A stretch of 64,000 bases of DNA from Coniochaeta sp. PMI_546 (lineage: Eukaryota; Ascomycota; Sordariomycetes; Coniochaetales; Coniochaetaceae). The notes under the pieces are model-generated. The model saw only the letters and a program-made list of their open reading frames with translations, was not told the origin of the DNA and ran no database searches. The stretch is taken from the NCBI GenBank assembly GCA_021432605.1, contig MU271147.1, positions 1,116,001 through 1,180,000 of the forward strand, given 5' to 3'. The position numbers and the translations under genes are program-made. Below, piece after piece: positions 1 through 64,000 of the stretch; position 1 is the first letter of the stretch, and each line of letters opens with the position of its first letter.

Positions 1-3000
1 GACTTGGTCTCGGCGGAGGCAACGACCGCCTTACGGAGGGACTCAAAGGTCTCCTCTTGGTCCTTCGAGCTGCTGGTTGATTCTTCGACCTTGCGATGTA
101 GCTCATCCTTCTCTACCCGGAGTAACTGAAGCGCCGCCACTGCTTCGGCTGCTTGGACCGCTTGTTGGCGAGACTCCTTTTGCGCCAAGTGAAGCTCACC
201 CCTCAGTCGTTCGAGCTCCAAAGAATTCTGCTGCTTATATGTCTCCAAGTCGGCCATGCGCTTCTGCGCCGCGTTTGCAGTGTCATCCGCCAGCTTGCGA
301 GCCTTCCTCTCTGCTTCCAGCTCCTGTGACATCCGTTCGAGTTGATTTTGCAGCTCCTTTTGAGTGTTGAGGGCGTTTGCTAGCTTCCGGCTTGTTTCGC
401 CAACCCGGTCGTCCTGGTCGACGTCTCGGTCGAGCTGCGGCGTGCTCGTGGCGCTGCCCCCTATGCCGGCCAACTTGGCCTTCGCATAGACTGCCTCCTG
501 TATCGCGGCATCCCGTTGCCTCTCGGCTTCTGCAATCTGCTTAGCGGCGAGCACGGCTTGCTTGTCAACCGACGCCTGCACGTTGGCCAGCTCTGTTCGC
601 ATTGCGAGCAGTGCCTCGATCAACGGCTTGTCGTCGTCATCGAAGGTTTCTGCTGCTCTGCTATCCAGAGTAGGGCTCAGTGAAGAGTTGGGAACATAGC
701 CGGCCTTCCGTGCCAGTTCCAGTTCCGACGCATACCAAGCATTGCGATTCCGGGCAGCGTCGAGCTCCTTCAAAAGCATGACCGACTGCGAATTCCTTGC
801 CGAGGATCTTCTTGATAGCGGATTACTAGGTTGCCTTGTTGGAGGTGGAGGCGACGACGGCCTATTCGCTACAGTTCTGACAGTCACTGGATCGGTCACG
901 CTGTCGACAGATCCCTGTGATCGGGCTGGTGGCGGCTTGGACACCGGTGGCTTAGACCTTTGTGTCTCGGTAGGGATCGACTCGGCTTGCTTAGAACCGC
1001 TTCTTCCGAGCTGCTGCGTCGGGGTCCGGGTCCCGTTGGAGACCGGGCTTTCGTTTGGAGTAGGCGTTTGCTGCACTTGCTGGATCACCGGAGACTGGGC
1101 CTTAGCAGAGAGAGGTGAGACCTCCCGATCGCTCGTTTCCAGTGATGCTTGTCTAACGCGAGATACTGCAGTATTAATCACAGGCCTTGGTGCCTGGCCT
1201 TGTGGCGGAGGACCTGACGGTCCTGGCACCGCTGCGGCTCGTGGCAGCTTCGACACAACTGGCGGCACAGCATTGGGCATACCATTCATGGCACTCGGTT
1301 CCGGCTGGGTAGGGCCGGCGAATTGTGCCTGTGGCCGGGTGCCATTGGGACTGCCAACCGCACCGGAATCTCTCGGCACGCCCATCAGCCGCTTAGGATC
1401 CGGTGGACCTGCTGAGCCATCTCGAGACGGTAGATTTCGGGAAGCAATCGGGGTTGTGGTGTCGCTGGGCCGCCGCGTTGACTGCGAATTTGAGCGGGTC
1501 GACGAGTCATTTGGGTAACGGATTTTGGTCGTGTCCAAACAGTACACTATCGCGAGGTCGTTGACAGCGGCGGTGGCAGAACTCGGCTCGCCGCCGAGCA
1601 CGATGACGGACTTCCCAACGGCGGTCATGCTGTGGCCCGACCTGGGGGAAGGCGAAGGTCCCATGTTCTGGAAAGTGTACCAGCGACGAGACGTTATGCG
1701 GAACGCGGCAAGGTCGCCGAGATCCGCTCCGTCCTCCGTACGTCCTCCAAATATATACATGACGTCGTCTACGATCGCGGCAGCGTGCCCTTCTCGAGGT
1801 ACAGGTATATAGCCTATACAATCCAGAGGTGCCCACTGATTTATCGCCGGATCATAGCACCAGACGTCGTTGAACCATTGGAAGCCGTTTGTGCCGCCGA
1901 AGCTGTTCAGGATTAGTAAGACGATGCTAGGTGAAGGTTTCATGAGATAATATACTTACAGGTACATCTTGTCATTGTAGGTTATTACGGAGTGGTTAGT
2001 ACGTGCCTGCGGTATCTTTCCTTGCTGTTGCACTGCGCCGTCGCTGTTTGCGATGAGCAGATCCCACTTGTTATGTGGCATCTGCAACTGGTTCAGGTCA
2101 AATGCTGATAGATCGTTCATGAAATAACCTTCGACTTGACCGCCGAATATGTAGATCTTTGAGCCGAGAATGTTGAGTGAATGCCCATAGCGGCCAGAAG
2201 GCCGCGGGCCGGACGGTAGCGCTCTGGACCATTGCCTCGTTGCTGAACAGGAGTCAGTAGGTGCACGGTGCGGGCTGTGCCAGCCAACGGGCTCGGCTTG
2301 CTGCTACTCACATGTGTTTAGCAGGTATAGGGTCTCGTCCAGCACATCAGTCTCTTCGATTTTTGTGTCACCGCCGTATACGATGAAAGCATTGCCGACA
2401 AGCAAACTCGCATGCCCGACTCTTGGGCCCGGTCCTTCAGCAGTGGTAGCAAGGGGGTAGCAAGCCATGTTACCGCCAGCTTCGATCAGCCACAAGTCGC
2501 CCTTAACGGTTGCGCTATTGATCAAGCCGCCCATAACGTAGATGTCGCCTTCCTTAGAGGAGACGGAATTGACGGCGGCGCCATACCGCGGAAAGGGGCT
2601 CGGATGGGACGAAGTATAGGTTAACCTCCTTTGTGACCAAGGATACAGGGCGGCATTGGGATTGGATGGTGGTGATTGAGCTACAGGTCCGTTTCGAAGC
2701 TGGATCGTCAAGGTCAATCTCACCGCTTGCGTCATGTATACACCTTTTGTGCGACATCATGGAACAGAGCGAGCTTACCGGTAGGTCGCCAGCGGGTTGC
2801 TGAGCAGATGGCTGGAGGGGCGGTTGTGCCTGTTGTGGTGGTTGCTGCTGCTGGTCTACACTTTGTCCGCGCTGACGGGCGTAAGCCTGATCTGGGCTGC
2901 CCATGCTTCCATCATTATCGACCGAGTTGAGACTCCCTGTCGGTGTTGACCGTTCCAGTGACCCTTTGTCATTTCTCGCGACCCGGGCGGATGCGCCTTG

Positions 3001-3084
3001 CAGCGACGTTTGCGACCCCGGCGGACCCTCTCGACTCTGCAGTGCCCTGTCCTGGTTCTTCTTGGACTTGAAGAGAAACGCCAT
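1..3084 (-). CDS. tea1: Tea1-like kelch-repeat cell polarity protein (3' end beyond window)
   Basis: This is the N-terminal part, about 960 residues, of a kelch-repeat polarity factor. In fission yeast and Aspergillus the family rides microtubule plus ends and marks growing cell tips. Exons are 3084-2779, 2699-2312, 2242-1960 and 1902 to beyond position 1. Introns of 79, 69 and 57 nt restore one frame. Residues 1-100 are disordered and Gln/Pro-rich. Kelch blades follow, with the diagnostic YPWSQRRL and PFPRYGAAVNS and repeated GG-x(n)-DLW/NDLW motifs. A Ser/Pro/Thr-rich linker with many TP/SP sites comes next, then a long coiled coil rich in Glu, Lys, Gln and Ala. The start is the first ATG of the frame, and MAFLFKSKK resembles family N-termini. 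The stop lies off the left edge, so full length is unknown. The kelch fold plus coiled coil makes the Tea1/TeaA/Kel1 assignment strong; which paralogue it is remains less certain. Confidence 0.92.
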
Positions 3085-5696
3085 GGCGCGGATGGAGCCG
3101 CAAGACGGGCGGCGGCGGAGATGCTGTGACTGCCTTCAACGCAGACAGTGATGTTGGTTCCCGGCGCTGATGCAGTTTGACGCAAATGGTCGGTCGTCAC
3201 GGATGACGGCGGGAGGCAATACGGCAGACGGCGTCGGGGGCGGTTTCAGGGAGTCGGTCAGGTTGGCGAGCAGCAGGAGAAGGGATGAGCGACACGGAAA
3301 GCTATGGAGGAGGAAGAGGAGCTCGCGATTGCAGAAGGCTGGGAGTGCATCGGTGGAGTCGAATCGCCGACAGCCTCCTTGGTTAATTTTTCTGTTTGGC
3401 GTGTCGATGTTCGACCTCTCTCTTTTTTTTTAATCGTGGGAATCGATGGCCCCTGGTCGCGGCGCAATGCCAAATTTGGCACAGGTCTTTTCAGGAGGCG
3501 CAAAAAAGGTGTGTCGAAAAGAGAACTAGCCCATGTGCAGGCGGATTAGATTAGAGGACAGGACAGGACAGGTAAATGCAGGTCCAGTTGAAGAAAGTAC
3601 ACCGGTCGACAGAGCAGACAATATCTCGCAACTGTCTCTCGTGTAGCAACTTGGAGGGAATCAATGACGAGAGAAGCACAACTTGGATGATGTGTGAGTG
3701 AGGCGGACGGGACTTCAAGGTGGACAGCAGAATGCTACAGCTTCGCTCCCGTCACCCGTGTTCCTCCTTTCTTGTTGGAATAATAATAATTAGAGGCGGA
3801 GACCCGGAAGACCAGCCAAGGGAAGGAGTGCCCGTCCACATCCCTGGTGTATTTTGGTACTGCATTGTCCGGTATTCTCCCACCCTTCCTACAGCGGGTG
3901 TGCATCCATCCATTGGCCATCCCAGCCAATCCTTGCTCAGCATTTGCGGGATCCACCCTTCTTTGCACCTGCCTCCAGAAAAGTCAGGGGTAGCAGCAGC
4001 AACCTCCTGCAATTCATTGCACTAACAAAAGGGAGAGAAAGCCACAGCCAAGAATGTTGGAAATGAAAATCACAACTTCGTCAAGGCTGGAAGTTTATCA
4101 ATCTATTCTTCAGCCAGAGGAGCAATGATTACAGTAGGTTTATTCGCAATGATATCAACTGTTGATGGGCACGTTTAGTACATACCTTACCACAGTATGC
4201 TGCATCACATGTCTTACACAAGATACGTATCAGCTTTAGTCTAGCTTACTCACATCAACTTCAATCAAGGCCCTGCAACGTTCTGTGTGGAGTAACCATG
4301 AAATGTCACTTTTCCTCCTCCTCCAGAACAGCCAGCTCTACTGGCGTCTGGTCACTTGGGCTCAACAACACCTGACAATCGTCAGCTCTTCCGGAACCGA
4401 GCTGAGGTTATCATCGAGAAGGCCACTACTGTGTCTGTGGGAATCAACCCGGGCTGACGGCCCCACGGCGCTAAAAGCGGTCCAGAATGAGCTTAGCTTG
4501 CTTTTGGCGGGCTCCATTCCAAGAAGTGGTTGTCGTTTCATGTTTGCTGGGGGCTGCACCGGCCACCCTGCGGCTGCTGCACGCTTCTGCGCTTTGTGCA
4601 TTTATCACTATGTACACCTCTGTCAGGGGCAGGAAGTCTTTTGGATTTCCAAGATCACCAAACCGAGGTTCACATGGTGATCCTAACTTGCCGTATAGTA
4701 GTGGACTCACATCTGGATTCATGCGTGCGTGTTTTTGGACGAGCCATGTTGTCATCCTGTGCTGGCATCCGAGATCTCTGGATCCTGAATTGTATACCTT
4801 ACTGCGTATTGGAAAGATCCTGGGGACTGGATGGGAGGAAACTTTGATATCGTCTTAGCTTTAGTCGGCGTTACTGAAAGAGCACATATACTATACATAG
4901 CTCGAATTCTTTTCAAGGGATAACCATGTTACTCGTCGATGCATGCTCGTTCCTGCGAGATCTCGACCTCAACCGCATCGCAGTAAAGCTGTACTAAGGT
5001 ATGGTAAGATGTACCAAATAAACGTCTCGACGTCTGTCTGGTACCTTAGGGATGCTCCAAAGTCAGCTGACCTGCTGGGCTTCCTGGATGATGATGTCAG
5101 CTGCGATTACTTAAGCCGGATCTTGGCCGGACAAGGCTCCAGAGGCTTGGGGCCGCCTGGGCCGGCGGTGTGGGCAGCTTCTCAGCCGAACGTTGGACGG
5201 ACATCCAGGTGTGGAGCAGGCAGGCACAACACACTGGAACCTTGAAGTCACCATCATCGTTGCGGGTCCTGTTGGTGTTCCGCAAAGCTGTAGGAAGTCA
5301 TCGACGCTGCTGTCCCGCGGTGAAACTTCTGTAAACAAGTCCGTCGCATGGGTGAAGCTTGTCCCCTCTGTCTGACGCTCCCTTATTGTTGCCTTAGCCT
5401 TGCGGTCGTTTGCGGAACCTGAGTTCGACAACCTTGACGTCCAAACCCTTCCGCAATTCCACCTCCCCTCGTTACCAATCCCACCCGTCACCACAATCAC
5501 CTCTTGTTGCAGCCCTCACTTCCTGCAACATTTGAACCTCCTCGCGTCGCACTCTCCACGTTTCCCGAACCGCAACGTCGATCAAGGTGCACGTCTCGCC
5601 ATCTCGTCATCCCGCAGACCTGCCAAGCTGCCATTATATCGCCGGCGTGGGCAATAATCATGGTCGCAACGCGGGTCTAACGAGAAGCAGCCGACT
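3085..5696. other. Divergent intergenic region tea1 / kog1 with a possible small minus-strand gene
   Basis: This 2.6 kb lies between the divergent starts of the tea1-like gene and kog1. The left 600 bp is presumably the tea1 leader and promoter. The right 300 bp is C/T-rich and is presumably the kog1 leader. On the minus strand, 4860-4296 has weak coding character. One open segment ends at a GTGAGT donor at about 4711, and an acceptor at about 4405 is followed by an in-phase stretch ending SPSDQTPVELAVLEEEEK before a stop. A second open minus-strand stretch covers 5500-5111. No family was recognised and no complete model could be closed. Confidence 0.35.
5660..5680 (+). promoter_or_regulatory. 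Six-codon upstream ORF in the kog1 leader
   Basis: A short ATG-initiated ORF (MVATRV, then TAA) ends 16 nt before the ATG chosen for the long form of kog1. Such a close uORF could reduce or condition initiation at the main start. Whether it lies inside the mature leader depends on the transcription start, which cannot be seen here. Confidence 0.4.
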
Positions 5697-8600
5697 ATGA
5701 CCTTCCTGCCACCTCTCTCCGCACATCAACACCACCCTCTCGACTTCCCAGGCGTCACTACCGCGCCGCGACCTCCTCAAGATACCCCAACCGAACCCGC
5801 AGCAGGCGAACCCACCCAATCTGCCACGCAAGCCGACCAACGGCACGAGAACGGTCCGCTGCGACCGAGCCCCAGAATCATGCCACGCGACGCCCCTGGC
5901 GAGCCACCAGGCAACCATCGACAGCAACACAGCTCCAATGGCACAGCCGGCTTCCATCGGTCGAACTCGGCTTCCTTCTCGAGACGGCCGTCGAGCGCGC
6001 CCAGGGCTAACGGCACCGGAGCGAATACGACCGATGATGACGAGGAAGACAACCGACTGAGCTTGAGACCGCCCAAACCGCCATTGTTTAGGTCTCAGAG
6101 CGAGTATGCGAGCCCTCACCGCAGCCCGGACGATGCCGACCATACCGACAACGAGGATTTCGAGTGGGGTGCCAGGCACGGCTTTGAGGATCATTATCAG
6201 TCGGAGGATATCATATCTCAGTTGGCTAATGTAAGTTGCTTTGTCTTGCTTTTCTAATCCCTGTTCATGTCGTTTTTGCTTTTCTGCCTTGCGTCTGGAG
6301 ATAGGGGAAGAGGATACGCATCGTGGTGGTGGATGTCATCAGGGTCCTCGGAGTGGTGGTTGTAGCCAAAAGTCCAAGTGCGCTGGGTCATTGCCCGACG
6401 TTGGAGTTTGAGCGCAAGGCTGCGAGCTAGTCGTCGACCTGCTTAGTCGGCGAGCTGCTTAGTCGGCGAGGAGGGCTCTCGTGCTCGTGCTTACCTTCGA
6501 GCCGGCTGGCTGCGTGTCTAGTGGCACTTGGCGGAGCTGGAGCTGAGGCCGTGTCGTATCGGACCCGGGTACGGACGTTGACTCGAAGGTCGGGACCCTG
6601 AAGCACTGACCGCCCTCCCGATGTGCCTGTCGAGTGTTCGCCCGGGCAACCTATCATTCTATCCTTGGGCAGGCTTTCAGGGTGCTTATGGCCACGATTG
6701 ACGGGCGTCACGAGCAGAACCCTCATTCTGTTTGGCACTATCCACACAAACAAACCAACAGAACACTCACCAAAACCCTTTCCTATCTCACAAGGCACCA
6801 TTTCCAACCCTTCCCTTTGGCTTCACACTTTCTTTACAAGACTCCTTCACACTCCTTTCTCGCTCTCTGGGTAGTGCGGTGCGCATCGTCATGTCTCCAC
6901 GCACTCCAGTACTCCTTGGTTGCGTTCTGGAGAGTCTACGGCACATCAGCAGCCCACACTCGCGTGTCTCTCTTCTCTGTCATTTCTTCCTCCTCGCTTG
7001 GCCCTCGCGGCTGTGAACAATCACAATGGCGTCCGAAGCCTTCTTTCAGATGTATGTTGACAAGAACTATCAGAACTGGTATATGTACTTCACGGATAAG
7101 CGCCATGAGTCCACCGGTAAACCCAAGTCGCCGCCATTTGAGGTCCAGGACTGGCGCATGCGTGATCGACTGAAGACGGTGTCGGCCGCCCTAGCAGTGT
7201 GCCTCAACATTGGTGTCGAGCCTCCAGATCAGCTACGCACAAACCCAGGCGCCAAGCTCGAGGCGTGGAACGACCCCACCGTCCCTCCGGTCGCCAAAGC
7301 CCTAGAGAATATAGGAAACTCTCTTCAAGCGCAGTACGAGACACTCGCGATAAGGACGCGGTACAAGAAGTATCTCGATCCGTCGATTGAGGAGACCAAG
7401 AAGTTCTGCATGTCTTTGCGCCGAAATGCCAAGGACGAGAGAGTCCTGCTTCACTACAACGGCCATGGCGTTCCCAAGCCAACTGCTTCTGGCGAAATCT
7501 GGGTGTTCAACAAGAAGTACACCCAGTACATCCCGGTATCGCTCTATGATCTGCAGAGCTGGCTCCAAGCTCCCACCATCTTCGTCTGGGACTGCTCTGA
7601 GGCCGGCAATATCCTCAACAACTACCACCGTTTCGTCGATAAACACGAAAAGGAGGAGGAGGAGGCTCTCGAGAGGGACCCAAACTACGCGAAGAACAGC
7701 TTTCGACCATACATCCATCTCGCGGCTTGCAATGCCAAGGAGAATCTGCCGACCAACCCTCAACTCCCCGCTGATCTCTTCACCTGTTGCCTGACAACAC
7801 CTATCGAGATGGCCCTGTGGTTCTTCGTCCTGCAGAATCCACTCAACTCCACACTCACCCCTGAGCGCGCCAAGAGGCTCCCAGGCCGACTCCAAGAGCG
7901 TAGGACGCCATTGGGAGAGCTCAACTGGATCTTCACGGCCATCACGGATACCATCGCATGGACCACACTGCCTCGGGATCAGTTCAGAAAATACTTCAGG
8001 CAGGACCTAATGGTCGCTGCGCTTTTCCGCAACTTCCTACTCGCCCAGCGGATCATGCCTGTGTACAACTGCCATCCACAGTCGTTCCCAGTGCTGCCCG
8101 ATACCAGCAGACACCCTCTGTGGGACAGTTGGGATCTGGCAGTGGACATGGCCCTGTCTCAGCTACCAGAGCTGGAGAAGAAGGAGCGGGATGGTACCGA
8201 CTACGAATACCAGAACTCGACATTCTTCACCGAACAACTGACCGCCTTCGAGATCTATCTCACCAGAGGCGACGCGCTGGCCAAGAAGGTGCCTGAGCAG
8301 CTGCCAGTCGTGCTCCAGGTCCTCCTTAGTCAGCAGCACCGAGTGCGTGCTCTCATACTACTGGGCCGCTTCCTCGACCTCGGACCGTGGGCCGTTCAGC
8401 TTGCCCTTAGCATAGGCATCTTCCCCTACGTGCTGAAGCTCCTACAGTCCGCAGCACAAGAACTGAAACCCATCATGGTCTTCATCTGGACACGCGTCCT
8501 AGCGGTGGACATAACCTGCCAGCAGGACCTCATCAAGGACAGCGGCTATAACTACTTCGCCTCCATCCTGAAGCCTCACGAGGGTCTTCCGGTCGTCGAC

Positions 8601-10980
8601 GTCGAGGAGCACAAGGCCATGTGCGCCTTCATTCTCGCCATGCTCTGCAAAGGGTATAAGCCGGGCCAGATCGTGTGCAATAGCACTGACATCATGACGT
8701 ATTGCCTGGCACTGGTCGTTAAGAGCGACAACCCCTTACTTAGGCAGTGGGCGGCGCTCTGCATCAGCCAGCTCTGGCAAGACCTACCCGAGGGGAAATG
8801 GAGGGGCATCCGCGAGAATGCCCATCTGAAGCTCGCCTCACTCGTAAAGGACACGCAGGTCGAGGTCAGGGCGGCCGTGGCTCATGCCCTGACCACATTC
8901 CTCGGCATTCCCGACCTCACGGACGAGGTGTCGCGCATCGAAGAAGGCGTGGCCTGGAGGATGCTGGAACTGGCCAACGACGGCAGCCCGGTTGTGCGCA
9001 AGGAGCTTCTGGTGTTCCTCTCTCACTTCGTTCTGCGCTACGAATCACGATTCGTCGTCGTGTCTTACGAGCAGCTGGTGGAAGAGAAGGAGTATCTCAT
9101 GCACCCGCCTGCGGAGGATGGAACTGAGCACAAGATGGGTCTGCACTACGCCCGGCCGGAGAACCGCGAGAAGGACGGAAGCATCAAGCCGTCGGCCTAT
9201 GGGGTCGGTCATAACTCGGTCTATGCGGCATGCTGGAAGTATTTGAACATACTGAGCGTGGATCCGCATCCCGAGGTCCAGAGGGATGCGACCATGGTTG
9301 TCGATTACGTGCACAACGCCCTCTTCAATTCCGAGGTCGGTGCTCAAGCTACGCTTCTGGCTGAAGAAATCCTCAGGCGCGCTAGAAAGGTGTCTCGAGG
9401 CGACATGAGCCAGAGGAGCAGCCTTCACGGCACGAACACGGCGGCCGCCCAGCCGCTGCCCTCACCCGGACTGTTGAAGCGGACTGCCAGCTACCTGTTT
9501 GGACCCCTGCTTACCGGGCCGAACGGCTCGTCCAGCACGACCACACCGCCGGGGTCACCCGGACTGCAGAAGTCTCAGTCGCTGCGGAGCAAACGCCCCA
9601 TGGCCGAGACTGCCGCGGCAGAGAAGGCGAGCGATCCCGCAGCACCGCCGGCGAACTACCACGTGGCGAACGAACCCCTCTCGCACGGCTACGAGGAGCG
9701 CAGCATGACAGAGATACCGACTCTGCCACTGCAGAGCACGTTCCTGGAGTGGTCGATCGAGTACTTCCGCGAGCCGCAGATGAAGGCTCAAGAGGCCGAG
9801 GAACCGGGCAGCGAGGAGTACAACGAGCGGCTGTGGCGGCGGTCGCGCAACGAGGGGGTGCTCCGCGAGACGCAGCCGCAGAAGCTGCACGCCGGCACGC
9901 ACAAGTGGACCAACGCGGTCGGGTTCATCAACAACGGAGCGCAGCCTACGCAGATGACGTTCCACCAGTTCGAGAACCACGTGGCGGTGGCGGACGACGG
10001 CAACACGGTCCGGGTGTGGGACTGGGCCAAGACGCAGCCCAAGAGCCGCTTCTCCAACGGCAACCCGGAGGGGTCCAAGATCGCCGACATCAAGTTCATC
10101 AACGAGGACGACCAGGCGCTCCTGATGACGGGCTCGACGGACGGGGTGATCCGCATCTACCGCAACTACGACGACGACCACAAGGTGGAGCTCGCCTCGG
10201 CTTGGCGGGCGCTGACGCAGATGGTGCCATCGAACTATAGCTCAGGGATGGTATTCGACTGGCAGCAGGTCAACGGGCAGGTGCTGGTTGCGGGGGACGA
10301 GCGGGTGATACGGATCTGGAACGCGGGCCACGAGGCGTGCTCGCATGAGATACCGGCGCGCAGCGGCAGCTGCGTGACGTCGCTGACGTCGGACCAGATG
10401 ACGGGCAACATCTTCGTGGCCGGGTTCGGGGACGGGGCGGTGCGGGTGTACGACACGCGGTGCAGGCTGCAGGAGACCATGGTGCGCAAGTGGAAGGACG
10501 AGGAGCGGCAGTGGGTGCGGTCGGTGCACATGCAGCGCGGCGGGCAGCGGGAGCTGGTGACGGCGAGCCGGAACGGGGTGGTGCGCATGTGGGATATCCG
10601 GTTGCAGGAGCCGCTTAAGAAGTTTTCCGTTACGAGGGACGTCCTGCGGACGGCGAGCACGCACGAGCATCTCCCGGTGTTTGCAGTGTGAGTGTTTTCT
10701 TTTATTCCCCCTCTCGGCTCGGAGACACAATATGCTAACCTTTGAGTTCTACAGCGGCACCTCTCACCACGCGGTCAAGGTATTCAACTTCGACGGGGTC
10801 GAGCTCTCTCGCGTTGAGCCGTACTATAGCTTCCTCAACCAGACGAAGGGCACGCCCATCACGTCGACGGCCTTCCACCCGCACCGCATGATGCTCGGCT
10901 GCGCGGCCAAGGGCGACTACCACGTCAACATCTTTGCGTGCGGGGACGAGAAGGTTCCGCAGGCCGTCGGCTCGTTCTGA
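5697..10980 (+). CDS. kog1: Kog1 / Raptor, TORC1 scaffold subunit
   Basis: Kog1 (Raptor, Mip1) presents substrates to the TOR kinase in TORC1, the nutrient-sensing growth controller on the vacuole. Exons are 5697-6230, 7074-10687 and 10755-10980, giving 1457 aa. The 843-nt first intron is phase 0 and joins SQLAN to NWYMYFTDKRHE; the second is 67 nt. Residues 1-175 are disordered and acidic at the end. The Raptor N-terminal caspase-like domain follows at about 180-400, with HYNGHGVPKP and FVWDCSEAGN. HEAT-type helices occupy about 520-850, then a Ser-rich linker, then seven WD40 blades from about 1100 to the C-terminus. Length and order match the family. An alternative start at 7026, inside the first intron, would give a 1295-aa form that keeps every conserved domain. 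Many antisense ORFs here are GC-driven shadows. Confidence 0.96.
6231..7073 (+). promoter_or_regulatory. Long first intron of kog1 with a probable internal promoter and alternative first exon
   Basis: The intron runs from GTAAGT at 6231 to CAG at 7073. At 843 nt it is over ten times the length of most introns in this window. Its last 400 nt read like a fungal leader, with C/A- and C/T-rich tracts at about 6730-7015 and then ATCACAATGGCG, an excellent initiation context, at 7026. That ATG opens 16 codons (MASEAFFQMYVDKNYQ) that run in frame straight through the acceptor into exon 2. A transcript starting inside the intron would therefore encode a short Kog1 without the disordered N-terminal region. 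Confidence 0.5.
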
Positions 10981-11569
10981 GCTAGACTTGTGGTGCATTG
11001 CGACATTTCCGAAAAAGGAGAGAGGGATGTTGTGTTGAAGTTTCTGATGCGTTGGTATGGATAATGACGGGACATACCCTGTTCAAATATGCCCAAGAGG
11101 CACGGTTGTGTTTTTGAAGCTCGTTGATCTGGCCAGAGATGGGCCGGGGATGGTCATGCTGGGTAGCTTATGCGCTACTAATCACCAGTGATGGCCCCAG
11201 GATGTTTCCCAGGCGATGGATTTTCCTCCTGTCATGGCGCCAACGTGTCATTGCAGATGTTTGTTTTGGGACGAGGTTCATGTTGGCTCAAGAGAAGGAA
11301 CTGCATTTTGCATGGCGGAGTGTTTGGCCGGGGGTTTGGCCATGTTTTTGAGCACGTATGGTGGCGTTATACACAACACCAAGCTCGATCTTGTAGAAGT
11401 AAATGCCTGCGAGGCACATCAACTGAGGCATGGGATGGACGGAAACTGTTCGTATTTGGAACCAGTACTCGGAGTAGCTACCCAAGAGACCAGGTCAAGT
11501 ATAGACTGACTGGTCGTCTGTAGATAATTGAAGTTCATTCATGAAAATTACGAAGTGGCTGACTCCTGT
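10981..11569. other. Convergent intergenic region kog1 / alo1
   Basis: These 589 bp hold the facing 3' ends of kog1 and the lactone oxidase gene. I see no coding potential, RNA gene or notable repeat. Confidence 0.6.
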
Positions 11570-13207
11570 CTATATGTCTTTACTCTTCTCGCCGCCAATC
11601 CGGCCCTCCCATAGCAGACCGCCGTCCCGTGCCCTCTTGGTGCCGATCACCTCCTCCTCGTTACTCAAGTGCTCCTCACCTCCCAGCAACAGCCTCCGGT
11701 GCCACGGCCCAACGAACAGACCCTCGGGATCGGCCTTGTTTCGGACCTCCCTCCACCTCTCCAGGTCCTCGCCATACCAAGCCTCGACGTCCCGGGCACT
11801 CGCAGTGAAGTTCTTAGCCCAGTGCGGCCTGCCCCCGAGATCCCTCATCAACCACTCAAACCCCTGATAGTACCGGTCCTTGGAGTTGTTCGCCCCGGGA
11901 TCGAGATGATACGGCCTGTACTCAATGGCATTGAGGTAGAGCGTCGGCCCGTCCTTCCGCGTCGGATCCAGCCACGGCCTGTTCCCCTTCTCCGCACTCG
12001 TCTCGACCGTCGAGTCGCTGACCCTCACCTCCACGGGCGAGTGGACATACAGCCCCTCGTTGGAGAACGGGATGCCGTGCTCCACGTACCCCTCGTCCCC
12101 GGGCCGCAGACCCTGCAGCCAGCAGCCCAGCCTCGTCAGCGCCTCCGGGCCCTTGTCGAGCGGAATAGCCCACTCGTTCACAAACTGGCTGTACAGACAG
12201 TTCATCAGCAGCGCCTTCCGCGACGGCTGCACCGCCGTGACCTCGCTGGCCAGCCCGTCCCGGAACCCGTACTGCATCCCAAACACGAACCACTCCACCC
12301 ACGGCAGGATCCGCGGCACATACCTCCCCAAGAACAGCAGGTTGTGATAGACATAGTACCCGACCGCGCCATCATACCAGCTCCTCACGGGGTCCCGATG
12401 GCTCACCCTGCCCGCCAGCACCTCGCTCTCCGGAATCGCGTCGCCCTTCCACACCACCGCCCTCCTCATATAAGGGAACCACCACACCCTCACAAACCGC
12501 GCCGCACTCCACAGCTCGCCCCGCTCCCACCGCCCAAACACCACCGCATCCCTATCAATAGTCTGATCCCACCTGACCGAGAAAGCCGGCACGGCCCGAA
12601 AGACCACCTCGACAATCACCCCGAGCGCACCGAGACTCAGCAGCGCGGCGCGGAACAGCTCACTCTCCTGTCTGGCAGAGCATGTCCGCGTCCTCCCATC
12701 GCCAAGCACGATCTTGATCTCCTCTATCCGCTCCGACAGCAGGCCATACGCCAGACTACTCCCGTGCGTGCCCGTGCTAATCACCCCCGCCACGCTCTGC
12801 TCGTCTATACTCCCCAGATTCGGCACCGCCAGCCCGGCCTTGTCGAGTTCCTCCGACAGCCGGTACAGCCTAATCCCGGCCTGGACGCGGACGAGGTTGG
12901 TCGAGGTGTCGATGTCGAGGACCCGGTCGAGGTCGTCCAGGTTCAGCAGCCAGGAGCTCGTGCAGGTCAGGTCCGAGGGGGAGTGGGCCGAGCCGACGGT
13001 CGTGATGCGCCGGCGGCTGCGGGCGGCCAGGCGCACGGCGTGCTCGACTTCCGGGACGGACTGGGGACGGATGTAGAGTTCTGGTAGGGAGGAGAAGGTC
13101 CGCGCCCAGGTGTGGTGGGTGTGGTTTGTCGAGGCGCGGAAGGGGATGGAGGAGGAGGAGGTGAGGAGGGTGCGGATGTGGGGTGGGAGGTGGGAGAGGT
13201 CGGACAT
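11570..13207 (-). CDS. alo1: D-arabinono-1,4-lactone oxidase
   Basis: This enzyme catalyses the last step of D-erythroascorbate synthesis, oxidising D-arabinono-1,4-lactone with O2 to release H2O2. In yeast it sits on the mitochondrial outer membrane. The gene is one exon of 545 aa. An N-terminal FAD-binding domain of the vanillyl-alcohol-oxidase type carries GSAHSPSD, where the His is the expected covalent flavin attachment site. It also has the FAD-contact stretches SIDEQSVAGVISTGTHGSS and LGALGVIVEVVFR. The C-terminal half is the ALO domain and ends with the family signature GGRPHWAKNF at about residue 495. The ATG at 13207 was chosen because AAACAATGTCC is a good context and the protein then aligns with family N-termini; an in-frame ATG 40 codons upstream looks like leader. 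Length is close to the usual 525-560. Confidence 0.94.
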   Translation of the reverse strand: MSDLSHLPPHIRTLLTSSSSIPFRASTNHTHHTWARTFSSLPELYIRPQSVPEVEHAVRLAARSRRRITTVGSAHSPSDLTCTSSWLLNLDDLDRVLDIDTSTNLVRVQAGIRLYRLSEELDKAGLAVPNLGSIDEQSVAGVISTGTHGSSLAYGLLSERIEEIKIVLGDGRTRTCSARQESELFRAALLSLGALGVIVEVVFRAVPAFSVRWDQTIDRDAVVFGRWERGELWSAARFVRVWWFPYMRRAVVWKGDAIPESEVLAGRVSHRDPVRSWYDGAVGYYVYHNLLFLGRYVPRILPWVEWFVFGMQYGFRDGLASEVTAVQPSRKALLMNCLYSQFVNEWAIPLDKGPEALTRLGCWLQGLRPGDEGYVEHGIPFSNEGLYVHSPVEVRVSDSTVETSAEKGNRPWLDPTRKDGPTLYLNAIEYRPYHLDPGANNSKDRYYQGFEWLMRDLGGRPHWAKNFTASARDVEAWYGEDLERWREVRNKADPEGLFVGPWHRRLLLGGEEHLSNEEEVIGTKRARDGGLLWEGRIGGEKSKDI

Positions 13208-14181
13208 TGTTTGCTTTTGGAGAGCGAGTGGGATGGAGGAGAGGAAGTGGAAGAAGAGAGGGTAGTTGGAGGAGGAGAGGATGGACAAGAGTCCTGCGCG
13301 ATGTCCTCTGGGAAGTTCAGTCCACAACCAGGGCGACGAGGTTCGGAGAAAAAGATGAGGAACGGTAACTGACAGTACCTGAGCTGATGGAATGAGCTCA
13401 TGGAGGGTCCTTATCGCGCATTTTGTAGGTGGGGTTAGTGGTCAGATCTAGAACTCAGTCAGATCTGCACGCCAGATCTACAGCGGCGGATCGACGCTAA
13501 GAGGATCGATGGAGATGGCACTGGATGGATACATGAGGCTTTCTATAGGCCTGTCGATACGTGTCATGGCTTGGGTATCACATACCACTGTAGGGCTTCA
13601 GAAGACGAGCATCGTAGGAATAGCCAACTACACGTTGTATCATCACATAGAGAGAACCACCTCGACTGGACAACAGACCGCGAATTACCCCTGTTCCGTG
13701 CTTTGAACCGTGAATAAAACCAGTACCAGTACCAAAAACCATTCCGCCCAATGCCCCCCCTTTACGAACTCATATATGCCCCTGCCAATCTCAGTATGTC
13801 TCGATGCCGTCGATACATGGTATCCATTGCCCTCCTCGCGATGTTCACTCAACCCCAGATACCGTCGAGGACTCGGGAAAGAAAAGACTTAGACTAGACT
13901 TGGGAGGTATAAAACCAGACATTAGAACTACCAACTTTGCCTGCCTGGACCGCCTTGATTTGATGAGCATGGAAAGTAAACAGAAGAACAAAGAATGCGA
14001 GTGGTTATACACCCCAACCGACGAATGACCGTTCTGTAGTCAACCGGTGATGCAAAACCGACCCTTGACCCCCTTTCTCCCCCTCTCCTCTTGCCCTCTT
14101 ACCCTCCTGTCCTCCATCATTTCCTCCTCCAGCTGGTAACAAGACATCACTCGTCCTTCAGCTTCAACGCACGACAAGACA
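13208..14181. other. Intergenic region, alo1 promoter side
   Basis: These 974 bp separate the stop of the RD-repeat protein gene from the start of the lactone oxidase gene; both are on the minus strand. The part nearest alo1 (13208-13400) is C/T-rich on the minus strand, as fungal leaders often are. No credible ORF, RNA gene or repeat was seen in the remainder. Confidence 0.5.
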
Positions 14182-17106
14182 TCACTCCTCCTCCTCCTCA
14201 ATAGGCGCCGGCGTCCGCCTCTCATTCCGTCTCTTCGGCCTCCTCGTCCTGCTACTCGAGATATTACTCGCACTATCATCCGGCGCGATCTCAAAGTCGT
14301 CCCCTCCCCAATCACTCTCGCTCGCCAAGCTATCCGCATCCGGCATCCAGAACGGCCTGTCCCCACCCCCCTGGCCCATCTCATCCAGTATCCCCGTGAA
14401 CAACCCCCTCCTCTGCTGCAGGCTCATCTGCAGCCCCGCCCCCCTCAGCCTCAGCGCATTCCTCACCTGCTCCGCCCGCTGGTGCAGCAGCTCGAACGCG
14501 TCCTCCAGCGCCTCCATGCCCGCGAATATCTCCCTCTCCACCTCCGCCAGCGCCGCGATCTCCGTCTCCTCGTCGTTGCTCACCGCCGGCCTCCCGCCCG
14601 CGCCCGGGAAAGCAGAACTAGCGGCGCTCACCCCGGACACGAACGAGGCCGGCGTCGCCCCGCGCGAGTACGGCGTCGGGCCCCGGCTCATCATCATCCC
14701 CGCGAAACTGCTCATGCTCTGGTTCGTCCCGGGCCGACTGATCCCATACCCCGCCGCGGCAGCCGGACTCATGATCCTGCCCGGCAGTCCCCCGCCAGGA
14801 GAGGCCGAAGCAGGAAAGAACCCGCTGGCCGGCGTGGCGCCCCGCGACGGACCATCGGCAGTCGGCGTAAGCACATCGTCCCCGTCGGCACCACTCCACA
14901 AGAACCCATCAAACCGGCCCGACACCAAGATCTCCCACTCCGACGGGTTAATCTCAGATATCGTGTGCAGCAAGTCGTGCATGTGCGGATGCTTGACCAA
15001 GAACGCCACCGTCTCCGCATCGCGCGGCGCGGTCTTCAGCCGGTAGAGCCTCTGCAGCGCCAGGCCCGAGCGGACCACAAAGTCGTTCCGCCTGTTGTGC
15101 TTCCCCACGGGAGTCGGCGCCCGGACCACGGGGGCCACCTCCCTGGTCCCCTTGAGCAGGGCGTTGAAAAGCGGCCTCTGCTCCCCGTCCAGGCTGGTCA
15201 GGATGGCGAAGTTGAGCGTCTCGTCGTCCACCTCCGACGGTAAAGGGGCCGGGCCGTCCCCCATGTTGTTCATCCACACGTCGACGGCCTTGCGCACCCG
15301 CTTGGACTGCCGGAGGTAGTGCTCGCGGAACTCCTCGGCGATGTCCGGGTCCATCTTGACGGGCGAGGCGGGGCGGGCGGGCAGCTCGGCTATCCCCTCC
15401 GTGGCGGACTTGGTCATGGAGCCCAGGTCGAAGGGGGGCCAGGAGGGGATCTCGATGCGCCCGCTCACGCGCTCCAGGACCTCGCCCCACCCGAGCCCGC
15501 GGTGGGGGTCGCCCGAGTTCTCGCACATGACGCACGAGCACCCCTCGGGGGACAGGTCGCGGGAGAAGACGTTCTCGAGCCTGTCGAGCAGGCGCCGGGC
15601 GACGGTGCGGTGGCCGGTGGCGACGGCCACGGAGCCGTGGCCTTGCAGGACGGTCTGGTACTGGTCGAGGAGGTTGAAGAAGGGCGCGAAGAGGGTCTCG
15701 GCGCCGCGGAGGGGTGGGTTGGAGGGCCGCGTGCCGTTGAGCCGCGGTATGACGGCCAGGAAGTTCTTGGGTATCGGTTGCGGGAGACCGCCGTTTTGCA
15801 TGAGGTAGTCGACCCGGGGGACGTCGGCTATGCTTAGTGGGGGAGGTGGGGGTGGGGGTGGTGGTGGCGGAGGGGGCGGCAGACCGGGACCGGGACGGAA
15901 GCCGTTGGCTGGCGTGGCTGAGGGGGTGATTTCGCTGCGAGGCTCGCTCGGTGCCTCGAAGCTGACGTGCGGGGGGTACTTCTGGTCGGGCAGGATGTAG
16001 GGCTGCGGCACGCCGACTACATGGACTGGTGTATGTGGTGAGTCGTCTTGTCCCGACTCCGAAGCCGAGTCGACAATCACGACAGCCGCGGCTGGTGGCC
16101 CGCCGCCTGGGGGACGCCGGCGTGCTCTTTGCCTCGGTGCATCTCCTGGCCCTGCTGGTCTGGGCGGCACCTCTATCACGGAGTCGTTGTCCTTGACTGG
16201 CTCGACGTACGGCGTCTTCTGCCTCGGCGGTAGGACGAATGTTGCCTGGCTGGACGATTTGGAGACGCCGGATTTGTCGTCCCTCGCTGTCGAGGTGGAC
16301 CGCGAGACCGACGATCTCGAGACCCAGGATGTCGTCCTCGACCTCGGTCTTTCGGCGCCGACTCTCGACGGCACTGGTGTGTCTGGGTCATCCTGCCATT
16401 TCGTAATTACCGGCGTTTCCTCCTGTTGCTGTCCTTGCTCGCTCCCCTGGTCCTTGGAGAGATCCGTCTCGGGCGGTGTAGGCGGCCGGGTGTCCTTTTG
16501 GGCGTCCTTTCGCGGCTTCGGAGAGGCCTTCCTGCTCGACGGCGAGTCGGCCGACTTGGTCCTCCGCATCGTGGCGCTCCCTAGGTCCGTAGCCACGGGG
16601 GTGAGCGGGTCGGTGCCGCGGCCGGTGGGAGCGGAGACATCCTCTTTACTCGCGACGTATTCCTTGCTGTGTGCCTTGCTGAAGTTCGGGTAGGGTATGC
16701 TGATGCGCTCTCTGCTGCCGTCCAGGCTCGTCCTTGCCAGCTCCGGGACCAGGTCGGCCATGGAGGAGGAGCGCTTCTCTTTTCTGTCGCTCCTCTCGCT
16801 GCCGTCCTTCTCCCTGTCTCTGTCCTTGTCTTTCGATGTGCGGTGTCGGCGGTGGGAGTGCGAGGTCGAGTCGCTGTCTGTAGGTCGTAGCTTGGATGAT
16901 CGCGAGGACCGGTGGCGGTGGGTGGATGAGGAGCTCTCCTTGTCCCGTTCCCTAACCTTGTCCTTGTCTCGATCTCGGTCTCTGTCCTTGTCTCTGTCTC
17001 TGTCTTTTTCTCGGTCTCTCCTCTCCTTGTCGGATTTGCTGCTTCGGACTTTCTTCTCTCGCGGGCGGTCGTCGAGGACGTCAACATCCCGATCTTGAGC
17101 AGGCAT
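14182..17106 (-). CDS. Conserved-looking disordered protein with RD repeats and a C-terminal domain, function unknown
   Basis: This is a single exon of 974 aa. Residues 1-110 are extremely charged, with RD/KD dipeptide repeats (REKDRDRDKDRDRDRDKD), His/Arg/Ser blocks and SK motifs, like the low-complexity tails of RNA-processing proteins. The middle (110-410) is Ser/Pro/Thr-rich with many TP and SP sites. A run of about fifteen prolines lies near residue 420. After this the sequence becomes compact and probably folded (about 440-780). It includes a Cys cluster CSCVMC, a helix-rich stretch beginning LFAPFFNLLDQYQTVLQ and an IGP/WEILVSGRFDGFLWS-type segment. The end is Gly/Ser-rich, then a coiled segment, then an acidic tail of five Glu. 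I do not recognise the family with confidence. Fungal proteins of this architecture have sometimes been labelled as DNA glycosylases, but no glycosylase motif is visible here. A nuclear role is only a guess. Confidence 0.85.
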   Translation of the reverse strand: MPAQDRDVDVLDDRPREKKVRSSKSDKERRDREKDRDRDKDRDRDRDKDKVRERDKESSSSTHRHRSSRSSKLRPTDSDSTSHSHRRHRTSKDKDRDREKDGSERSDRKEKRSSSMADLVPELARTSLDGSRERISIPYPNFSKAHSKEYVASKEDVSAPTGRGTDPLTPVATDLGSATMRRTKSADSPSSRKASPKPRKDAQKDTRPPTPPETDLSKDQGSEQGQQQEETPVITKWQDDPDTPVPSRVGAERPRSRTTSWVSRSSVSRSTSTARDDKSGVSKSSSQATFVLPPRQKTPYVEPVKDNDSVIEVPPRPAGPGDAPRQRARRRPPGGGPPAAAVVIVDSASESGQDDSPHTPVHVVGVPQPYILPDQKYPPHVSFEAPSEPRSEITPSATPANGFRPGPGLPPPPPPPPPPPPPPLSIADVPRVDYLMQNGGLPQPIPKNFLAVIPRLNGTRPSNPPLRGAETLFAPFFNLLDQYQTVLQGHGSVAVATGHRTVARRLLDRLENVFSRDLSPEGCSCVMCENSGDPHRGLGWGEVLERVSGRIEIPSWPPFDLGSMTKSATEGIAELPARPASPVKMDPDIAEEFREHYLRQSKRVRKAVDVWMNNMGDGPAPLPSEVDDETLNFAILTSLDGEQRPLFNALLKGTREVAPVVRAPTPVGKHNRRNDFVVRSGLALQRLYRLKTAPRDAETVAFLVKHPHMHDLLHTISEINPSEWEILVSGRFDGFLWSGADGDDVLTPTADGPSRGATPASGFFPASASPGGGLPGRIMSPAAAAGYGISRPGTNQSMSSFAGMMMSRGPTPYSRGATPASFVSGVSAASSAFPGAGGRPAVSNDEETEIAALAEVEREIFAGMEALEDAFELLHQRAEQVRNALRLRGAGLQMSLQQRRGLFTGILDEMGQGGGDRPFWMPDADSLASESDWGGDDFEIAPDDSASNISSSRTRRPKRRNERRTPAPIEEEEE

Positions 17107-18906
17107 GGTGACAGCACATGTCCCGCGGGTGGAGGTTGCTATCGGGTATTAAAGATAACGAAACGCCTCGGCGGCGGTACGGGGAAGCGTATGCTGGTAG
17201 CCCGGGCTGAGAGCCGCCGGAGGAATGGTGTGGTGTGGGTGGGCTGGTGGGCTGGAGTTTCGAGTAGCAAGCTGCAGGTAACCAAGTACCTTGACCTGGA
17301 CCTTTTCTAACTTGGCAGCCAGGTTGAACAAGGTTTAGTACCTGAGTTGGTGGGAAGCAGTCAAAGCAGAACGGTGGAGGCGGATGGCAAGACAGAGATG
17401 GCGGGCGGCAACTATTGAGCTCGGACAGGAGAGCGGGGTGGGAGGCGTCGAATACAAGGATCTCTGCTGGCTGTCTGTCTGTCTCGTAATAAACAATTGT
17501 TGGTTCCGGAGCGGATGGTGGTGAATGTGTGTGTGACTGGGATACGGTAATGGCAGCCCAACACATACATCCACGCAGAGAGACAACACACCCAGGTCTG
17601 ACCCGGACTGACGCACGCGCACACGCACAACACAAAACGATGGAGCTCTCTAAACGCTGGAAGAACCTTGGAATGGTGAGATCGGGTAATGGTGGTGGTG
17701 GTGGTGGTGGTGTTGAACCTGGAATATCGACGTTTTGACTTGACGGTGGCTGTCCCTGTTCGCTGTCCCTCTTCGCTGTCCCCTGATTCGACGGGCCGCT
17801 GGCTCAGGTACCTTACCCGACCACCGTACACACGTCACCCGCTGGAGCCCAATCACATAACGTGTGCGTTTTTCACAGCTGGGCAGAGAGAGATGCCCCG
17901 ATCTCACAGCACAGTAATGCGTATCACGAGCTTTTCATTGCCGTGTCTCATCTTTAATCTATGTGAATCTCACCACAAGGTACCTTATGCGTGAAATGTC
18001 TGGTAGAACACTCGAATGACCAAAGTGACACAAAACTCAATTGTAAGCTGCATCTCTCAGTTTGTACCTGCTTCTTCTCTCAAAGTTTGGCTTCTTCGCA
18101 TCGCTCTTTCCCCGCGCAAAAACAAGGGCAGGAGCCACCTGGAATTCTTCTGGACAAGAGGGGGGAAAGTATTGGGTACCGAGCGGTGAGCCCAATTCAA
18201 TCAGGCACCAAATGTCGTGTGGACATTGCACCACAACTTCCCACCAAAACGGAGCTAAGCGCCGGCCAGCAAAACGGAAGGGACGCCACTTTGCACCTCA
18301 CCGCCAACCACAGCTCGTCGCCGCCCTCATCATCCTCATGCACCTTTTTCTCCTCCACCCTTGTCGGGCTCTGGTGCAAATCAGAAGGCTCCAGCGAGTG
18401 CAGTTCAACATTTTATTGATTAGGATCCAGAGCTTCGGGTCCGATGAAGAAGAGGAACACAGGAAAGCAGGATTGTTGTGTATGAGTTTGACTCATTCCT
18501 CTGGTACCTTGGCTACATTGCTGTGAATACGGCCCAGAGACTTGGGCTGAATGCAAACAAACTATTGTGGTTGGATGATGCGTGTTGTTGGATGCTTGTG
18601 CGATCTATATTTGTCCACGGCTTTGCATCCGTTGGTTCTCTTGACTCTTCTGTCTCCCCACAACATGACGAAGCAAACACCGCGCCTACCTGCGTCCAGC
18701 GAAGCCTCATGAACACATCACTGGCCGGACAGGCGCTCTACAAATCCAAGGGCAGAAAGATGCCCCGATGCAAGACTGCAGGTGCAAAGAGACACGATGG
18801 AAATTGCACTACCTCAGTCTAAGGTATAGCTTCTAGCACACGCCTTGATTCTAATCATAACTCCATAGCCGCCAGCCTGCCTGCTCCTCTCTTACTCGAA
18901 CCTCTT
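17107..18906. other. Intergenic region between RD-repeat protein gene and ATP sulfurylase gene
   Basis: These 1.8 kb hold the promoter of the RD-repeat protein gene at left and the 3' flank of the ATP sulfurylase gene at right. A short GGT microsatellite lies at 17691-17712. Open frames are short, overlapping and without recognisable composition. No RNA gene was seen. Confidence 0.5.
17691..17712. repeat. (GGT)n microsatellite
   Basis: About seven perfect GGT units lie in intergenic DNA upstream of the RD-repeat protein gene. Confidence 0.9.
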
Positions 18907-25357
<6,451 letters not shown>

Positions 25358-28194
25358 ATGGCCGTCCAGCGAGGCCTTTGCGCCACATTCTTCTTGCTCC
25401 TTTCGGTCCTCGCGCTCATCGCTACTGCCAATGCCCGAGATACCGAGTACATTTACGGCACAGGCGCGGACGGAAAGACGCGGCAGCTGGCCGTGGACCG
25501 GACGCCGGCTCTCTACACAAAGGACTTCGGAGACTGTCTTGGGGGAGAGAGCTTGTTCAATGTCACCAAGTTTGATGCCGCCTACTATACCGACAACCTC
25601 ACCATCATCTTCCACCTTGACGGGACAACCAATATCAAGAACGAGTCACTCATGATGCATATATCAGTCGACGCATACGGCTCGAGCAGGTTCTCCATGA
25701 CGTTTGACCCCTGCGAGCTCAACATCTATAGGTAAGAGACACGAATTCTCGGTGCCATAGACAAGGCCGTTCTTTATTGACCGTACCTAGCCTCTGTCCT
25801 CTCAACGCGAGCCGCCCCATTGAGGGATGGGCGGTCATCCCAGTTGGTCCTCAGCAGGTCGGCGATATCCCCCCAATAGCCTTTGGTATACCCGACTTCG
25901 AAGGTTCGACCAAGGTGCAGATATTCGCCAACTCTAGCAGAACCGAAATCGGCTGTTTTCAGGCCGTCATGAGAAACGGCAACAGCTTCTCGCACCCAGA
26001 AGCAGTCGCCCCAGCCCTAGGCGCATTCACCCTCGTTGCGATCATCGCCTCGTTCCTCAGCGCCGCATATGGCGTCAGCACCACGCACATGCGGACTCAT
26101 TTTGCCCATTCTCTACCGGTGCTGCTCGTCTTCGAGACCTTCCAGACCATTTTCTTCTCCGGCGCCCTGACAGTCAACTGGCCAAGCGTCTTGGTAGCGT
26201 GGTGGAGCAACTTCGCATGGTCGGCCGGGTTGATCTACGTCCCTGGCTTGGTTCATTCGGTAGACTCATTCGCAGGCATCACGGGAAATGCCAGCCAGGT
26301 GGGCGGAGCAGGATCGACTGTCATCAACAATGGCGGCGGCCTGGCTGCGCAAATCTATGGCCGGTCTGTTGTGGGGGACTTCGCCGGGATACTCGCCAAG
26401 AGAGCTGCTTACAACGAGAGCAACCCGTACGACTACAACTGGAGCGGCGATCCAGTTACGCCTGGTATGCCACTGCCGGGGACATGGACCGGGTTCCCGG
26501 GGACGCTGTCCGGTATCGACATGCCGGCCCCAGATGCATTTCTGGTGTCTCTCATATGGACATTGGTCGCTGTTGGACTGGTCATGCTGGCCGTTACTGC
26601 CTTCAAGTTCTCGCTCGAAGGACTAGCAAGGGTGAAGTGGATAGCAGAAGATCGACTAAGTCTCTTCAGGTCTCGCTGGACGCAGTATCTGGCGGGCGCA
26701 GTCGGGCGGACATTCTTCATCGCCTTCTTCGCCATCATGACTTTGGCACTGTATCAGTTCAACGTGAAAGCCCCGGCCGGTGCGCTGGCTGTTGCGGCAG
26801 TCGTATTTGTTCTTTTCCTTGTTGGGATGGCTGGAATGGTGGTCTACGCTTGCCGCACGCGTTTACGAGGTGGGAGGATGGAGGTCCGGCGCGACGGAAT
26901 CCACTTTCGGCAGGCAAAGCTCTTTGACAAGGTGCCGTTCAGTGTTCCCGTCCTCCGGAGCACGCTGGAAGAGCGCGGCTTGGAAGTGCCAGCAACGAGC
27001 GGCCTGCCCTGGATACAGATTCGACACCTCGATGATGACCCGTCGCGAGCCACGGTGCATCAGGACGAAAAGTACATGGCAAGATTTGGCTGGCTCTCGG
27101 CGCGGTACCGCCGGACCCGCTGGTGGTACTTTGCTTACTACCTGGGCTATCAGTTCTTCCGCGCGTGTTTTGTCGGTGCTGCGGTCAACAGCCCTCTTGC
27201 GCAGGTATACGGGCTCTTGATCTACGAGATCGTAGCTTTCGTCATTGTCGCCATACTCAACCCCTTCGAAGGTGCTCGGAACACGGCATTGGGCGTCTGG
27301 ATGCTTGGCATCACCAAGATCGTCACAACTGGCCTGTCGATTGCCTTTCTTCCGGAGCTTGGCCTGGACCGGATCATCGCTACCGTGATTGGCGTCGTCA
27401 TCATCGTGATCCAGGGGTTCCTTGCTATCGGCGTGCTGATACTTATCGTGCTCGGAGCGATATCGACGTGGATGTCTCTTACCCGCAACCGCGAGGAGTG
27501 CGGTGTGGAGATACTGGAGGGCACACGTGTTCGTTACTTTGAGCATCTCGAGGCCAAGGCACCCGACGTGTGGCGTCCGCAGCCCTCGAAGAAGGGCAAG
27601 GAGAAGGAAGCCGCCGATGTATCGCAGGAGCCAAAAGAGCCGTACTTCAAGGTCCAGGAGGTCCGGCGTGCGCCCAAGATCGAGGACGAAGATGGAGATG
27701 TCGTCGGGGACATGGAGCCCCGGCCAAACAGCTCGCTCAAGCTGGATGCCGCAGCACACCCGCGCAGCGGCAGCCGACAGAGCCGTCCGGGCAGCGGCAA
27801 CTCGTTCTACAGCGTCAACAGCCTACCTCGCGGCGCACGGGCGCACAGGGCTTCGTGGTCGTCGAAGGACTTTGCCCAGTGGGAGGCCTCGATGGAGAGG
27901 CCCGACAGCAGTCTGGCGCAGCGGCTGAGCGCTGGTACGCCTGCACTCGATGATGGGAACAACACCACCTCGACGCCTCTTATCGCCACCGCGGCCAATT
28001 CGAGGCGCAACTCGCTCGTGAGCACGCCGACGGGCCTCGGCAGCAGCAGACCCGGTTCGCCTCTGAGCCCGCTGCATATCGCTACGCCGTCCAGGGAGAG
28101 GCTTAGGAAGCATGCCGAGGAGAGACGGTTCTTGACTTCGCAGGTGCCGTCTAGGGGTAGTCTACGGGGGGAGACGACGGTGGAAGAGGAGTGA
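25358..28194 (+). CDS. Flc/TRP-like ML-domain membrane protein
   Basis: This belongs to the fungal Flc/Pkd2-type TRP-like family, which acts in FAD transport or calcium flux in the ER, vacuole or cell-end plasma membrane and supports wall integrity. Exons 25358-25731 and 25791-28194 (59-nt intron) give 925 aa. Residues 1-26 form a signal peptide ending at TANA. An ML-like luminal domain follows (about 30-175) with paired Cys in DFGDCLGG, FDPCELN and IGCFQ and several N-glycosylation sites. About nine hydrophobic helices occupy 195-610, the first near ALGAFTLVAIIASFLSAAYG. The cytosolic tail (about 610-925) is Ser/Pro/Arg-rich and disordered, with repeated SRPGS-type motifs suited to phosphorylation. 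The start is the first ATG giving a signal peptide. Which Flc paralogue this is cannot be decided here. Confidence 0.92.
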
Positions 28195-29537
28195 TGGCGG
28201 AGATACTTTGATGAGATATGATTTACTACGACTATTATGACCGCCGTTGCACACCCTCGGCTCGAGGCATCGCGATGTGTGTGTGGCTGCATGACATACC
28301 CGCCGCCTTTCCCAACTCAGCATCATATGGTGACTCTTTCGACGGGGTGACACAGGTGCGTCACCGCGATTTGTGAGTTTTGGAGCTATTGGAGGTATGT
28401 GAAACGGTATGCATGGACAGGCGTTGAGTGATATTGGGGAGGCTACACTCTGCATAGCTTTCTCGGATCTGAGCTTGGACTGCATGTTTAGGTGAGATTG
28501 GCCACGCTGGATGGTTTTATACATTCACATGAGTTTGGCGTCGAGAAGGGGATTAAGGTAGATATGCCTAGAGACCATATAGATCGCATTGCTAATAAGG
28601 ATAATGGAAAGAACTTGAATATCAAGCACATGTGGCAGCTGTCGACTTGCATGTGAAGGCCTAGTTGGAGAGGCTGAATGGAGTAACTCGCCAAATCACA
28701 GGCGCCGGATATCCAAACACGCTACTGAGCTCGCCGGAATCTAGATATAAGGCCATCTTGGCAGTCCCCACGAGAAGAATAAATGGTGTAAACGCCGCAA
28801 CAGTCAATGTCTCTCTTGGAGAAGCTGGAGGGTTAAAGTGCACCCATCGGCGATAAGGCCGGGACCACTCAACGCTCTGCTCACCCCGCGCCAACTCCCG
28901 GAGTCCCGAGTGACCCCTCACCCTTACCCCAGATATTGCCCCACGGTGGGGGAGAGCTGGCTCGTCGTCTATCTTGTTGCATTGTCGAAAGGAGAAGCAA
29001 GAGGTGAGACCCTTTGAAGACCGAAACCTTGGATCCAGTTGACCAATTGACTGGGGAGAATGATCGGTGATAAGGGAGCTTAATATGTCTGTTCAATGTC
29101 ACCAAGGTAAAAGCAAAGAATAGGGTAACACGAAGTGGAACTCACACACCTAGTGTACTGATCCGGGACCAGTGCTGGCTTTCCAAAGCTCATGACGACG
29201 GGATGCTGCTTGGGGGGGATGGAGGTCGGCACTTCTGAACCTTGAAAATGAGCCGCCAGATGGACCCCCGAACTAAGTCTCCTCCCCTTGGCTCCATCTG
29301 CCATGACAGAGCATTACATAAATTGGGGTAAGACAGAGTCGAACGACTTCATTCATTTAAATACCCAATGTGTCTGCTCCTGTCCGACACTCCGGACACT
29401 GTAGGTATCTGTAGCTTCACCTCGTCTCACCTCGAACTTACATCCCCTATCAAGACTTCAGACCGGAACCTGAAGAGACTAGACCCGACCATACCGTGAT
29501 ACCAACCCTTCCCGAGCCCCCTTCCTCTCATCCAACA
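28195..29537. other. Intergenic region Flc-like / intradiol dioxygenase
   Basis: These 1.3 kb hold the 3' flank of the Flc-like gene and the promoter of the dioxygenase gene. A TTTAAATA element lies near 29357, about 180 nt before the dioxygenase ATG, and could serve as a TATA-like site. No credible ORF or RNA gene was seen. Confidence 0.45.
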
Positions 29538-30619
29538 ATGTCAGACACCCTACACCAGCCCCCGGGCCCCGGCGGCCCCGTCCTCCTCGACCTGACCATC
29601 GACAACATAACCCCCAACACAATCCTCATAAACAGCCAATCCTCCAACGCCCGCCTCAAGTACGTAATGGCCCGCCTAGTCACCCACCTGCACGACTTCG
29701 CCCGCGAGACCCGCCTGAGCACCGACGAGTGGACCGCCGCCATAACCTTCCTCATCGCCTGCGGGCAGATCAGCACCGACGTCCGCAACGAATTCATCCT
29801 CCTGTCCGACGTCCTCGGCCTAAGCCTTCTGGTCGACAACATCAACCACCCCAAACCCCCCGGCGGCACGGAGGGCAGCGTCCTGGGCCCCTTCCACACC
29901 CACGACGCCCCCACCCTCCAGAACGGGGCGAGCATGACCTCCGACCCGGAAGGGGAGCCGATGCTGGCCCTCTGCACGGTGCGGGATACTCAGGGAAACC
30001 CCGTGCCGGGCGTCAGGGTCGATATCTGGGAGACGGACAGCAGCGGGCACTACGACGTGCAGCACGCCGACCGGGGCGAGCCGACGGAGAGGTGCGTCAT
30101 GGTCACTGACGAGGAGGGGCGGTTCTGGTTTAAGGCTATCAAGCCCGTTTCTTACCCGATCCCCCACGACGGGCCGGTGGGGAAGCTGCTCATGCTGCTG
30201 GGGCGGCACTGCTGGCGGCCTGCCCATGTGCATTTCATGTTTGGCAAGGAGGGGTGGGATAAGCTGATCACGTATGGCCTCCTTTCTTGCATCCTGGTTG
30301 ATGACTTGAGTATATGACTGATATATGAATTATTTAAAAATAATACAGGGCCCTCTACCTCCGCGGCGACCCCTACGAGACCTCCGACGCCGTCTTCGGC
30401 GTCAAGAAGAGCCTGATCGTCGACCTGGACCGGGTCGACGCCGCCACGGCGGCCGAGTACGGCGTCGCCGAGGGCAGCTGGCTGCTGAGGCAGGACTTTG
30501 TCCTCACCACGGAGAAGGAGACGGCCGACCTGCGGGACCAGCTGGCCGCCGACGCCCTGAAGAGGCTGGGGCTGAACCTGAAGCTGGTGGATCACCTTCC
30601 TGTGCCTGATGTGGATTGA
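29538..30619 (+). CDS. Intradiol ring-cleavage dioxygenase (catechol / hydroxyquinol 1,2-dioxygenase type)
   Basis: Intradiol dioxygenases use Fe(III) to open catechol or hydroxyquinol rings between the hydroxyls, feeding aromatic breakdown into the 3-oxoadipate route. Exons 29538-30271 and 30349-30619 (77-nt intron) give 334 aa. An N-terminal helical dimerisation domain (about 30-110) precedes the beta-sandwich catalytic domain. The four iron ligands are visible: Tyr in SSGHYDVQ, Tyr in KPVSYPIPHDGP, and two His in RHCWRPAHVHFMF. ALYLRGDPYETSDAVFGVK is the usual post-ligand segment. There is no signal peptide, so the protein is intracellular. The ATG at 29538 (CCAACAATGTCAG) is the first true ATG; the frame also runs upstream without one. 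The neighbours are not catabolic genes, so this is a solitary copy. Substrate choice between catechol and hydroxyquinol is unresolved. Confidence 0.93.
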
Positions 30620-30640
30620 TTTGTTTGACTCACGTCTCAT

Positions 30641-30720
30641 ATCTTGACAAAAAATGAAATAAAATAAAATGAATTAAAATAAAAGATAATAATTGAAAAA
30701 AAAAAAAAAAAAATCATAAT
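30641..30720. repeat. A-rich low-complexity tract at the dioxygenase 3' end
   Basis: This is an AAAAT/AAATAA-rich stretch ending in 18 consecutive A (30696-30713). It lies in the 126-bp gap between the convergent dioxygenase and trm44 genes. It offers several AATAAA-like polyadenylation signals. The pure A run might also mark an old retroposed poly(A) tail, but no element body was seen. Confidence 0.7.
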
Positions 30721-30745
30721 ACAAGAAGAGCTGTTTTGACTAGAT

Positions 30746-32248
30746 TCAGTGCCCCCTCGGCCCCGTCTTGACAAGCCTCATCGCATTCTCCACCCACCCG
30801 TCCGCCCCGCCATACTTCCCAATAATATCCCCGACATCCACATCCCCATAGCCCATCACCCTCCTCCTCCCCAACAGCGCCGTGTTCCGCGTACTCGGAA
30901 TCCGAAGCATCTCCCTCTCGACCACCCACCCACAATCGCCCGCCAGGTATTCAACCCAGGCCACGAGCGACGAGTACGCCGACCCGGACAGACTCCTATC
31001 CCTGGGCGGCGGGAAGCGGTGCTTGGCGCCCGTCAGGCCGTGGCTGCAGCAGGGGATGGCGAGGAAGGGGCACTCGGAGGCGGTGGCGAGTATGGGCGTC
31101 CAGGGGGTGAGTTCGTCGGCGTGGTTGGAGATGATGAATGTGCCGCTGGGGAAGAGGCCGTTGTGGATCTTGGTCGGGTCTGCCGCTGCGCCTGGGGTCG
31201 GGGCCGGGGTTGGATCGGTGGGTGGGGGGTCTGGTAGCAGGATAGAGGGTATGAGGACCGATTGGACGAGGGAGTCTTGTTCTGTCGAGGAGATGTGCAC
31301 TTTTGTGTTATACGCGTCCCAGGACTTGCGTGCCCGGGCGTCGAACCCCCAGCCGGTGTAGCCTTCCTGGTTGAGGATGTACACCAGCAGGCCGTTTCCG
31401 CAGCCGATGTCCACGAAGCCCGGGAAGGGAGCGTTGCCGTACATGTCGGCCCAGAGCTCGATGAGAAACGCGGCGATGCCCAGGTCCTCGAACACGTGTT
31501 TGAGCGGGTCGGTGGCCTCTGCCCAGCCGTCGATGAGCGGCTTGGCGTACTTTTGCTTGAGGGCGGCGTATCTGTTCTGGAACGGTGCTTGCGGGATGAC
31601 CACGTCGTGGTGCACCCTCTTCACGTAGCCGGCCACCCGCCCCTCGCCGTGCTTGCTGATGACGGTGACTAGGTGGAGTGCGGTCCTGGTCAGCTTGGTC
31701 GTGGGCTCGAGGTCGGGGAAGAAGAGGTAGGATATGGAGATGTTGCCGGTTGAGTCCTGTGGAGTCCACTTATGCAAGAAGGCTATCCCGCGGACTTTTG
31801 GGTGGTAGAACGGCACATCATCGGGACTGGACACGTGAGGCAGGTACACCACGAGGGTCTGATTCACGTCCCCGGCGGTGCTTTCATAGATGAGACACGT
31901 CTGGTCCAAGGGGTCATCTCTCTGTGTATTCCGCGGAATGAGTCTGCGTATCATGTATCTTTTACATTCAAAGCCGCTAAAAGACGGTATTTGAAGCTGA
32001 TAGTCAGCCTGTGACGGGCCGGCCAGCCCTTGATTCCCTTCCTCGTCGTGGAGGATGTCAGCCCGGAAGAGCCACGAGGAGTTAATGTTTGGGTTCTTGA
32101 TGAGGTTCAGCATGACCTCCGTGAAGACGGCAGGGTCGAAGCTGCACGGAAGCCAGAATAGTGGAGTCCAGGGTGTCGTTGAGGTAGCTGCGTCCTCGAC
32201 GATGAGAGGCTCTTGGCCTCGCCCAAACTCGGTGGCCTTGGTAGCCAT
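30746..32248 (-). CDS. trm44: tRNA(Ser) Um44 2'-O-methyltransferase
   Basis: Trm44 methylates the 2'-O of U44 in tRNA-Ser in the cytoplasm, using S-adenosylmethionine. The gene is a single exon of 500 aa. The N-terminal half has the conserved CKRYMIRRLIPRN-like segment and a hydrophobic YLPHV block. The SAM-binding domain begins with FVDIGCGNGLLVYIL (motif I) and GYTGWGFDARARKSWD at about residues 285-320. A late FIISNHADELTPWTP is followed by PCCSHGLTGAKHRF, the Cys/His-bearing signature of this family, and the C-terminus has REMLRIPSTRNTALLGR. Length is at the lower end for fungi. The start lies in CAAAATGGCTAC, a good context. It is convergent with the dioxygenase gene and follows CIA30 on the same strand, with 185 bp between them. 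Confidence 0.93.
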   Translation of the reverse strand: MATKATEFGRGQEPLIVEDAATSTTPWTPLFWLPCSFDPAVFTEVMLNLIKNPNINSSWLFRADILHDEEGNQGLAGPSQADYQLQIPSFSGFECKRYMIRRLIPRNTQRDDPLDQTCLIYESTAGDVNQTLVVYLPHVSSPDDVPFYHPKVRGIAFLHKWTPQDSTGNISISYLFFPDLEPTTKLTRTALHLVTVISKHGEGRVAGYVKRVHHDVVIPQAPFQNRYAALKQKYAKPLIDGWAEATDPLKHVFEDLGIAAFLIELWADMYGNAPFPGFVDIGCGNGLLVYILNQEGYTGWGFDARARKSWDAYNTKVHISSTEQDSLVQSVLIPSILLPDPPPTDPTPAPTPGAAADPTKIHNGLFPSGTFIISNHADELTPWTPILATASECPFLAIPCCSHGLTGAKHRFPPPRDRSLSGSAYSSLVAWVEYLAGDCGWVVEREMLRIPSTRNTALLGRRRVMGYGDVDVGDIIGKYGGADGWVENAMRLVKTGPRGH

Positions 32249-32433
32249 TTTGTGTTTGGTGGGGCACTAACCGAGTGCCGCGTCGTATAATTAAGTGGTA
32301 GGTGACTTGTTGTAACTGCAATCGCAATATCGCGTTTGTAAGTCGGAGATTTGCTGTGGCCTGCAGTGTAATAGAGTGTTGGCAGTGGTTGACTTGGTTG
32401 ACTTGGTGGAGATTTCTTGCGAATACTCGAAAT

Positions 32434-33299
32434 TTAGGTCCACGTGATCTTCTCTCCATGCTTGTTCTTAAGCTCGCCGGCCTTCAGCGAGCTCACATCG
32501 GCGGGTCCACCGGCCTCGGCCGCGTCATTCGTGGCCCATATGCTCTCGATGCAGAGCTCGAAAGGACCGGGCACTCTGTCTGTCAGGCCGACTCCTACTG
32601 TCCGAACCTTGCTGCGCAGGATCTCGGTCTGCGGTTCCGTGACAAACCCGTGGTTCGTCCGGACAAAGTCATTCCACCGGATCAGCACCGTCTCCCACTC
32701 CCCGGGCCGCTTCGCGAATAGCCGGTGCTGATGTAGATCCGTAGGCACGACAGATTCGGTCTGCACGTTCACCAAGTAGCTCCTGCCGTCCGACTTCACC
32801 CGCATCGCCAGGTACTGGTAGGGGTCCGTGTTCCAGAGACTTCTGCCAAACACAGTTGGCCCTCTGTCATTCGTCCTGAACGCGGCGTATCCCGTCTGCT
32901 GGACTTCGGGTCGGTCTTTCGGGAGCTTTGTAGATATATTGCCATGAAACCTGACATATCCGTTGGCAGTCGGTGTCGATTGCGCGCTGCCGGGGCTGTC
33001 GGACGTTTCTGACGGAATCCAGTCGAGGCTTGCCGTCGAGAAGCCACCAATGTCGGCGTCTGACATGACCTTGCATTCTTCTACGGAGTCGGGCGAGCGA
33101 AAGGATTGTAGCTGGTAGGGACCTTGGGCGCCCTTGATACCCTCCATCTTGAAGACTGGAGAACGACAACATGTAAGTTAGGAGCTCCTTATTCCAGTTC
33201 AGGAAAACAAGAAATAGGCATACCGATGTTAGATAGCCGCTTGAACTCCTCGACGCTCCGGCCGAAGAAGCTCTTGGACAAGCATGGAGTTGCGCGCAT
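32434..33299 (-). CDS. cia30: Complex I intermediate-associated protein 30 (CIA30)
   Basis: CIA30 is a mitochondrial assembly factor that associates with membrane-arm intermediates of NADH:ubiquinone oxidoreductase and is not part of the finished enzyme. Two exons (33299-33224, 33155-32434; 68-nt intron) give 265 aa. The N-terminus (MRATPCLSKSFFGRSVEEFKR) is basic and amphipathic, as for a mitochondrial targeting segment. The body is the CIA30 beta-sandwich: SPDSVEECKVMSDADIGGFS, GYAAFRTNDRGPTVFGRSLW, YLAMRVKSDGRSYLVNVQTE and the C-terminal VGVGLTDRVPGPFELCIESI. Exon 1 was found by reading upstream of the body; its GTATGC donor and CAG acceptor give in-frame SNIVFKMEG. The presence of this gene implies the fungus retains complex I. 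Confidence 0.92.
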
Positions 33300-34185
33300 C
33301 TTGCCGGCTATCACACAATGTCAGTGAGGTGAAATGTGATGCACCTTGAGCTCTGAGCCGAGCTCCCGTCTCGAAAAAGTGACCTACTTTCAAGGTGAAG
33401 CTCGGACCGGTGCACGGACATTTGACGGTGGACACTGACCAGATTCCTTGGCCGGTGAGCCGCCAGAAGCCGGAATGTCTAATGTCACGTGGAGGTGCCG
33501 TTGCAACACTGATTGTCTGGCTGTGTGACACGTGAGGAATCTTCAACTTTACTGTTTGCAATGACTACGTACGGCTGCGTTGAGGCTCTGTTTTTAGGCC
33601 GATGCAGTTGGGAGTGCGTGCAGAATGATGGTGAAATGCAGCAAATACGCTGTATATTGGAGTTCAGGGTGACGCCATGGAGAAAGCCAGAGAGGCAACC
33701 GTGTGTACATGGATGTATCTGAAAGCAATTCAGAGGCCTGAGTGTGCCCAGATGGAGGGGCAAAGATACAGCCAGAGTACATAGCTTCAGCACACATGTG
33801 ATGTGAGTGTTGATGCCTGAATTGATGCCTTATTCGACAGCTGAGCACAGGCCGCCCAGCCCACAAATGCCCCACCACAAAATGCCCCACCAACCAACTT
33901 CACCCCTCCCCTCACAGGCCTCGCCATTCTTCTCTCTCTTTCTCCGTTCGTATCTTTGAATCTTCCGCAACAATCACCAAACTGTCCAACCAACAAAGCG
34001 ACCGCGCCACAGCCCACATCCAACACTTTAAAACCACCAGCTCTTCCACTCAGTTCTCGCATTTAGCAGAGTTTATCCAACACAACAGATCCGTATCAAC
34101 TTCAGCGAGACATTTAGTCGGTCGCTGCCTCCCCCCTCCACCACAAAACACTTTCTCCCAAGGTCACCCCGAGAAACCAGAGTTT
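33300..34185. other. Divergent promoter region cia30 / eIF1
   Basis: These 886 bp lie between the cia30 and eIF1 starts. The eIF1 side (33890-34185) is strongly C/A- and C/T-rich on the plus strand, typical of leaders of highly expressed fungal translation genes. No further ORF was credible. Confidence 0.6.
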
Positions 34186-34886
34186 ATGTCCATCGAAAAT
34201 CTCAAGACCATCGGTACGTTCCACCGTGACCGATGACTTATTGCGACAAAGGCGGCGACGCGGTGGCTCGGCTTTCAATCGTCGCCCGCCGTTTGTCCCG
34301 CCTTATCGCGTCGTATCCACGACAGACATCATTTGCTAACTTGACCTCTTGTCGACAGATCCCTTCGCCGACGCCGACGAGGACGCAGGACAGACCAAAC
34401 AAACCCAGGAATCCTACATCCATATCCGCATTCAGCGTATGTCTCTCACTGTCCCACCTCCCAATCTACTCGAGGCGCACCATCTGCGTGTTCACGCCGA
34501 GAGTGTCACGTCACACTTCAGATCTTTTGCTAACGTGTGTCACCCACCACAGAGCGTAATGGTCGTAAGACCTTGACGACTGTCCAGGGCATTCCGAAGA
34601 AGTTTGACCACAAGAAGATCCTCAAGGTCATCAAGAAGGAATTCGGTGAGTGCCGGCCTGATTTCATTGGCACAGACACGTGCTCATCTGTGTCTTGAGT
34701 CATCAAACTAACACATTATCGCCACCAGCTTGCAATGGCACCATCATTGACAACACGGACTCCAAGGGCATGGGAGACGTGATCCAGCTCCAGGGTGATC
34801 AGCGCAACAAGATCAAGGAGTTCCTCACGGACAAGGACAACGGCCTGGGTCTCGACGAGAAGACCATCAAGGTCCACGGCTTCTAA
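34186..34886 (+). CDS. sui1: Translation initiation factor eIF1 (Sui1)
   Basis: eIF1 binds the 40S P-site region in the pre-initiation complex and enforces stringent AUG selection. Four exons (34186-34213, 34359-34436, 34553-34645, 34729-34886) give 118 aa. Introns of 145, 116 and 83 nt all close in frame. The SUI1 domain covers about residues 27-118: YIHIRIQQRNGRKTLTTVQG, PKKFDHKKILKVIKKEFACN, GDVIQLQGDQRNKIKEFL and the terminal KTIKVHGF, all near-identical to yeast Sui1. The first exon encodes only nine residues (MSIENLKTI). Four exons in a 118-codon gene is intron-dense compared with the neighbours, a pattern common for fungal translation genes. Confidence 0.97.
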
Positions 34887-35840
34887 TGGAGCCCGGCATG
34901 TCGAGTCGTTTGTGCCCGCCATCTGCTTCGCCTTGGGGTTGCTGCTGCTGCCCTGGAAAGCGGCTTCCTGAGTGAGCCGGCAGGGCGTGCGTTCTTGTGT
35001 GTGTGACGATGGTCCATGTCCATGTGCGTGTTTGTTGAGACACACGACGCGCGCTGCCCAAAACCATCTCTTCAAGTCGCCGCTTCTTTGGCCAGCCTCC
35101 CCCTCCCCTTGGCAGATTTGGACGAAACCCCAGATATGGGGTGTGTGCGGCACCTACCTACTTGACATGATACCCATTTGAACGGTTACGGGGGCTTTTT
35201 AAACGACGGAACTTTGGCTCTTTCGAGTTATTTGAGGGAGAGGAAAGGGAATGCGAAGGGAAATTATCGATGACTTTTTTGTTCTTGACGACGGGGTTGT
35301 CTTGCCTCTCTGGTGGGCAAACGGTCGCCATTAATGGATATACATTTACGGTCTATGCTTGGTCCGCAGGCCGTCGTCTCTCGTTGCTTCGGCAGATTTA
35401 AACGCGGGGGGTGTTGCGGTATTCTAGCAGTACGACAATACGACGTCATCACGAACTTGGTCTGTGACTCTTTTGATGTGACTTGTTGAGTGATATCCCG
35501 TTGCTATGCTTTGATACCTTATATGTGATACACCTGATACACCCAATGTGATTTGATATATCGATGAACGTAACACCGCAGGAGAAATGACTCGGTTGAT
35601 CCAAATGACTGCAGTAGGTAGAAGAACAACAAACCCAGCAAACACCTTGACGCCAGATGCTGTTTCGCTCCCAAGGCCATCCAACGCCGATCCAACGTCG
35701 GGGGGGTATGTATGATTAACAGACCAAACAGACGAGTAATCAAGTGATACAGAAGAGAGAACAGAAAAGAAAAGAAAAAGAAAAGAAAAGAGAACAAAAT
35801 GAAGAAGAAAGAAAAATGGCCGTCCAGAATTTCTAGACCA
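34887..35840. other. Convergent intergenic region eIF1 / eos1
   Basis: These 954 bp hold the facing 3' ends of the eIF1 and eos1 genes. The part nearest eos1 has an A/G-rich tract (35755-35815) on the plus strand. No coding or RNA-gene signal was seen. Confidence 0.55.
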
Positions 35841-36961
35841 TCACAACCCATCCCTCTCACCACCACCACCACCCCATTCCCTCACCCTACCCCTCACCCT
35901 CTCCACTCCCTGGACGAGCGCCCTCCCCATCTCGACGACGGGGGGCACGCCACCGCCGCCGCCTTCTCGCTCTCCGGGGGCGGCGGGCCTGCTAGCCTGC
36001 ACGGCGGCCAGCAGGCCGACCATGCTGACGAAGCTGGCGGCGGAGAAGACGCTGATGGACAGGCGGGTCTCCTTGCGGATGTTGATCTTGCGCTGGGTGA
36101 GGTGGTAGAGGGCCGTGAGGGCGGAGGCGATGGCTATCCAGGCCGGGAGGAAGAGGCTGGGGTCGTTTGGCTGGTGGTTGTTGGCCGTGCCGGCCAGCAG
36201 GTGCAGGGCGCGGGAGGTTAGGTAGAGGTTGGTGGTGTTTGTGGCTAGGAGGCGGACGAGGGTGGCCTGGGGCGTGTAGAGGAGGAGCCAGCGGGACATG
36301 AGGCAGTCTGTGAATGTGAAGGAGAGGTAGGCTGAGGAGGCGCACTGGTTTTATGGACAGAAGGTTAGAAGTTGGGTTTGGAAATGGTGGTGTGTGTCTG
36401 GAAATGGAAGAGAGGCGTGTGTGTTTGTGTGTAGGGAAGGATGAAAGAGAGACTTACCCAGACGATGCCCAGGGCCATCTCGGTGATCATCAACCTCGTC
36501 TCAAAGTCGATTGAGCCGCCCAGGGTGTCGTGACTGATATCCGGTGCGGCGTCGATGCGGCCGTACCCGCGCAGCCAGGGGATGGACTGCGTCTTGTCGG
36601 CGTAGGCGCGGGCGGCGCTGCTGCTGCCGACCAGCACGACGAGCTGGGCGAGCAGGCGCAGGGCAACCGGTACACCCCACCAGAGGGCCGGGAGGATGGA
36701 CATCAGGCGGCAGACGAAGAGGAGAGGGTGCCATTTGGCCGAGAGGCCGAGGGCGACGGCCACGCGGGGCTGGAGGAGGGAGGCGTGCACTGTTGTGTCA
36801 TTGTGGTTTGGGTTGAGGTTCGTGGAGGGTTGAGAGTTGATTGTCGGGTCGGTGGGTGATACGGTGGTGTCATGGCTCTTGTACGAGGGAGGAGGAGGAG
36901 GAGGAGCAGAGTTAGAGTTGCTGTCGTACCGCCGGGCGGAGGTGGTCGCTGGTCTGGGCAT
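35841..36961 (-). CDS. eos1: Eos1-like ER membrane protein (N-glycosylation, oxidative stress tolerance)
   Basis: Eos1 is an ER multispanning protein needed for normal N-glycosylation and oxidative-stress tolerance in yeast; its biochemical activity is unknown. Exons 36961-36458 and 36344-35841 (113-nt intron, phase 0) give 335 aa. Residues 1-60 are a disordered, Pro/Ser/Thr-rich N-terminus. The conserved core starts with LLQPRVAVALGLSAKWHPLL and continues as FVCRLMSILPALWWGVPVAL. It has about four or five hydrophobic segments, ending with FVSMVGLLAAVQASR near residue 290. The C-terminal tail is Gly/Arg-rich. The RVAVALxLSxKWHPLLFVCR signature is the main reason for the call. It is divergent from the Mba1-like gene. 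Confidence 0.82.
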
Positions 36962-37520
36962 TTATGGAGAGGAGCACGAGTGTCGTCGTCGTCGTCGTCG
37001 ACTCCTTGCTTTGCCCATGGGAAGAAGACCAGGAACGGCAGCCGGGGTAGTTTGTTCTCTTCTGCCGTGCTGTGCTTGTCTTGTCGTCGTGTCGCCTTGT
37101 CGGAGCTGGATGTGTAGAAATGATTATTTTTCTGAATTATGTTGACGATCTAACCTTCAAGGAATGCCAAGGAGATCAAGTCACAGCTTCACCTACTATC
37201 ACACAAATACACTACGACTCCTCTCTGTTATTTCATCGTCTCTAAACACCGCTGTGTGAGGTCATTGGGTGGTGCCCCTGGTGTTCCAAGGGTTCTGGAT
37301 TTCCCTCAATTGCGTGCTGTGACTGGTCCAGATGAAATCCATTTACTGGTCTCCACAGGGCGAGCCAGCGGAGCCACAGCACCCCCTCCCCACTCTGCCA
37401 CCCCCCTGTCACAGTGGACGGTCCAGAAACTTTGTCCGAGCTTCAACATTTCCGAGTTTTGGAGATTCGCGATCTTGACACTCGATACCCTCTCATTGTT
37501 TCCGACCAAACCACCACATC
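36962..37520. other. Divergent promoter region eos1 / Mba1-like gene
   Basis: These 559 bp form a shared upstream region. A (CGT)n microsatellite at about 36981-36999 lies just upstream of the eos1 ATG. No ORF was credible. Confidence 0.55.
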
Positions 37521-38554
37521 ATGGCCGTCGCCGGCGCCATACGAAGCAGCCAGGCCGTAGGGCTGTGGCAGACCACATGGCGTGCAGGCGAGAGGATAAC
37601 ACAGTGGCAGCAGCAGGTTCGCATGGTCAGCTCTGTCGATCGAGTCACGCAGGCCCGTCAGAGGAAGCAGGCCATGCGCAAGGCCGGTTCCATGAAGGAT
37701 GGCGGTGAGGTCATGGGCGCCGAGCAGACACACCAGCTCCTGCTTCCAAGTGAGTTCTTTTCGACCTGCCTTTACCACGCAATCATGTCTTCTGGCCGTA
37801 TGTGTCTCTTCCTAACCACAAAGTCGAACCAGCTACCTGGGTGCGCCCACCACTCGGCCGATTCCCCCCGAGCCCCAGCTACCTCCTCAGCTACCTCAAG
37901 GTCAAAGGCCGCGACTTCCTCGGCCGCCTCGCCATGACCTGGAGCAGCAAGCCCAGCCTCCTCACCCCGGCCCAGTACAGGCCGCAGACCGGCAAGATCG
38001 TGCCCACCGCCAAGGCCCTGCACGTGGCCATGTACGACGCCCTGGCCAGGGGCGACAAGGCCACCCTGCGCAAGGTGTGCGGCGTCGTCCTGGCCGACCG
38101 CTTCGGCACCGCCATCGACGCCCGCCCCGCCGGCAGGAGCTACGCCTGGGAGCTGCTGCGCTACAACAAGACCCTCTGGCGCTACCCGCGCATCGTCGAC
38201 CACAAGCTCACCCCCATGCAGGCCGACCCGAGGGATCCCAAGAAGCAGACCCCGCCCATCTTGAGGCAGGTCGTGGTGGCCATCGCCAGCCGCCAGCGGA
38301 GGGTCGAGTACGACTACAGCAAGGAGGGCGGCGGCAGGGCGGTACCGGGCAGCGAGAAGGAGGTGGACGTCGTCGAGAACGTGGTGTTGAGCCAGCCCCT
38401 GGACCGCAACACGTGGGTGCCGCGGGCCGACTGGAAGATTATCAGCTTGATTGGCGAGATGACGCCCGAGAAGTGGGTGGAGGAGCAGGAGACGATGAGG
38501 ATCATGCAGCAGATGCAGGCTCAGGCCGCCGAGAGCAAGATGGGGATAAGGTGA
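37521..38554 (+). CDS. mba1: Mba1 / mL45-type mitochondrial ribosome receptor
   Basis: Mba1 is a matrix-side peripheral protein of the inner membrane that holds mitochondrial ribosomes near the insertion machinery; the mammalian counterpart mL45 is a ribosomal protein. Exons 37521-37749 and 37824-38554 (74-nt intron) give 319 aa. The N-terminus (MAVAGAIRSSQAVGLWQ, then many Arg/Lys/Gln) is a typical presequence. The conserved Tim44/MBA1-like fold begins at ATWVRPPLGRFPPSPSYLL. It includes YDALARGDKATLRKVCG, DHKLTPMQAD and the beta strands QVVVAIASRQRRVEYDY and WVPRADWKIISLIGEMTPEKW at the end. Length is normal for fungi. Confidence 0.82.
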
Positions 38555-39151
38555 TGATGACCCGTGTGTGTGTGTGTGTGTGTGTATCATGATGGCGGTG
38601 CATCACTTGGAGTTTTATGGGCGTAACTCCAACCACTATACATTGTAGAATAAGCTGTATATATATATGTGTAACTCTGGACACGGAAGTACCTCTTTTG
38701 ATCTCCAAGATTAAACGAGCTAGGAGCAGTTGTTTTGTATAGCAGAGATGCCCTTGTCGAAAGACATACTTGGAGCCGTCTTTACACATCAAGGGGTTGA
38801 GAATGAAGAGTCTTTGGCATGGCATTCATTGAGAATCCATCAAACTGGAAGCAGAATAGCCGTAAAAAGAACGGCATTCGTAATCATAGCAAAGACGCAA
38901 GCAAGAAACAGCGACTCGTATTCATGTGTCGAATCTCCAACCTGACAAACGTTGCGTGTCTTGACCACCTCGGTATTGATCTACCTCCGCAGCCTCAACC
39001 ACGAACCCACCACGACCTCTGAGCACTAATGACAGCCTCTCTCATGCCCACCTCTCGACTCTCCGCCCCCTCTCCACCGACAAGAACCTCTGTCCACTCC
39101 AACACCTCCACCACAAGCACCCAGCCCACCCTCTCCGCTCCCATAACCCCC
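38555..39151. other. Convergent intergenic region Mba1-like / symporter, with (GT)n repeat
   Basis: These 597 bp lie between facing 3' ends. A GT dinucleotide run of eleven units (38564-38585) begins about nine bases after the Mba1-like stop. No further ORF or RNA gene was seen. Confidence 0.6.
38564..38585. repeat. (GT)11 microsatellite
   Basis: A perfect GT run lies just after the stop of the Mba1-like gene, in its 3' UTR. Confidence 0.95.
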
Positions 39152-41679
39152 CTAAAAGAACATCCCATCCCCCTTCCCAGTCCCCTGCTCAACAACCCTC
39201 TCACCACTCCCCCCATCCTCCTCCGCCTCCTGCTCCCGCAGATAAACCGGCCTATCCAGCGCCTCGAACCTGCGCCCCGTAACCCTAGCCCTCACATATA
39301 AGAACCCAATCCTCAGCCCACAAGCCGCAAACCCCGCCACCAGCCCCCCAACCGGCGCCGCCACAAAGGCCCCAAACGCCCCCCAGTCGCCCTGGTACAG
39401 TCCCGCCTCAAGCAGAATCAACTCCGCACCACTCTTCGCATCACCATAATACACCGTCCCAAAGATAAACACAGCCAATATCCCCCCCAGCCCACCGCAG
39501 ACGACATCAAACCCCCTCCACCAGTACGCCCGGCGGGACAAGCCGAGTACAAGGACGGGAATGGTAGCCGCACTGACCAGGTCGGAGATGAGGTATATCT
39601 GCAAGATGCTCGGGGCCTTGAGCGCGAGCACCACCGTGGGCACGATGACCAGCACGACCCCGCCGCGGATCCACCAGACCCCGAGCCGGTTGCGGAACAG
39701 GTCGTTGGAGGCCGTGGACACCATGGCGCTCTGGAGGGAGTCGAAGGCCGCCGTCGACAGGGCCACGACCATGACCAGCACCACCCCCACGACCCAGTTG
39801 GGCAAGGTCTCGAGCAGCAGGAAGAAGGCGACGGAGCCGTCTGCCTCGTCCGAGTTTGGGTCGAATGCCCCGGACCAGGTGGCGATTAGGCCAGTTGAGC
39901 CGACTAGGGTCAGGATGACGAGGACGGCGACGGTGGCGGCGCCGGTGCCGAGCCAGAGGTCGCGGTCGGTGCGGGAGGCGAAGGTGCGCAGCCAGAAGTT
40001 GGAGAGGAAGAAGTCGTTGGTCAGGATGGCCACGGGGAGGATGTAGAGGAGCTGCCACCCCAGCAGGGAAGGGTGGGTGAGGCCCGAGGGCTCGATGAGG
40101 GAGGTGTCGATCTCGGTCTTGACGCCGATGGTTATTGTGGCGATTAGGATTAGGCCGAGGACCATGGCGCCTTGGATGTTGTCTGTTAGGAAGGAGATTT
40201 TGAATCCGCCGAGGGCTGGACGGGTGGGGTGGTGTGTTAGTAGAGGTGCGTCTGGCAGGGAGGAATGACGTGAGAAGGAAAGGAAAGAGGGGGAAAAAAC
40301 GGACAGGTGTAGACGGTCGTCACGACGCATTCCACGATGATGACGGGCAGTCCGTCGAGCGAGGTCAGGGCGGTGATCACCTGCCCCACCGCCGAGAGCT
40401 CGGCGACCATGTACAGGAACAGCGTGACCAGCGTCATGAAGCTGAGGTACAGGGCGGCCACGACGCCGTAGCGCTGCCGCGTCCACTCGGTCAGTACAAA
40501 GCCCTCCGGACACTTGCGGCGGATGATGGGTCCCAGAGCCGCGAAGACGAGCAGAGGCAGAGCCGAGGCCAGGGCGTAGATGACCACGCCCTGGACGCCG
40601 GCCAAGGTCGCCAGCTGCGGGTAGGAGAAGAGGATCCCGGAGCCGAGAGCTAGAATGGTTAGTTGCGAGTCGCAAGGGAAGGGGGAGACGGAGAGTGGGG
40701 AGGGGGCGGGTTGATCGGAGCGGCAGCACGTTTCCCACGCAAGCATTAACTTGATCGAGTATTACGGTACAATCTCAGCGTCGTATCCGCGTGGCTTTCT
40801 GGGGATCTCCTCTGATCATACGCGATGTGTGTGCTCAGAGGTTGGATCCGGAAGAACCTCGCTTCAACTCAGCGCCCGTAGTGAGCCGCGACCATCTGTC
40901 CTCCTCGAGGTAGGTGTGAAATCAGCCTTGAGTGCGCAAGACGTGTGTAGCCGTGCCGGAGGCAGGCAACGACATCCGCACACCGCAGCGTCGTCCATGG
41001 ACTCCAAGAGGGGGACAGACGATCTGAAGATCTATGGGTTAGCTGTCCCTGACTTACTTACCAGATACTCATCTCGATCTGCTCTGCTGTGCTTGGGCGT
41101 CTTTCTCTTTGTCACTGACGAAAGTCAGGTAAGAGCAGACGCCGGTCGTTCGACGCGTACGCAGAGGCCAGAAGGCTTGCTGTCGTTGCTGGTGCTCGTA
41201 GACGTATATGGTCTCATACCGCTACCGCTCTGATCTTCGTGTCTGTGTGACGGTAATGAGCCGCAGTTATCCTCACTCACCAGAGGCGATGAAGTTCAGA
41301 GCCAGCGGGAATGCTGCAGACGAAGAGAAGTTAGTATCAAAAGTCCATGTTCTATAGACATAGTCGCGGCGACAGCTGTCTTCTTAAAACGATGCCATTC
41401 TCCACGCGACATCATCCCCGCATCTGCAAGGAGAAGAAGAGGAGGAAAAGGGACCGCATCAAATAATGTCTGACCCGACTGAGTTCTGTTGCCGGCAAGG
41501 AAGTCTCCCTTGCTCTGGCCGCGCATTCTCCACGCGATACCCGTCCCGAGGACGCTGTTTGACATGTCAGCCTTGGGTTCCACAATCACAGCGCTTCAAG
41601 GTGAGGCTTTTAGTTACAGGAAGGCGCCGTAGGTCAGGTAGATGATGGCGTTGGACGCCTGGAATGACGGTTGTCCCAT
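39152..41679 (-). CDS. Sodium:solute symporter family transporter (urea-transporter-like)
   Basis: This is a member of the solute:sodium symporter family and resembles fungal Dur3-like carriers of urea or polyamines at the plasma membrane. Five exons (41679-41618, 41554-41475, 41313-41281, 40649-40305, 40215-39152) give 527 aa in one closed frame. About 12-13 hydrophobic helices are visible. The family signature is spread over the small exons: ASNAIIYLTYGAFL, then GDFLAGNRTQSAFPLALN, then ASALGSGILFSYPQLATLAG. SLGGFKISFLTDNIQGAMV, the sodium-site region, follows. The core TM10-11 loop has STAAFDSLQSAMVS. The tail is short, shorter than classical Dur3 (about 650-700 aa), and ends GTGKGDGMFF. 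Exon 3 is only 33 nt and intron 3 is 631 nt, both unusual here. The donor of intron 2 (GTCAGA) is weak. Substrate is not predictable from sequence alone. Confidence 0.88.
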
Positions 41680-42280
41680 GATGGCCGGGTGTTGGTCTCT
41701 GGGCGACGACTCGTTATGGATTAGTGAAGCAGAGCAGTGCAATAACTGCCGATTTAGAGATGATTCTCAGCAATATTGAGTAGGAAAAAAAAGAAGGAAA
41801 ATGATACGATATCGCGAGAGGAGAGGTGTGAGACGAAAAGCTTGAAGCTAGCGTGATGCTTGCATTGGCACCAAAAGTTGGACTAAACCCGAAAACTCTA
41901 ATGAGGCGTGGGGGGAGGGGGGGGATGTTATTCCCACCACTGGCCACTGAGGCTGCTGTGGAGCTGCGATTCCATTAGCATACGCAGTAGCACAAGGGGG
42001 GAAAATGAGGTGTCACCGGAATTCCAAGGTAGGCAGAACATACTATGATACTGTGAGTAGACTTATATGACCCCTTGTTCATGAGGTTGCAAGTTCGAGC
42101 CACGCTCAACATCACCTCACCGAGAGCGCACACGCTTGTGAAATGTATGTCACAGTAGATAGCCGGTGACAATAGCAAGAGTTATTCTGTGATATTCTGC
42201 GAGTCTGGTTCAACTTGCTATTGTTGCCTATTCACAGAGTGAGTGAATGTGAATAGAACTCCCTCCCACCCTCCTCGATG

Positions 42281-42313
42281 CCTTACACCCTTGGACACCT
42301 TACACCCTTGGAC
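42281..42313 (+). repeat. Tandem direct repeat (16-bp match, 17-bp period) upstream of TATA-like site
   Basis: CCTTACACCCTTGGAC occurs twice, at 42281-42296 and 42298-42313. It lies immediately upstream of the TATA-like element and may be a pair of binding sites. Confidence 0.8.
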
Positions 42314-42330
42314 GCAAAGTGAATTGCCCT

Positions 42331-42359
42331 CGCCGAGATATAAAAGAAGAATCTCGGCG
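42331..42359 (+). promoter_or_regulatory. TATA-like box inside a 9-bp perfect inverted repeat
   Basis: GATATAAAAG (42336-42345) is framed by CGCCGAGAT (42331-42339) and its exact complement ATCTCGGCG (42351-42359). A C/A-rich leader-like sequence follows on the plus strand, so this looks like a core promoter. The arms could bind a dimeric factor or form a stem. Confidence 0.45.
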
Positions 42360-42611
42360 CTGCCCAAACCTCCTCCCAAACACTTCTCGGCATTCCTCAC
42401 ACCAACAAGCCAGTCTCACAGTCGCCGACATCCAGGCCCCTTGACAAGACCAAGCACCCAGATCACCTCACCATATCACAAAGCCTCACAGCACGCACAA
42501 CACACACAACCGAATCACAACAAGTGCAAAGAGAAGTGCAGAAAACAGGTTGTACTCTAAATACGACAAAGACAACAAGCCGAAGAAGCAGGAAAGGTCC
42601 CAAACCAGTCC

Positions 42612-42725
42612 GTAAGTACCACTCAGCCTGCCCTATCACTGCCCTTTTTTTCCTTGACCGAAAAACAAAATGCAAATCCCTTCCCTGATACCGTGTGACG
42701 ACACTAATTAAAGCAACAAGAACAG
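42612..42725 (+). other. Intron-like segment in a putative plus-strand transcript
   Basis: GTAAGT at 42612, ACACTAATT as branch site near 42701-42709 and AACAG ending at 42725 make a 114-nt segment with all intron signals. It lies about 270 nt downstream of the TATA-like box on the same strand, which supports a real spliced transcript running towards the RRM gene. Confidence 0.4.
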
Positions 42726-42817
42726 GTTCCCTTCCCTCACATCAATCCAGTCTGGTCTGTTAAGACAAGAAAACCCCTTCCAAACACAAACCGAAAACAA
42801 ACCCAGAGGGGGCCAGC

Positions 42818-43246
42818 ATGGTTCGATCCAGAAACGGAAAGATCGTCCAAACACCAAACGAAAGACGACTCGGAATCCAACCACGAAGACCTTGTCATCT
42901 TGTGATGGAAGGTCGGAAGACAAGAAACAGGCCCGGAGGCGCGGGGAAAAATCACAAACCGAACAGGTGGTGGTGGTCGTCCACAAAAAAAAATCAGATA
43001 ACGCCCATTTCCATGATTTCCGAAAGCAGAGAGAAGAGACCGGCGGCAAGAAACCGAAAATCCGTCGAAGTCCGAAAACCGTCAAAAGCAGAGACCGACA
43101 GACAAACCAGTTGCTCCTCTAGGCAGCACCCTCCTTCTCCTTGGTGGAGGACTCACCATCCTCCTCCTCCTTCACCTTGCGGGAGGGACCACCATCACCG
43201 CCCTGGACGACCGGGTCGGCGAACGAGACCGACTTCTTGGACTTGA
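42818..43246 (+). CDS. Possible small basic ORF antisense to the RRM gene 3' end
   Basis: This 142-codon ORF starts in a fair context (CCAGCATGG) downstream of the putative spliced leader. The first 110 codons lie outside the RRM coding region, and the rest is antisense to its last exon. Composition is very rich in Arg, Lys, Pro and Ser (MVRSRNGKIVQTPNERRLG at the start). No family was recognised. It could be noise in a non-coding antisense RNA. Confidence 0.2.
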   Translation: MVRSRNGKIVQTPNERRLGIQPRRPCHLVMEGRKTRNRPGGAGKNHKPNRWWWSSTKKNQITPISMISESREKRPAARNRKSVEVRKPSKAETDRQTSCSSRQHPPSPWWRTHHPPPPSPCGRDHHHRPGRPGRRTRPTSWT

Positions 43247-46018
43247 GGGACGTGTTGGACGTCCGATGCAGGTGCTCCGCGGCCGGGACGTAAGGCATGG
43301 CGGAGGCCGAGCGCTGGCCGAAGGCGGGAGTCTGGTCTACCATCGGCGGGGCGGCGATCGGGGCCATGGGGTAGATGAGGCCTGAGGCCGGGTCCTGGTA
43401 GTAGCTCATCTGGCCGTTGAGGAAGCCGAGATGCTGCTGGTGGTGCTGCTGGTGGTGCTGGCCGTAGGTGGGGAACTGGTGGCCGTTGAAACCAGCATAT
43501 GGGCCTGCGAAGCCGCCAAAGGGAGGGAAGGGGACGGGCGAGGGCAGGTAGTAGCCGTTCGGGCCGAAGGGAGGGGCCAGTCCTGAGAATTGCTGGCTGG
43601 GGACCGTTAGTCCTCCAGCTGGAGTGGTGGGGGCCGGGCCACGGTTGGTCGGCATCGAAGCCGCAGCAGAAGAAGGGACGGCCGCCGGCTGGGTCGAGGA
43701 AACGACGATAGGCGGGGCGGGGCGGTTGTCGTGGGCCGGAGTCTGGTCGGCCACGGTCCGGGGAGTCGACATGTCAGCCTGGGCGTTGACGAAGGGGGTG
43801 CTGCCAGGCGCAGCGGTGAAGCTTCGGTGCGGGGTGGCCTGACGACGACGACTGCCACCAGACCGCGCATCAGTGCCAGAACCATCATTGCCGGGAGTCG
43901 CGTTGAGCTGGCGCATGAAGGCCGAGTCCACACGCCGAGGCGCATAATCTCTCGAGTTCTTCCTCTCGACGCGGAGGACTGTGCCGAAAACCACCTTCTT
44001 ATGCTGTTGCCGCGCGTTAGCAGAGGGCATCTTTGCACGAAGCGCGTCACTTACAAACTGGGAGATCGCGACGACAGGCATGTCAGGACGCGAGAACTCG
44101 ACATACGCGAAAGGCTTCAAGGCGTTCTGCGTCCTCTGGACGATCTGGACGTTCACCACGTCACCGGCCGCCTCGAAGGTCTCGCGGAGCTGCTCCTCCG
44201 TGGTGCTCTTCGGAAAGTCTGACACGAAGACCGACCGGCGGTCCTTCTCGTACTGAGACAAATACGCTTGGTCATTGTTGGTACGAGGGGGATCGCGGAA
44301 CATCCGCGTGGGGTCGAAGGCCACGACACGATAGGTCCGGTCGCCGCGGTGGCGCTGTTCCGAATGTTAGAAACGCTAGAGATCATTTGCAGCGGCACGA
44401 CCAGCAAGAAACTCACATTGACAATGTCTCGCTCGCAGTCAAACTCGACGAACTCCACGAGCACGGCAGACGGGAGACGGAGGATCTCGGCAAAGTCCGC
44501 ACGCAGAGGTTCGACATGGGACACGGCGCCATAGGGAGCCACAACCTCCATGGCCTCACCGACGCTGATGTAGCTGCGGTCATGGTGGAACACGAGAAAG
44601 GTGCCTGAGACGTGGTGTGAGAATGGTGTTGGGTGAGCGCGGGGTGGGAAACACTTACGATTGGCCTTGGCCATCTCCACGCGGCAGGCACGGCCAAAGA
44701 TCTGAATACCTGCGCCATGCTGAATGGCGGCAGCGGCGTCCTCGTCGTTCTAGACAGCGCGTCAACACCAGATCTTGAGGAGGCCGAGACCGATGGAGGG
44801 ACAAACTTACCGTGTACTGGAGGAAGCCAAAGGGCATGTCGCGCTCGTCGCGCTTGATCTTCACAAAGACAGTGCCGAAGGGCGAGAAGTTGCGGGTGAT
44901 CTCCGCCTCAAGACCCTCGTCAGACTTCTGCTGGGGCAAGCTGTGTCGGGAAATGTTAGTCGAAAATGGTCGGACGACACGCGAGGGGAACGTGATGTTG
45001 ATCACTTACTTCGCAATGAAGACACAGCTGGTGTGGCTATAGACGCGTTGCGCGTCTTGGTCGCCAACCAGGTGGCGAGTCGAGGGCTGGGAACGCACGA
45101 CGACTGCACCAGACTCAGAGCCGGAGTCGTCGTCCTGCTGAGCTTTGGTGATGGCGCTACGGCCAGTGGTCATGGCCGTGGCAATCATGGCATTGATGGC
45201 ACGGGGAGACATCGGCTCCTCGTCTGCCTCAGCTCGGATGTCACGAGCCTGCGCACCAAGGAGAGCAGACTTGGGGCGTACGGCCTTGGTAGTGGTGGCA
45301 TCCATACGGGCGGTGGTCTCGCGCTCGCTGGAAGATGAAGTGGTTGCTGGTCCGAAGACGTCCAGGCCAGCTGGGCTACCGCGCTGGAACGTCAGCTTGC
45401 CCATCTTCACGGCAAGGGGGCTGTCAACACTGCAAGTAGAGTTAGATCACAATTGAGATAAAAACCCCATAAGATATTTGACTCACTCAGTAGACTCGGA
45501 AGTGACATTGGTGCCATCATTGGCGATCGAGTGACCATCAGCACCCTTTGAGACAGTAGGAATCATCGAACCAGACTTCAGAGCCTTGGCCGCACGAATA
45601 TGAGGAGGGCTGAAATGTGTTAGTATGGATCATCAAGTGTCTGTTGATGAAGCGAGAAACTTACCGATAAGGCGAGGCATTCAGCTTCGCACCGCCTGAG
45701 TGCTCGAACACTTGTGCATCACCTCATGTTAGCATGGATAAGATGGAAGATAAGATAAGTGAAAATGTATAGAACGACTAAGCCAGGTCTCGGCGTGCCC
45801 AAACCGGATGTATGAGTCCTGCACTTGGAAACGCCAAGACCCAACAATATGTGAGCCAGGTTGAGGAGTATAAGTCACTTACCACCAGGAGTATCGGAGT
45901 CAGAGCTCGAGTCGTCCTTGAGGGTCTCATCAAAGAAGCGGCCTCCGGCGCGCTTAGGAACAGCAGTCTTGCGGCGACTAATGCCCTTGCCTGGGGAGCT
46001 GAAATTTTCGGAAGACAT
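43119..46018 (-). CDS. RNA-binding protein with three RRM domains
   Basis: Nine exons give 772 aa in one closed frame: 46018-45883, 45710-45665, 45609-45487, 45429-45010, 44940-44811, 44749-44659, 44604-44417, 44354-44055 and 44003-43119. Several introns have TACTAAC or GACTAAC branch sites. The first 230 residues are disordered and rich in Ser/Thr/Asp. RRM1 begins at TSCVFIANLPQQKSDEGLE (about 236) and ends near GIQIFGRACRVEMAKANR. RRM2 starts at TFLVFHHDRSYISVGEAME (about 317), and RRM3 at RSVFVSDFPKSTTEEQLRE (about 416). The C-terminal 250 residues are Pro/Gln/Gly-rich with His-Gln blocks (HHQQHHQQH) and a charged end. This fits an mRNA-binding regulator; the exact orthologue was not recognised. 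Exon 2 (46 nt, AAG acceptor) is the least certain boundary. Confidence 0.88.
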
Positions 46019-47300
46019 GATGAAGCCTTGACGGAATTGGAGTAAGTGGTGTTGGGTTGTGAGAACTTTCGACGACTATTCAATAGACAAACCAGACCGC
46101 TGGATTGGCCGATCGAACTGTTAGAGTGATGAATTGTGTGAATTGTTCAAGTTCAAAGATGATCTGCGCAGTGACGATCACAATTGAGTGTCTGTATGCT
46201 GGAGTGGTTAACACCGTTGTACTTGCTGAGATCTTGTAGACGCAGGACCACGCGGCAACTAAAGCAGGCTCTTGGTTAGCAGCTGTTGATGAAGGTATCG
46301 TGGAAGCAGATGAGCGAGAAGCTTGCGAGATCGCGTTGAGTGATGAATTGATGAATAGGATCACGGCTTTCGAGTCAAGTCGAGATGGTGATGGAACAGA
46401 AGCAAATGAAGCCGAAAAAAACAAGCAACTCAACTTGATGATGATGATGATGAAGGTAAGAGTTGATGATGAAGATAGACAGGCAACTCAAGTTGATGAT
46501 GGAGATACAGAACTGAGGGCCGTAGAACTTACGAACGAGTGATGGTGATGAAGTTGGAGAGAAGAAAGAAACAGAGACGCGATGGAAGGAAGAGGAATAA
46601 ATAGAAGAAGTCCAGAATAATAGCAAGGCTTTTGAAAGAGCTTCAACTTACGGTAGACTTCAACAACTTGAAGGTGGATGTGATGGAGAGTTGGTTGTTT
46701 GGGCAGAAGATGAAGTCTCCGAGAACTGTTGATGAATACCCAGACCGCGTTCTTGATGAGAATAGTAACTCAATAAGAACTGGAACCGGAGAAGAAGAGG
46801 CAGAGTGAGGGTAATAAAGGTTTGAGGCGCGTGGTACGAGAAAGAGAGAAGGAGACGCGTGAGATAGATATTACTTGCCTGAGAAACGGTATGTGGTTTG
46901 GGATGGAGTTGTGTGGAGGAGGAGGAAGTGGTAAGATTGGGAGTATGATGGAAAATATTAAGGAAGCTGCAGGAGGCGTCGAAGAAAACCGAACCAAGTG
47001 TCCCAAGTGGCCACGAGATTAAGGTAATCTTACTCAGGTAGAGAGATATATCCAGGCGAGGGAAGCACCTGGAATATCTCGGTGCCCACGCCGGCGAGGA
47101 TAGAAGGCAGACACTTACCAATATACTGCTGCAAATGAAGACGATGATCAAGAGAATAATGACTTACTTTGATGACGGCGATGAGGTGCGTGACGCGAAG
47201 ATATTGCTGTCAAATTGCTCAGGTGGTGGTTGTGAAGGTTGTTCGAGGATGTGGTGTGGTGAAGGTTCTGGGAGGAAGGAGCACTGGTAGATATTTAGGA
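46019..47300 (-). promoter_or_regulatory. Probable long, multi-intron 5' UTR and promoter of the RRM gene
   Basis: On the minus strand, five canonical donors occur in 650 bp upstream of the RRM gene ATG: four GTAAGT (ending at 46527, 46646, 47113, 47162) and one GTAAGA (47033-47028). There is no matching long ORF. A GATGAT-rich purine tract with a repeated AACTCAAsTTGATGATG motif (about 46427-46500) lies within. The pattern suggests alternative or sequential leader introns. Confidence 0.35.
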
Positions 47301-48958
47301 CTAGAGAGACCTCAGGGAAAATTGAGCCCAGAGCCGGCACCACTAGCGTAGGTCACCTGAAGATAGGAGGCAGTACCTCACTGGTGCTCTCAAAGATACT
47401 TCGGTACTTGCCGGAGGTTGCCGGTTAGAGGACTCCCTGATGCCCACGCTTCATTCCGCTTCCAGTACTTCGTGATGACTACCTGTTTGTATGCAACAGT
47501 TGCCCAGCAGGAGACAATCTCCTTGAGCTCTTGAGTTCCCAAGTAGTCGTCAGTTGCGTGATGGCCTCTTCGACTCCTCGAGGGACTGTTACTCCTGTCA
47601 AGCAATTACAGAGAGGATCATGGTCTCGCCGTTGTTGAAACCTTCACAGCAGCATTAATATCCATTACAGACGTTGCGAGGCCCAGCTAAATCCAGAATA
47701 CAACGCAGTGATAGATCAGCAACGTTTCTAAACTCAGCACCACTAATTCAATGCTCCAGAGAGTTCGTTGCACTTTCACCCCTTATTCAAAGCCCCCAAG
47801 AGCCAGTGATCATGCTGACCGACGTAGACAGTTTTCAGGGAGGTCAGCCAACCTGAGCCCTCAAGAACACATTACCTTACAGCCACAACTTCAAAATACT
47901 TGAATACACAATTCACGGCACTCCAAGAAGCTCCGAACCAGTTTGAAGCTCAAAGAGTTAAGCACGAGAACATCGAAGGCGCTGTGTATGGTCTAGGAGA
48001 GGACAATACTCTGAGCTACGTTCACGAATAGAGGCAGGCTAGATTAGAGCTTGACGGCAGTGATCTGCGCGAGAAGAGAGCAGAGAGATTCCTGGGCCTA
48101 CTGGATGCGGCAAGGTGTGGCTCTGTGCTAACACAACGTCAGGAGAAGGGAGATCGACCAGGCCATTTCGAATAAGCCAGGGGGGAGGTCTGGCTCGACG
48201 ACGACAGCATACTAGTACGACTAGACAGCACATCGCAAGGAGAACTATGAGTCTTTATTACAGAGGTCAGACGAGAAGAGGGCCGGCGAGGGAACACAGC
48301 CTAACAACTCTTCAACTTGAGAAGGACTCGACGCTGACAGGGCTAGGGAAATCCCAGGGCTTCGTCACGAGAACAGAACGTTATGAGATTAAGACCCTGG
48401 GAATACAGGAGAAAGGAGACCAGGAAATCCATGATCAGAGAAGGAGAGACAGTTGCGTGGTGGACAATCATGGGTTAAAAAGCTTCATTTCCCAGTGAAT
48501 ATTGAGAGTGTTTGATTTAAATACTATGAGATTATGATCAAAAGACAAGAGAAGCTAGAAGTCTTCACTTAGAATGGAATGAGAAGGGAATAACTACATG
48601 AACGTGAAAGGAAAGCCAGGAAGCTACCCCATCTCCCTGAGACTTCAGTGAGGCTCTAATTCCCCGTCCCTGCAGCAACAGGAGAAAATAGCCAACAAGG
48701 CCCCCAAGCCGAGCGTATGGCTTGACGGCGACGATGTAAGATTGACCCGATCAAGCCAGAGTTGTATTCGACTAGGTGAAGGATTGTGGAGCGCAGTACA
48801 AACTGAAGTACGAGCGACGACGAAGTACGGTACCCAGGGAGCTGACAAAAGAGTGTGGAGGGCACAGACAGCTACAGCGTGCTTCCAGGGCACTGGCTCA
48901 ATGAACTGGGAATCGTACGCTTATGGCGCCGAGTCCATGGCGTCAACTGAGCGAAGGG

Positions 48959-48986
48959 AGCCAGGGAGTGTCAGCCAGGGAGTGTC
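48959..48986. repeat. 14-bp tandem duplication
   Basis: AGCCAGGGAGTGTC occurs twice in perfect tandem, followed by a third partial copy (AGCCTGGG). Confidence 0.85.
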
Positions 48987-49381
48987 AGCCTGGGAGGAGT
49001 GGAGGAGTATTTGAATTGGCGGCGACGGAGACATGAATACTGGCCACAGAGACGTTAAGCTGCTGGCTCTGATGCCGTTTCGTTGCTCCTCAGCGGTTGG
49101 AACGGTGTAATTGCAGTCAACACCTTTGAAAAGGGTGTGGGTGCCGCAGGAGAGCTTGTATGATTCTTGAAGACTGAATATGTCCACGAATGGTTCTACC
49201 AGAAAACTCCCTGTCTGCCATGATATGTGGTTAGATCCGTGCCTGACTGAAGAACAACGGTTGAAAAGCAGGGGGTTGAAAAGAGAAGTAGAAATACAGA
49301 AATGCCCCTGATGCTCAACGGTAGCATCTTGCTTAAAGCAGACTTGGGATGAGCATCAGAAGAAGAAGAACAGAAAGAGCT

Positions 49382-49963
49382 GGCATTTCAGTGGTGGTAC
49401 AATGATTAAGTACGAGCAAATCAGGGAACTGCTAGATTTTAGGAGGCGAACTCACCAGTGTTATTATTAGAACAAGGGGAGCGGGAGAGTCCTCAACGGA
49501 GCTTGACTTTCGGACGTCTGGATCCATGTCAGTAAACGTTACACATACAGGAGGGAGTTCCGTTGCAAACAGGGACGTACCGAAAGCTTGGTGCTTGAAG
49601 ACACTGTTATATTTTGATTCGCGGCCAGGGAGGCGAGCTTGAGCATGTATAACGGTCCAGTGGTTGAAGACTATAGCACCATGTCAGCAAACGTTTCAAA
49701 AGACGTCAAAGACACGAATGATTGGTCATTTCAGTAGAAGATTCCCTGTCTCGCTGTGGAGTCGATACAGTACGGTCAGGACCAAAAGATCTCATACGGT
49801 CTGCATACCTATCTAGCTGAAGAGATCCTCGTTTTCTTGAGGCAATGTCTCTTCTTTGAAGGAACGGCATCGGTGAAGGAGGCAACAAAGACCGGGGCCG
49901 CGCGGTGCAGAAGCTGACAGGCACCGTGTGGTTGTTTGACATTCTTGCCCGTATCGATATCAT
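49382..49963 (-). CDS. Possible spliced gene of unknown family
   Basis: Intron-like segments follow one another on the minus strand: 49808-49754 (GTATGC, TCCTGAC branch, CACAG), 49715-49671 (GTGTCT, TTTGCTGAC, CTATAG), 49580-49518 (GTACGT, TTTACTGAC, ATCCAG) and a GTGAGT donor at 49455. A candidate start at 49942 (or 49963) opens an Arg/Ser-rich first exon. The exon between the second and third introns reads FNHWTVIHAQARLPGRESK in one frame and is also open in another, so the frame cannot be fixed by eye. The downstream exon reads DVRKSSSVEDSPAPLVLIIT. Signals are good but protein identity is absent; it could be a non-coding spliced RNA or a lineage-specific protein. Confidence 0.28.
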
Positions 49964-51680
49964 ATAAGTCGGGGCGGCAAGTACCGGTATAGTCTATCGG
50001 AAGGAGAGGAGTCGTGCAAACAAGCTTATCGAGGGCGATAACGTTAGCGTCGGACTAAAAAATATAGAGCAGAATAGTCGTCAGTGCTCACTGGAAGATT
50101 GAATTGAGGTTTTATTTCTGGTCGAATATCTCCGTCGACAGCTGCAGCCAGGTTCTGCAATTCGTGTAGCCGCGACACAAAATTTGTAACAAATTCCGTG
50201 GAATCTTAACTTCTTGTGCCGATGACACGTCGAATGCAACAATTCCGGTGTTGTAAAGTCGTCGGATGCGTCGTCAGGGTGCGAATGCTGTATGTGCGTG
50301 AGTCGTGAGGATTGTTGCAGATCAGCCAGAGCGAAAGACTCGAGCCTTTACAAAAGGCAGACGCTTGAGGTGCCATCTGGATGCACTAGACCTAGTTTTA
50401 AGACCCAGGTTCAAGGTACTTAGGACGTCACCGGCCATTTTGATGATTTGAGAGTTGCCGAGTAGCAAGATCTGGCCAAAAGAAAGACACTGATGAAAAG
50501 CGGCAGTGCATTTATCGAAATTCAGTCTACGACGCTCCTTGAATCTTGCTTTTGGTCATTTCCACCTTTGTGAGTGGCCGGTCCTGGTGCTTTAACCTGT
50601 GCAGAGGGTGTGCGGTAGCGTGTGTCTGGGTGTAAGACTTGCAAAGGATTTTCTCCAGAGACCACGTACATCATATTTCGTCTACTCCCCTCGTCATTAG
50701 TTCTCTTTTGCTATGGGACTACTCTTGTATCTGCTGTGGCCTCCTGAGCTTTGTCTTTTAGGTTTATGTGACGGCCGTGATGTTTTTCAAAGGGCATATT
50801 ACCTCCGAGACACTATGGCTATATGCTCGAAAAAGCCCCCGAACCTGCACTGAATAAACCTGCATTGCTTTGTGGCGATGGCAAGGCAGACCGGCATAAC
50901 TGACATGGCTTCCGCTTGTATCTCGTGTCCCTGACCTCCTGAAACCCACGACCTTCCACAGCCTCACTGCATCAAGGAAGGAGCATGTCTGATAAGGAGA
51001 GTAACGTCTTGCAAGCCGCTTATTGACTCACTCATGCACACACAGCATGGCAGACACAAAGGCATCACGCCGTGCAGTACGTTACTCTTCCAAGGACTCT
51101 CATATCGGCATAGCCCCAAGACTACATCCTTTATGAGCTCGTCACAAGATTGTTTGCTGGCTGAAGTGGCCAGGATGATTTGGTAAAAGCTCATCTACCT
51201 GGAGTTACCGCTTCAAGAGGCGCCTACTCGCCAGGGCCCAGCAACATGCCACATTTCTATTCAAAGCTGACGTCTCGACAGTCCTATCCAACGTATTACT
51301 CGATGACCACAGACTGAACAAGATCGTATAAGAAAGACCCATGGCAGTTTAATCAAAGTCGCCGTTTGGCTCAGGTCCGGCTCAGGCCACTCGCCCGCGC
51401 GCTGTCTTAAGATTCTGACTCAGCCCCCCGGCGAGCTCAGTGGCATTGCGGCTGCCAAATGATGGAGTCGTCATCTTGCTCAGCGGTCGGGTCGGGGCCA
51501 GGGGTTTCGACTTTTGACAGTGGGCACAGGTTGTTTTTCCTCTAAGATAGGGGACCGGGAATCAGTTGAACTATATGCTCATTCGTCTTGGACTGGATAT
51601 ATCTTATGCTACTATGAGGTTCATTCCAATATATTATACGCGTTGACAGCGCTCGCTTGTGAGCAGCTGTCCCAGGCCTG

Positions 51681-52909
51681 CTAGTCTCCAGCAAACCACG
51701 GGTGCAGCAACGCCTCCCGCGCCGTGATTCTCCGCAAAGGATCCATGCAGGTCATCTTGCAGACGAGATCCCTGAACTGAGGGTCTACCTGCTGCCACCT
51801 GCCGAAGGGCAGCCTAGGGTCCTCCTCGCTGAAAGTACAGAGTAAGTCCTTGAGGCGCTTGACAAACGGATTATCGTCTCCCCCGTGATAAGCAATGAAG
51901 CCCTCGAAATCTTCCATGTCGCTGGCGAAGAAGGACAGGTGGCGCCGGAGTATCAGCTCCGCCTGCTCCTCGGGGGAAGCACGGTTCGCCTCGTCTGAAA
52001 AGAACACCATTCTACCCGTCCACGCGAATATTGCCTGAGTATCTGCCAGTTAACACTTGCATACTTGTGGTTTCTGCTCATGGAAGGACATGTTTCTGCT
52101 CATGGAAGAACTTGACTCACCACGATGGCAAATGAATAGATGTCTGATGGGGTGTTCTGGATGCCCCGCGCCCAAGCCTCCGGGCTTCTCCAGAAGTGAT
52201 TTCCCGACAAGCGGTCTGTGAGACCCTTGGCACCGGGCGGAAGTATCACCGCAGCTTCCAGGTCGGTGATCTGGACATTGCACCATCCAAAATCGCCATT
52301 GTGTTGTTTGAACGAATCCATCATGATGTTTGTCGGTTTGATATCTGTGAAATATGTCAGCATGCATTTTAATGATTATGTGAGAGACGGACGGACCGGT
52401 GTGGATGATGTGCTTGTCATGTAGATCAGCGAGGCCGGTAAGAGCATCTTTTATGATGACCTTTTTGGCGATGGGAGAGAGAGCTGCAGTATCGATGTGG
52501 AGCAGTCCCTTCTCAAGATAGGGGAAGACCAACATATGCCGCTCAGGAATGCTATCCACGGCTGTTCGTACATGGGGAGAGTGCTCGACGTGCTTCTGAA
52601 GCGAGATGATGTAGTCAAAGTCACCTGGGATGATGTCTTTGAGGATGAACTGCTTCCCCTCGTGTCTGCAATTGGGAAGTAGTTAGGATTTTCCGTTTCC
52701 GGCCTCTGGCCATGCACCGGACAGGTCTCGAGGACAGGTTCAACCTACGTCGCGCGGTATACACACCAGATCCTTCCAGCGGCAGGTCGCTCGGAAAGCA
52801 CTTCGTCAATCACATAGCACTTGTCCAGGGATGACTTGAGTTGTAATCCCCTGGGCAAGGGCTGGTCTCCTATGATGGACGTAGAAGTGGGGCTGGAGAC
52901 TGAAGACAT
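51681..52909 (-). CDS. Divergent protein kinase-like protein, possible pseudokinase
   Basis: Exons 52909-52749, 52665-52397, 52344-52121 and 52034-51681 give 335 aa in a closed frame. An in-frame ATG at 53104 would add 65 residues (Arg/Ser-rich, mitochondrial-targeting-like) and make 400. A kinase fold is visible: LKDIIPGDFDY around the VAIK position, a catalytic-loop motif HIIHTDIKPTNIMMD, then ITDLEAAV where DFG is expected, FWRSPEAW as APE, and DIYSFAIV with RRITAREALLHPWF at the end. The HRD Arg is replaced by Thr and DFG reads DLE, while the catalytic Asp and the metal-binding Asp positions keep an acidic residue. This resembles an expanded, fast-evolving group of fungal kinases carrying an HTDIKPDN motif. 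Activity is doubtful but not excluded. Confidence 0.82.
52070..52110. repeat. 22-bp tandem duplication within the last intron of the kinase-like gene
   Basis: GTTTCTGCTCATGGAAG occurs at 52070 and again at 52092 with a period of 22 bp. It lies wholly inside intron 3 (52120-52035) and so lengthens the intron without affecting the protein. Confidence 0.85.
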
Positions 52910-54267
52910 GCTGGCAAGTCGATGTGAATAGTATGCTGCCCTTCGAGGCGAAATACGCGCCCGAGAAAGAGGGAGTGTAGGGAGAACAGAGAACTGGTGA
53001 AGTGAAGGGAGAGCAGAGGACCGACAAAGTGACGGGAGACAGAGCCGAAGCGTCCGCGCAGGTGATACAATTGCGTAGGGTCCCATGGGCACGTATATGC
53101 TCAAGCAGAGAGACGACGTGCATGCAGCTGCGCGGATGATTGTTCTGCAGGGAAATTAATTGTGGATGCGATTTACTGTCAGGCTATTAGACGCGCGGTA
53201 ATAAACGCACTAGTGTGGGGTATTCTTGGAAGTTGGCGGTTACTTATGTACCTTTTACAGGGCTCGAAAAGCACTGCCAACGGGCCGTCAACAGTCATTT
53301 CATCCGATCTGGATACTAAGATTCATGCAAAGAATCTCCAAACCGCGCTATAGTTTGCTCGAGATGAAATGATTGAGGCTACCTCCTGCACTTCGGGCAA
53401 CGACAACCTGAGTGGTCGTTTCAGAAACGGATATGATGCCGCTACGGCCCTACCTACGGCCCCAATTCCCAAAAGGTCCGGCGTCTCGCATATCACGCCG
53501 CCGGGGAGACAGTGAGACGCAGCCGCAGGGATTGTTAGCGTTTATCACACTCGTGAATCGCTCAATGCAGATTGTCACAAGAGCATTTGCCAGTGCGATG
53601 CACTGGCTAAACCCTCCTATATCCTTTGCGACACAGGTCTCTATCACGGGGTCCTCGCGGACGGCTGTGGCAACTTCCCAAATCCCTCCTTTTGACTCCT
53701 CTATCTGGCGGCAAGCTTTATGTTGAGTGGAGCCTGGTGTCGAATGTATATATGTACAGCTGCCCTTGGTCGATGTCGTCGCGACAGCTATCTCGTTTTT
53801 GTCAGCTCATAATTCGGCCCACGAAATGGCCGGACTAAGAGAGGAACCATGCTTTTGACCTTGAATGTGTGGTCAGTCGAACTCAAGAAGGAGTCGCCCG
53901 ACCCGCAGGCGGCCAGTGTGGAAGAGTTTCAGCGGCGGCTAGGAACCGCCATGCCCCTGCCATGCACCTAGAACGAATTCTTCGTCGCTCTGCTGGGCAT
54001 GTTGGTCCCTACCCATGGCTGATGCTCCACATCTGGACAAGGGCGCTTTTACTAGAGCCGTGTCAGCCAGCTATCAGCAAGGGCGACTGAGTTCTGGATA
54101 AATAAGCTCACAGACGTGAAGGGAAGGTCGTCTGGTTTCTGGTCAGAATCGTCCATCAGCCCTCTTTGATACCTAAATATCGACAACCCCTTTCTGTAAA
54201 GTCCTCAGACTGATCCTTGCCGATTTGTACTCGCAACGCTCTCTTCCGCAGATATCTCATCATCACC
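52910..54267. other. Intergenic region kinase-like / small protein, with weak ORF traces
   Basis: The left part is the kinase-like gene's upstream region or its extended first exon. Between 53412 and 54090 there are short open stretches with protein-like composition. One is a plus-strand ORF beginning MLLTLNVWSVELKKESPDP at 53849, which ends after 40 codons. Another is a minus-strand 65-codon ORF at 53647-53450. Neither could be extended or identified. Confidence 0.35.
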
Positions 54268-54640
54268 ATGTCTGTCAATCAGGTCAAGAGCATCTCGCAG
54301 GCTGTTGCCACTGTCGCCGGCAAATACGGCATGGTTACTGTCGCCTACGTCCAAGAGACTGACGCATGGAGACGAACCTTCTTGTCTAGCAAGGCTGCGG
54401 CTGATTTTACGGTTGCCGTTGAAAAGGAGGCGAAGTCAGGAGCGTTGGGCCGCGACGTAACGACTGTTGCCCTCATGCAGGTCTAAACTCTTCCCCAAGC
54501 GACTTGAAATTGCAAGCTAACGATCAAAATCCCTCAGTGAGAAACCTCATGAGAGCGAAAAAGACGCTCGGACGCACTGGACGGTTTTTGCCGTCAAGAA
54601 TAACGACTTGAATCAGGGAACAACACGTCACATTGTTTAG
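54268..54640 (+). CDS. Small spliced protein, 103 aa, unknown function
   Basis: The start ATG (ATCACCATGTCTG) is in a good context. Exon 1 (54268-54480) encodes 71 residues beginning MSVNQVKSISQAVATVAGKY and ending RDVTTVALMQ. Without splicing the next codons are GTC TAA. An intron-like segment 54481-54541 (GTCTAA donor, GCTAACG branch site, acceptor after CAGTGAG) joins in phase to KPHESEKDARTHWTVFAVKN and a further 12 residues before TAG at 54638-54640. That extension looks strongly coding (THWTVFAVKNNDL). The donor is non-consensus, so the unspliced 72-aa product is the alternative. There is no signal peptide or membrane segment. I do not recognise the family. Confidence 0.6.
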
Positions 54641-55212
54641 CCCAAGTAAGAGGAGTTCGGCAGCTGTATAAAGGGCACAGGTTGACGATGGTCATGAAGA
54701 TGAGGAATAACTGCAGCTGCTGGATGGTTGGATAGCTGTGTACATATGCGTGAAGCAGGCAGTGACAACATGGTGAAGAGAGAACCAGTCTTTACAGTCT
54801 TTGATTTTCTGTCTAATATAATTGAAGAATCTGTGTCACAACTCAGCCGGGGAGGCGATCGGTCGTCCAGGGAGAAGGGGGAACGGAGGCGTAGTTCGCT
54901 CAATGGGAATTTATCACTATTCAGAAAGTTTCGGACACACATCTAGGATAGTTCTACACCTTCTTTTATATGGCGTTTTTACTACTTTTCCCTTATTTTC
55001 GTTTACTATTTTAGGAGATGAATTTGGTTAAAAACATTTTAACCAGTGCTGCAGCAGGTCTTGCAGCTAGTACTGGCCACTGCACCGCACCTACTTGCTC
55101 AGTCTAGCTTCCGATGCTGAGTCGTAGCTCAGGTCAAAGCGCTGGGTGTTCAGGTCCAAAGAAAGAAACAGTATTTTGGGAGCTTGTTTAGCATCTGTGA
55201 CTATATGGAAAA
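54641..55212. other. Convergent 3' flank of the small protein gene and the 1417-aa gene
   Basis: These 572 bp are AT-richer than their surroundings, with facing 3' ends. No ORF of note or RNA gene was seen. Confidence 0.5.
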
Positions 55213-58200
55213 TCATCGCATCACCAACCTCGAGTCCGTCCCACCACCACCACCACCACCACCACTCGGCGCACCCTCGGCACTAGTCAACGGCCGACTC
55301 AGCTGCAAAAACCCCTCCACCGCCGTATAAGGCGGCTTCTCGAACCTAGGCCGCTCATCCACCTTGTCCAGACCAAGCGGCATGTACCTCGGCGTCCCCA
55401 CCTCCCCAGCCCCTCCGCCAGACGTCGTCCCGGGGGGATAAGGCTGCAACCAGCGCCAATCCGAGCCCCTCAGCGCCGGCAGGCCGATCTTCCCCGCCAC
55501 GCTGGCGCTGGCCACATCGTCCTTGTCGGGCGTGAGCTCGAACTTGTCCGAGAACCCCGGCACGCCTCCCGTCAGCAGCACGGGGCCCGCGTGCACGAAG
55601 GCCGTCATCTTGGCCAGGGCGGCCTCGACGGCCCAGTGGGGCGGCTTGGCGGCGACGGTGGGCAGGGTAGCGCTGAAGGCGTGGATGGATGTGAAGGGGT
55701 CGACGAGGGCGGAGACGGGCTGGAGGGCGGCGTTGCGGAGCTGGGTTTGCTTGGCTGGGTCGACGGGGGTGTAGGACGGGGGGGTGGTGGGTTGGAGCTC
55801 GTCTGGGCTGATGAGGAAGGGGGACAGGGAGAGGGTGGAGGGTGTGATGGGGACGAGGTTGGGGGCGATTTTGGGGGAGGGCCAGAAGGTGTGGAGGGTG
55901 GTGTAGTCGAAGCTTGACTCTAGGGGGGGTGTTGGCGCGTTGTCAGACTTGGTTGGTGCTGGGGTGGGTTTCCAGAAGCCGAGGAGGCCGTCGTAGCTGC
56001 GTTGTTGATCGCCCAGCTGCAAGGGGAAGGAGTATTGTTTAGGTGGTGGCGCTGCTGCGGCTGCTGCGGGATCTGTGGCACCGGCTGCAAGCTGCTGTTG
56101 CTTTGAGTCCGGAGGCAGAAGCGTGTATGGGTCTGCGCCAGAGACGTTGGACTGGTTCTCCAGCGGATACGCAGCCAGCTCTAAAGACATGGCCAAGTTG
56201 ACCAGAGCCAGAGGCCGGCCGACGACACTGCTGACATATTGTGCATAGCTGGAGTTGGCTGGTTGCAGTTGGCCGAAGGACAGGGATATCATGTCGTAGA
56301 AGGCGCGGAGATACCCTGGGCTGCTCTCCGCTACCAGAGCATCGATGACCAGGTCCAACTGTCTGAACTGCGGCGGCGTTGAGGGCCGGCTGTAAGGCGT
56401 CCACGGCGGCGATGCCACGACGTCATGAGGGCCCCCGAACCGCAGTTCCCGGTAGAAGGTGCCGTCAGAGAGAAAGAACTGCATGCCGTAGTCGGCGTAG
56501 TTCATCAGTACCCAACCGTAGATTGGTGTCTCCCAGTCGTTCATCGGCATCCACTGAGTCGGAGTGTCGGGGTCGGGCTTGCAGAAGACCAGGTTGACTC
56601 GGCCGGGCTGGTTGATTGAGGGAGGGATCTGGGCGTACTCGCACTCCGGCACGGGGAGGTCGTATGTGACGGTGTTCGGGTATACTGGGCTGGGATCCGG
56701 TTTCGACGGCGGCGGCGGTGGTGGTGGAGGTGGCGGGGGCAGTTTGTCTAGCGTCTGGCAGGCGTATACATCCGAGAGACAAATAGGAGTGTGAATCCTG
56801 CCTGTTTGCTCTGGTGAGGGGTCTAGAACACAGATTGCGCGACCGAACTTGTCGAGGATGTTTATCTGTGTGAAGCGTAACTGTCCATGCGATGCCGGCT
56901 TGAACGGACTGAGCCCAGAGACATCCAGCTGGACCGAATTACCATACGGCGTGAGGCTTGTATGTTGACCCACAATGCCTCCCAAGATGTCGTTGGCTGG
57001 GTCCCCCATGCCGATTGGCAGCCCTGCCTCGAGAGCCGCGGCGGTGGCGGTTACTTGTTCGCCTCTCGGCCTTTGGGTCGGCTTGATGTGAGTCCCAGCG
57101 ACGCGTGTGGTCAGATGAGGCGTAAGGCCGGCCAGCGTGGAAGAAAGAAATGGAAGGAGGTTGAAGTTGTTCTGGTCTTGAAGAAATTTGATTTCACATG
57201 GCTTCAGCGGAATGTTGGACCCCAGGTTCGTCAGCAACTGGCCCACGGCGGTGGCGAGTGACAGTGTCGGCTGGGGCAGGATGAGGCAACGACCCGAGAC
57301 TGGCCTGCGGTCGTTGTCAAGCTGTGACACGACCACCCCGTCGCGGATGCCCCATCGGACCGTGTCGTCTCTCTTGTCCAAAGAAAAGCTGTCGTACGGA
57401 ATGTGATAGTATTCTGCCTGCCACTCGATGAAAAGGGGGGCCCATGGCTGCACCGTCCACCTGTCACGCCACAGGTTGGGATCCTCAATCTGGTCGTGGT
57501 AAAGCGGGAGCACACAGTTCTTGCTGGAGACAGTGATCTTCTCTGCCCCATAGAGTATGCGGAACTCGGTCAGTAAACCCACGACGGCAGTCTGGTGTTG
57601 TTTAGGTACTTTTGCGCCTATACCTGTTGCAAATGTATCGTAGGCTGTACCCCAGTCCGGAGCTGTACCAGATGTGATATCTGTGACTTTGACAGTCTGG
57701 GTATCGACTCGAATGGCCAGTGGTGACAAGTAGTCGTGCGGCCAACCGGCCTGCACGCCGCCGACGAGCAGAGTAGGGTCTTTCCGCTGAGAGTAGGGGG
57801 TGCGAGTGCCTTTCTTTGCTGCTTCCAGGGGATGTTGCGTGGCCATTTTCGTGATAGTAGTCTCTAACGTGGCATTGCGATCGTGTAGATTCGTCCAGCG
57901 TTGTGCAGTGGTCTGGACTTTTGTCTTCAGGTCATCGCTTGGCGTGAGACCTCCAGATACAACCTTCCACCAGATGGAGAACAAGTCCCAAGACAGCCGG
58001 TCCATGACTCTTGCGTTGTTGTCGAAAGCGTCCTGCAAGCCATTCAGCTCGGCTAACGCTGTACCCTGGTCGGCCGTCGGCGTGAAGGTCGGCGCAGTGC
58101 CATCGGTAGGTCCCAAGTGCCATTGTGAACCGCCATCCCAGTGCTGGAAGGAGTAACTCTCGAGGAGGTCACCCGCTTGCATATTGGCGTCAACGCCTTC

Positions 58201-59466
58201 ATCCTGGGCCAGAATCTGGGTCTGAATGGCAATCAGGTCAGTCTCTAGTCTTTTCAGAGCGCCTGTATCGTCGTCCACATGTGCCTTGACCAGTGTCATC
58301 AACGCATCCGCGGCCGAGGTGCCAACGGCGATGGGGGAGGTTTCGGCAACCATTGCGGCCGCCTTCTGGGCTGTGCCGTCCGGCACTGCGTCCGTGAGGG
58401 ACCACTGGACGTCGTACATGGCACCGTGACAAAGAACATCGGCCGACGTGTCGTCTGCCTGCCAGGTGCTCGCGTCGCCTATGGAGGCGTCCTTCATCGT
58501 CATGGCTAGATTGCCCATACGGTCGCCTCGTTTGGTATTCTGGCTGGTGATGTGGAAAGGGTTGTAAGTGGGGTGGGCGTGCCATCCTATCACGTAGTAG
58601 CTGGCAGCGGCAGCGCTGATCTTGTTGAGGCTTCCGTTAGTGTCCAGGTAAGTCATCTCGTCTATCATGCTGAAGACGTTGCTGTTGTGTGGCTGGTAAT
58701 CCGCAAACAGGTGGTTTGATGAGTACAACAGGGACATGTCCACGGACACCCGATTGGTGTCTTCCTGCCAGACATCCACGGAGGTCTTGTGGCCGACGAA
58801 GACCTCGGCTTGCTGCTCGATATTGGAGTTTGAGTTTTCGCGTTCGGCCTTGACAAACGGCGAGAAGTCGGTCTGCAAATCAACCTCGCGAGTCCCGTCG
58901 TCGGTCTTGAGCGGGACGTCCTCGAGAATGGAGAGACGGTCGCTGTCGAGGACCCAACCCTGGAACTGCAGCTTGGCCTTTTCGGCATCTGACACTGCCG
59001 TCGGAGTGCGGAGTGTGTCGAGGTCCAGGTAACGCACGATGAGCCAGCGAGTGGGAACTGGACGAAAGTCGGGCGCGCTGTAGTCGGGTTGGGCGCTGGG
59101 ACCGATGGGCTGGTAGCCCTGTCTCTCCCTCTGCTCACGAGAGGTCGCCGTCGAGGTTCCTGCGGCTCCCATGCGGTATGCTCGGGGCATGACCCATGAT
59201 ACGTACACACCTTGACGATTCACTCTCCTTTGGCCGGTACCGAGGTCGGTAAGACGCTGGTTGCGTTCAATAGGGGACGTGTAGTGAAGGTCTGTGAAGG
59301 GCAGTACGTCGTTCTGGACCATGCTCTCGTCGAGGCGAAGAAAAGTGTAGTTTGGCTGGGCGATCGGAGCGACCTTCACCTGCTCGTCTGCGGCCACTTT
59401 TTCGTTCATGACCAGACAGTCCAGTTTCATAGGCACACATGCAATCGAGGGTAGGGACGCCATCAT
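55213..59466 (-). CDS. Giant intronless protein, 1417 aa, unknown function (left member of divergent pair)
   Basis: This is one uninterrupted exon. There is no signal peptide or transmembrane helix, so the protein is probably soluble. Residues 1-900 look folded and beta-rich, with many Trp. Landmarks are WVMPRAYRMG (about 90), WLIVRYLDLDTL (about 140), FQGWVLDSDRLSILEDVP (about 165), YYVIGWHAHPTYNP (about 290), VLCHGAMYDVQW (about 345), WPHDYLSPLAIRV (about 580) and QPWAPLFIEWQAEYYHIPYD (about 680). A predicted helical pair lies at about 395-560. An 11-proline run near 920 is a hinge. The C-terminal third includes DWETPIYGWVLMNYADYGMQ and ends in a run of nine Gly. The start has two adjacent ATGs (59466 and 59463). 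I know no fungal family like this; the motif style resembles large uncharacterised bacterial proteins, from memory only. It is divergent from the 1132-aa gene with an 813-bp gap. Confidence 0.88.
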   Translation of the reverse strand: MMASLPSIACVPMKLDCLVMNEKVAADEQVKVAPIAQPNYTFLRLDESMVQNDVLPFTDLHYTSPIERNQRLTDLGTGQRRVNRQGVYVSWVMPRAYRMGAAGTSTATSREQRERQGYQPIGPSAQPDYSAPDFRPVPTRWLIVRYLDLDTLRTPTAVSDAEKAKLQFQGWVLDSDRLSILEDVPLKTDDGTREVDLQTDFSPFVKAERENSNSNIEQQAEVFVGHKTSVDVWQEDTNRVSVDMSLLYSSNHLFADYQPHNSNVFSMIDEMTYLDTNGSLNKISAAAASYYVIGWHAHPTYNPFHITSQNTKRGDRMGNLAMTMKDASIGDASTWQADDTSADVLCHGAMYDVQWSLTDAVPDGTAQKAAAMVAETSPIAVGTSAADALMTLVKAHVDDDTGALKRLETDLIAIQTQILAQDEGVDANMQAGDLLESYSFQHWDGGSQWHLGPTDGTAPTFTPTADQGTALAELNGLQDAFDNNARVMDRLSWDLFSIWWKVVSGGLTPSDDLKTKVQTTAQRWTNLHDRNATLETTITKMATQHPLEAAKKGTRTPYSQRKDPTLLVGGVQAGWPHDYLSPLAIRVDTQTVKVTDITSGTAPDWGTAYDTFATGIGAKVPKQHQTAVVGLLTEFRILYGAEKITVSSKNCVLPLYHDQIEDPNLWRDRWTVQPWAPLFIEWQAEYYHIPYDSFSLDKRDDTVRWGIRDGVVVSQLDNDRRPVSGRCLILPQPTLSLATAVGQLLTNLGSNIPLKPCEIKFLQDQNNFNLLPFLSSTLAGLTPHLTTRVAGTHIKPTQRPRGEQVTATAAALEAGLPIGMGDPANDILGGIVGQHTSLTPYGNSVQLDVSGLSPFKPASHGQLRFTQINILDKFGRAICVLDPSPEQTGRIHTPICLSDVYACQTLDKLPPPPPPPPPPPSKPDPSPVYPNTVTYDLPVPECEYAQIPPSINQPGRVNLVFCKPDPDTPTQWMPMNDWETPIYGWVLMNYADYGMQFFLSDGTFYRELRFGGPHDVVASPPWTPYSRPSTPPQFRQLDLVIDALVAESSPGYLRAFYDMISLSFGQLQPANSSYAQYVSSVVGRPLALVNLAMSLELAAYPLENQSNVSGADPYTLLPPDSKQQQLAAGATDPAAAAAAPPPKQYSFPLQLGDQQRSYDGLLGFWKPTPAPTKSDNAPTPPLESSFDYTTLHTFWPSPKIAPNLVPITPSTLSLSPFLISPDELQPTTPPSYTPVDPAKQTQLRNAALQPVSALVDPFTSIHAFSATLPTVAAKPPHWAVEAALAKMTAFVHAGPVLLTGGVPGFSDKFELTPDKDDVASASVAGKIGLPALRGSDWRWLQPYPPGTTSGGGAGEVGTPRYMPLGLDKVDERPRFEKPPYTAVEGFLQLSRPLTSAEGAPSGGGGGGGGTDSRLVMR

Positions 59467-59505
59467 GAGCTTGTTGGCGGGACTGATGAACTTTGGTAGA
59501 GTCGC

Positions 59506-59527
59506 TTTTCTTTCTTTCTTTCTTTTT
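59506..59527. repeat. TTTC-rich microsatellite
   Basis: A short run of CTTT units sits about 40 bp upstream of the 1417-aa gene start, probably in its leader. Confidence 0.85.
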
Positions 59528-59771
59528 ATTCTTCTTCGGCTATAGCATACATGTGTTCAAGGTGAGTTGACACGATGAAAGACGTGCGAGGCCAATTGAA
59601 ACCGATCATCACTCAGGACCAAGTTCAGGTCTTCTGTGTGCCGCATTCAATCAGACCATGCCCGGTAACATGAAACCTCAGGCTGCTATCATTAGAGCCA
59701 TGTGCTCGAGCTAATAGTGAGCATTCCGAGTTTGAATGCATACCGAAAGCAAAAGGTGGCTGCATTGGCAG

Positions 59772-59822
59772 GTGATGCTGATGCTGATGCTGATACTGGT
59801 GCTGGTGCTGGTGCTTGTGCTG
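59772..59822. repeat. Hexamer/trinucleotide repeat GCTGAT-GCTGGT
   Basis: About eight imperfect GCTGAT then GCTGGT units lie in the middle of the bidirectional promoter region. Confidence 0.9.
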
Positions 59823-60279
59823 GGTGTCTCAGAGGTCCAACAGTGTTGTGTAACTGCCGTGCCAGCGGTCTCGACCGCCCCGATTATGCGCTAGTGATGA
59901 TTAACGTGCATCGCCTGTGCATTAGTGCCACAGTAAGGTCGGCCTGATGGACACTGTGACAACTGCACCACTGATATGTTCGATGTGACAGGTGGACCAC
60001 TGATATGTGACAAAGTAAGGTAGTCTTTTGACTTTGGACGTGGCTTGGCTTGTGAGGTGTCTGTCTGGCTTGCTTGTGGACAGCACAACTCAGTAAGATG
60101 GGTGAAGATATGAGGGAGAAGATGAGGGGGGAGATTGACGAGGAAACACAACCATCTCGTCAGACTATCACTCACCCAACCGACGATCGTCAAGCTCAGA
60201 GTCCAAGTCCTCATCACCAACACACACAACACGTCGTCTTACCATATCTACACTTGCCTCATGTCAACCTGGCCACGCC

Positions 60280-63200
60280 ATGTCTTCCAACGACAAGTTC
60301 AAGAACGCCCCGAGGGTCTTGACCCTGAATGCGGCATGGCAAGTCTGGCTCAAGGCGAAACCAAACAAGTTTGACTCCGTCATCCGCAGGCTCAAGGAGG
60401 TTGGAGATGACCCTGAGCCTTCGGACCTGCCAACGGGTTTCGAGCTTCTTCACTCGTTCTATGCGCCCGGCCTGATGGCGTCTTCCGAGGTTCCAATCAA
60501 TACGATCAAGATCACCCAGACTATTGACCCAAAGGACCCAGCTGACAAGCCGCTCACGCTCGACTCCGCGCAGGAGTTCGTCGTCATTGCACCGCAGTTC
60601 AGCTTACCGGCCGGCGACATCCACAGCGTGTATCCTCCTCAAGGCAGCGCTGCGGCTGCCGCCATCTTGCCTCACGTAGTCTTCAATGACCCTCATCTCC
60701 CGTGGGAACGGTGGGTGATTGACCCCGCCAAGGAGAAGGAGCCTAAGAGGAACAAGACCCCATGGATGGCCCTCATGGCTTTCACCGCTGACGAGATTCT
60801 CTTGGACCCGAAGGAGCTCGCAGGGCCTGGCAGGATCTTCGCTTCCGACGTCCAGCAGAACCCGACCCTTAGCATTACCCAGAAGGTTGGGGATCTGACG
60901 GCCATCCGGCCAGAGAATGCAAAGAACTGTGTGCCTCAGGGGACAGACCCAACCACCACTGCCGACTTCGTCTTCATGACGCCTCAGGCGTTCAACAATT
61001 ATTTCGCCTCGGACCCCCCCAAGACCGGTGTCCTCGCTACCCAGACACAGCCGGACCTGAGTCCGTATCGGTTCACCGCTCACTCGAGAGCCATCAACAC
61101 AGCCGGCATGGCCGATGCAGGCACGCAGGACGACGGACTCTACAGCGTGGTGGTGTCCCGGCGCTGTGGCGTATGGGACAACAAGGTTCCAGTCCCAATC
61201 TACGTCCATCTAGTTTCTATCGACGAAGCCGAGAAACTGGCCCCTTGGCCAATGGACGGGACCAAGCACGTTGCCCTCTGCTCCCTCTACAGTTGGACGT
61301 ACCAGTGCCTGCCGCCGGAGTCGGTCGACATTCACGATGCACTCAAGGAACTAGGGGCAACTGCAGCCATGTTGGGCCCTCCCGCTGCTCTTTCCAAACA
61401 ATGGAAAGCCGACAGTGATCCGATCAAGAAGTTGCTTGGTCAGCGGTTGCAAGATGGGTTCACGCTCTCCCGCTATCTTCTGCAGGATGGAGAGGAGACA
61501 GCAGCTTTCTATCGCGGTCCGCTTACACCGACTGCTGTTGACTGGCCACTGACATCGACATTCCCAAAGCAGTCCACCTACTCAACAGACCTGCAAATTC
61601 TGGACAGCGCATTGGGCATCATGGACATCACATATAGCACCGCGTGGCAGCTCGGACGAGTTCTCGGGCTGGCGGACCAGGCTTTCTTCACCGCTTTAAG
61701 CCGCCTACGCACAGCCATCCACACTGTAGCCCTCGACAAGGCTAAGAAGGCGATTCTTGCAGACGCGCATCGGACGGGCCGCCAAGTTGCTGCGAGTCTG
61801 ATGGCATCATTTGAGACACTCCGCCATCTGACGGCAACCCGGGAAATACACCCGAGGAAGAGGTGGAACCGTCCACGGCCTCCGCCGCCAGACCTGTCGC
61901 TGTGGTCTTCTGAAATGCAGGCCGCTTTTGCTATAGCGGTCAGTGACACTGTTGCCGACTTCGCCAGCAGCCCGGACGGTGGATACTATAACGAACTCAA
62001 CCGCTCTGCCAATGCCGACTACGCGATAGTGCTGAAGTGGGTTCTCGACCGGAAGTTCCTCTTTGGTATCCCGGCGCATTACCTGATTCCTGACCCGTCT
62101 CATCTTCCGGTTGAGTCCCTTCGCTTCTTCCAGATAGATCAGAATTGGGTTGATGCTCTTGTGGATGGTGCTCTCAGTCTTGCCAACCATACCGACCAAG
62201 CCGAAGACCCGGCTAGGAACGCGATTCAGGGCGCCATAAAGTCCTTCATCGACACGCCAGACCCGGTGCTTGGCTATAAGCCACAGATACCCACATACGG
62301 TTTTTTATTGAGGAGCAACATAGTCACGCAATTTCCTGATCTTCATGTTGATATTCCTTTCACGTCGAAAGATACACCCAAGGCCACTCTCCTTCGCCAT
62401 GAAAACATAGATCAAGGTGTGATGCTGGTGCTCATCGACCGTCTTCCTGGCGACAAGGAGCTGACAGGGCTGGCTCTGACGCAACCACCGCACCAGCAGC
62501 GCTTTGCCGCCGCCGCCACGGTCGGCATCGAACCTGGTGCCAAGCCCCCCGTTCTTACGCCGACCTTTGAAGTCGAACATATGCCCGTGTTCACAATCTC
62601 TAACCCTCCCAGTGGCGATATTGGCCAAAATTGCGGCCCAAAAGTCACGTTTGTTCAGGGGGGCACTTACGACAACCCTCTCTTTGACTTTGAGACGAGA
62701 CTGATCAACATCGACAACTTCGCCCAGCACGTGTTGCACAATCTGCAGCAGTATATGCCCAAGACGCCAGTTCCGGAATTCACCGACACTGTGGCAACAG
62801 CCGCTATGATGGCCATTCAACTCAACGATCCTGTCTACAGGGTCAACATCACATTTCCTGGCATCCCGGCACCACCATCGGCAAAGCCAGACACGCCGCC
62901 GACGTTTGCGGTCACGCACAGAAGTATCAAGACATCTGCGACGTGGAAGTATGGTATAGCAGCACATTATGCGGACTGGATAGCATCCCAGGGCACATCC
63001 CATGTCAAGCCCCAGGGGCTTGCAGGTGGCCATGTCCCTCGGACAATATCGACGGCTGAAGCTCGTTCTCGCCCAAGAAATGCGCCTCCGCCGCATTATC
63101 GAACGATACATTTCAAAAGATTACCACTGGTGGCTTTTACTGACGATCCACCGGCCGACAAACCCAAATTCTCTTACGGAATGTGGCCTGTCGGGGCTGT

Positions 63201-63678
63201 GACGGGGAATGTGGGATCCGACCCTCCACCCATTCCAATCACGAAGACGCTGCAGGACCTGGTAATCTCAATCCAACTGCCTCCGGACCAGCGCGAGGTC
63301 GGCAATTTCTTTCTATCGAAAATCGTCGTGGTCATCCCCTACGGCGAACCGAACAATCCTGCGGGACGCACCAACCTATTCAAGAGCTATCGAGGCATCG
63401 GCCCGACAATGCTGAGCAACGTTCGGTTCAACGTCCACACCCAGTACGATAGTGATGTTGACGGGCCACTGATGAAGCTGAGCATCATTCCGAGGCGGGT
63501 CTCCGGGGTCATCAGCATCAAGCTCATCAACGAGATGAGCATCTTGCTTCCTGAGGTGGAGGTGAACGCGTATACGAAGCCTGGGCTTTCCGTCATGTGT
63601 CAGATGTGGGAGTGGTATACCTTTCAGCCCGACCAAGGATTCAGCTCCCCACTGCAAGTGTATTTAGACATCAAATAA
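60280..63678 (+). CDS. Giant intronless protein, 1132 aa, unknown function (right member of divergent pair)
   Basis: This is one uninterrupted exon starting at CGCCATGTCTTCC. There is no signal peptide or membrane segment. The N-terminal 430 residues are mixed alpha/beta with ELLHSFYAPGLMASSEVPIN (about 50), DEAEKLAPWPMDGTKHVALC (about 310) and LSRYLLQDGEETAAFYRGPL (about 400). A helical central part follows, with TYSTAWQLGRVLGLADQAFF (about 450) and a conserved-looking IPAHYLIPD/LPVESLRFFQIDQNWVDAL block at about 600-630. The C-terminal 450 residues are beta-rich, ending in MWEWYTFQPDQGFSSPLQVY. There is no recognisable catalytic motif. The WVDALVDGALSLAN stretch reminds me of large uncharacterised bacterial proteins, which is unverified recollection. 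Divergent pairing with the 1417-aa gene, similar lack of introns and similar composition suggest the two proteins work together. Confidence 0.88.
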   Translation: MSSNDKFKNAPRVLTLNAAWQVWLKAKPNKFDSVIRRLKEVGDDPEPSDLPTGFELLHSFYAPGLMASSEVPINTIKITQTIDPKDPADKPLTLDSAQEFVVIAPQFSLPAGDIHSVYPPQGSAAAAAILPHVVFNDPHLPWERWVIDPAKEKEPKRNKTPWMALMAFTADEILLDPKELAGPGRIFASDVQQNPTLSITQKVGDLTAIRPENAKNCVPQGTDPTTTADFVFMTPQAFNNYFASDPPKTGVLATQTQPDLSPYRFTAHSRAINTAGMADAGTQDDGLYSVVVSRRCGVWDNKVPVPIYVHLVSIDEAEKLAPWPMDGTKHVALCSLYSWTYQCLPPESVDIHDALKELGATAAMLGPPAALSKQWKADSDPIKKLLGQRLQDGFTLSRYLLQDGEETAAFYRGPLTPTAVDWPLTSTFPKQSTYSTDLQILDSALGIMDITYSTAWQLGRVLGLADQAFFTALSRLRTAIHTVALDKAKKAILADAHRTGRQVAASLMASFETLRHLTATREIHPRKRWNRPRPPPPDLSLWSSEMQAAFAIAVSDTVADFASSPDGGYYNELNRSANADYAIVLKWVLDRKFLFGIPAHYLIPDPSHLPVESLRFFQIDQNWVDALVDGALSLANHTDQAEDPARNAIQGAIKSFIDTPDPVLGYKPQIPTYGFLLRSNIVTQFPDLHVDIPFTSKDTPKATLLRHENIDQGVMLVLIDRLPGDKELTGLALTQPPHQQRFAAAATVGIEPGAKPPVLTPTFEVEHMPVFTISNPPSGDIGQNCGPKVTFVQGGTYDNPLFDFETRLINIDNFAQHVLHNLQQYMPKTPVPEFTDTVATAAMMAIQLNDPVYRVNITFPGIPAPPSAKPDTPPTFAVTHRSIKTSATWKYGIAAHYADWIASQGTSHVKPQGLAGGHVPRTISTAEARSRPRNAPPPHYRTIHFKRLPLVAFTDDPPADKPKFSYGMWPVGAVTGNVGSDPPPIPITKTLQDLVISIQLPPDQREVGNFFLSKIVVVIPYGEPNNPAGRTNLFKSYRGIGPTMLSNVRFNVHTQYDSDVDGPLMKLSIIPRRVSGVISIKLINEMSILLPEVEVNAYTKPGLSVMCQMWEWYTFQPDQGFSSPLQVYLDIK

Positions 63679-64000
63679 GCCGAAAGCGCAAGTCTGGTCG
63701 ATCTATGCCTGACGCTTGAATACTATCCCAACAGTTGTCAGCGCAACGCTGAACACCGCTCGCTGATCATCAGAGACTACAGAACTGAATTGACGTCTCG
63801 AGTGGGGGGCATATCATGCAATGGCATACTTCACATGATATTATGTCAAGGCAAACTTCACATGTTATCATGCAAAATCAAACTTTACATGTTGCAAACA
63901 CTCTTTGCCAGTCAGCAGAGCCACGCCATGGGGAAAGGACAGAGAGAAAGAAAGAACTTACTACTTGGGCATAGCAACACATGGTCAAAGTCGGCCGGCC
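63679..64000. other. 3' flank of the 1132-aa gene at the right window edge
   Basis: Non-coding DNA with a three-copy 27-bp tandem repeat (listed separately). Nothing else is recognisable before the window ends. Confidence 0.6.
63813..63893. repeat. Three tandem copies of a 27-bp repeat
   Basis: Units at 63813-63839, 63840-63866 and 63867-63893 keep an exact 27-bp period and the core ACTTCACATG or ACTTTACATG. Units differ at a few positions, so the array is not very recent. Copies may continue only as a short partial (GCAAACA). Confidence 0.9.

Follow-up and report, generated by a model that had tools for sequence, protein, structure and literature searches.

The nearest known relatives of the gene pair described here lie in bacterial operons led by a gene for a DUF6603 (PF20248) protein. 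The products of these operons are annotated, where annotated, as hypothetical proteins, and no mention of DUF6603, PF20248 or IPR046538 was found in the searched literature (subscription journals and preprints were outside its scope). We refer to the DUF6603 gene as D, to the two genes that follow it as B and A, and to a gene with a variable tip that usually comes after A as E. The two fungal genes are homologous to the two that follow D, but the window, by which we mean the whole 64-kb stretch of Coniochaeta sp. PMI_546 DNA that was analysed, holds A and B alone and in divergent orientation, and its B has an extra C-terminal part. Phage tail fibres and receptor-binding proteins resemble E in that some E C-terminal parts match PHROGs tail families, but no homologue of A or B was found in phage records or IMG/VR. 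Polymorphic toxin and conflict systems whose effectors have an MBL fold share with the bacterial loci variable C-terminal ends, a patchy spread and an occasional metallo-beta-lactamase-like protein (M); the recognised E tips, however, are of binding types, and no toxin or immunity genes were recognised. No eCIS counterpart of A, B or D is known to us. The tail fibres of eCIS have anchor domains, and Peptidase_S74 and collar are named for them (PMC12923769). Like these fibres, E combines a fixed N-terminal domain with exchangeable tips, and single E proteins carry Peptidase_S74 or collar; unlike them, it comes with no CIS_tube near D on shared contigs and has an N-terminal domain that matches no Pfam family.

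Gene A (positions 55213-59466, minus strand) and gene B (60280-63678, plus strand) encode proteins of 1417 and 1132 residues, each in a single exon that runs uninterrupted from ATG to stop. Both 5′ ends lie in an 813-bp intergenic region (59467-60279) that includes a GATGCT/GGTGCT repeat at 59774-59815. An earlier sequence-only reading had described two single-exon genes diverging across 813 bp, and the same coordinates, strands and lengths were recovered from the open reading frames. The Trp-rich protein A is a homologue of the last core gene product of the bacterial D-B-A operon and aligns with bacterial proteins over residues ~10 to 1390; B, a homologue of the middle core gene product, aligns over ~55 to 860. 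Because of this homology over the aligned lengths, both frames are taken to be real genes, and since no intron-like insert was seen in either alignment, the single-exon structure fits. The C-terminal extension of B (residues 866-1132, encoded at 62875-63675 on the plus strand) lies outside the alignment to the bacterial rows. A Kyte-Doolittle scan in 19-residue windows revealed no membrane-helix-like stretch in either fungal protein, with maxima of 1.39 at residue 1081 of A and 1.20 at residue 1077 of B. Conserved columns were taken from alignments covering 73 (A, also used for the tree) and 77 (B) of 86 bacterial loci. Fungal A is identical at 90 of the 114 columns conserved in at least 90% of its 73 bacterial rows, and fungal B at 52 of the 73 columns conserved in at least 90% of 77 rows, a degree of retention that indicates that both proteins have been kept under constraint. 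The conserved A columns are W, P, G or L in 73 cases, which fits a structural role for this protein.

Neither A nor B gave a match in Pfam, NCBIfam or PDB sequences, even at E 10. PADLOC returned none for the six proteins tested (fungal A and B, and A, B, part of D, and E of bacterial locus L048), and the single PHROGs match, to A, was at chance level (E 0.29). The earlier statement that neither product has a motif of a known fungal enzyme or scaffold held in Pfam, NCBIfam, PADLOC and PDB sequences. Bacterial sequences, by contrast with these collections, were matched by tblastn with E 1e-25 for A and 2e-32 for B. The homologues are ~20-30% identical across most of the length and span seven named phyla plus SAR324; both proteins have them side by side, as the sequence-only reading had guessed, and in plasmid records matching A a B match adjoined in 8 of 8. 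A phage origin was rejected, no homologue having been found in phage records or IMG/VR, and hhalign (probability 0.5%) gave no support for A and B as paralogues. Models were obtained for bacterial A of L048 (pLDDT 87.0, pTM 0.82) and fungal B (pLDDT 67.5, pTM 0.68, with 602 of 1132 residues at or above 70); within the fungal extension, pLDDT was below 50 at residues 866-876, 880-1069 and 1071-1132. In the Foldseek comparison that had been proposed at the outset, neither model matched the PDB at E <= 0.001 (the lowest E was 0.66 with bacterial A and 0.75 with fungal B), and bacterial A had no match among viral folds at the same threshold. On these models, neither of the core proteins A and B appears to have a recognised fold. 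Inserted domains were found in some of the 38 A and B proteins scanned, namely TIG (3), F5/8C (3) and CBM96 (1). Since one bacterial locus, L008, has a B-E fusion, the fungal B extension was compared with the E domain, and the similarity was below threshold and gave that idea no support (in a search of two sequences, best i-E 0.089 against the E profile; by hhalign, P 0.06). L040 and L041 also have long B proteins; these were set aside as parallels to the extension, their length being due to TIG-like repeats, which Pfam detected in L041 and in two further members.

The bacterial loci were chosen by their A gene; all 86 have B immediately upstream of it, and in 80 D precedes B. (L007, a Pseudomonas locus with a B match at E 0.09, has no A, B or D and was excluded.) B and A run head-to-tail with a median gap of 6.5 bp in the 80 loci measured, 78 of which have a gap between -60 and 150 bp. 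Homology together with gene order thereby identifies A and B as fungal members of two families that form one bacterial operon, D-B-A. The sequence-only reading had proposed an undescribed two-protein system with relatives encoded side by side. The lack of a description and the pairing in bacteria stood; the pair is head-to-tail there rather than divergent, which makes the divergent layout particular to the fungal locus, and the system also includes the DUF6603 protein and, in most loci, one with a variable tip. The fungal locus shares the A-B adjacency, but a DUF6603-led same-strand operon was not found in the window. One exception to the bacterial order is L092, in which A is upstream of D and none follows B. 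In L008, a MAG, B is fused to E and M to D, both without gaps, and we take these fusions as evidence from gene structure for physical association; what looks like an A-E fusion in L016 runs across a gap in the assembly (Ns at 13553-14021) and was not counted. M, a metallo-beta-lactamase-like hydrolase sometimes found before D, was seen in 14 of the 86 loci, within limited flanks. D is long, has many hydrophobic stretches and was read as beta-rich. It also has a divergent branch that is found without a detectable A or B: of 11 D loci from an even draw of Actinomycetota, three had A and B, one had a weak B where its contig ends and seven had neither, several of the contigs being short. The most hydrophobic window of bacterial A is at residue 5 in L046 and L069 (1.92 and 1.86), and no export gene was identified near the bacterial operon.

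E is present in 77 of 86 loci and downstream of A in 74, usually as one or more genes after A. Five of the nine loci without E end within 250 bp of A; the sequence extends 9-15 kb beyond A in L002, L003 and L029 and 1.3 kb in L086. The E protein has a constant N-terminus and a C-terminus that changes between loci. We compared the tips in 123 locus pairs with an A identity of at least 0.6 (68 loci), leaving out E candidates that overlap A as well as L008 and L016. Median identities were 0.71 for A, 0.72 for B, 0.70 for D, 0.63 for E residues 1-250 and 0.34 for E beyond residue 270, and the tip was less conserved than the N-terminal part by at least 0.2 in 86 of the 123 pairs. In the pair L004/L061, for example, A, B, D and the E N-terminal part are 0.89, 0.86, 0.92 and 0.92 identical and the tip 0.35. 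Fewer than 100 tip columns were aligned in 66 pairs; the remaining 57 gave medians of 0.62 (N-terminal part) and 0.40 (tip). Exchange is not universal, as tip identity reached at least 0.6 in 3 of 123 pairs and equalled or exceeded that of the N-terminal part in 8. For Pfam and PHROGs scans, 76 of 110 E-profile matches were taken in. Peptidase_S74, phage Collar, PLAT and beta-propeller occurred in single members and F5/8C in four, no Pfam family being found in more than four of the 76; some C-terminal parts matched PHROGs tail-fibre, collar and baseplate-wedge profiles. Most tips are without a Pfam match, and a few are of tail-fibre-like or glycan-binding type. E-profile matches inside A of L001, L045 and L056 were read as reflecting a shared discoidin-type domain.

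From homology and the operon, which are established at the sequence level, we infer a function. Our leading reading, held tentatively and at slightly under even odds, is that A and B serve as the scaffold of an undescribed machine for recognition or antagonism whose tips are exchangeable, and that a fungal ancestor acquired the pair. A and B would bind one another to give the invariant scaffold of a large assembly acting outside the cell that makes it or on that cell's surface, with D as the likely membrane- or lipid-contacting part. E would plug into this scaffold through its conserved N-terminal domain, and its swappable tip would bind target molecules (glycans, lipids or proteins), as in the anchor plan of an eCIS tail fibre. 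Bacterial E would follow the fixed-anchor, variable-tip design of such fibres by plan only, with an anchor role ascribed to its N-terminal domain by analogy. The task of the machine would be cell recognition leading to attachment or antagonism.

Two other functions appear unlikely, to a similar degree. In one, the locus is an accessory conflict or defence module, in which D, B and A would counter phages or plasmids within the cell, M would be the effector and E would sense variable phage ligands. The spread of the operon is indeed patchy (D was found in 12 of 396 Actinomycetota genomes), its sites include large plasmids and the mirrored chromosome ends of one Streptomyces, and L004 carries two genes of note at 5-9 kb upstream of D, one a CATRA conflict gene and the other a CHAT gene. 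M of L056 resembles LmuA, RTasMBL and Avs1a of PADLOC (E 2e-07 to 0.0015), but M was seen in just the 14 loci noted above, the six A, B, D and E proteins tested had no PADLOC match, and those E tips that were recognised belong to binding modules, not nucleases. In the other, the proteins form a non-antagonistic adhesion complex of the cell surface or extracellular matrix for multicellular growth, and in the fungus the pair is used for hyphal adhesion or to organise the wall. Many of the hosts have a filamentous or social life style, among them Streptomyces, Frankia, Nonomuraea, Hyalangium and Chitinophaga, and the TIG, F5/8C, CBM96 and PLAT modules present in A, B or E are typical of surface proteins. 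The phage collar and S74 modules and the tip exchange, however, resemble the evolution of a target range more closely, and the want of a membrane-helix-like stretch in fungal A and B also argues against adhesion.

We consider it distinctly improbable that the assembly is related to eCIS or tailocin particles but non-contractile, with A and B standing in for the baseplate, even though E shares its anchor-plus-variable-tip plan with eCIS fibres (PMC12923769). A CIS_tube match was found in 28 of the 44 host genomes searched, a count that comes without a background rate, and L002 has a baseplate V gene ~9 kb upstream of D. Linkage was not found, though: CIS_tube and D share a contig at 7 of 46 tube places, the nearest 87 kb apart, and the other 39 are on other contigs, which tells little where those contigs are short. 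Likewise, the best 25 of 35 Pfam families matched by 27 recurrent neighbour frames were regulators, transposases and housekeeping enzymes, with no sheath, tube or baseplate, and the bacterial A model had no viral fold match.

Turning to the fungal side of the scaffold reading, the pair's neighbours in the window are genes for a TRP channel (PF06011, presumably a fungal family), a D-arabinono-1,4-lactone oxidase, a Raptor_N protein and an ATP-sulfurylase/APS kinase in a single frame, and because these are of fungal type the A-B locus is taken as fungal. Codon usage does not discriminate: its correlation with the window genes is 0.87 for A and 0.85 for B, but bacterial A genes reach a median of 0.90 against the same reference, and we rejected it as proof of fungal residence. 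Bacterial contamination or misassembly is very improbable. In its favour, the homologues found are bacterial and the pair sits at the end of the window; against it, the pair's GC (0.60 for A, 0.56 for B) tracks the window and not the ~0.70-0.74 of the bacterial A genes listed, the best identity to anything in the searched collections is at most 30%, the divergent layout is unlike all 86 bacterial loci, and the stretch runs on uninterrupted into the genes of fungal type. The fungus probably acquired the pair by an old transfer. Bacterium to fungus is most likely the direction, short of proof because in both the A and the B tree the fungal branch is very long and lacks a close donor; placement is weak and differs by gene (with L008 for A at support 76, with L040/L041 for B at support 51). 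Long ago a fungal ancestor would have received B and A as neighbours, their head-to-tail order would have given way to a divergent one with separate promoters, and B would have gained its extension. Neither D (tblastn with two bacterial D proteins, best E 0.29) nor E was found within the 64-kb window, and the fungus appears from its genes to hold at least the A-B pair of the bacterial system. No report of intronless, divergently transcribed bacteria-to-fungi transfers was found in the literature searched, with subscription journals and preprints outside its scope.

Gene content and order thus point to a bacterial multi-protein machine with a fungal counterpart, of which no description was found in the searched literature. 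Near-constant gene order in at least seven phyla, combined with unrecognised folds and tips that vary as phage receptor-binding proteins do, strongly suggests a device for dealing with other cells that has so far gone unrecognised. Laboratory Streptomyces would allow a direct test of its function, and the bacterial E tips could supply binding modules. Finding the core pair in a fungus would mean that a linked multi-protein module had moved into a eukaryote, which is a rare kind of transfer. With a confidence that stops a little below one half, we propose that a machine of many bacterial phyla, built from A and B of new fold, DUF6603 and fibre-like tips, had its scaffold pair captured by at least one fungus and kept there under strong selection, and that fungi may field a new targeting device of bacterial type.

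Gene A (window positions 55213-59466, minus strand, 1417 aa) and gene B (60280-63678, plus strand, 1132 aa) are each encoded by an uninterrupted ATG-to-stop frame, as the sequence-only reading had placed them, and 813 bp lie between the two. A GATGCT/GGTGCT repeat (59774-59815) is located inside this divergent promoter region. Searches with both proteins against Pfam, NCBIfam and PDB sequences gave no match even at an E-value of 10. Neighboring frames in the window are of fungal type and match a TRP channel (PF06011), D-arabinono-1,4-lactone oxidase, Raptor_N and ATP-sulfurylase/APS kinase. Two abutting minus-strand frames at 51681-52682, one with a partial protein-kinase match under the cut-off (PF00069, E 1.2e-05), are perhaps an intron-bearing or decayed kinase gene, and an open minus-strand frame of 974 codons at 14182-17106 has no Pfam match.

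Relatives of both proteins were found in bacteria. A tblastn search of PLSDB plasmids matched A in eight records (three from Streptomyces clavuligerus, one from a Streptomyces sp., and two each from Embleya and Paenibacillus), with B adjoining A in all eight; the ninth record for B, from Pseudomonas, is a weak match (E 0.09). Phage and viral collections yielded no relatives of A or B. The scan of GTDB species genomes with the A alignment used two short peptide patterns as seeds and the fungal protein for confirmation; it gave 171 relatives and misses any that lack the patterns. The best 80 of these were retained and combined with seven plasmid loci. One of the 87 loci (L007) lacks A, B and D, the DUF6603 (PF20248) gene described below; the counts use the remaining 86, many of them closely related and hence not 86 independent events. 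The tree covers seven named phyla, Actinomycetota, Bacillota, Bacteroidota, Chlorobiota, Myxococcota, Planctomycetota and Pseudomonadota, together with SAR324. In the alignments used for the trees, the closest bacterial sequence shares 27% identity with fungal A and 30% with fungal B. A conservation threshold of at least 90% over 73 bacterial rows leaves 114 columns in A, and fungal A is identical at 90 of them; fungal B is identical at 52 of 73 conserved columns (77 bacterial rows), with B residues 866-1132 unaligned. The homology of the fungal proteins to these bacterial families is firm. Trp, Pro, Gly or Leu occupy 73 of the 114 conserved A columns, leaving few candidates for catalysis, and conservation of A probably reflects a structural or binding role.

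All 86 loci have B and A on one strand with B immediately upstream (median gap 6.5 bp in the 80 with usable coordinates), and in 80 loci D is upstream of B. Five of the six loci without D (L026, L027, L042, L050, L052) start within or just ahead of B; the sixth is L003. The D-B-A operon in bacteria is as firm as the homology, and the earlier suggestion of an undescribed system with bacterial relatives encoded side by side is both upheld and widened. DUF6603, PF20248 and IPR046538 are not mentioned in the collection of papers searched, and the single passage matched by a five-term search of a conflict-system paper (PMC7159879) deals with a different system. The converse linkage, that D implies A and B, does not hold fully. 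D was found in 12 of 396 Actinomycetota genomes, and among 11 D loci from 11 of these 12, A and B are present in three, neither is present in seven (several on short contigs), and one has a weak B at the contig end. D stands alone at two loci of known hosts (L094, L097), which with L101 and L104-L109 belong to a divergent DUF6603 branch whose loci, some of them on short contigs, lack detectable A, B and E. Gene order differs at L092:2181-13052, where A precedes D and B and none follows B.

A metallo-beta-lactamase-like hydrolase gene (M) lies upstream of D in 13 loci, and in L008 the two genes are fused; with short flanks this 14/86 is a lower bound. L008, a gammaproteobacterial MAG, condenses five genes into three, M-D (L008:2-5080), B-E (L008:5077-9939) and A, each fusion being one gap-free frame. 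Recurrent neighboring ORFs (n = 27) were called by script, and many may be antisense; of 35 Pfam families matched, the 25 listed are all regulators, transposases, kinases or metabolic enzymes, so that no further conserved operon partner was seen. A scan of 38 A and B proteins, picked mostly by length, showed inserted TIG, F5/8C and CBM96 domains in a few. The long B proteins of L040 (Nonomuraea) and L041 (a Sphingorhabdus MAG) are 47% identical across phyla and carry repeats ahead of the C-terminus; in L041 Pfam identifies the repeats as TIG. The D frames at L093:2842-12528 (3229 aa) and L102:3595-13434 (3280 aa) have no Pfam match in the first ~2100 residues. In Streptomyces olivoreticuli (L030, L031, L098), a pair of D genes close to one end of the chromosome has a mirror pair with identical scores equally far from the opposite end (G001:C1 74420, 91743, 8716612, 8733827), and these genes thus seem to lie within terminal inverted repeats. 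A Paenibacillus polymyxa plasmid carries a phage baseplate V gene (L002:1-1004) ~9 kb upstream of D.

Trees were built by a quick method with SH-aLRT supports. Fungal A is placed next to L008 (support 76; branch length 2.69), a pairing flagged as a meeting of long branches, and fungal B near L040/L041 (support 51; branch length 2.34); the placements disagree and neither is supported, L008 being outside the B rows. Transfer from fungus to bacteria is the less likely direction, since the wide bacterial diversity, the full operons in bacteria and the intronless fungal genes make transfer from a bacterium to the fungus the likeliest; the transfer was probably ancient, or its donor has not been sampled. 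B and A are head-to-tail in bacteria whereas the fungal genes diverge, so inversion of one gene would be required.

The model of a bacterial A protein (L048, 1151 aa; 67 rows) reached pLDDT 87.0 and pTM 0.82. Fungal B, modelled from 70 rows, reached pLDDT 67.5 and pTM 0.68, and 602 of its 1132 residues scored 70 or above. In Foldseek searches no PDB structure matched either model at E ≤ 0.001 (best 0.66 for bacterial A, 0.75 for fungal B), although a long mixed-domain query may conceal local matches; the predicted folds would thus be new relative to solved structures by Foldseek. The best E-value of bacterial A against viral models was 0.31, and A and B showed no mutual similarity.

A variable-tip gene, E, is present in 77 of the 86 loci. 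It lies downstream of A in 74 of them; the other three are L008 (fused to B), L012 (upstream) and L016 (spanning an assembly gap). Five of the nine loci without E (L019, L035, L039, L050, L051) stop less than 250 bp from A; sequence past A extends 9-15 kb in L002, L003 and L029 and 1.3 kb in L086. Profile scans of 76 members (of 110 hits) found F5/8C in four and Collar, PLAT, Peptidase_S74, a beta-propeller model, Bactofilin and FapA in single members; some match PHROGs tail-fibre, collar and baseplate-wedge profiles. We compared 123 pairs drawn from 68 loci, each pair sharing A identity of at least 0.6 and each locus represented by its first usable E. Median identity was 0.71 for A, 0.72 for B, 0.70 for D, 0.63 for E residues 1-250 and 0.34 for the tip beyond residue 270. 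Tip identity fell short of that of residues 1-250 by at least 0.2 in 86 pairs and equalled or exceeded it in eight; in three pairs it was 0.6 or more. For the 33 pairs with A identity of at least 0.8, the medians were 0.85, 0.83, 0.82, 0.79 and 0.34, respectively. These medians indicate that the tip usually changes while the remaining operon travels together.

The system does not resemble an extracellular contractile injection system (eCIS): CIS_tube matches occur in 28 of 44 host genomes, but share a contig with D at only 7 of 46 places, none closer than 87 kb. The eCIS tail fibre, described in PMC12923769 as a fixed anchor with a variable tip, is the nearest working analogue of the machine that we tentatively propose, at somewhat less than even confidence. 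A and B would form a scaffold. D would be a lipid- or membrane-facing protein; a 19-residue hydrophobic window above 1.6 occurs in 43 of 82 D, 15 of 87 A and 9 of 87 B proteins, and our own reading of the D sequence suggests that it may be beta-rich. E would serve as the exchangeable tip that binds targets, in a machine for recognition or antagonism.

What the first reader, a model, noticed from the sequence alone, without database searches (positions are those of the whole stretch)
55213..63678. Divergent pair of giant intronless genes: candidate undescribed two-protein system
Two single-exon genes of 1417 and 1132 codons face away from each other across 813 bp. Neither product has a signal peptide, membrane helix or motif of a known fungal enzyme or scaffold, yet both look well folded, Trp-rich and under coding constraint over their full length. 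Divergent arrangement suggests joint regulation and a joint complex. Motif style (LPVESLRFFQIDQNWVDAL in one, YYVIGWHAHP and PLFIEWQAEYYH in the other) reminds me of large uncharacterised bacterial proteins encoded side by side, so transfer from bacteria is a hypothesis; this is recollection, not a search result.
Basis: partly seen in the sequence, partly recalled or inferred. Interest (0 to 1): 0.85.

Follow-up and report, generated by a model that had tools for sequence, protein, structure and literature searches.

The report
Bacterial fibre-operon proteins inside a fungus
Two giant fungal proteins of unknown kind turn out to be two parts of an undescribed protein set that many soil bacteria encode as one operon next to fibre-like recognition proteins, and the fungus appears to have taken up the set and kept its parts together.

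Summary
In detail: A (1417 codons, minus strand) and B (1132 codons, plus strand) lie 813 bp apart, without Pfam, NCBIfam, PADLOC or PDB relatives. The recollected bacterial link is also right: homologues lie side by side in Actinomycetota, Paenibacillus and five further lineages. But the system has more than two parts. A DUF6603 gene (D), then B, then A follow on one strand in 76 of 77 loci found through A; a protein C with constant head and variable tail is in 71 of 83. Of 38 loci fetched through DUF6603, 24 of 24 of one DUF6603 subfamily have A and B, 0 of 14 of the other. The fungus's only DUF6603 domain starts 7.6 kb beyond B, after a metallo-beta-lactamase-like gene, as in some bacteria. 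Fungal A and B keep 73 of 94 and 53 of 67 bacterially conserved columns at 22% and 24% identity. Most likely these are subunits of an undescribed, fibre-bearing recognition complex acquired from bacteria. Linkage and homology are well supported and transfer likely; the function is inferred, and no C was found in the fungus.

The parts
55213..59466 (-). Gene A: 1417 codons, no intron; homologue of the third gene of the bacterial D-B-A operon
   Evidence: ORF; tblastn; alignment with bacterial A; keeps 73 of 94 columns conserved in at least 95% of bacterial rows, and 16 of 19 conserved Trp columns
59467..60279 (.). 813-bp spacer between the divergent genes (49.7% G+C); possible shared promoter, untested
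60280..63678 (+). Gene B: 1132 codons, no intron; homologue of the second gene of the operon. The last ~264 codons have no counterpart in bacterial B. (Three further parts lie beyond the window end and cannot be listed here: see 'The fungal cluster' in the full report)
   Evidence: ORF; tblastn; alignment; keeps 53 of 67 conserved columns; the C-terminal extension finds nothing better than E 0.41 in the fetched bacterial frames

Best explanation
A and B are two subunits of a multi-protein complex that bacteria encode as an operon, D(DUF6603)-B-A-C. SHOWN: the linkage, the homology of the fungal A, B and D, the constant-head/variable-tail pattern of C, and one A-C and one B-C fusion in bacteria. 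INFERRED: A and B form the body to which C attaches by its constant head; C is a fibre-like adhesin whose changeable tip recognises a target surface (a glycan, phospholipid or cell wall); and D, a long run of about 20 amphipathic beta-strands, is the membrane-active or shell/groove element. No signal sequence is evident by eye (no program was run), so the complex probably works in the cytosol or is released by lysis, as particles of the contractile-injection and Tc type are (recalled). The fungus acquired the operon from a bacterium long ago, kept A, B, D and probably the metallo-beta-lactamase gene within about 19 kb, rearranged their strands and added an intron to D. It plausibly uses the complex against, or to recognise, other organisms.
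For: Linkage from A: 76 of 77 genome loci and 5 of 6 plasmid loci have D-B-A on one strand. B-A gap median 3 nt, 36 of 81 overlapping; D-B 27 of 79 overlapping. Linkage from D: 24 of 24 group I loci have A and B. B profile in Actinomycetota: 6 of 396 genomes, two of them weakly, all among the 12 of 396 with DUF6603. C: 71 of 83 loci, 19 with two to four copies; heads similar in 2207 of 3081 pairs, tails in 183 of 3081. C domains: F5/8 type C in 5, Bactofilin in 3, PLAT in 1, Peptidase_S74 in 1 of 69 members; phage tail-fibre PHROGs match single members (25 of 30 families shown). A gene between A and D in a myxobacterial locus (L114) matches the solved Bdellovibrio fibre Bd2133, E 3.8e-5; three such genes (L114, L119, L132) carry three or more GIGT-x-P-like motifs, and no other frame of the 38 D loci does. 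A-C fusion in L084, B-C fusion in L090. Fungus: sole DUF6603 domain starts 7.6 kb from B; A and B retain 78% and 79% of conserved columns. D strands alternate strongly, 3.25 against 1.35 +/- 0.22 shuffled, 0 of 1000.
Against: No C gene was found in the fungal region, and the lectin-like reading of the fungal neighbour has no database support. 12 of 83 bacterial loci lack a called C. Only single C members match phage fibres, Pfam hits are few, and the C profile, an S74-bearing C and a propeller-like C find nothing in the PDB. The D model has pTM 0.60 and Foldseek TM-scores of 0.03-0.31, so barrel, groove and sandwich cannot be told apart; amphipathic strands are expected of most beta-sheets. 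B has no structural match, which gives no functional clue. A has no model. No assay, localisation or expression data were available. 14 of 38 DUF6603 loci lack A and a strong B.
Confidence: 0.5

Rival explanations
1. Envelope or spore-surface structure: D-B-A-C builds a layer or appendage on the producing cell itself (spore coat, sheath, surface adhesin) with no action on a target.
For: C heads are constant and tails variable; three C members match Bactofilin and one Fil_haemagg; hosts are mostly Actinomycetota, with Paenibacillus and myxobacteria, many of them spore formers (general knowledge).
Against: DUF6603 is in only 12 of 396 Actinomycetota and 14 of 195 genomes of the Myxococcota set, in up to several copies per genome and on plasmids; a housekeeping coat would be less patchy.
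Confidence: 0.2
2. Lipid-handling complex: D is a lipid-binding beta-groove like LptD or ApoB, with A and B as partners, which carries or extracts lipids; C tethers the complex to membranes.
For: The two Foldseek matches of D below E 0.001 are LptD (3.2e-4) and ApoB100 (8.3e-4); PLAT and F5/8C domains can bind lipids (family knowledge); one of 48 scanned operon neighbours matches LCAT, E 1.3e-4.
Against: TM-scores are 0.18 or less for both; SlpA, pilus ushers and porins score nearly as well, so the match may reflect any long beta-meander.
Confidence: 0.15
3. Intracellular conflict (anti-phage or programmed-death) system.
For: Patchy distribution including plasmids; one locus lies near CHAT and CATRA conflict-type genes; a metallo-beta-lactamase neighbour matches PADLOC models RTasMBL and LmuA at 1e-9 and 3.1e-9.
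Against: None of the A, B, C, D representatives scanned matches a PADLOC family; no nuclease or NTPase recurs in the operon in what I scanned; fibre-like C fits surface recognition better; no phage record or viral contig was found with it.
Confidence: 0.1
4. The fungal genes were inherited from an early eukaryote, or passed from fungi to bacteria, and not received from bacteria.
For: Fungal branches are very long and the donor is unresolved; base composition is like that of the host. No other fungal genome could be searched.
Against: Wide bacterial diversity; A and B lack introns; in the D tree the fungal row falls inside the A/B-linked bacterial subfamily when the other subfamily is used as root, though forks there are weak.
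Confidence: 0.07

Closest known systems
DUF6603 (Pfam PF20248)
   Same: Gene D of the fungus and of the bacterial operons is a clear member
   Different: Its Pfam entry is described only as a family of unknown function. The tie of one subfamily to A and B is new here as far as I could search: 0 papers of the held library mention DUF6603 or PF20248
Mosaic adhesive trimer (MAT) fibres of Bdellovibrio (PMC10769870; start of abstract and passages seen)
   Same: A myxobacterial gene between A and D matches Bd2133; constant N-terminal part, variable tip, S74 and non-S74 forms
   Different: MATs start with a signal peptide and a ~130-aa beta-rich domain and the passages seen name no D, B or A partner; the C profile itself gives no PDB match
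Extracellular contractile injection systems (PMC8213781 and PMC12923769; passages seen)
   Same: Interchangeable tail-fibre tips (S74, lectins, Ig folds, beta-propellers), hemopexin-domain neighbours, patchy spread among environmental bacteria
   Different: No sheath, tube or baseplate family among the 25 of 31 families shown for 48 operon neighbours, though one neighbour has a Phage Tail Collar domain; fungal A and B match no Pfam family
Tc / RHS toxin complexes (recalled, not searched for)
   Same: Several very large subunits encoded side by side
   Different: No RHS or Tc domain in fungal A or B

Membership tests
DUF6603 (PF20248) | Profile match above the curated cut-off | tested here: met
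   Gene D only: E 7e-136, 456.5 bits against cut-off 27. A and B do not match
D-B-A operon family (defined here) | DUF6603, B and A homologues in one cluster | tested here: met
   Fungus: A, B, D within about 19 kb; one A, one D and a second partial B elsewhere in the genome. Bacteria:
D-B-A operon family (defined here) | C gene present | tested here: not met
   In the fungus the C profile finds nothing in the window and fetched flanks. In bacteria 71 of 83 loci have it
Extracellular contractile injection system | Sheath, tube, baseplate and AAA ATPase core genes in the cluster | tested here: inconclusive
   No sheath, tube or baseplate family among the 25 of 31 families shown for 48 of 61 operon-adjacent genes; one Collar match; one Paenibacillus plasmid has a baseplate V gene about 9 kb upstream of D
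MAT fibres (for C) | Trimeric beta-prism shaft with variable tip | tested here: inconclusive
   Sequence match of the L114 fibre-like gene to Bd2133, E 3.8e-5; L080 C ends in an S74-like domain (reading of which member by eye) but has no PDB match; trimerisation not testable
MAT fibres (for C) | Signal peptide followed by a conserved ~130-aa beta-rich domain | not tested
   No signal-peptide tool on hand
Known anti-phage defence systems (PADLOC) | Match of the core proteins to a defence family | tested here: not met
   0 families for one or two representatives each of A, B, C, D, fungal A and B included; only the metallo-beta-lactamase neighbour matches
Tc/RHS toxin complex | RHS repeat, TcA or TcB domains | tested here: not met
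   0 Pfam and NCBIfam families in fungal A and B; bacterial A and B were not scanned against these libraries

The most novel reading that the evidence does not exclude
A new class of fibre-tipped protein machine, unrelated by sequence to contractile or Tc particles, exists in roughly 0.5-5% of the sampled genomes of several bacterial phyla, and a fungus has taken it over as a working set and re-armed it with its own recognition protein.
Probability: 0.3. Interest if true: 0.92.

Novelty: categorically new. Interest (0 to 1): 0.74.

Why it matters
It gives a Pfam family without a function (DUF6603) and two unannotated giant families one shared context that can be tested in culturable Streptomyces and myxobacteria. 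Modelled B has no Foldseek relative at E 0.001 in the PDB or the viral library. Transfer of a multi-gene, apparently non-metabolic assembly into a fungus with retained linkage would be unusual, and suggests the parts are useful only together. If the complex recognises other cells, its natural C tips form a catalogue of binding modules.

Tried and rejected
Known-family reading of A and B: rejected, no Pfam, NCBIfam, PADLOC or PDB match for the fungal proteins; profiles of A, B and D find nothing convincing in the PDB (A has one hit at E 0.56). One PHROG for A at E 0.29 was judged chance. Phage origin: no match among 50,697 phage records, and 23 IMG/VR pattern matches for B gave 0 relatives. A-B, A-C and B-C as diverged copies of each other: no support in profile comparison. 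Recent transfer or contamination: rejected; G+C and codon usage fit the host, D lies in more than one frame, and 5 of 7 other long window frames scanned match ordinary families such as Raptor, D-arabinono-1,4-lactone oxidase and a TRP channel. Naming the donor: trees of A (46 rows: 45 of 82 long bacterial A genes plus the fungal one), B (37 rows) and D (41 rows), rows chosen by me, leave the fungal rows on long branches, so no donor is claimed. Fungal neighbour as a lectin: no support. The line that lists a metallo-beta-lactamase hit in every locus is a scripting artefact; the count of 14 of 81 stands, three of them weak (E 3e-6 to 3.4e-5, L058, L061, L088). VIA-align was not available.
Full report
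OBSERVATION. One search confirms two long single frames: A, window 55213-59466 on the minus strand, 1417 codons, and B, 60280-63678 on the plus strand, 1132 codons, 813 bp apart and divergent. Of seven other long window frames scanned, five match ordinary families: Raptor, D-arabinono-1,4-lactone oxidase, a TRP channel, an RRM protein and a methyltransferase. The genome is 33.5 Mb in 24 contigs. Neither protein matches Pfam or NCBIfam at E up to 1 or a PDB sequence at E up to 1.

BACTERIAL RELATIVES. tblastn against plasmids finds A in 8 records and B in 9: four Streptomyces, two Embleya and two Paenibacillus records for each, plus one weak Pseudomonas hit for B (E 0.09). In two annotated records B lies directly before A on the same strand and a DUF6603 gene directly before B; a third has B and A without DUF6603 (L001). 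A scan of 84,980 species genomes with an A alignment gave 206 pattern matches, 171 relatives, of which the best 80 (77 loci) were kept. Because they were ranked by likeness to a Streptomyces query, 70 of the 77 are Actinomycetota; the others are two Paenibacillus, Hyalangium, and MAGs of SAR324, Chlorobiaceae, Gammaproteobacteria and Acidobacteria. D-B-A on one strand holds in 76 of 77; the exception, L016, is a 4.5-kb contig that starts within B. One pair (L070, L089) looks like a duplicate at the two ends of one chromosome. Gaps are short: B-A median 3 nt with 36 of 81 overlapping, D-B 27 of 79 overlapping.

TEST FROM THE OTHER SIDE. To avoid choosing loci by A, I surveyed DUF6603: 12 of 396 genomes of the phylum of G001 (Actinomycetota), 9 of 398 in that of G010 (Pseudomonadota), 14 of 195 in that of G005 (Myxococcota), 5 of 199 in that of G009 (Acidobacteriota), and 1 of 199 in that of G004 (Bacillota; the centre genome itself). 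The tool tells no group names; phyla are read from the centre genomes, and each tally includes its centre, which was known to have the gene. 38 loci were fetched; loci already held through A and three fragmentary places were left out. Three of the 38 (L114, L130, L131) are further DUF6603 loci in genomes first reached through A. They split in two: group I, 24 loci whose DUF6603 matches the operon-type profile at E below 1e-100, 24 with A and B; group II, 14 loci at E 3e-25 or weaker, 0 with A and 0 with B at E below 1e-20. I set the cut after seeing the gap; nothing lies between about 1e-112 and 1e-25. One group II contig, L101, is only 3.4 kb long. Seven group II loci show a weak match, E about 0.02 to 1e-6, to a short N-terminal stretch of B in the gene after D, perhaps a distant cousin. 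Counting DUF6603 together with A and B, the survey gives 4 of 396, 9 of 398, 9 of 195, 3 of 199 and 1 of 199, centres included. A profile of B over the same 396 Actinomycetota found 6 genomes, all among the 12 with DUF6603; two of the six hits are weak and lie in group II loci, and the tool scored at most two candidates per genome. In 8 of 13 loci of the Myxococcota set the order is A-X-D-B; in several proteobacterial and other loci B lies in two frames.

THE FOURTH GENE. C is present in 71 of 83 A loci, 19 of them with two to four copies, and directly follows A in 70 cases. Among 79 C proteins longer than 330 aa, the first 260 residues are similar (BLAST E below 1e-5) in 2207 of 3081 pairs, the tails in 183 of 3081. 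A minority match Pfam: F5/8 type C in 5, Bactofilin in 3, PLAT, Peptidase_S74 and others in one each, 12 families over 69 members. Phage tail-fibre PHROGs match, each in a single member (25 of 30 families shown). In two of the myxobacterial A-X-D-B loci that I inspected (L114, L119), X looks like a fibre; X of L114, L119 and L132 carries three or more GIGT-x-P-like motifs and no other frame of the 38 D loci does, nor do any of the 1046 called genes of the 83 A loci carry two or more. X does not match the C profile. X of L114 matches Bd2133 (E 3.8e-5), a member of the Bdellovibrio MAT fibres, which their authors link to prey recognition (PMC10769870, start of abstract and passages); X of L114 and L119 has no Pfam match. 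That such motifs are typical of phage fibre shafts is recalled. C is fused to A in L084 and to B in L090, which suggests contact.

THE FUNGAL CLUSTER. Three more parts lie beyond the window end; places are given as contig G000:C5, of which the window is 1116001-1180000. Gene D, the only DUF6603 gene found in this genome, lies at about 1184156-1189825 on the plus strand, in more than one frame; its DUF6603 domain is at 1187320-1189042 and starts 7.6 kb past B. A metallo-beta-lactamase-like gene with HWDSDH and GHHG motifs is at about 1182293-1183541, plus strand, directly before D (Pfam scores below the curated cut-offs). A four-exon gene model of 308 aa at 1180646-1181796, plus strand, looks by eye like a beta-propeller lectin but has no Pfam match and no PDB match below E 0.25. 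A metallo-beta-lactamase gene stands before D in 14 of 81 bacterial loci, three by weak matches. The fungal one resembles these (best E 3.8e-7 and 2.3e-5, in a set of only 11 proteins), which is superfamily-level likeness, made suggestive by the shared position. No C was found. A second, shorter B copy on contig C3 is sister to B (SH-aLRT 100), most simply a duplication in the fungal line. Fungal A keeps 73 of 94, and B 53 of 67, of the columns conserved in at least 95% of bacterial rows, although overall identity to the Streptomyces reference is 22% and 24%. That is strong evidence of long selection on both. G+C and codon usage are host-like, so the transfer is old. Direction from bacteria is likely by breadth of distribution, but no other fungus could be searched; the D tree places the fungal row inside the bacterial subfamily, with weak forks and long branches.

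STRUCTURE. B (Streptomyces L017, 753 aa) models well, pLDDT 86.6 and pTM 0.74, yet has no match at E 0.001 or better in the PDB or the viral library. D (849 aa) models with pLDDT 79 and pTM 0.60, with about 20 successive long strands joined by short turns in its central part, antiparallel by inference. The best Foldseek matches are LptD, ApoB100, SlpA, FimD and maltoporin, with low TM-scores. Its strands alternate polar and apolar residues far more than shuffled ones, as most beta-sheets would.

MECHANISM. Shown: the operon, its breadth, the constant-head/variable-tail pattern of C, fibre likeness of a few C or X members, two fusions, and homology plus conservation for the fungal A, B and D. 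Inferred: A and B are the body, C the changeable receptor-binding part, and D a beta-sheet shell, pore or lipid groove; the complex meets other cells after release or at the surface. The fungal version lacks an identifiable C and may use another recognition protein. Rivals are a self-coat, a lipid carrier, or an intracellular conflict system.

NOVELTY. DUF6603 and PF20248 occur in 0 papers of the held open library; most subscription journals and bioRxiv preprints are not in it. Interest is high because a clean genomic fact, a conserved D-B-A-C operon of which three parts are shared with a fungus, has no described function that I could find.

Noticed in passing
G000:C3:468906-471017 (-), L011/L012/L093: A second B copy, one open frame of 704 codons without the C-terminal extension, near a calpain-like gene (by eye); no A or D match anywhere near it. 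The whole-genome search reports 3 TGA inside its lower matched stretch.
   Followed up: partly
L096, L098-L104, L118, L122, L123, L125-L127: A divergent DUF6603 subfamily without A or a strong B; in seven of these 14 loci the next gene shows a weak match to one short stretch of B, which suggests a cousin system.
   Followed up: partly
L097, L106, L107, L110, L111, L113, L117, L128, L129: DUF6603 in stop-to-stop frames of 3194-3518 codons; in the one scanned (L106) Pfam sees nothing but DUF6603.
   Followed up: partly
L068, L069 and other loci, upstream of D: Hemopexin-domain genes among operon neighbours (9 of 48 scanned), and a cluster of HELIHAAH-type zinc-peptidase-like genes in 6 loci, two of which were scanned and weakly resemble Peptidase_M91.
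   Followed up: no
NZ_CP031455 (L043, L051, L070, L089): Streptomyces olivoreticuli has five DUF6603 places, four of them mirrored at the two chromosome ends.
   Followed up: no
G000:C5:1192491-1198845 (L015): A P-type cation ATPase and a flavin amine oxidase gene follow the fungal cluster; whether they belong to it is unknown.
   Followed up: no
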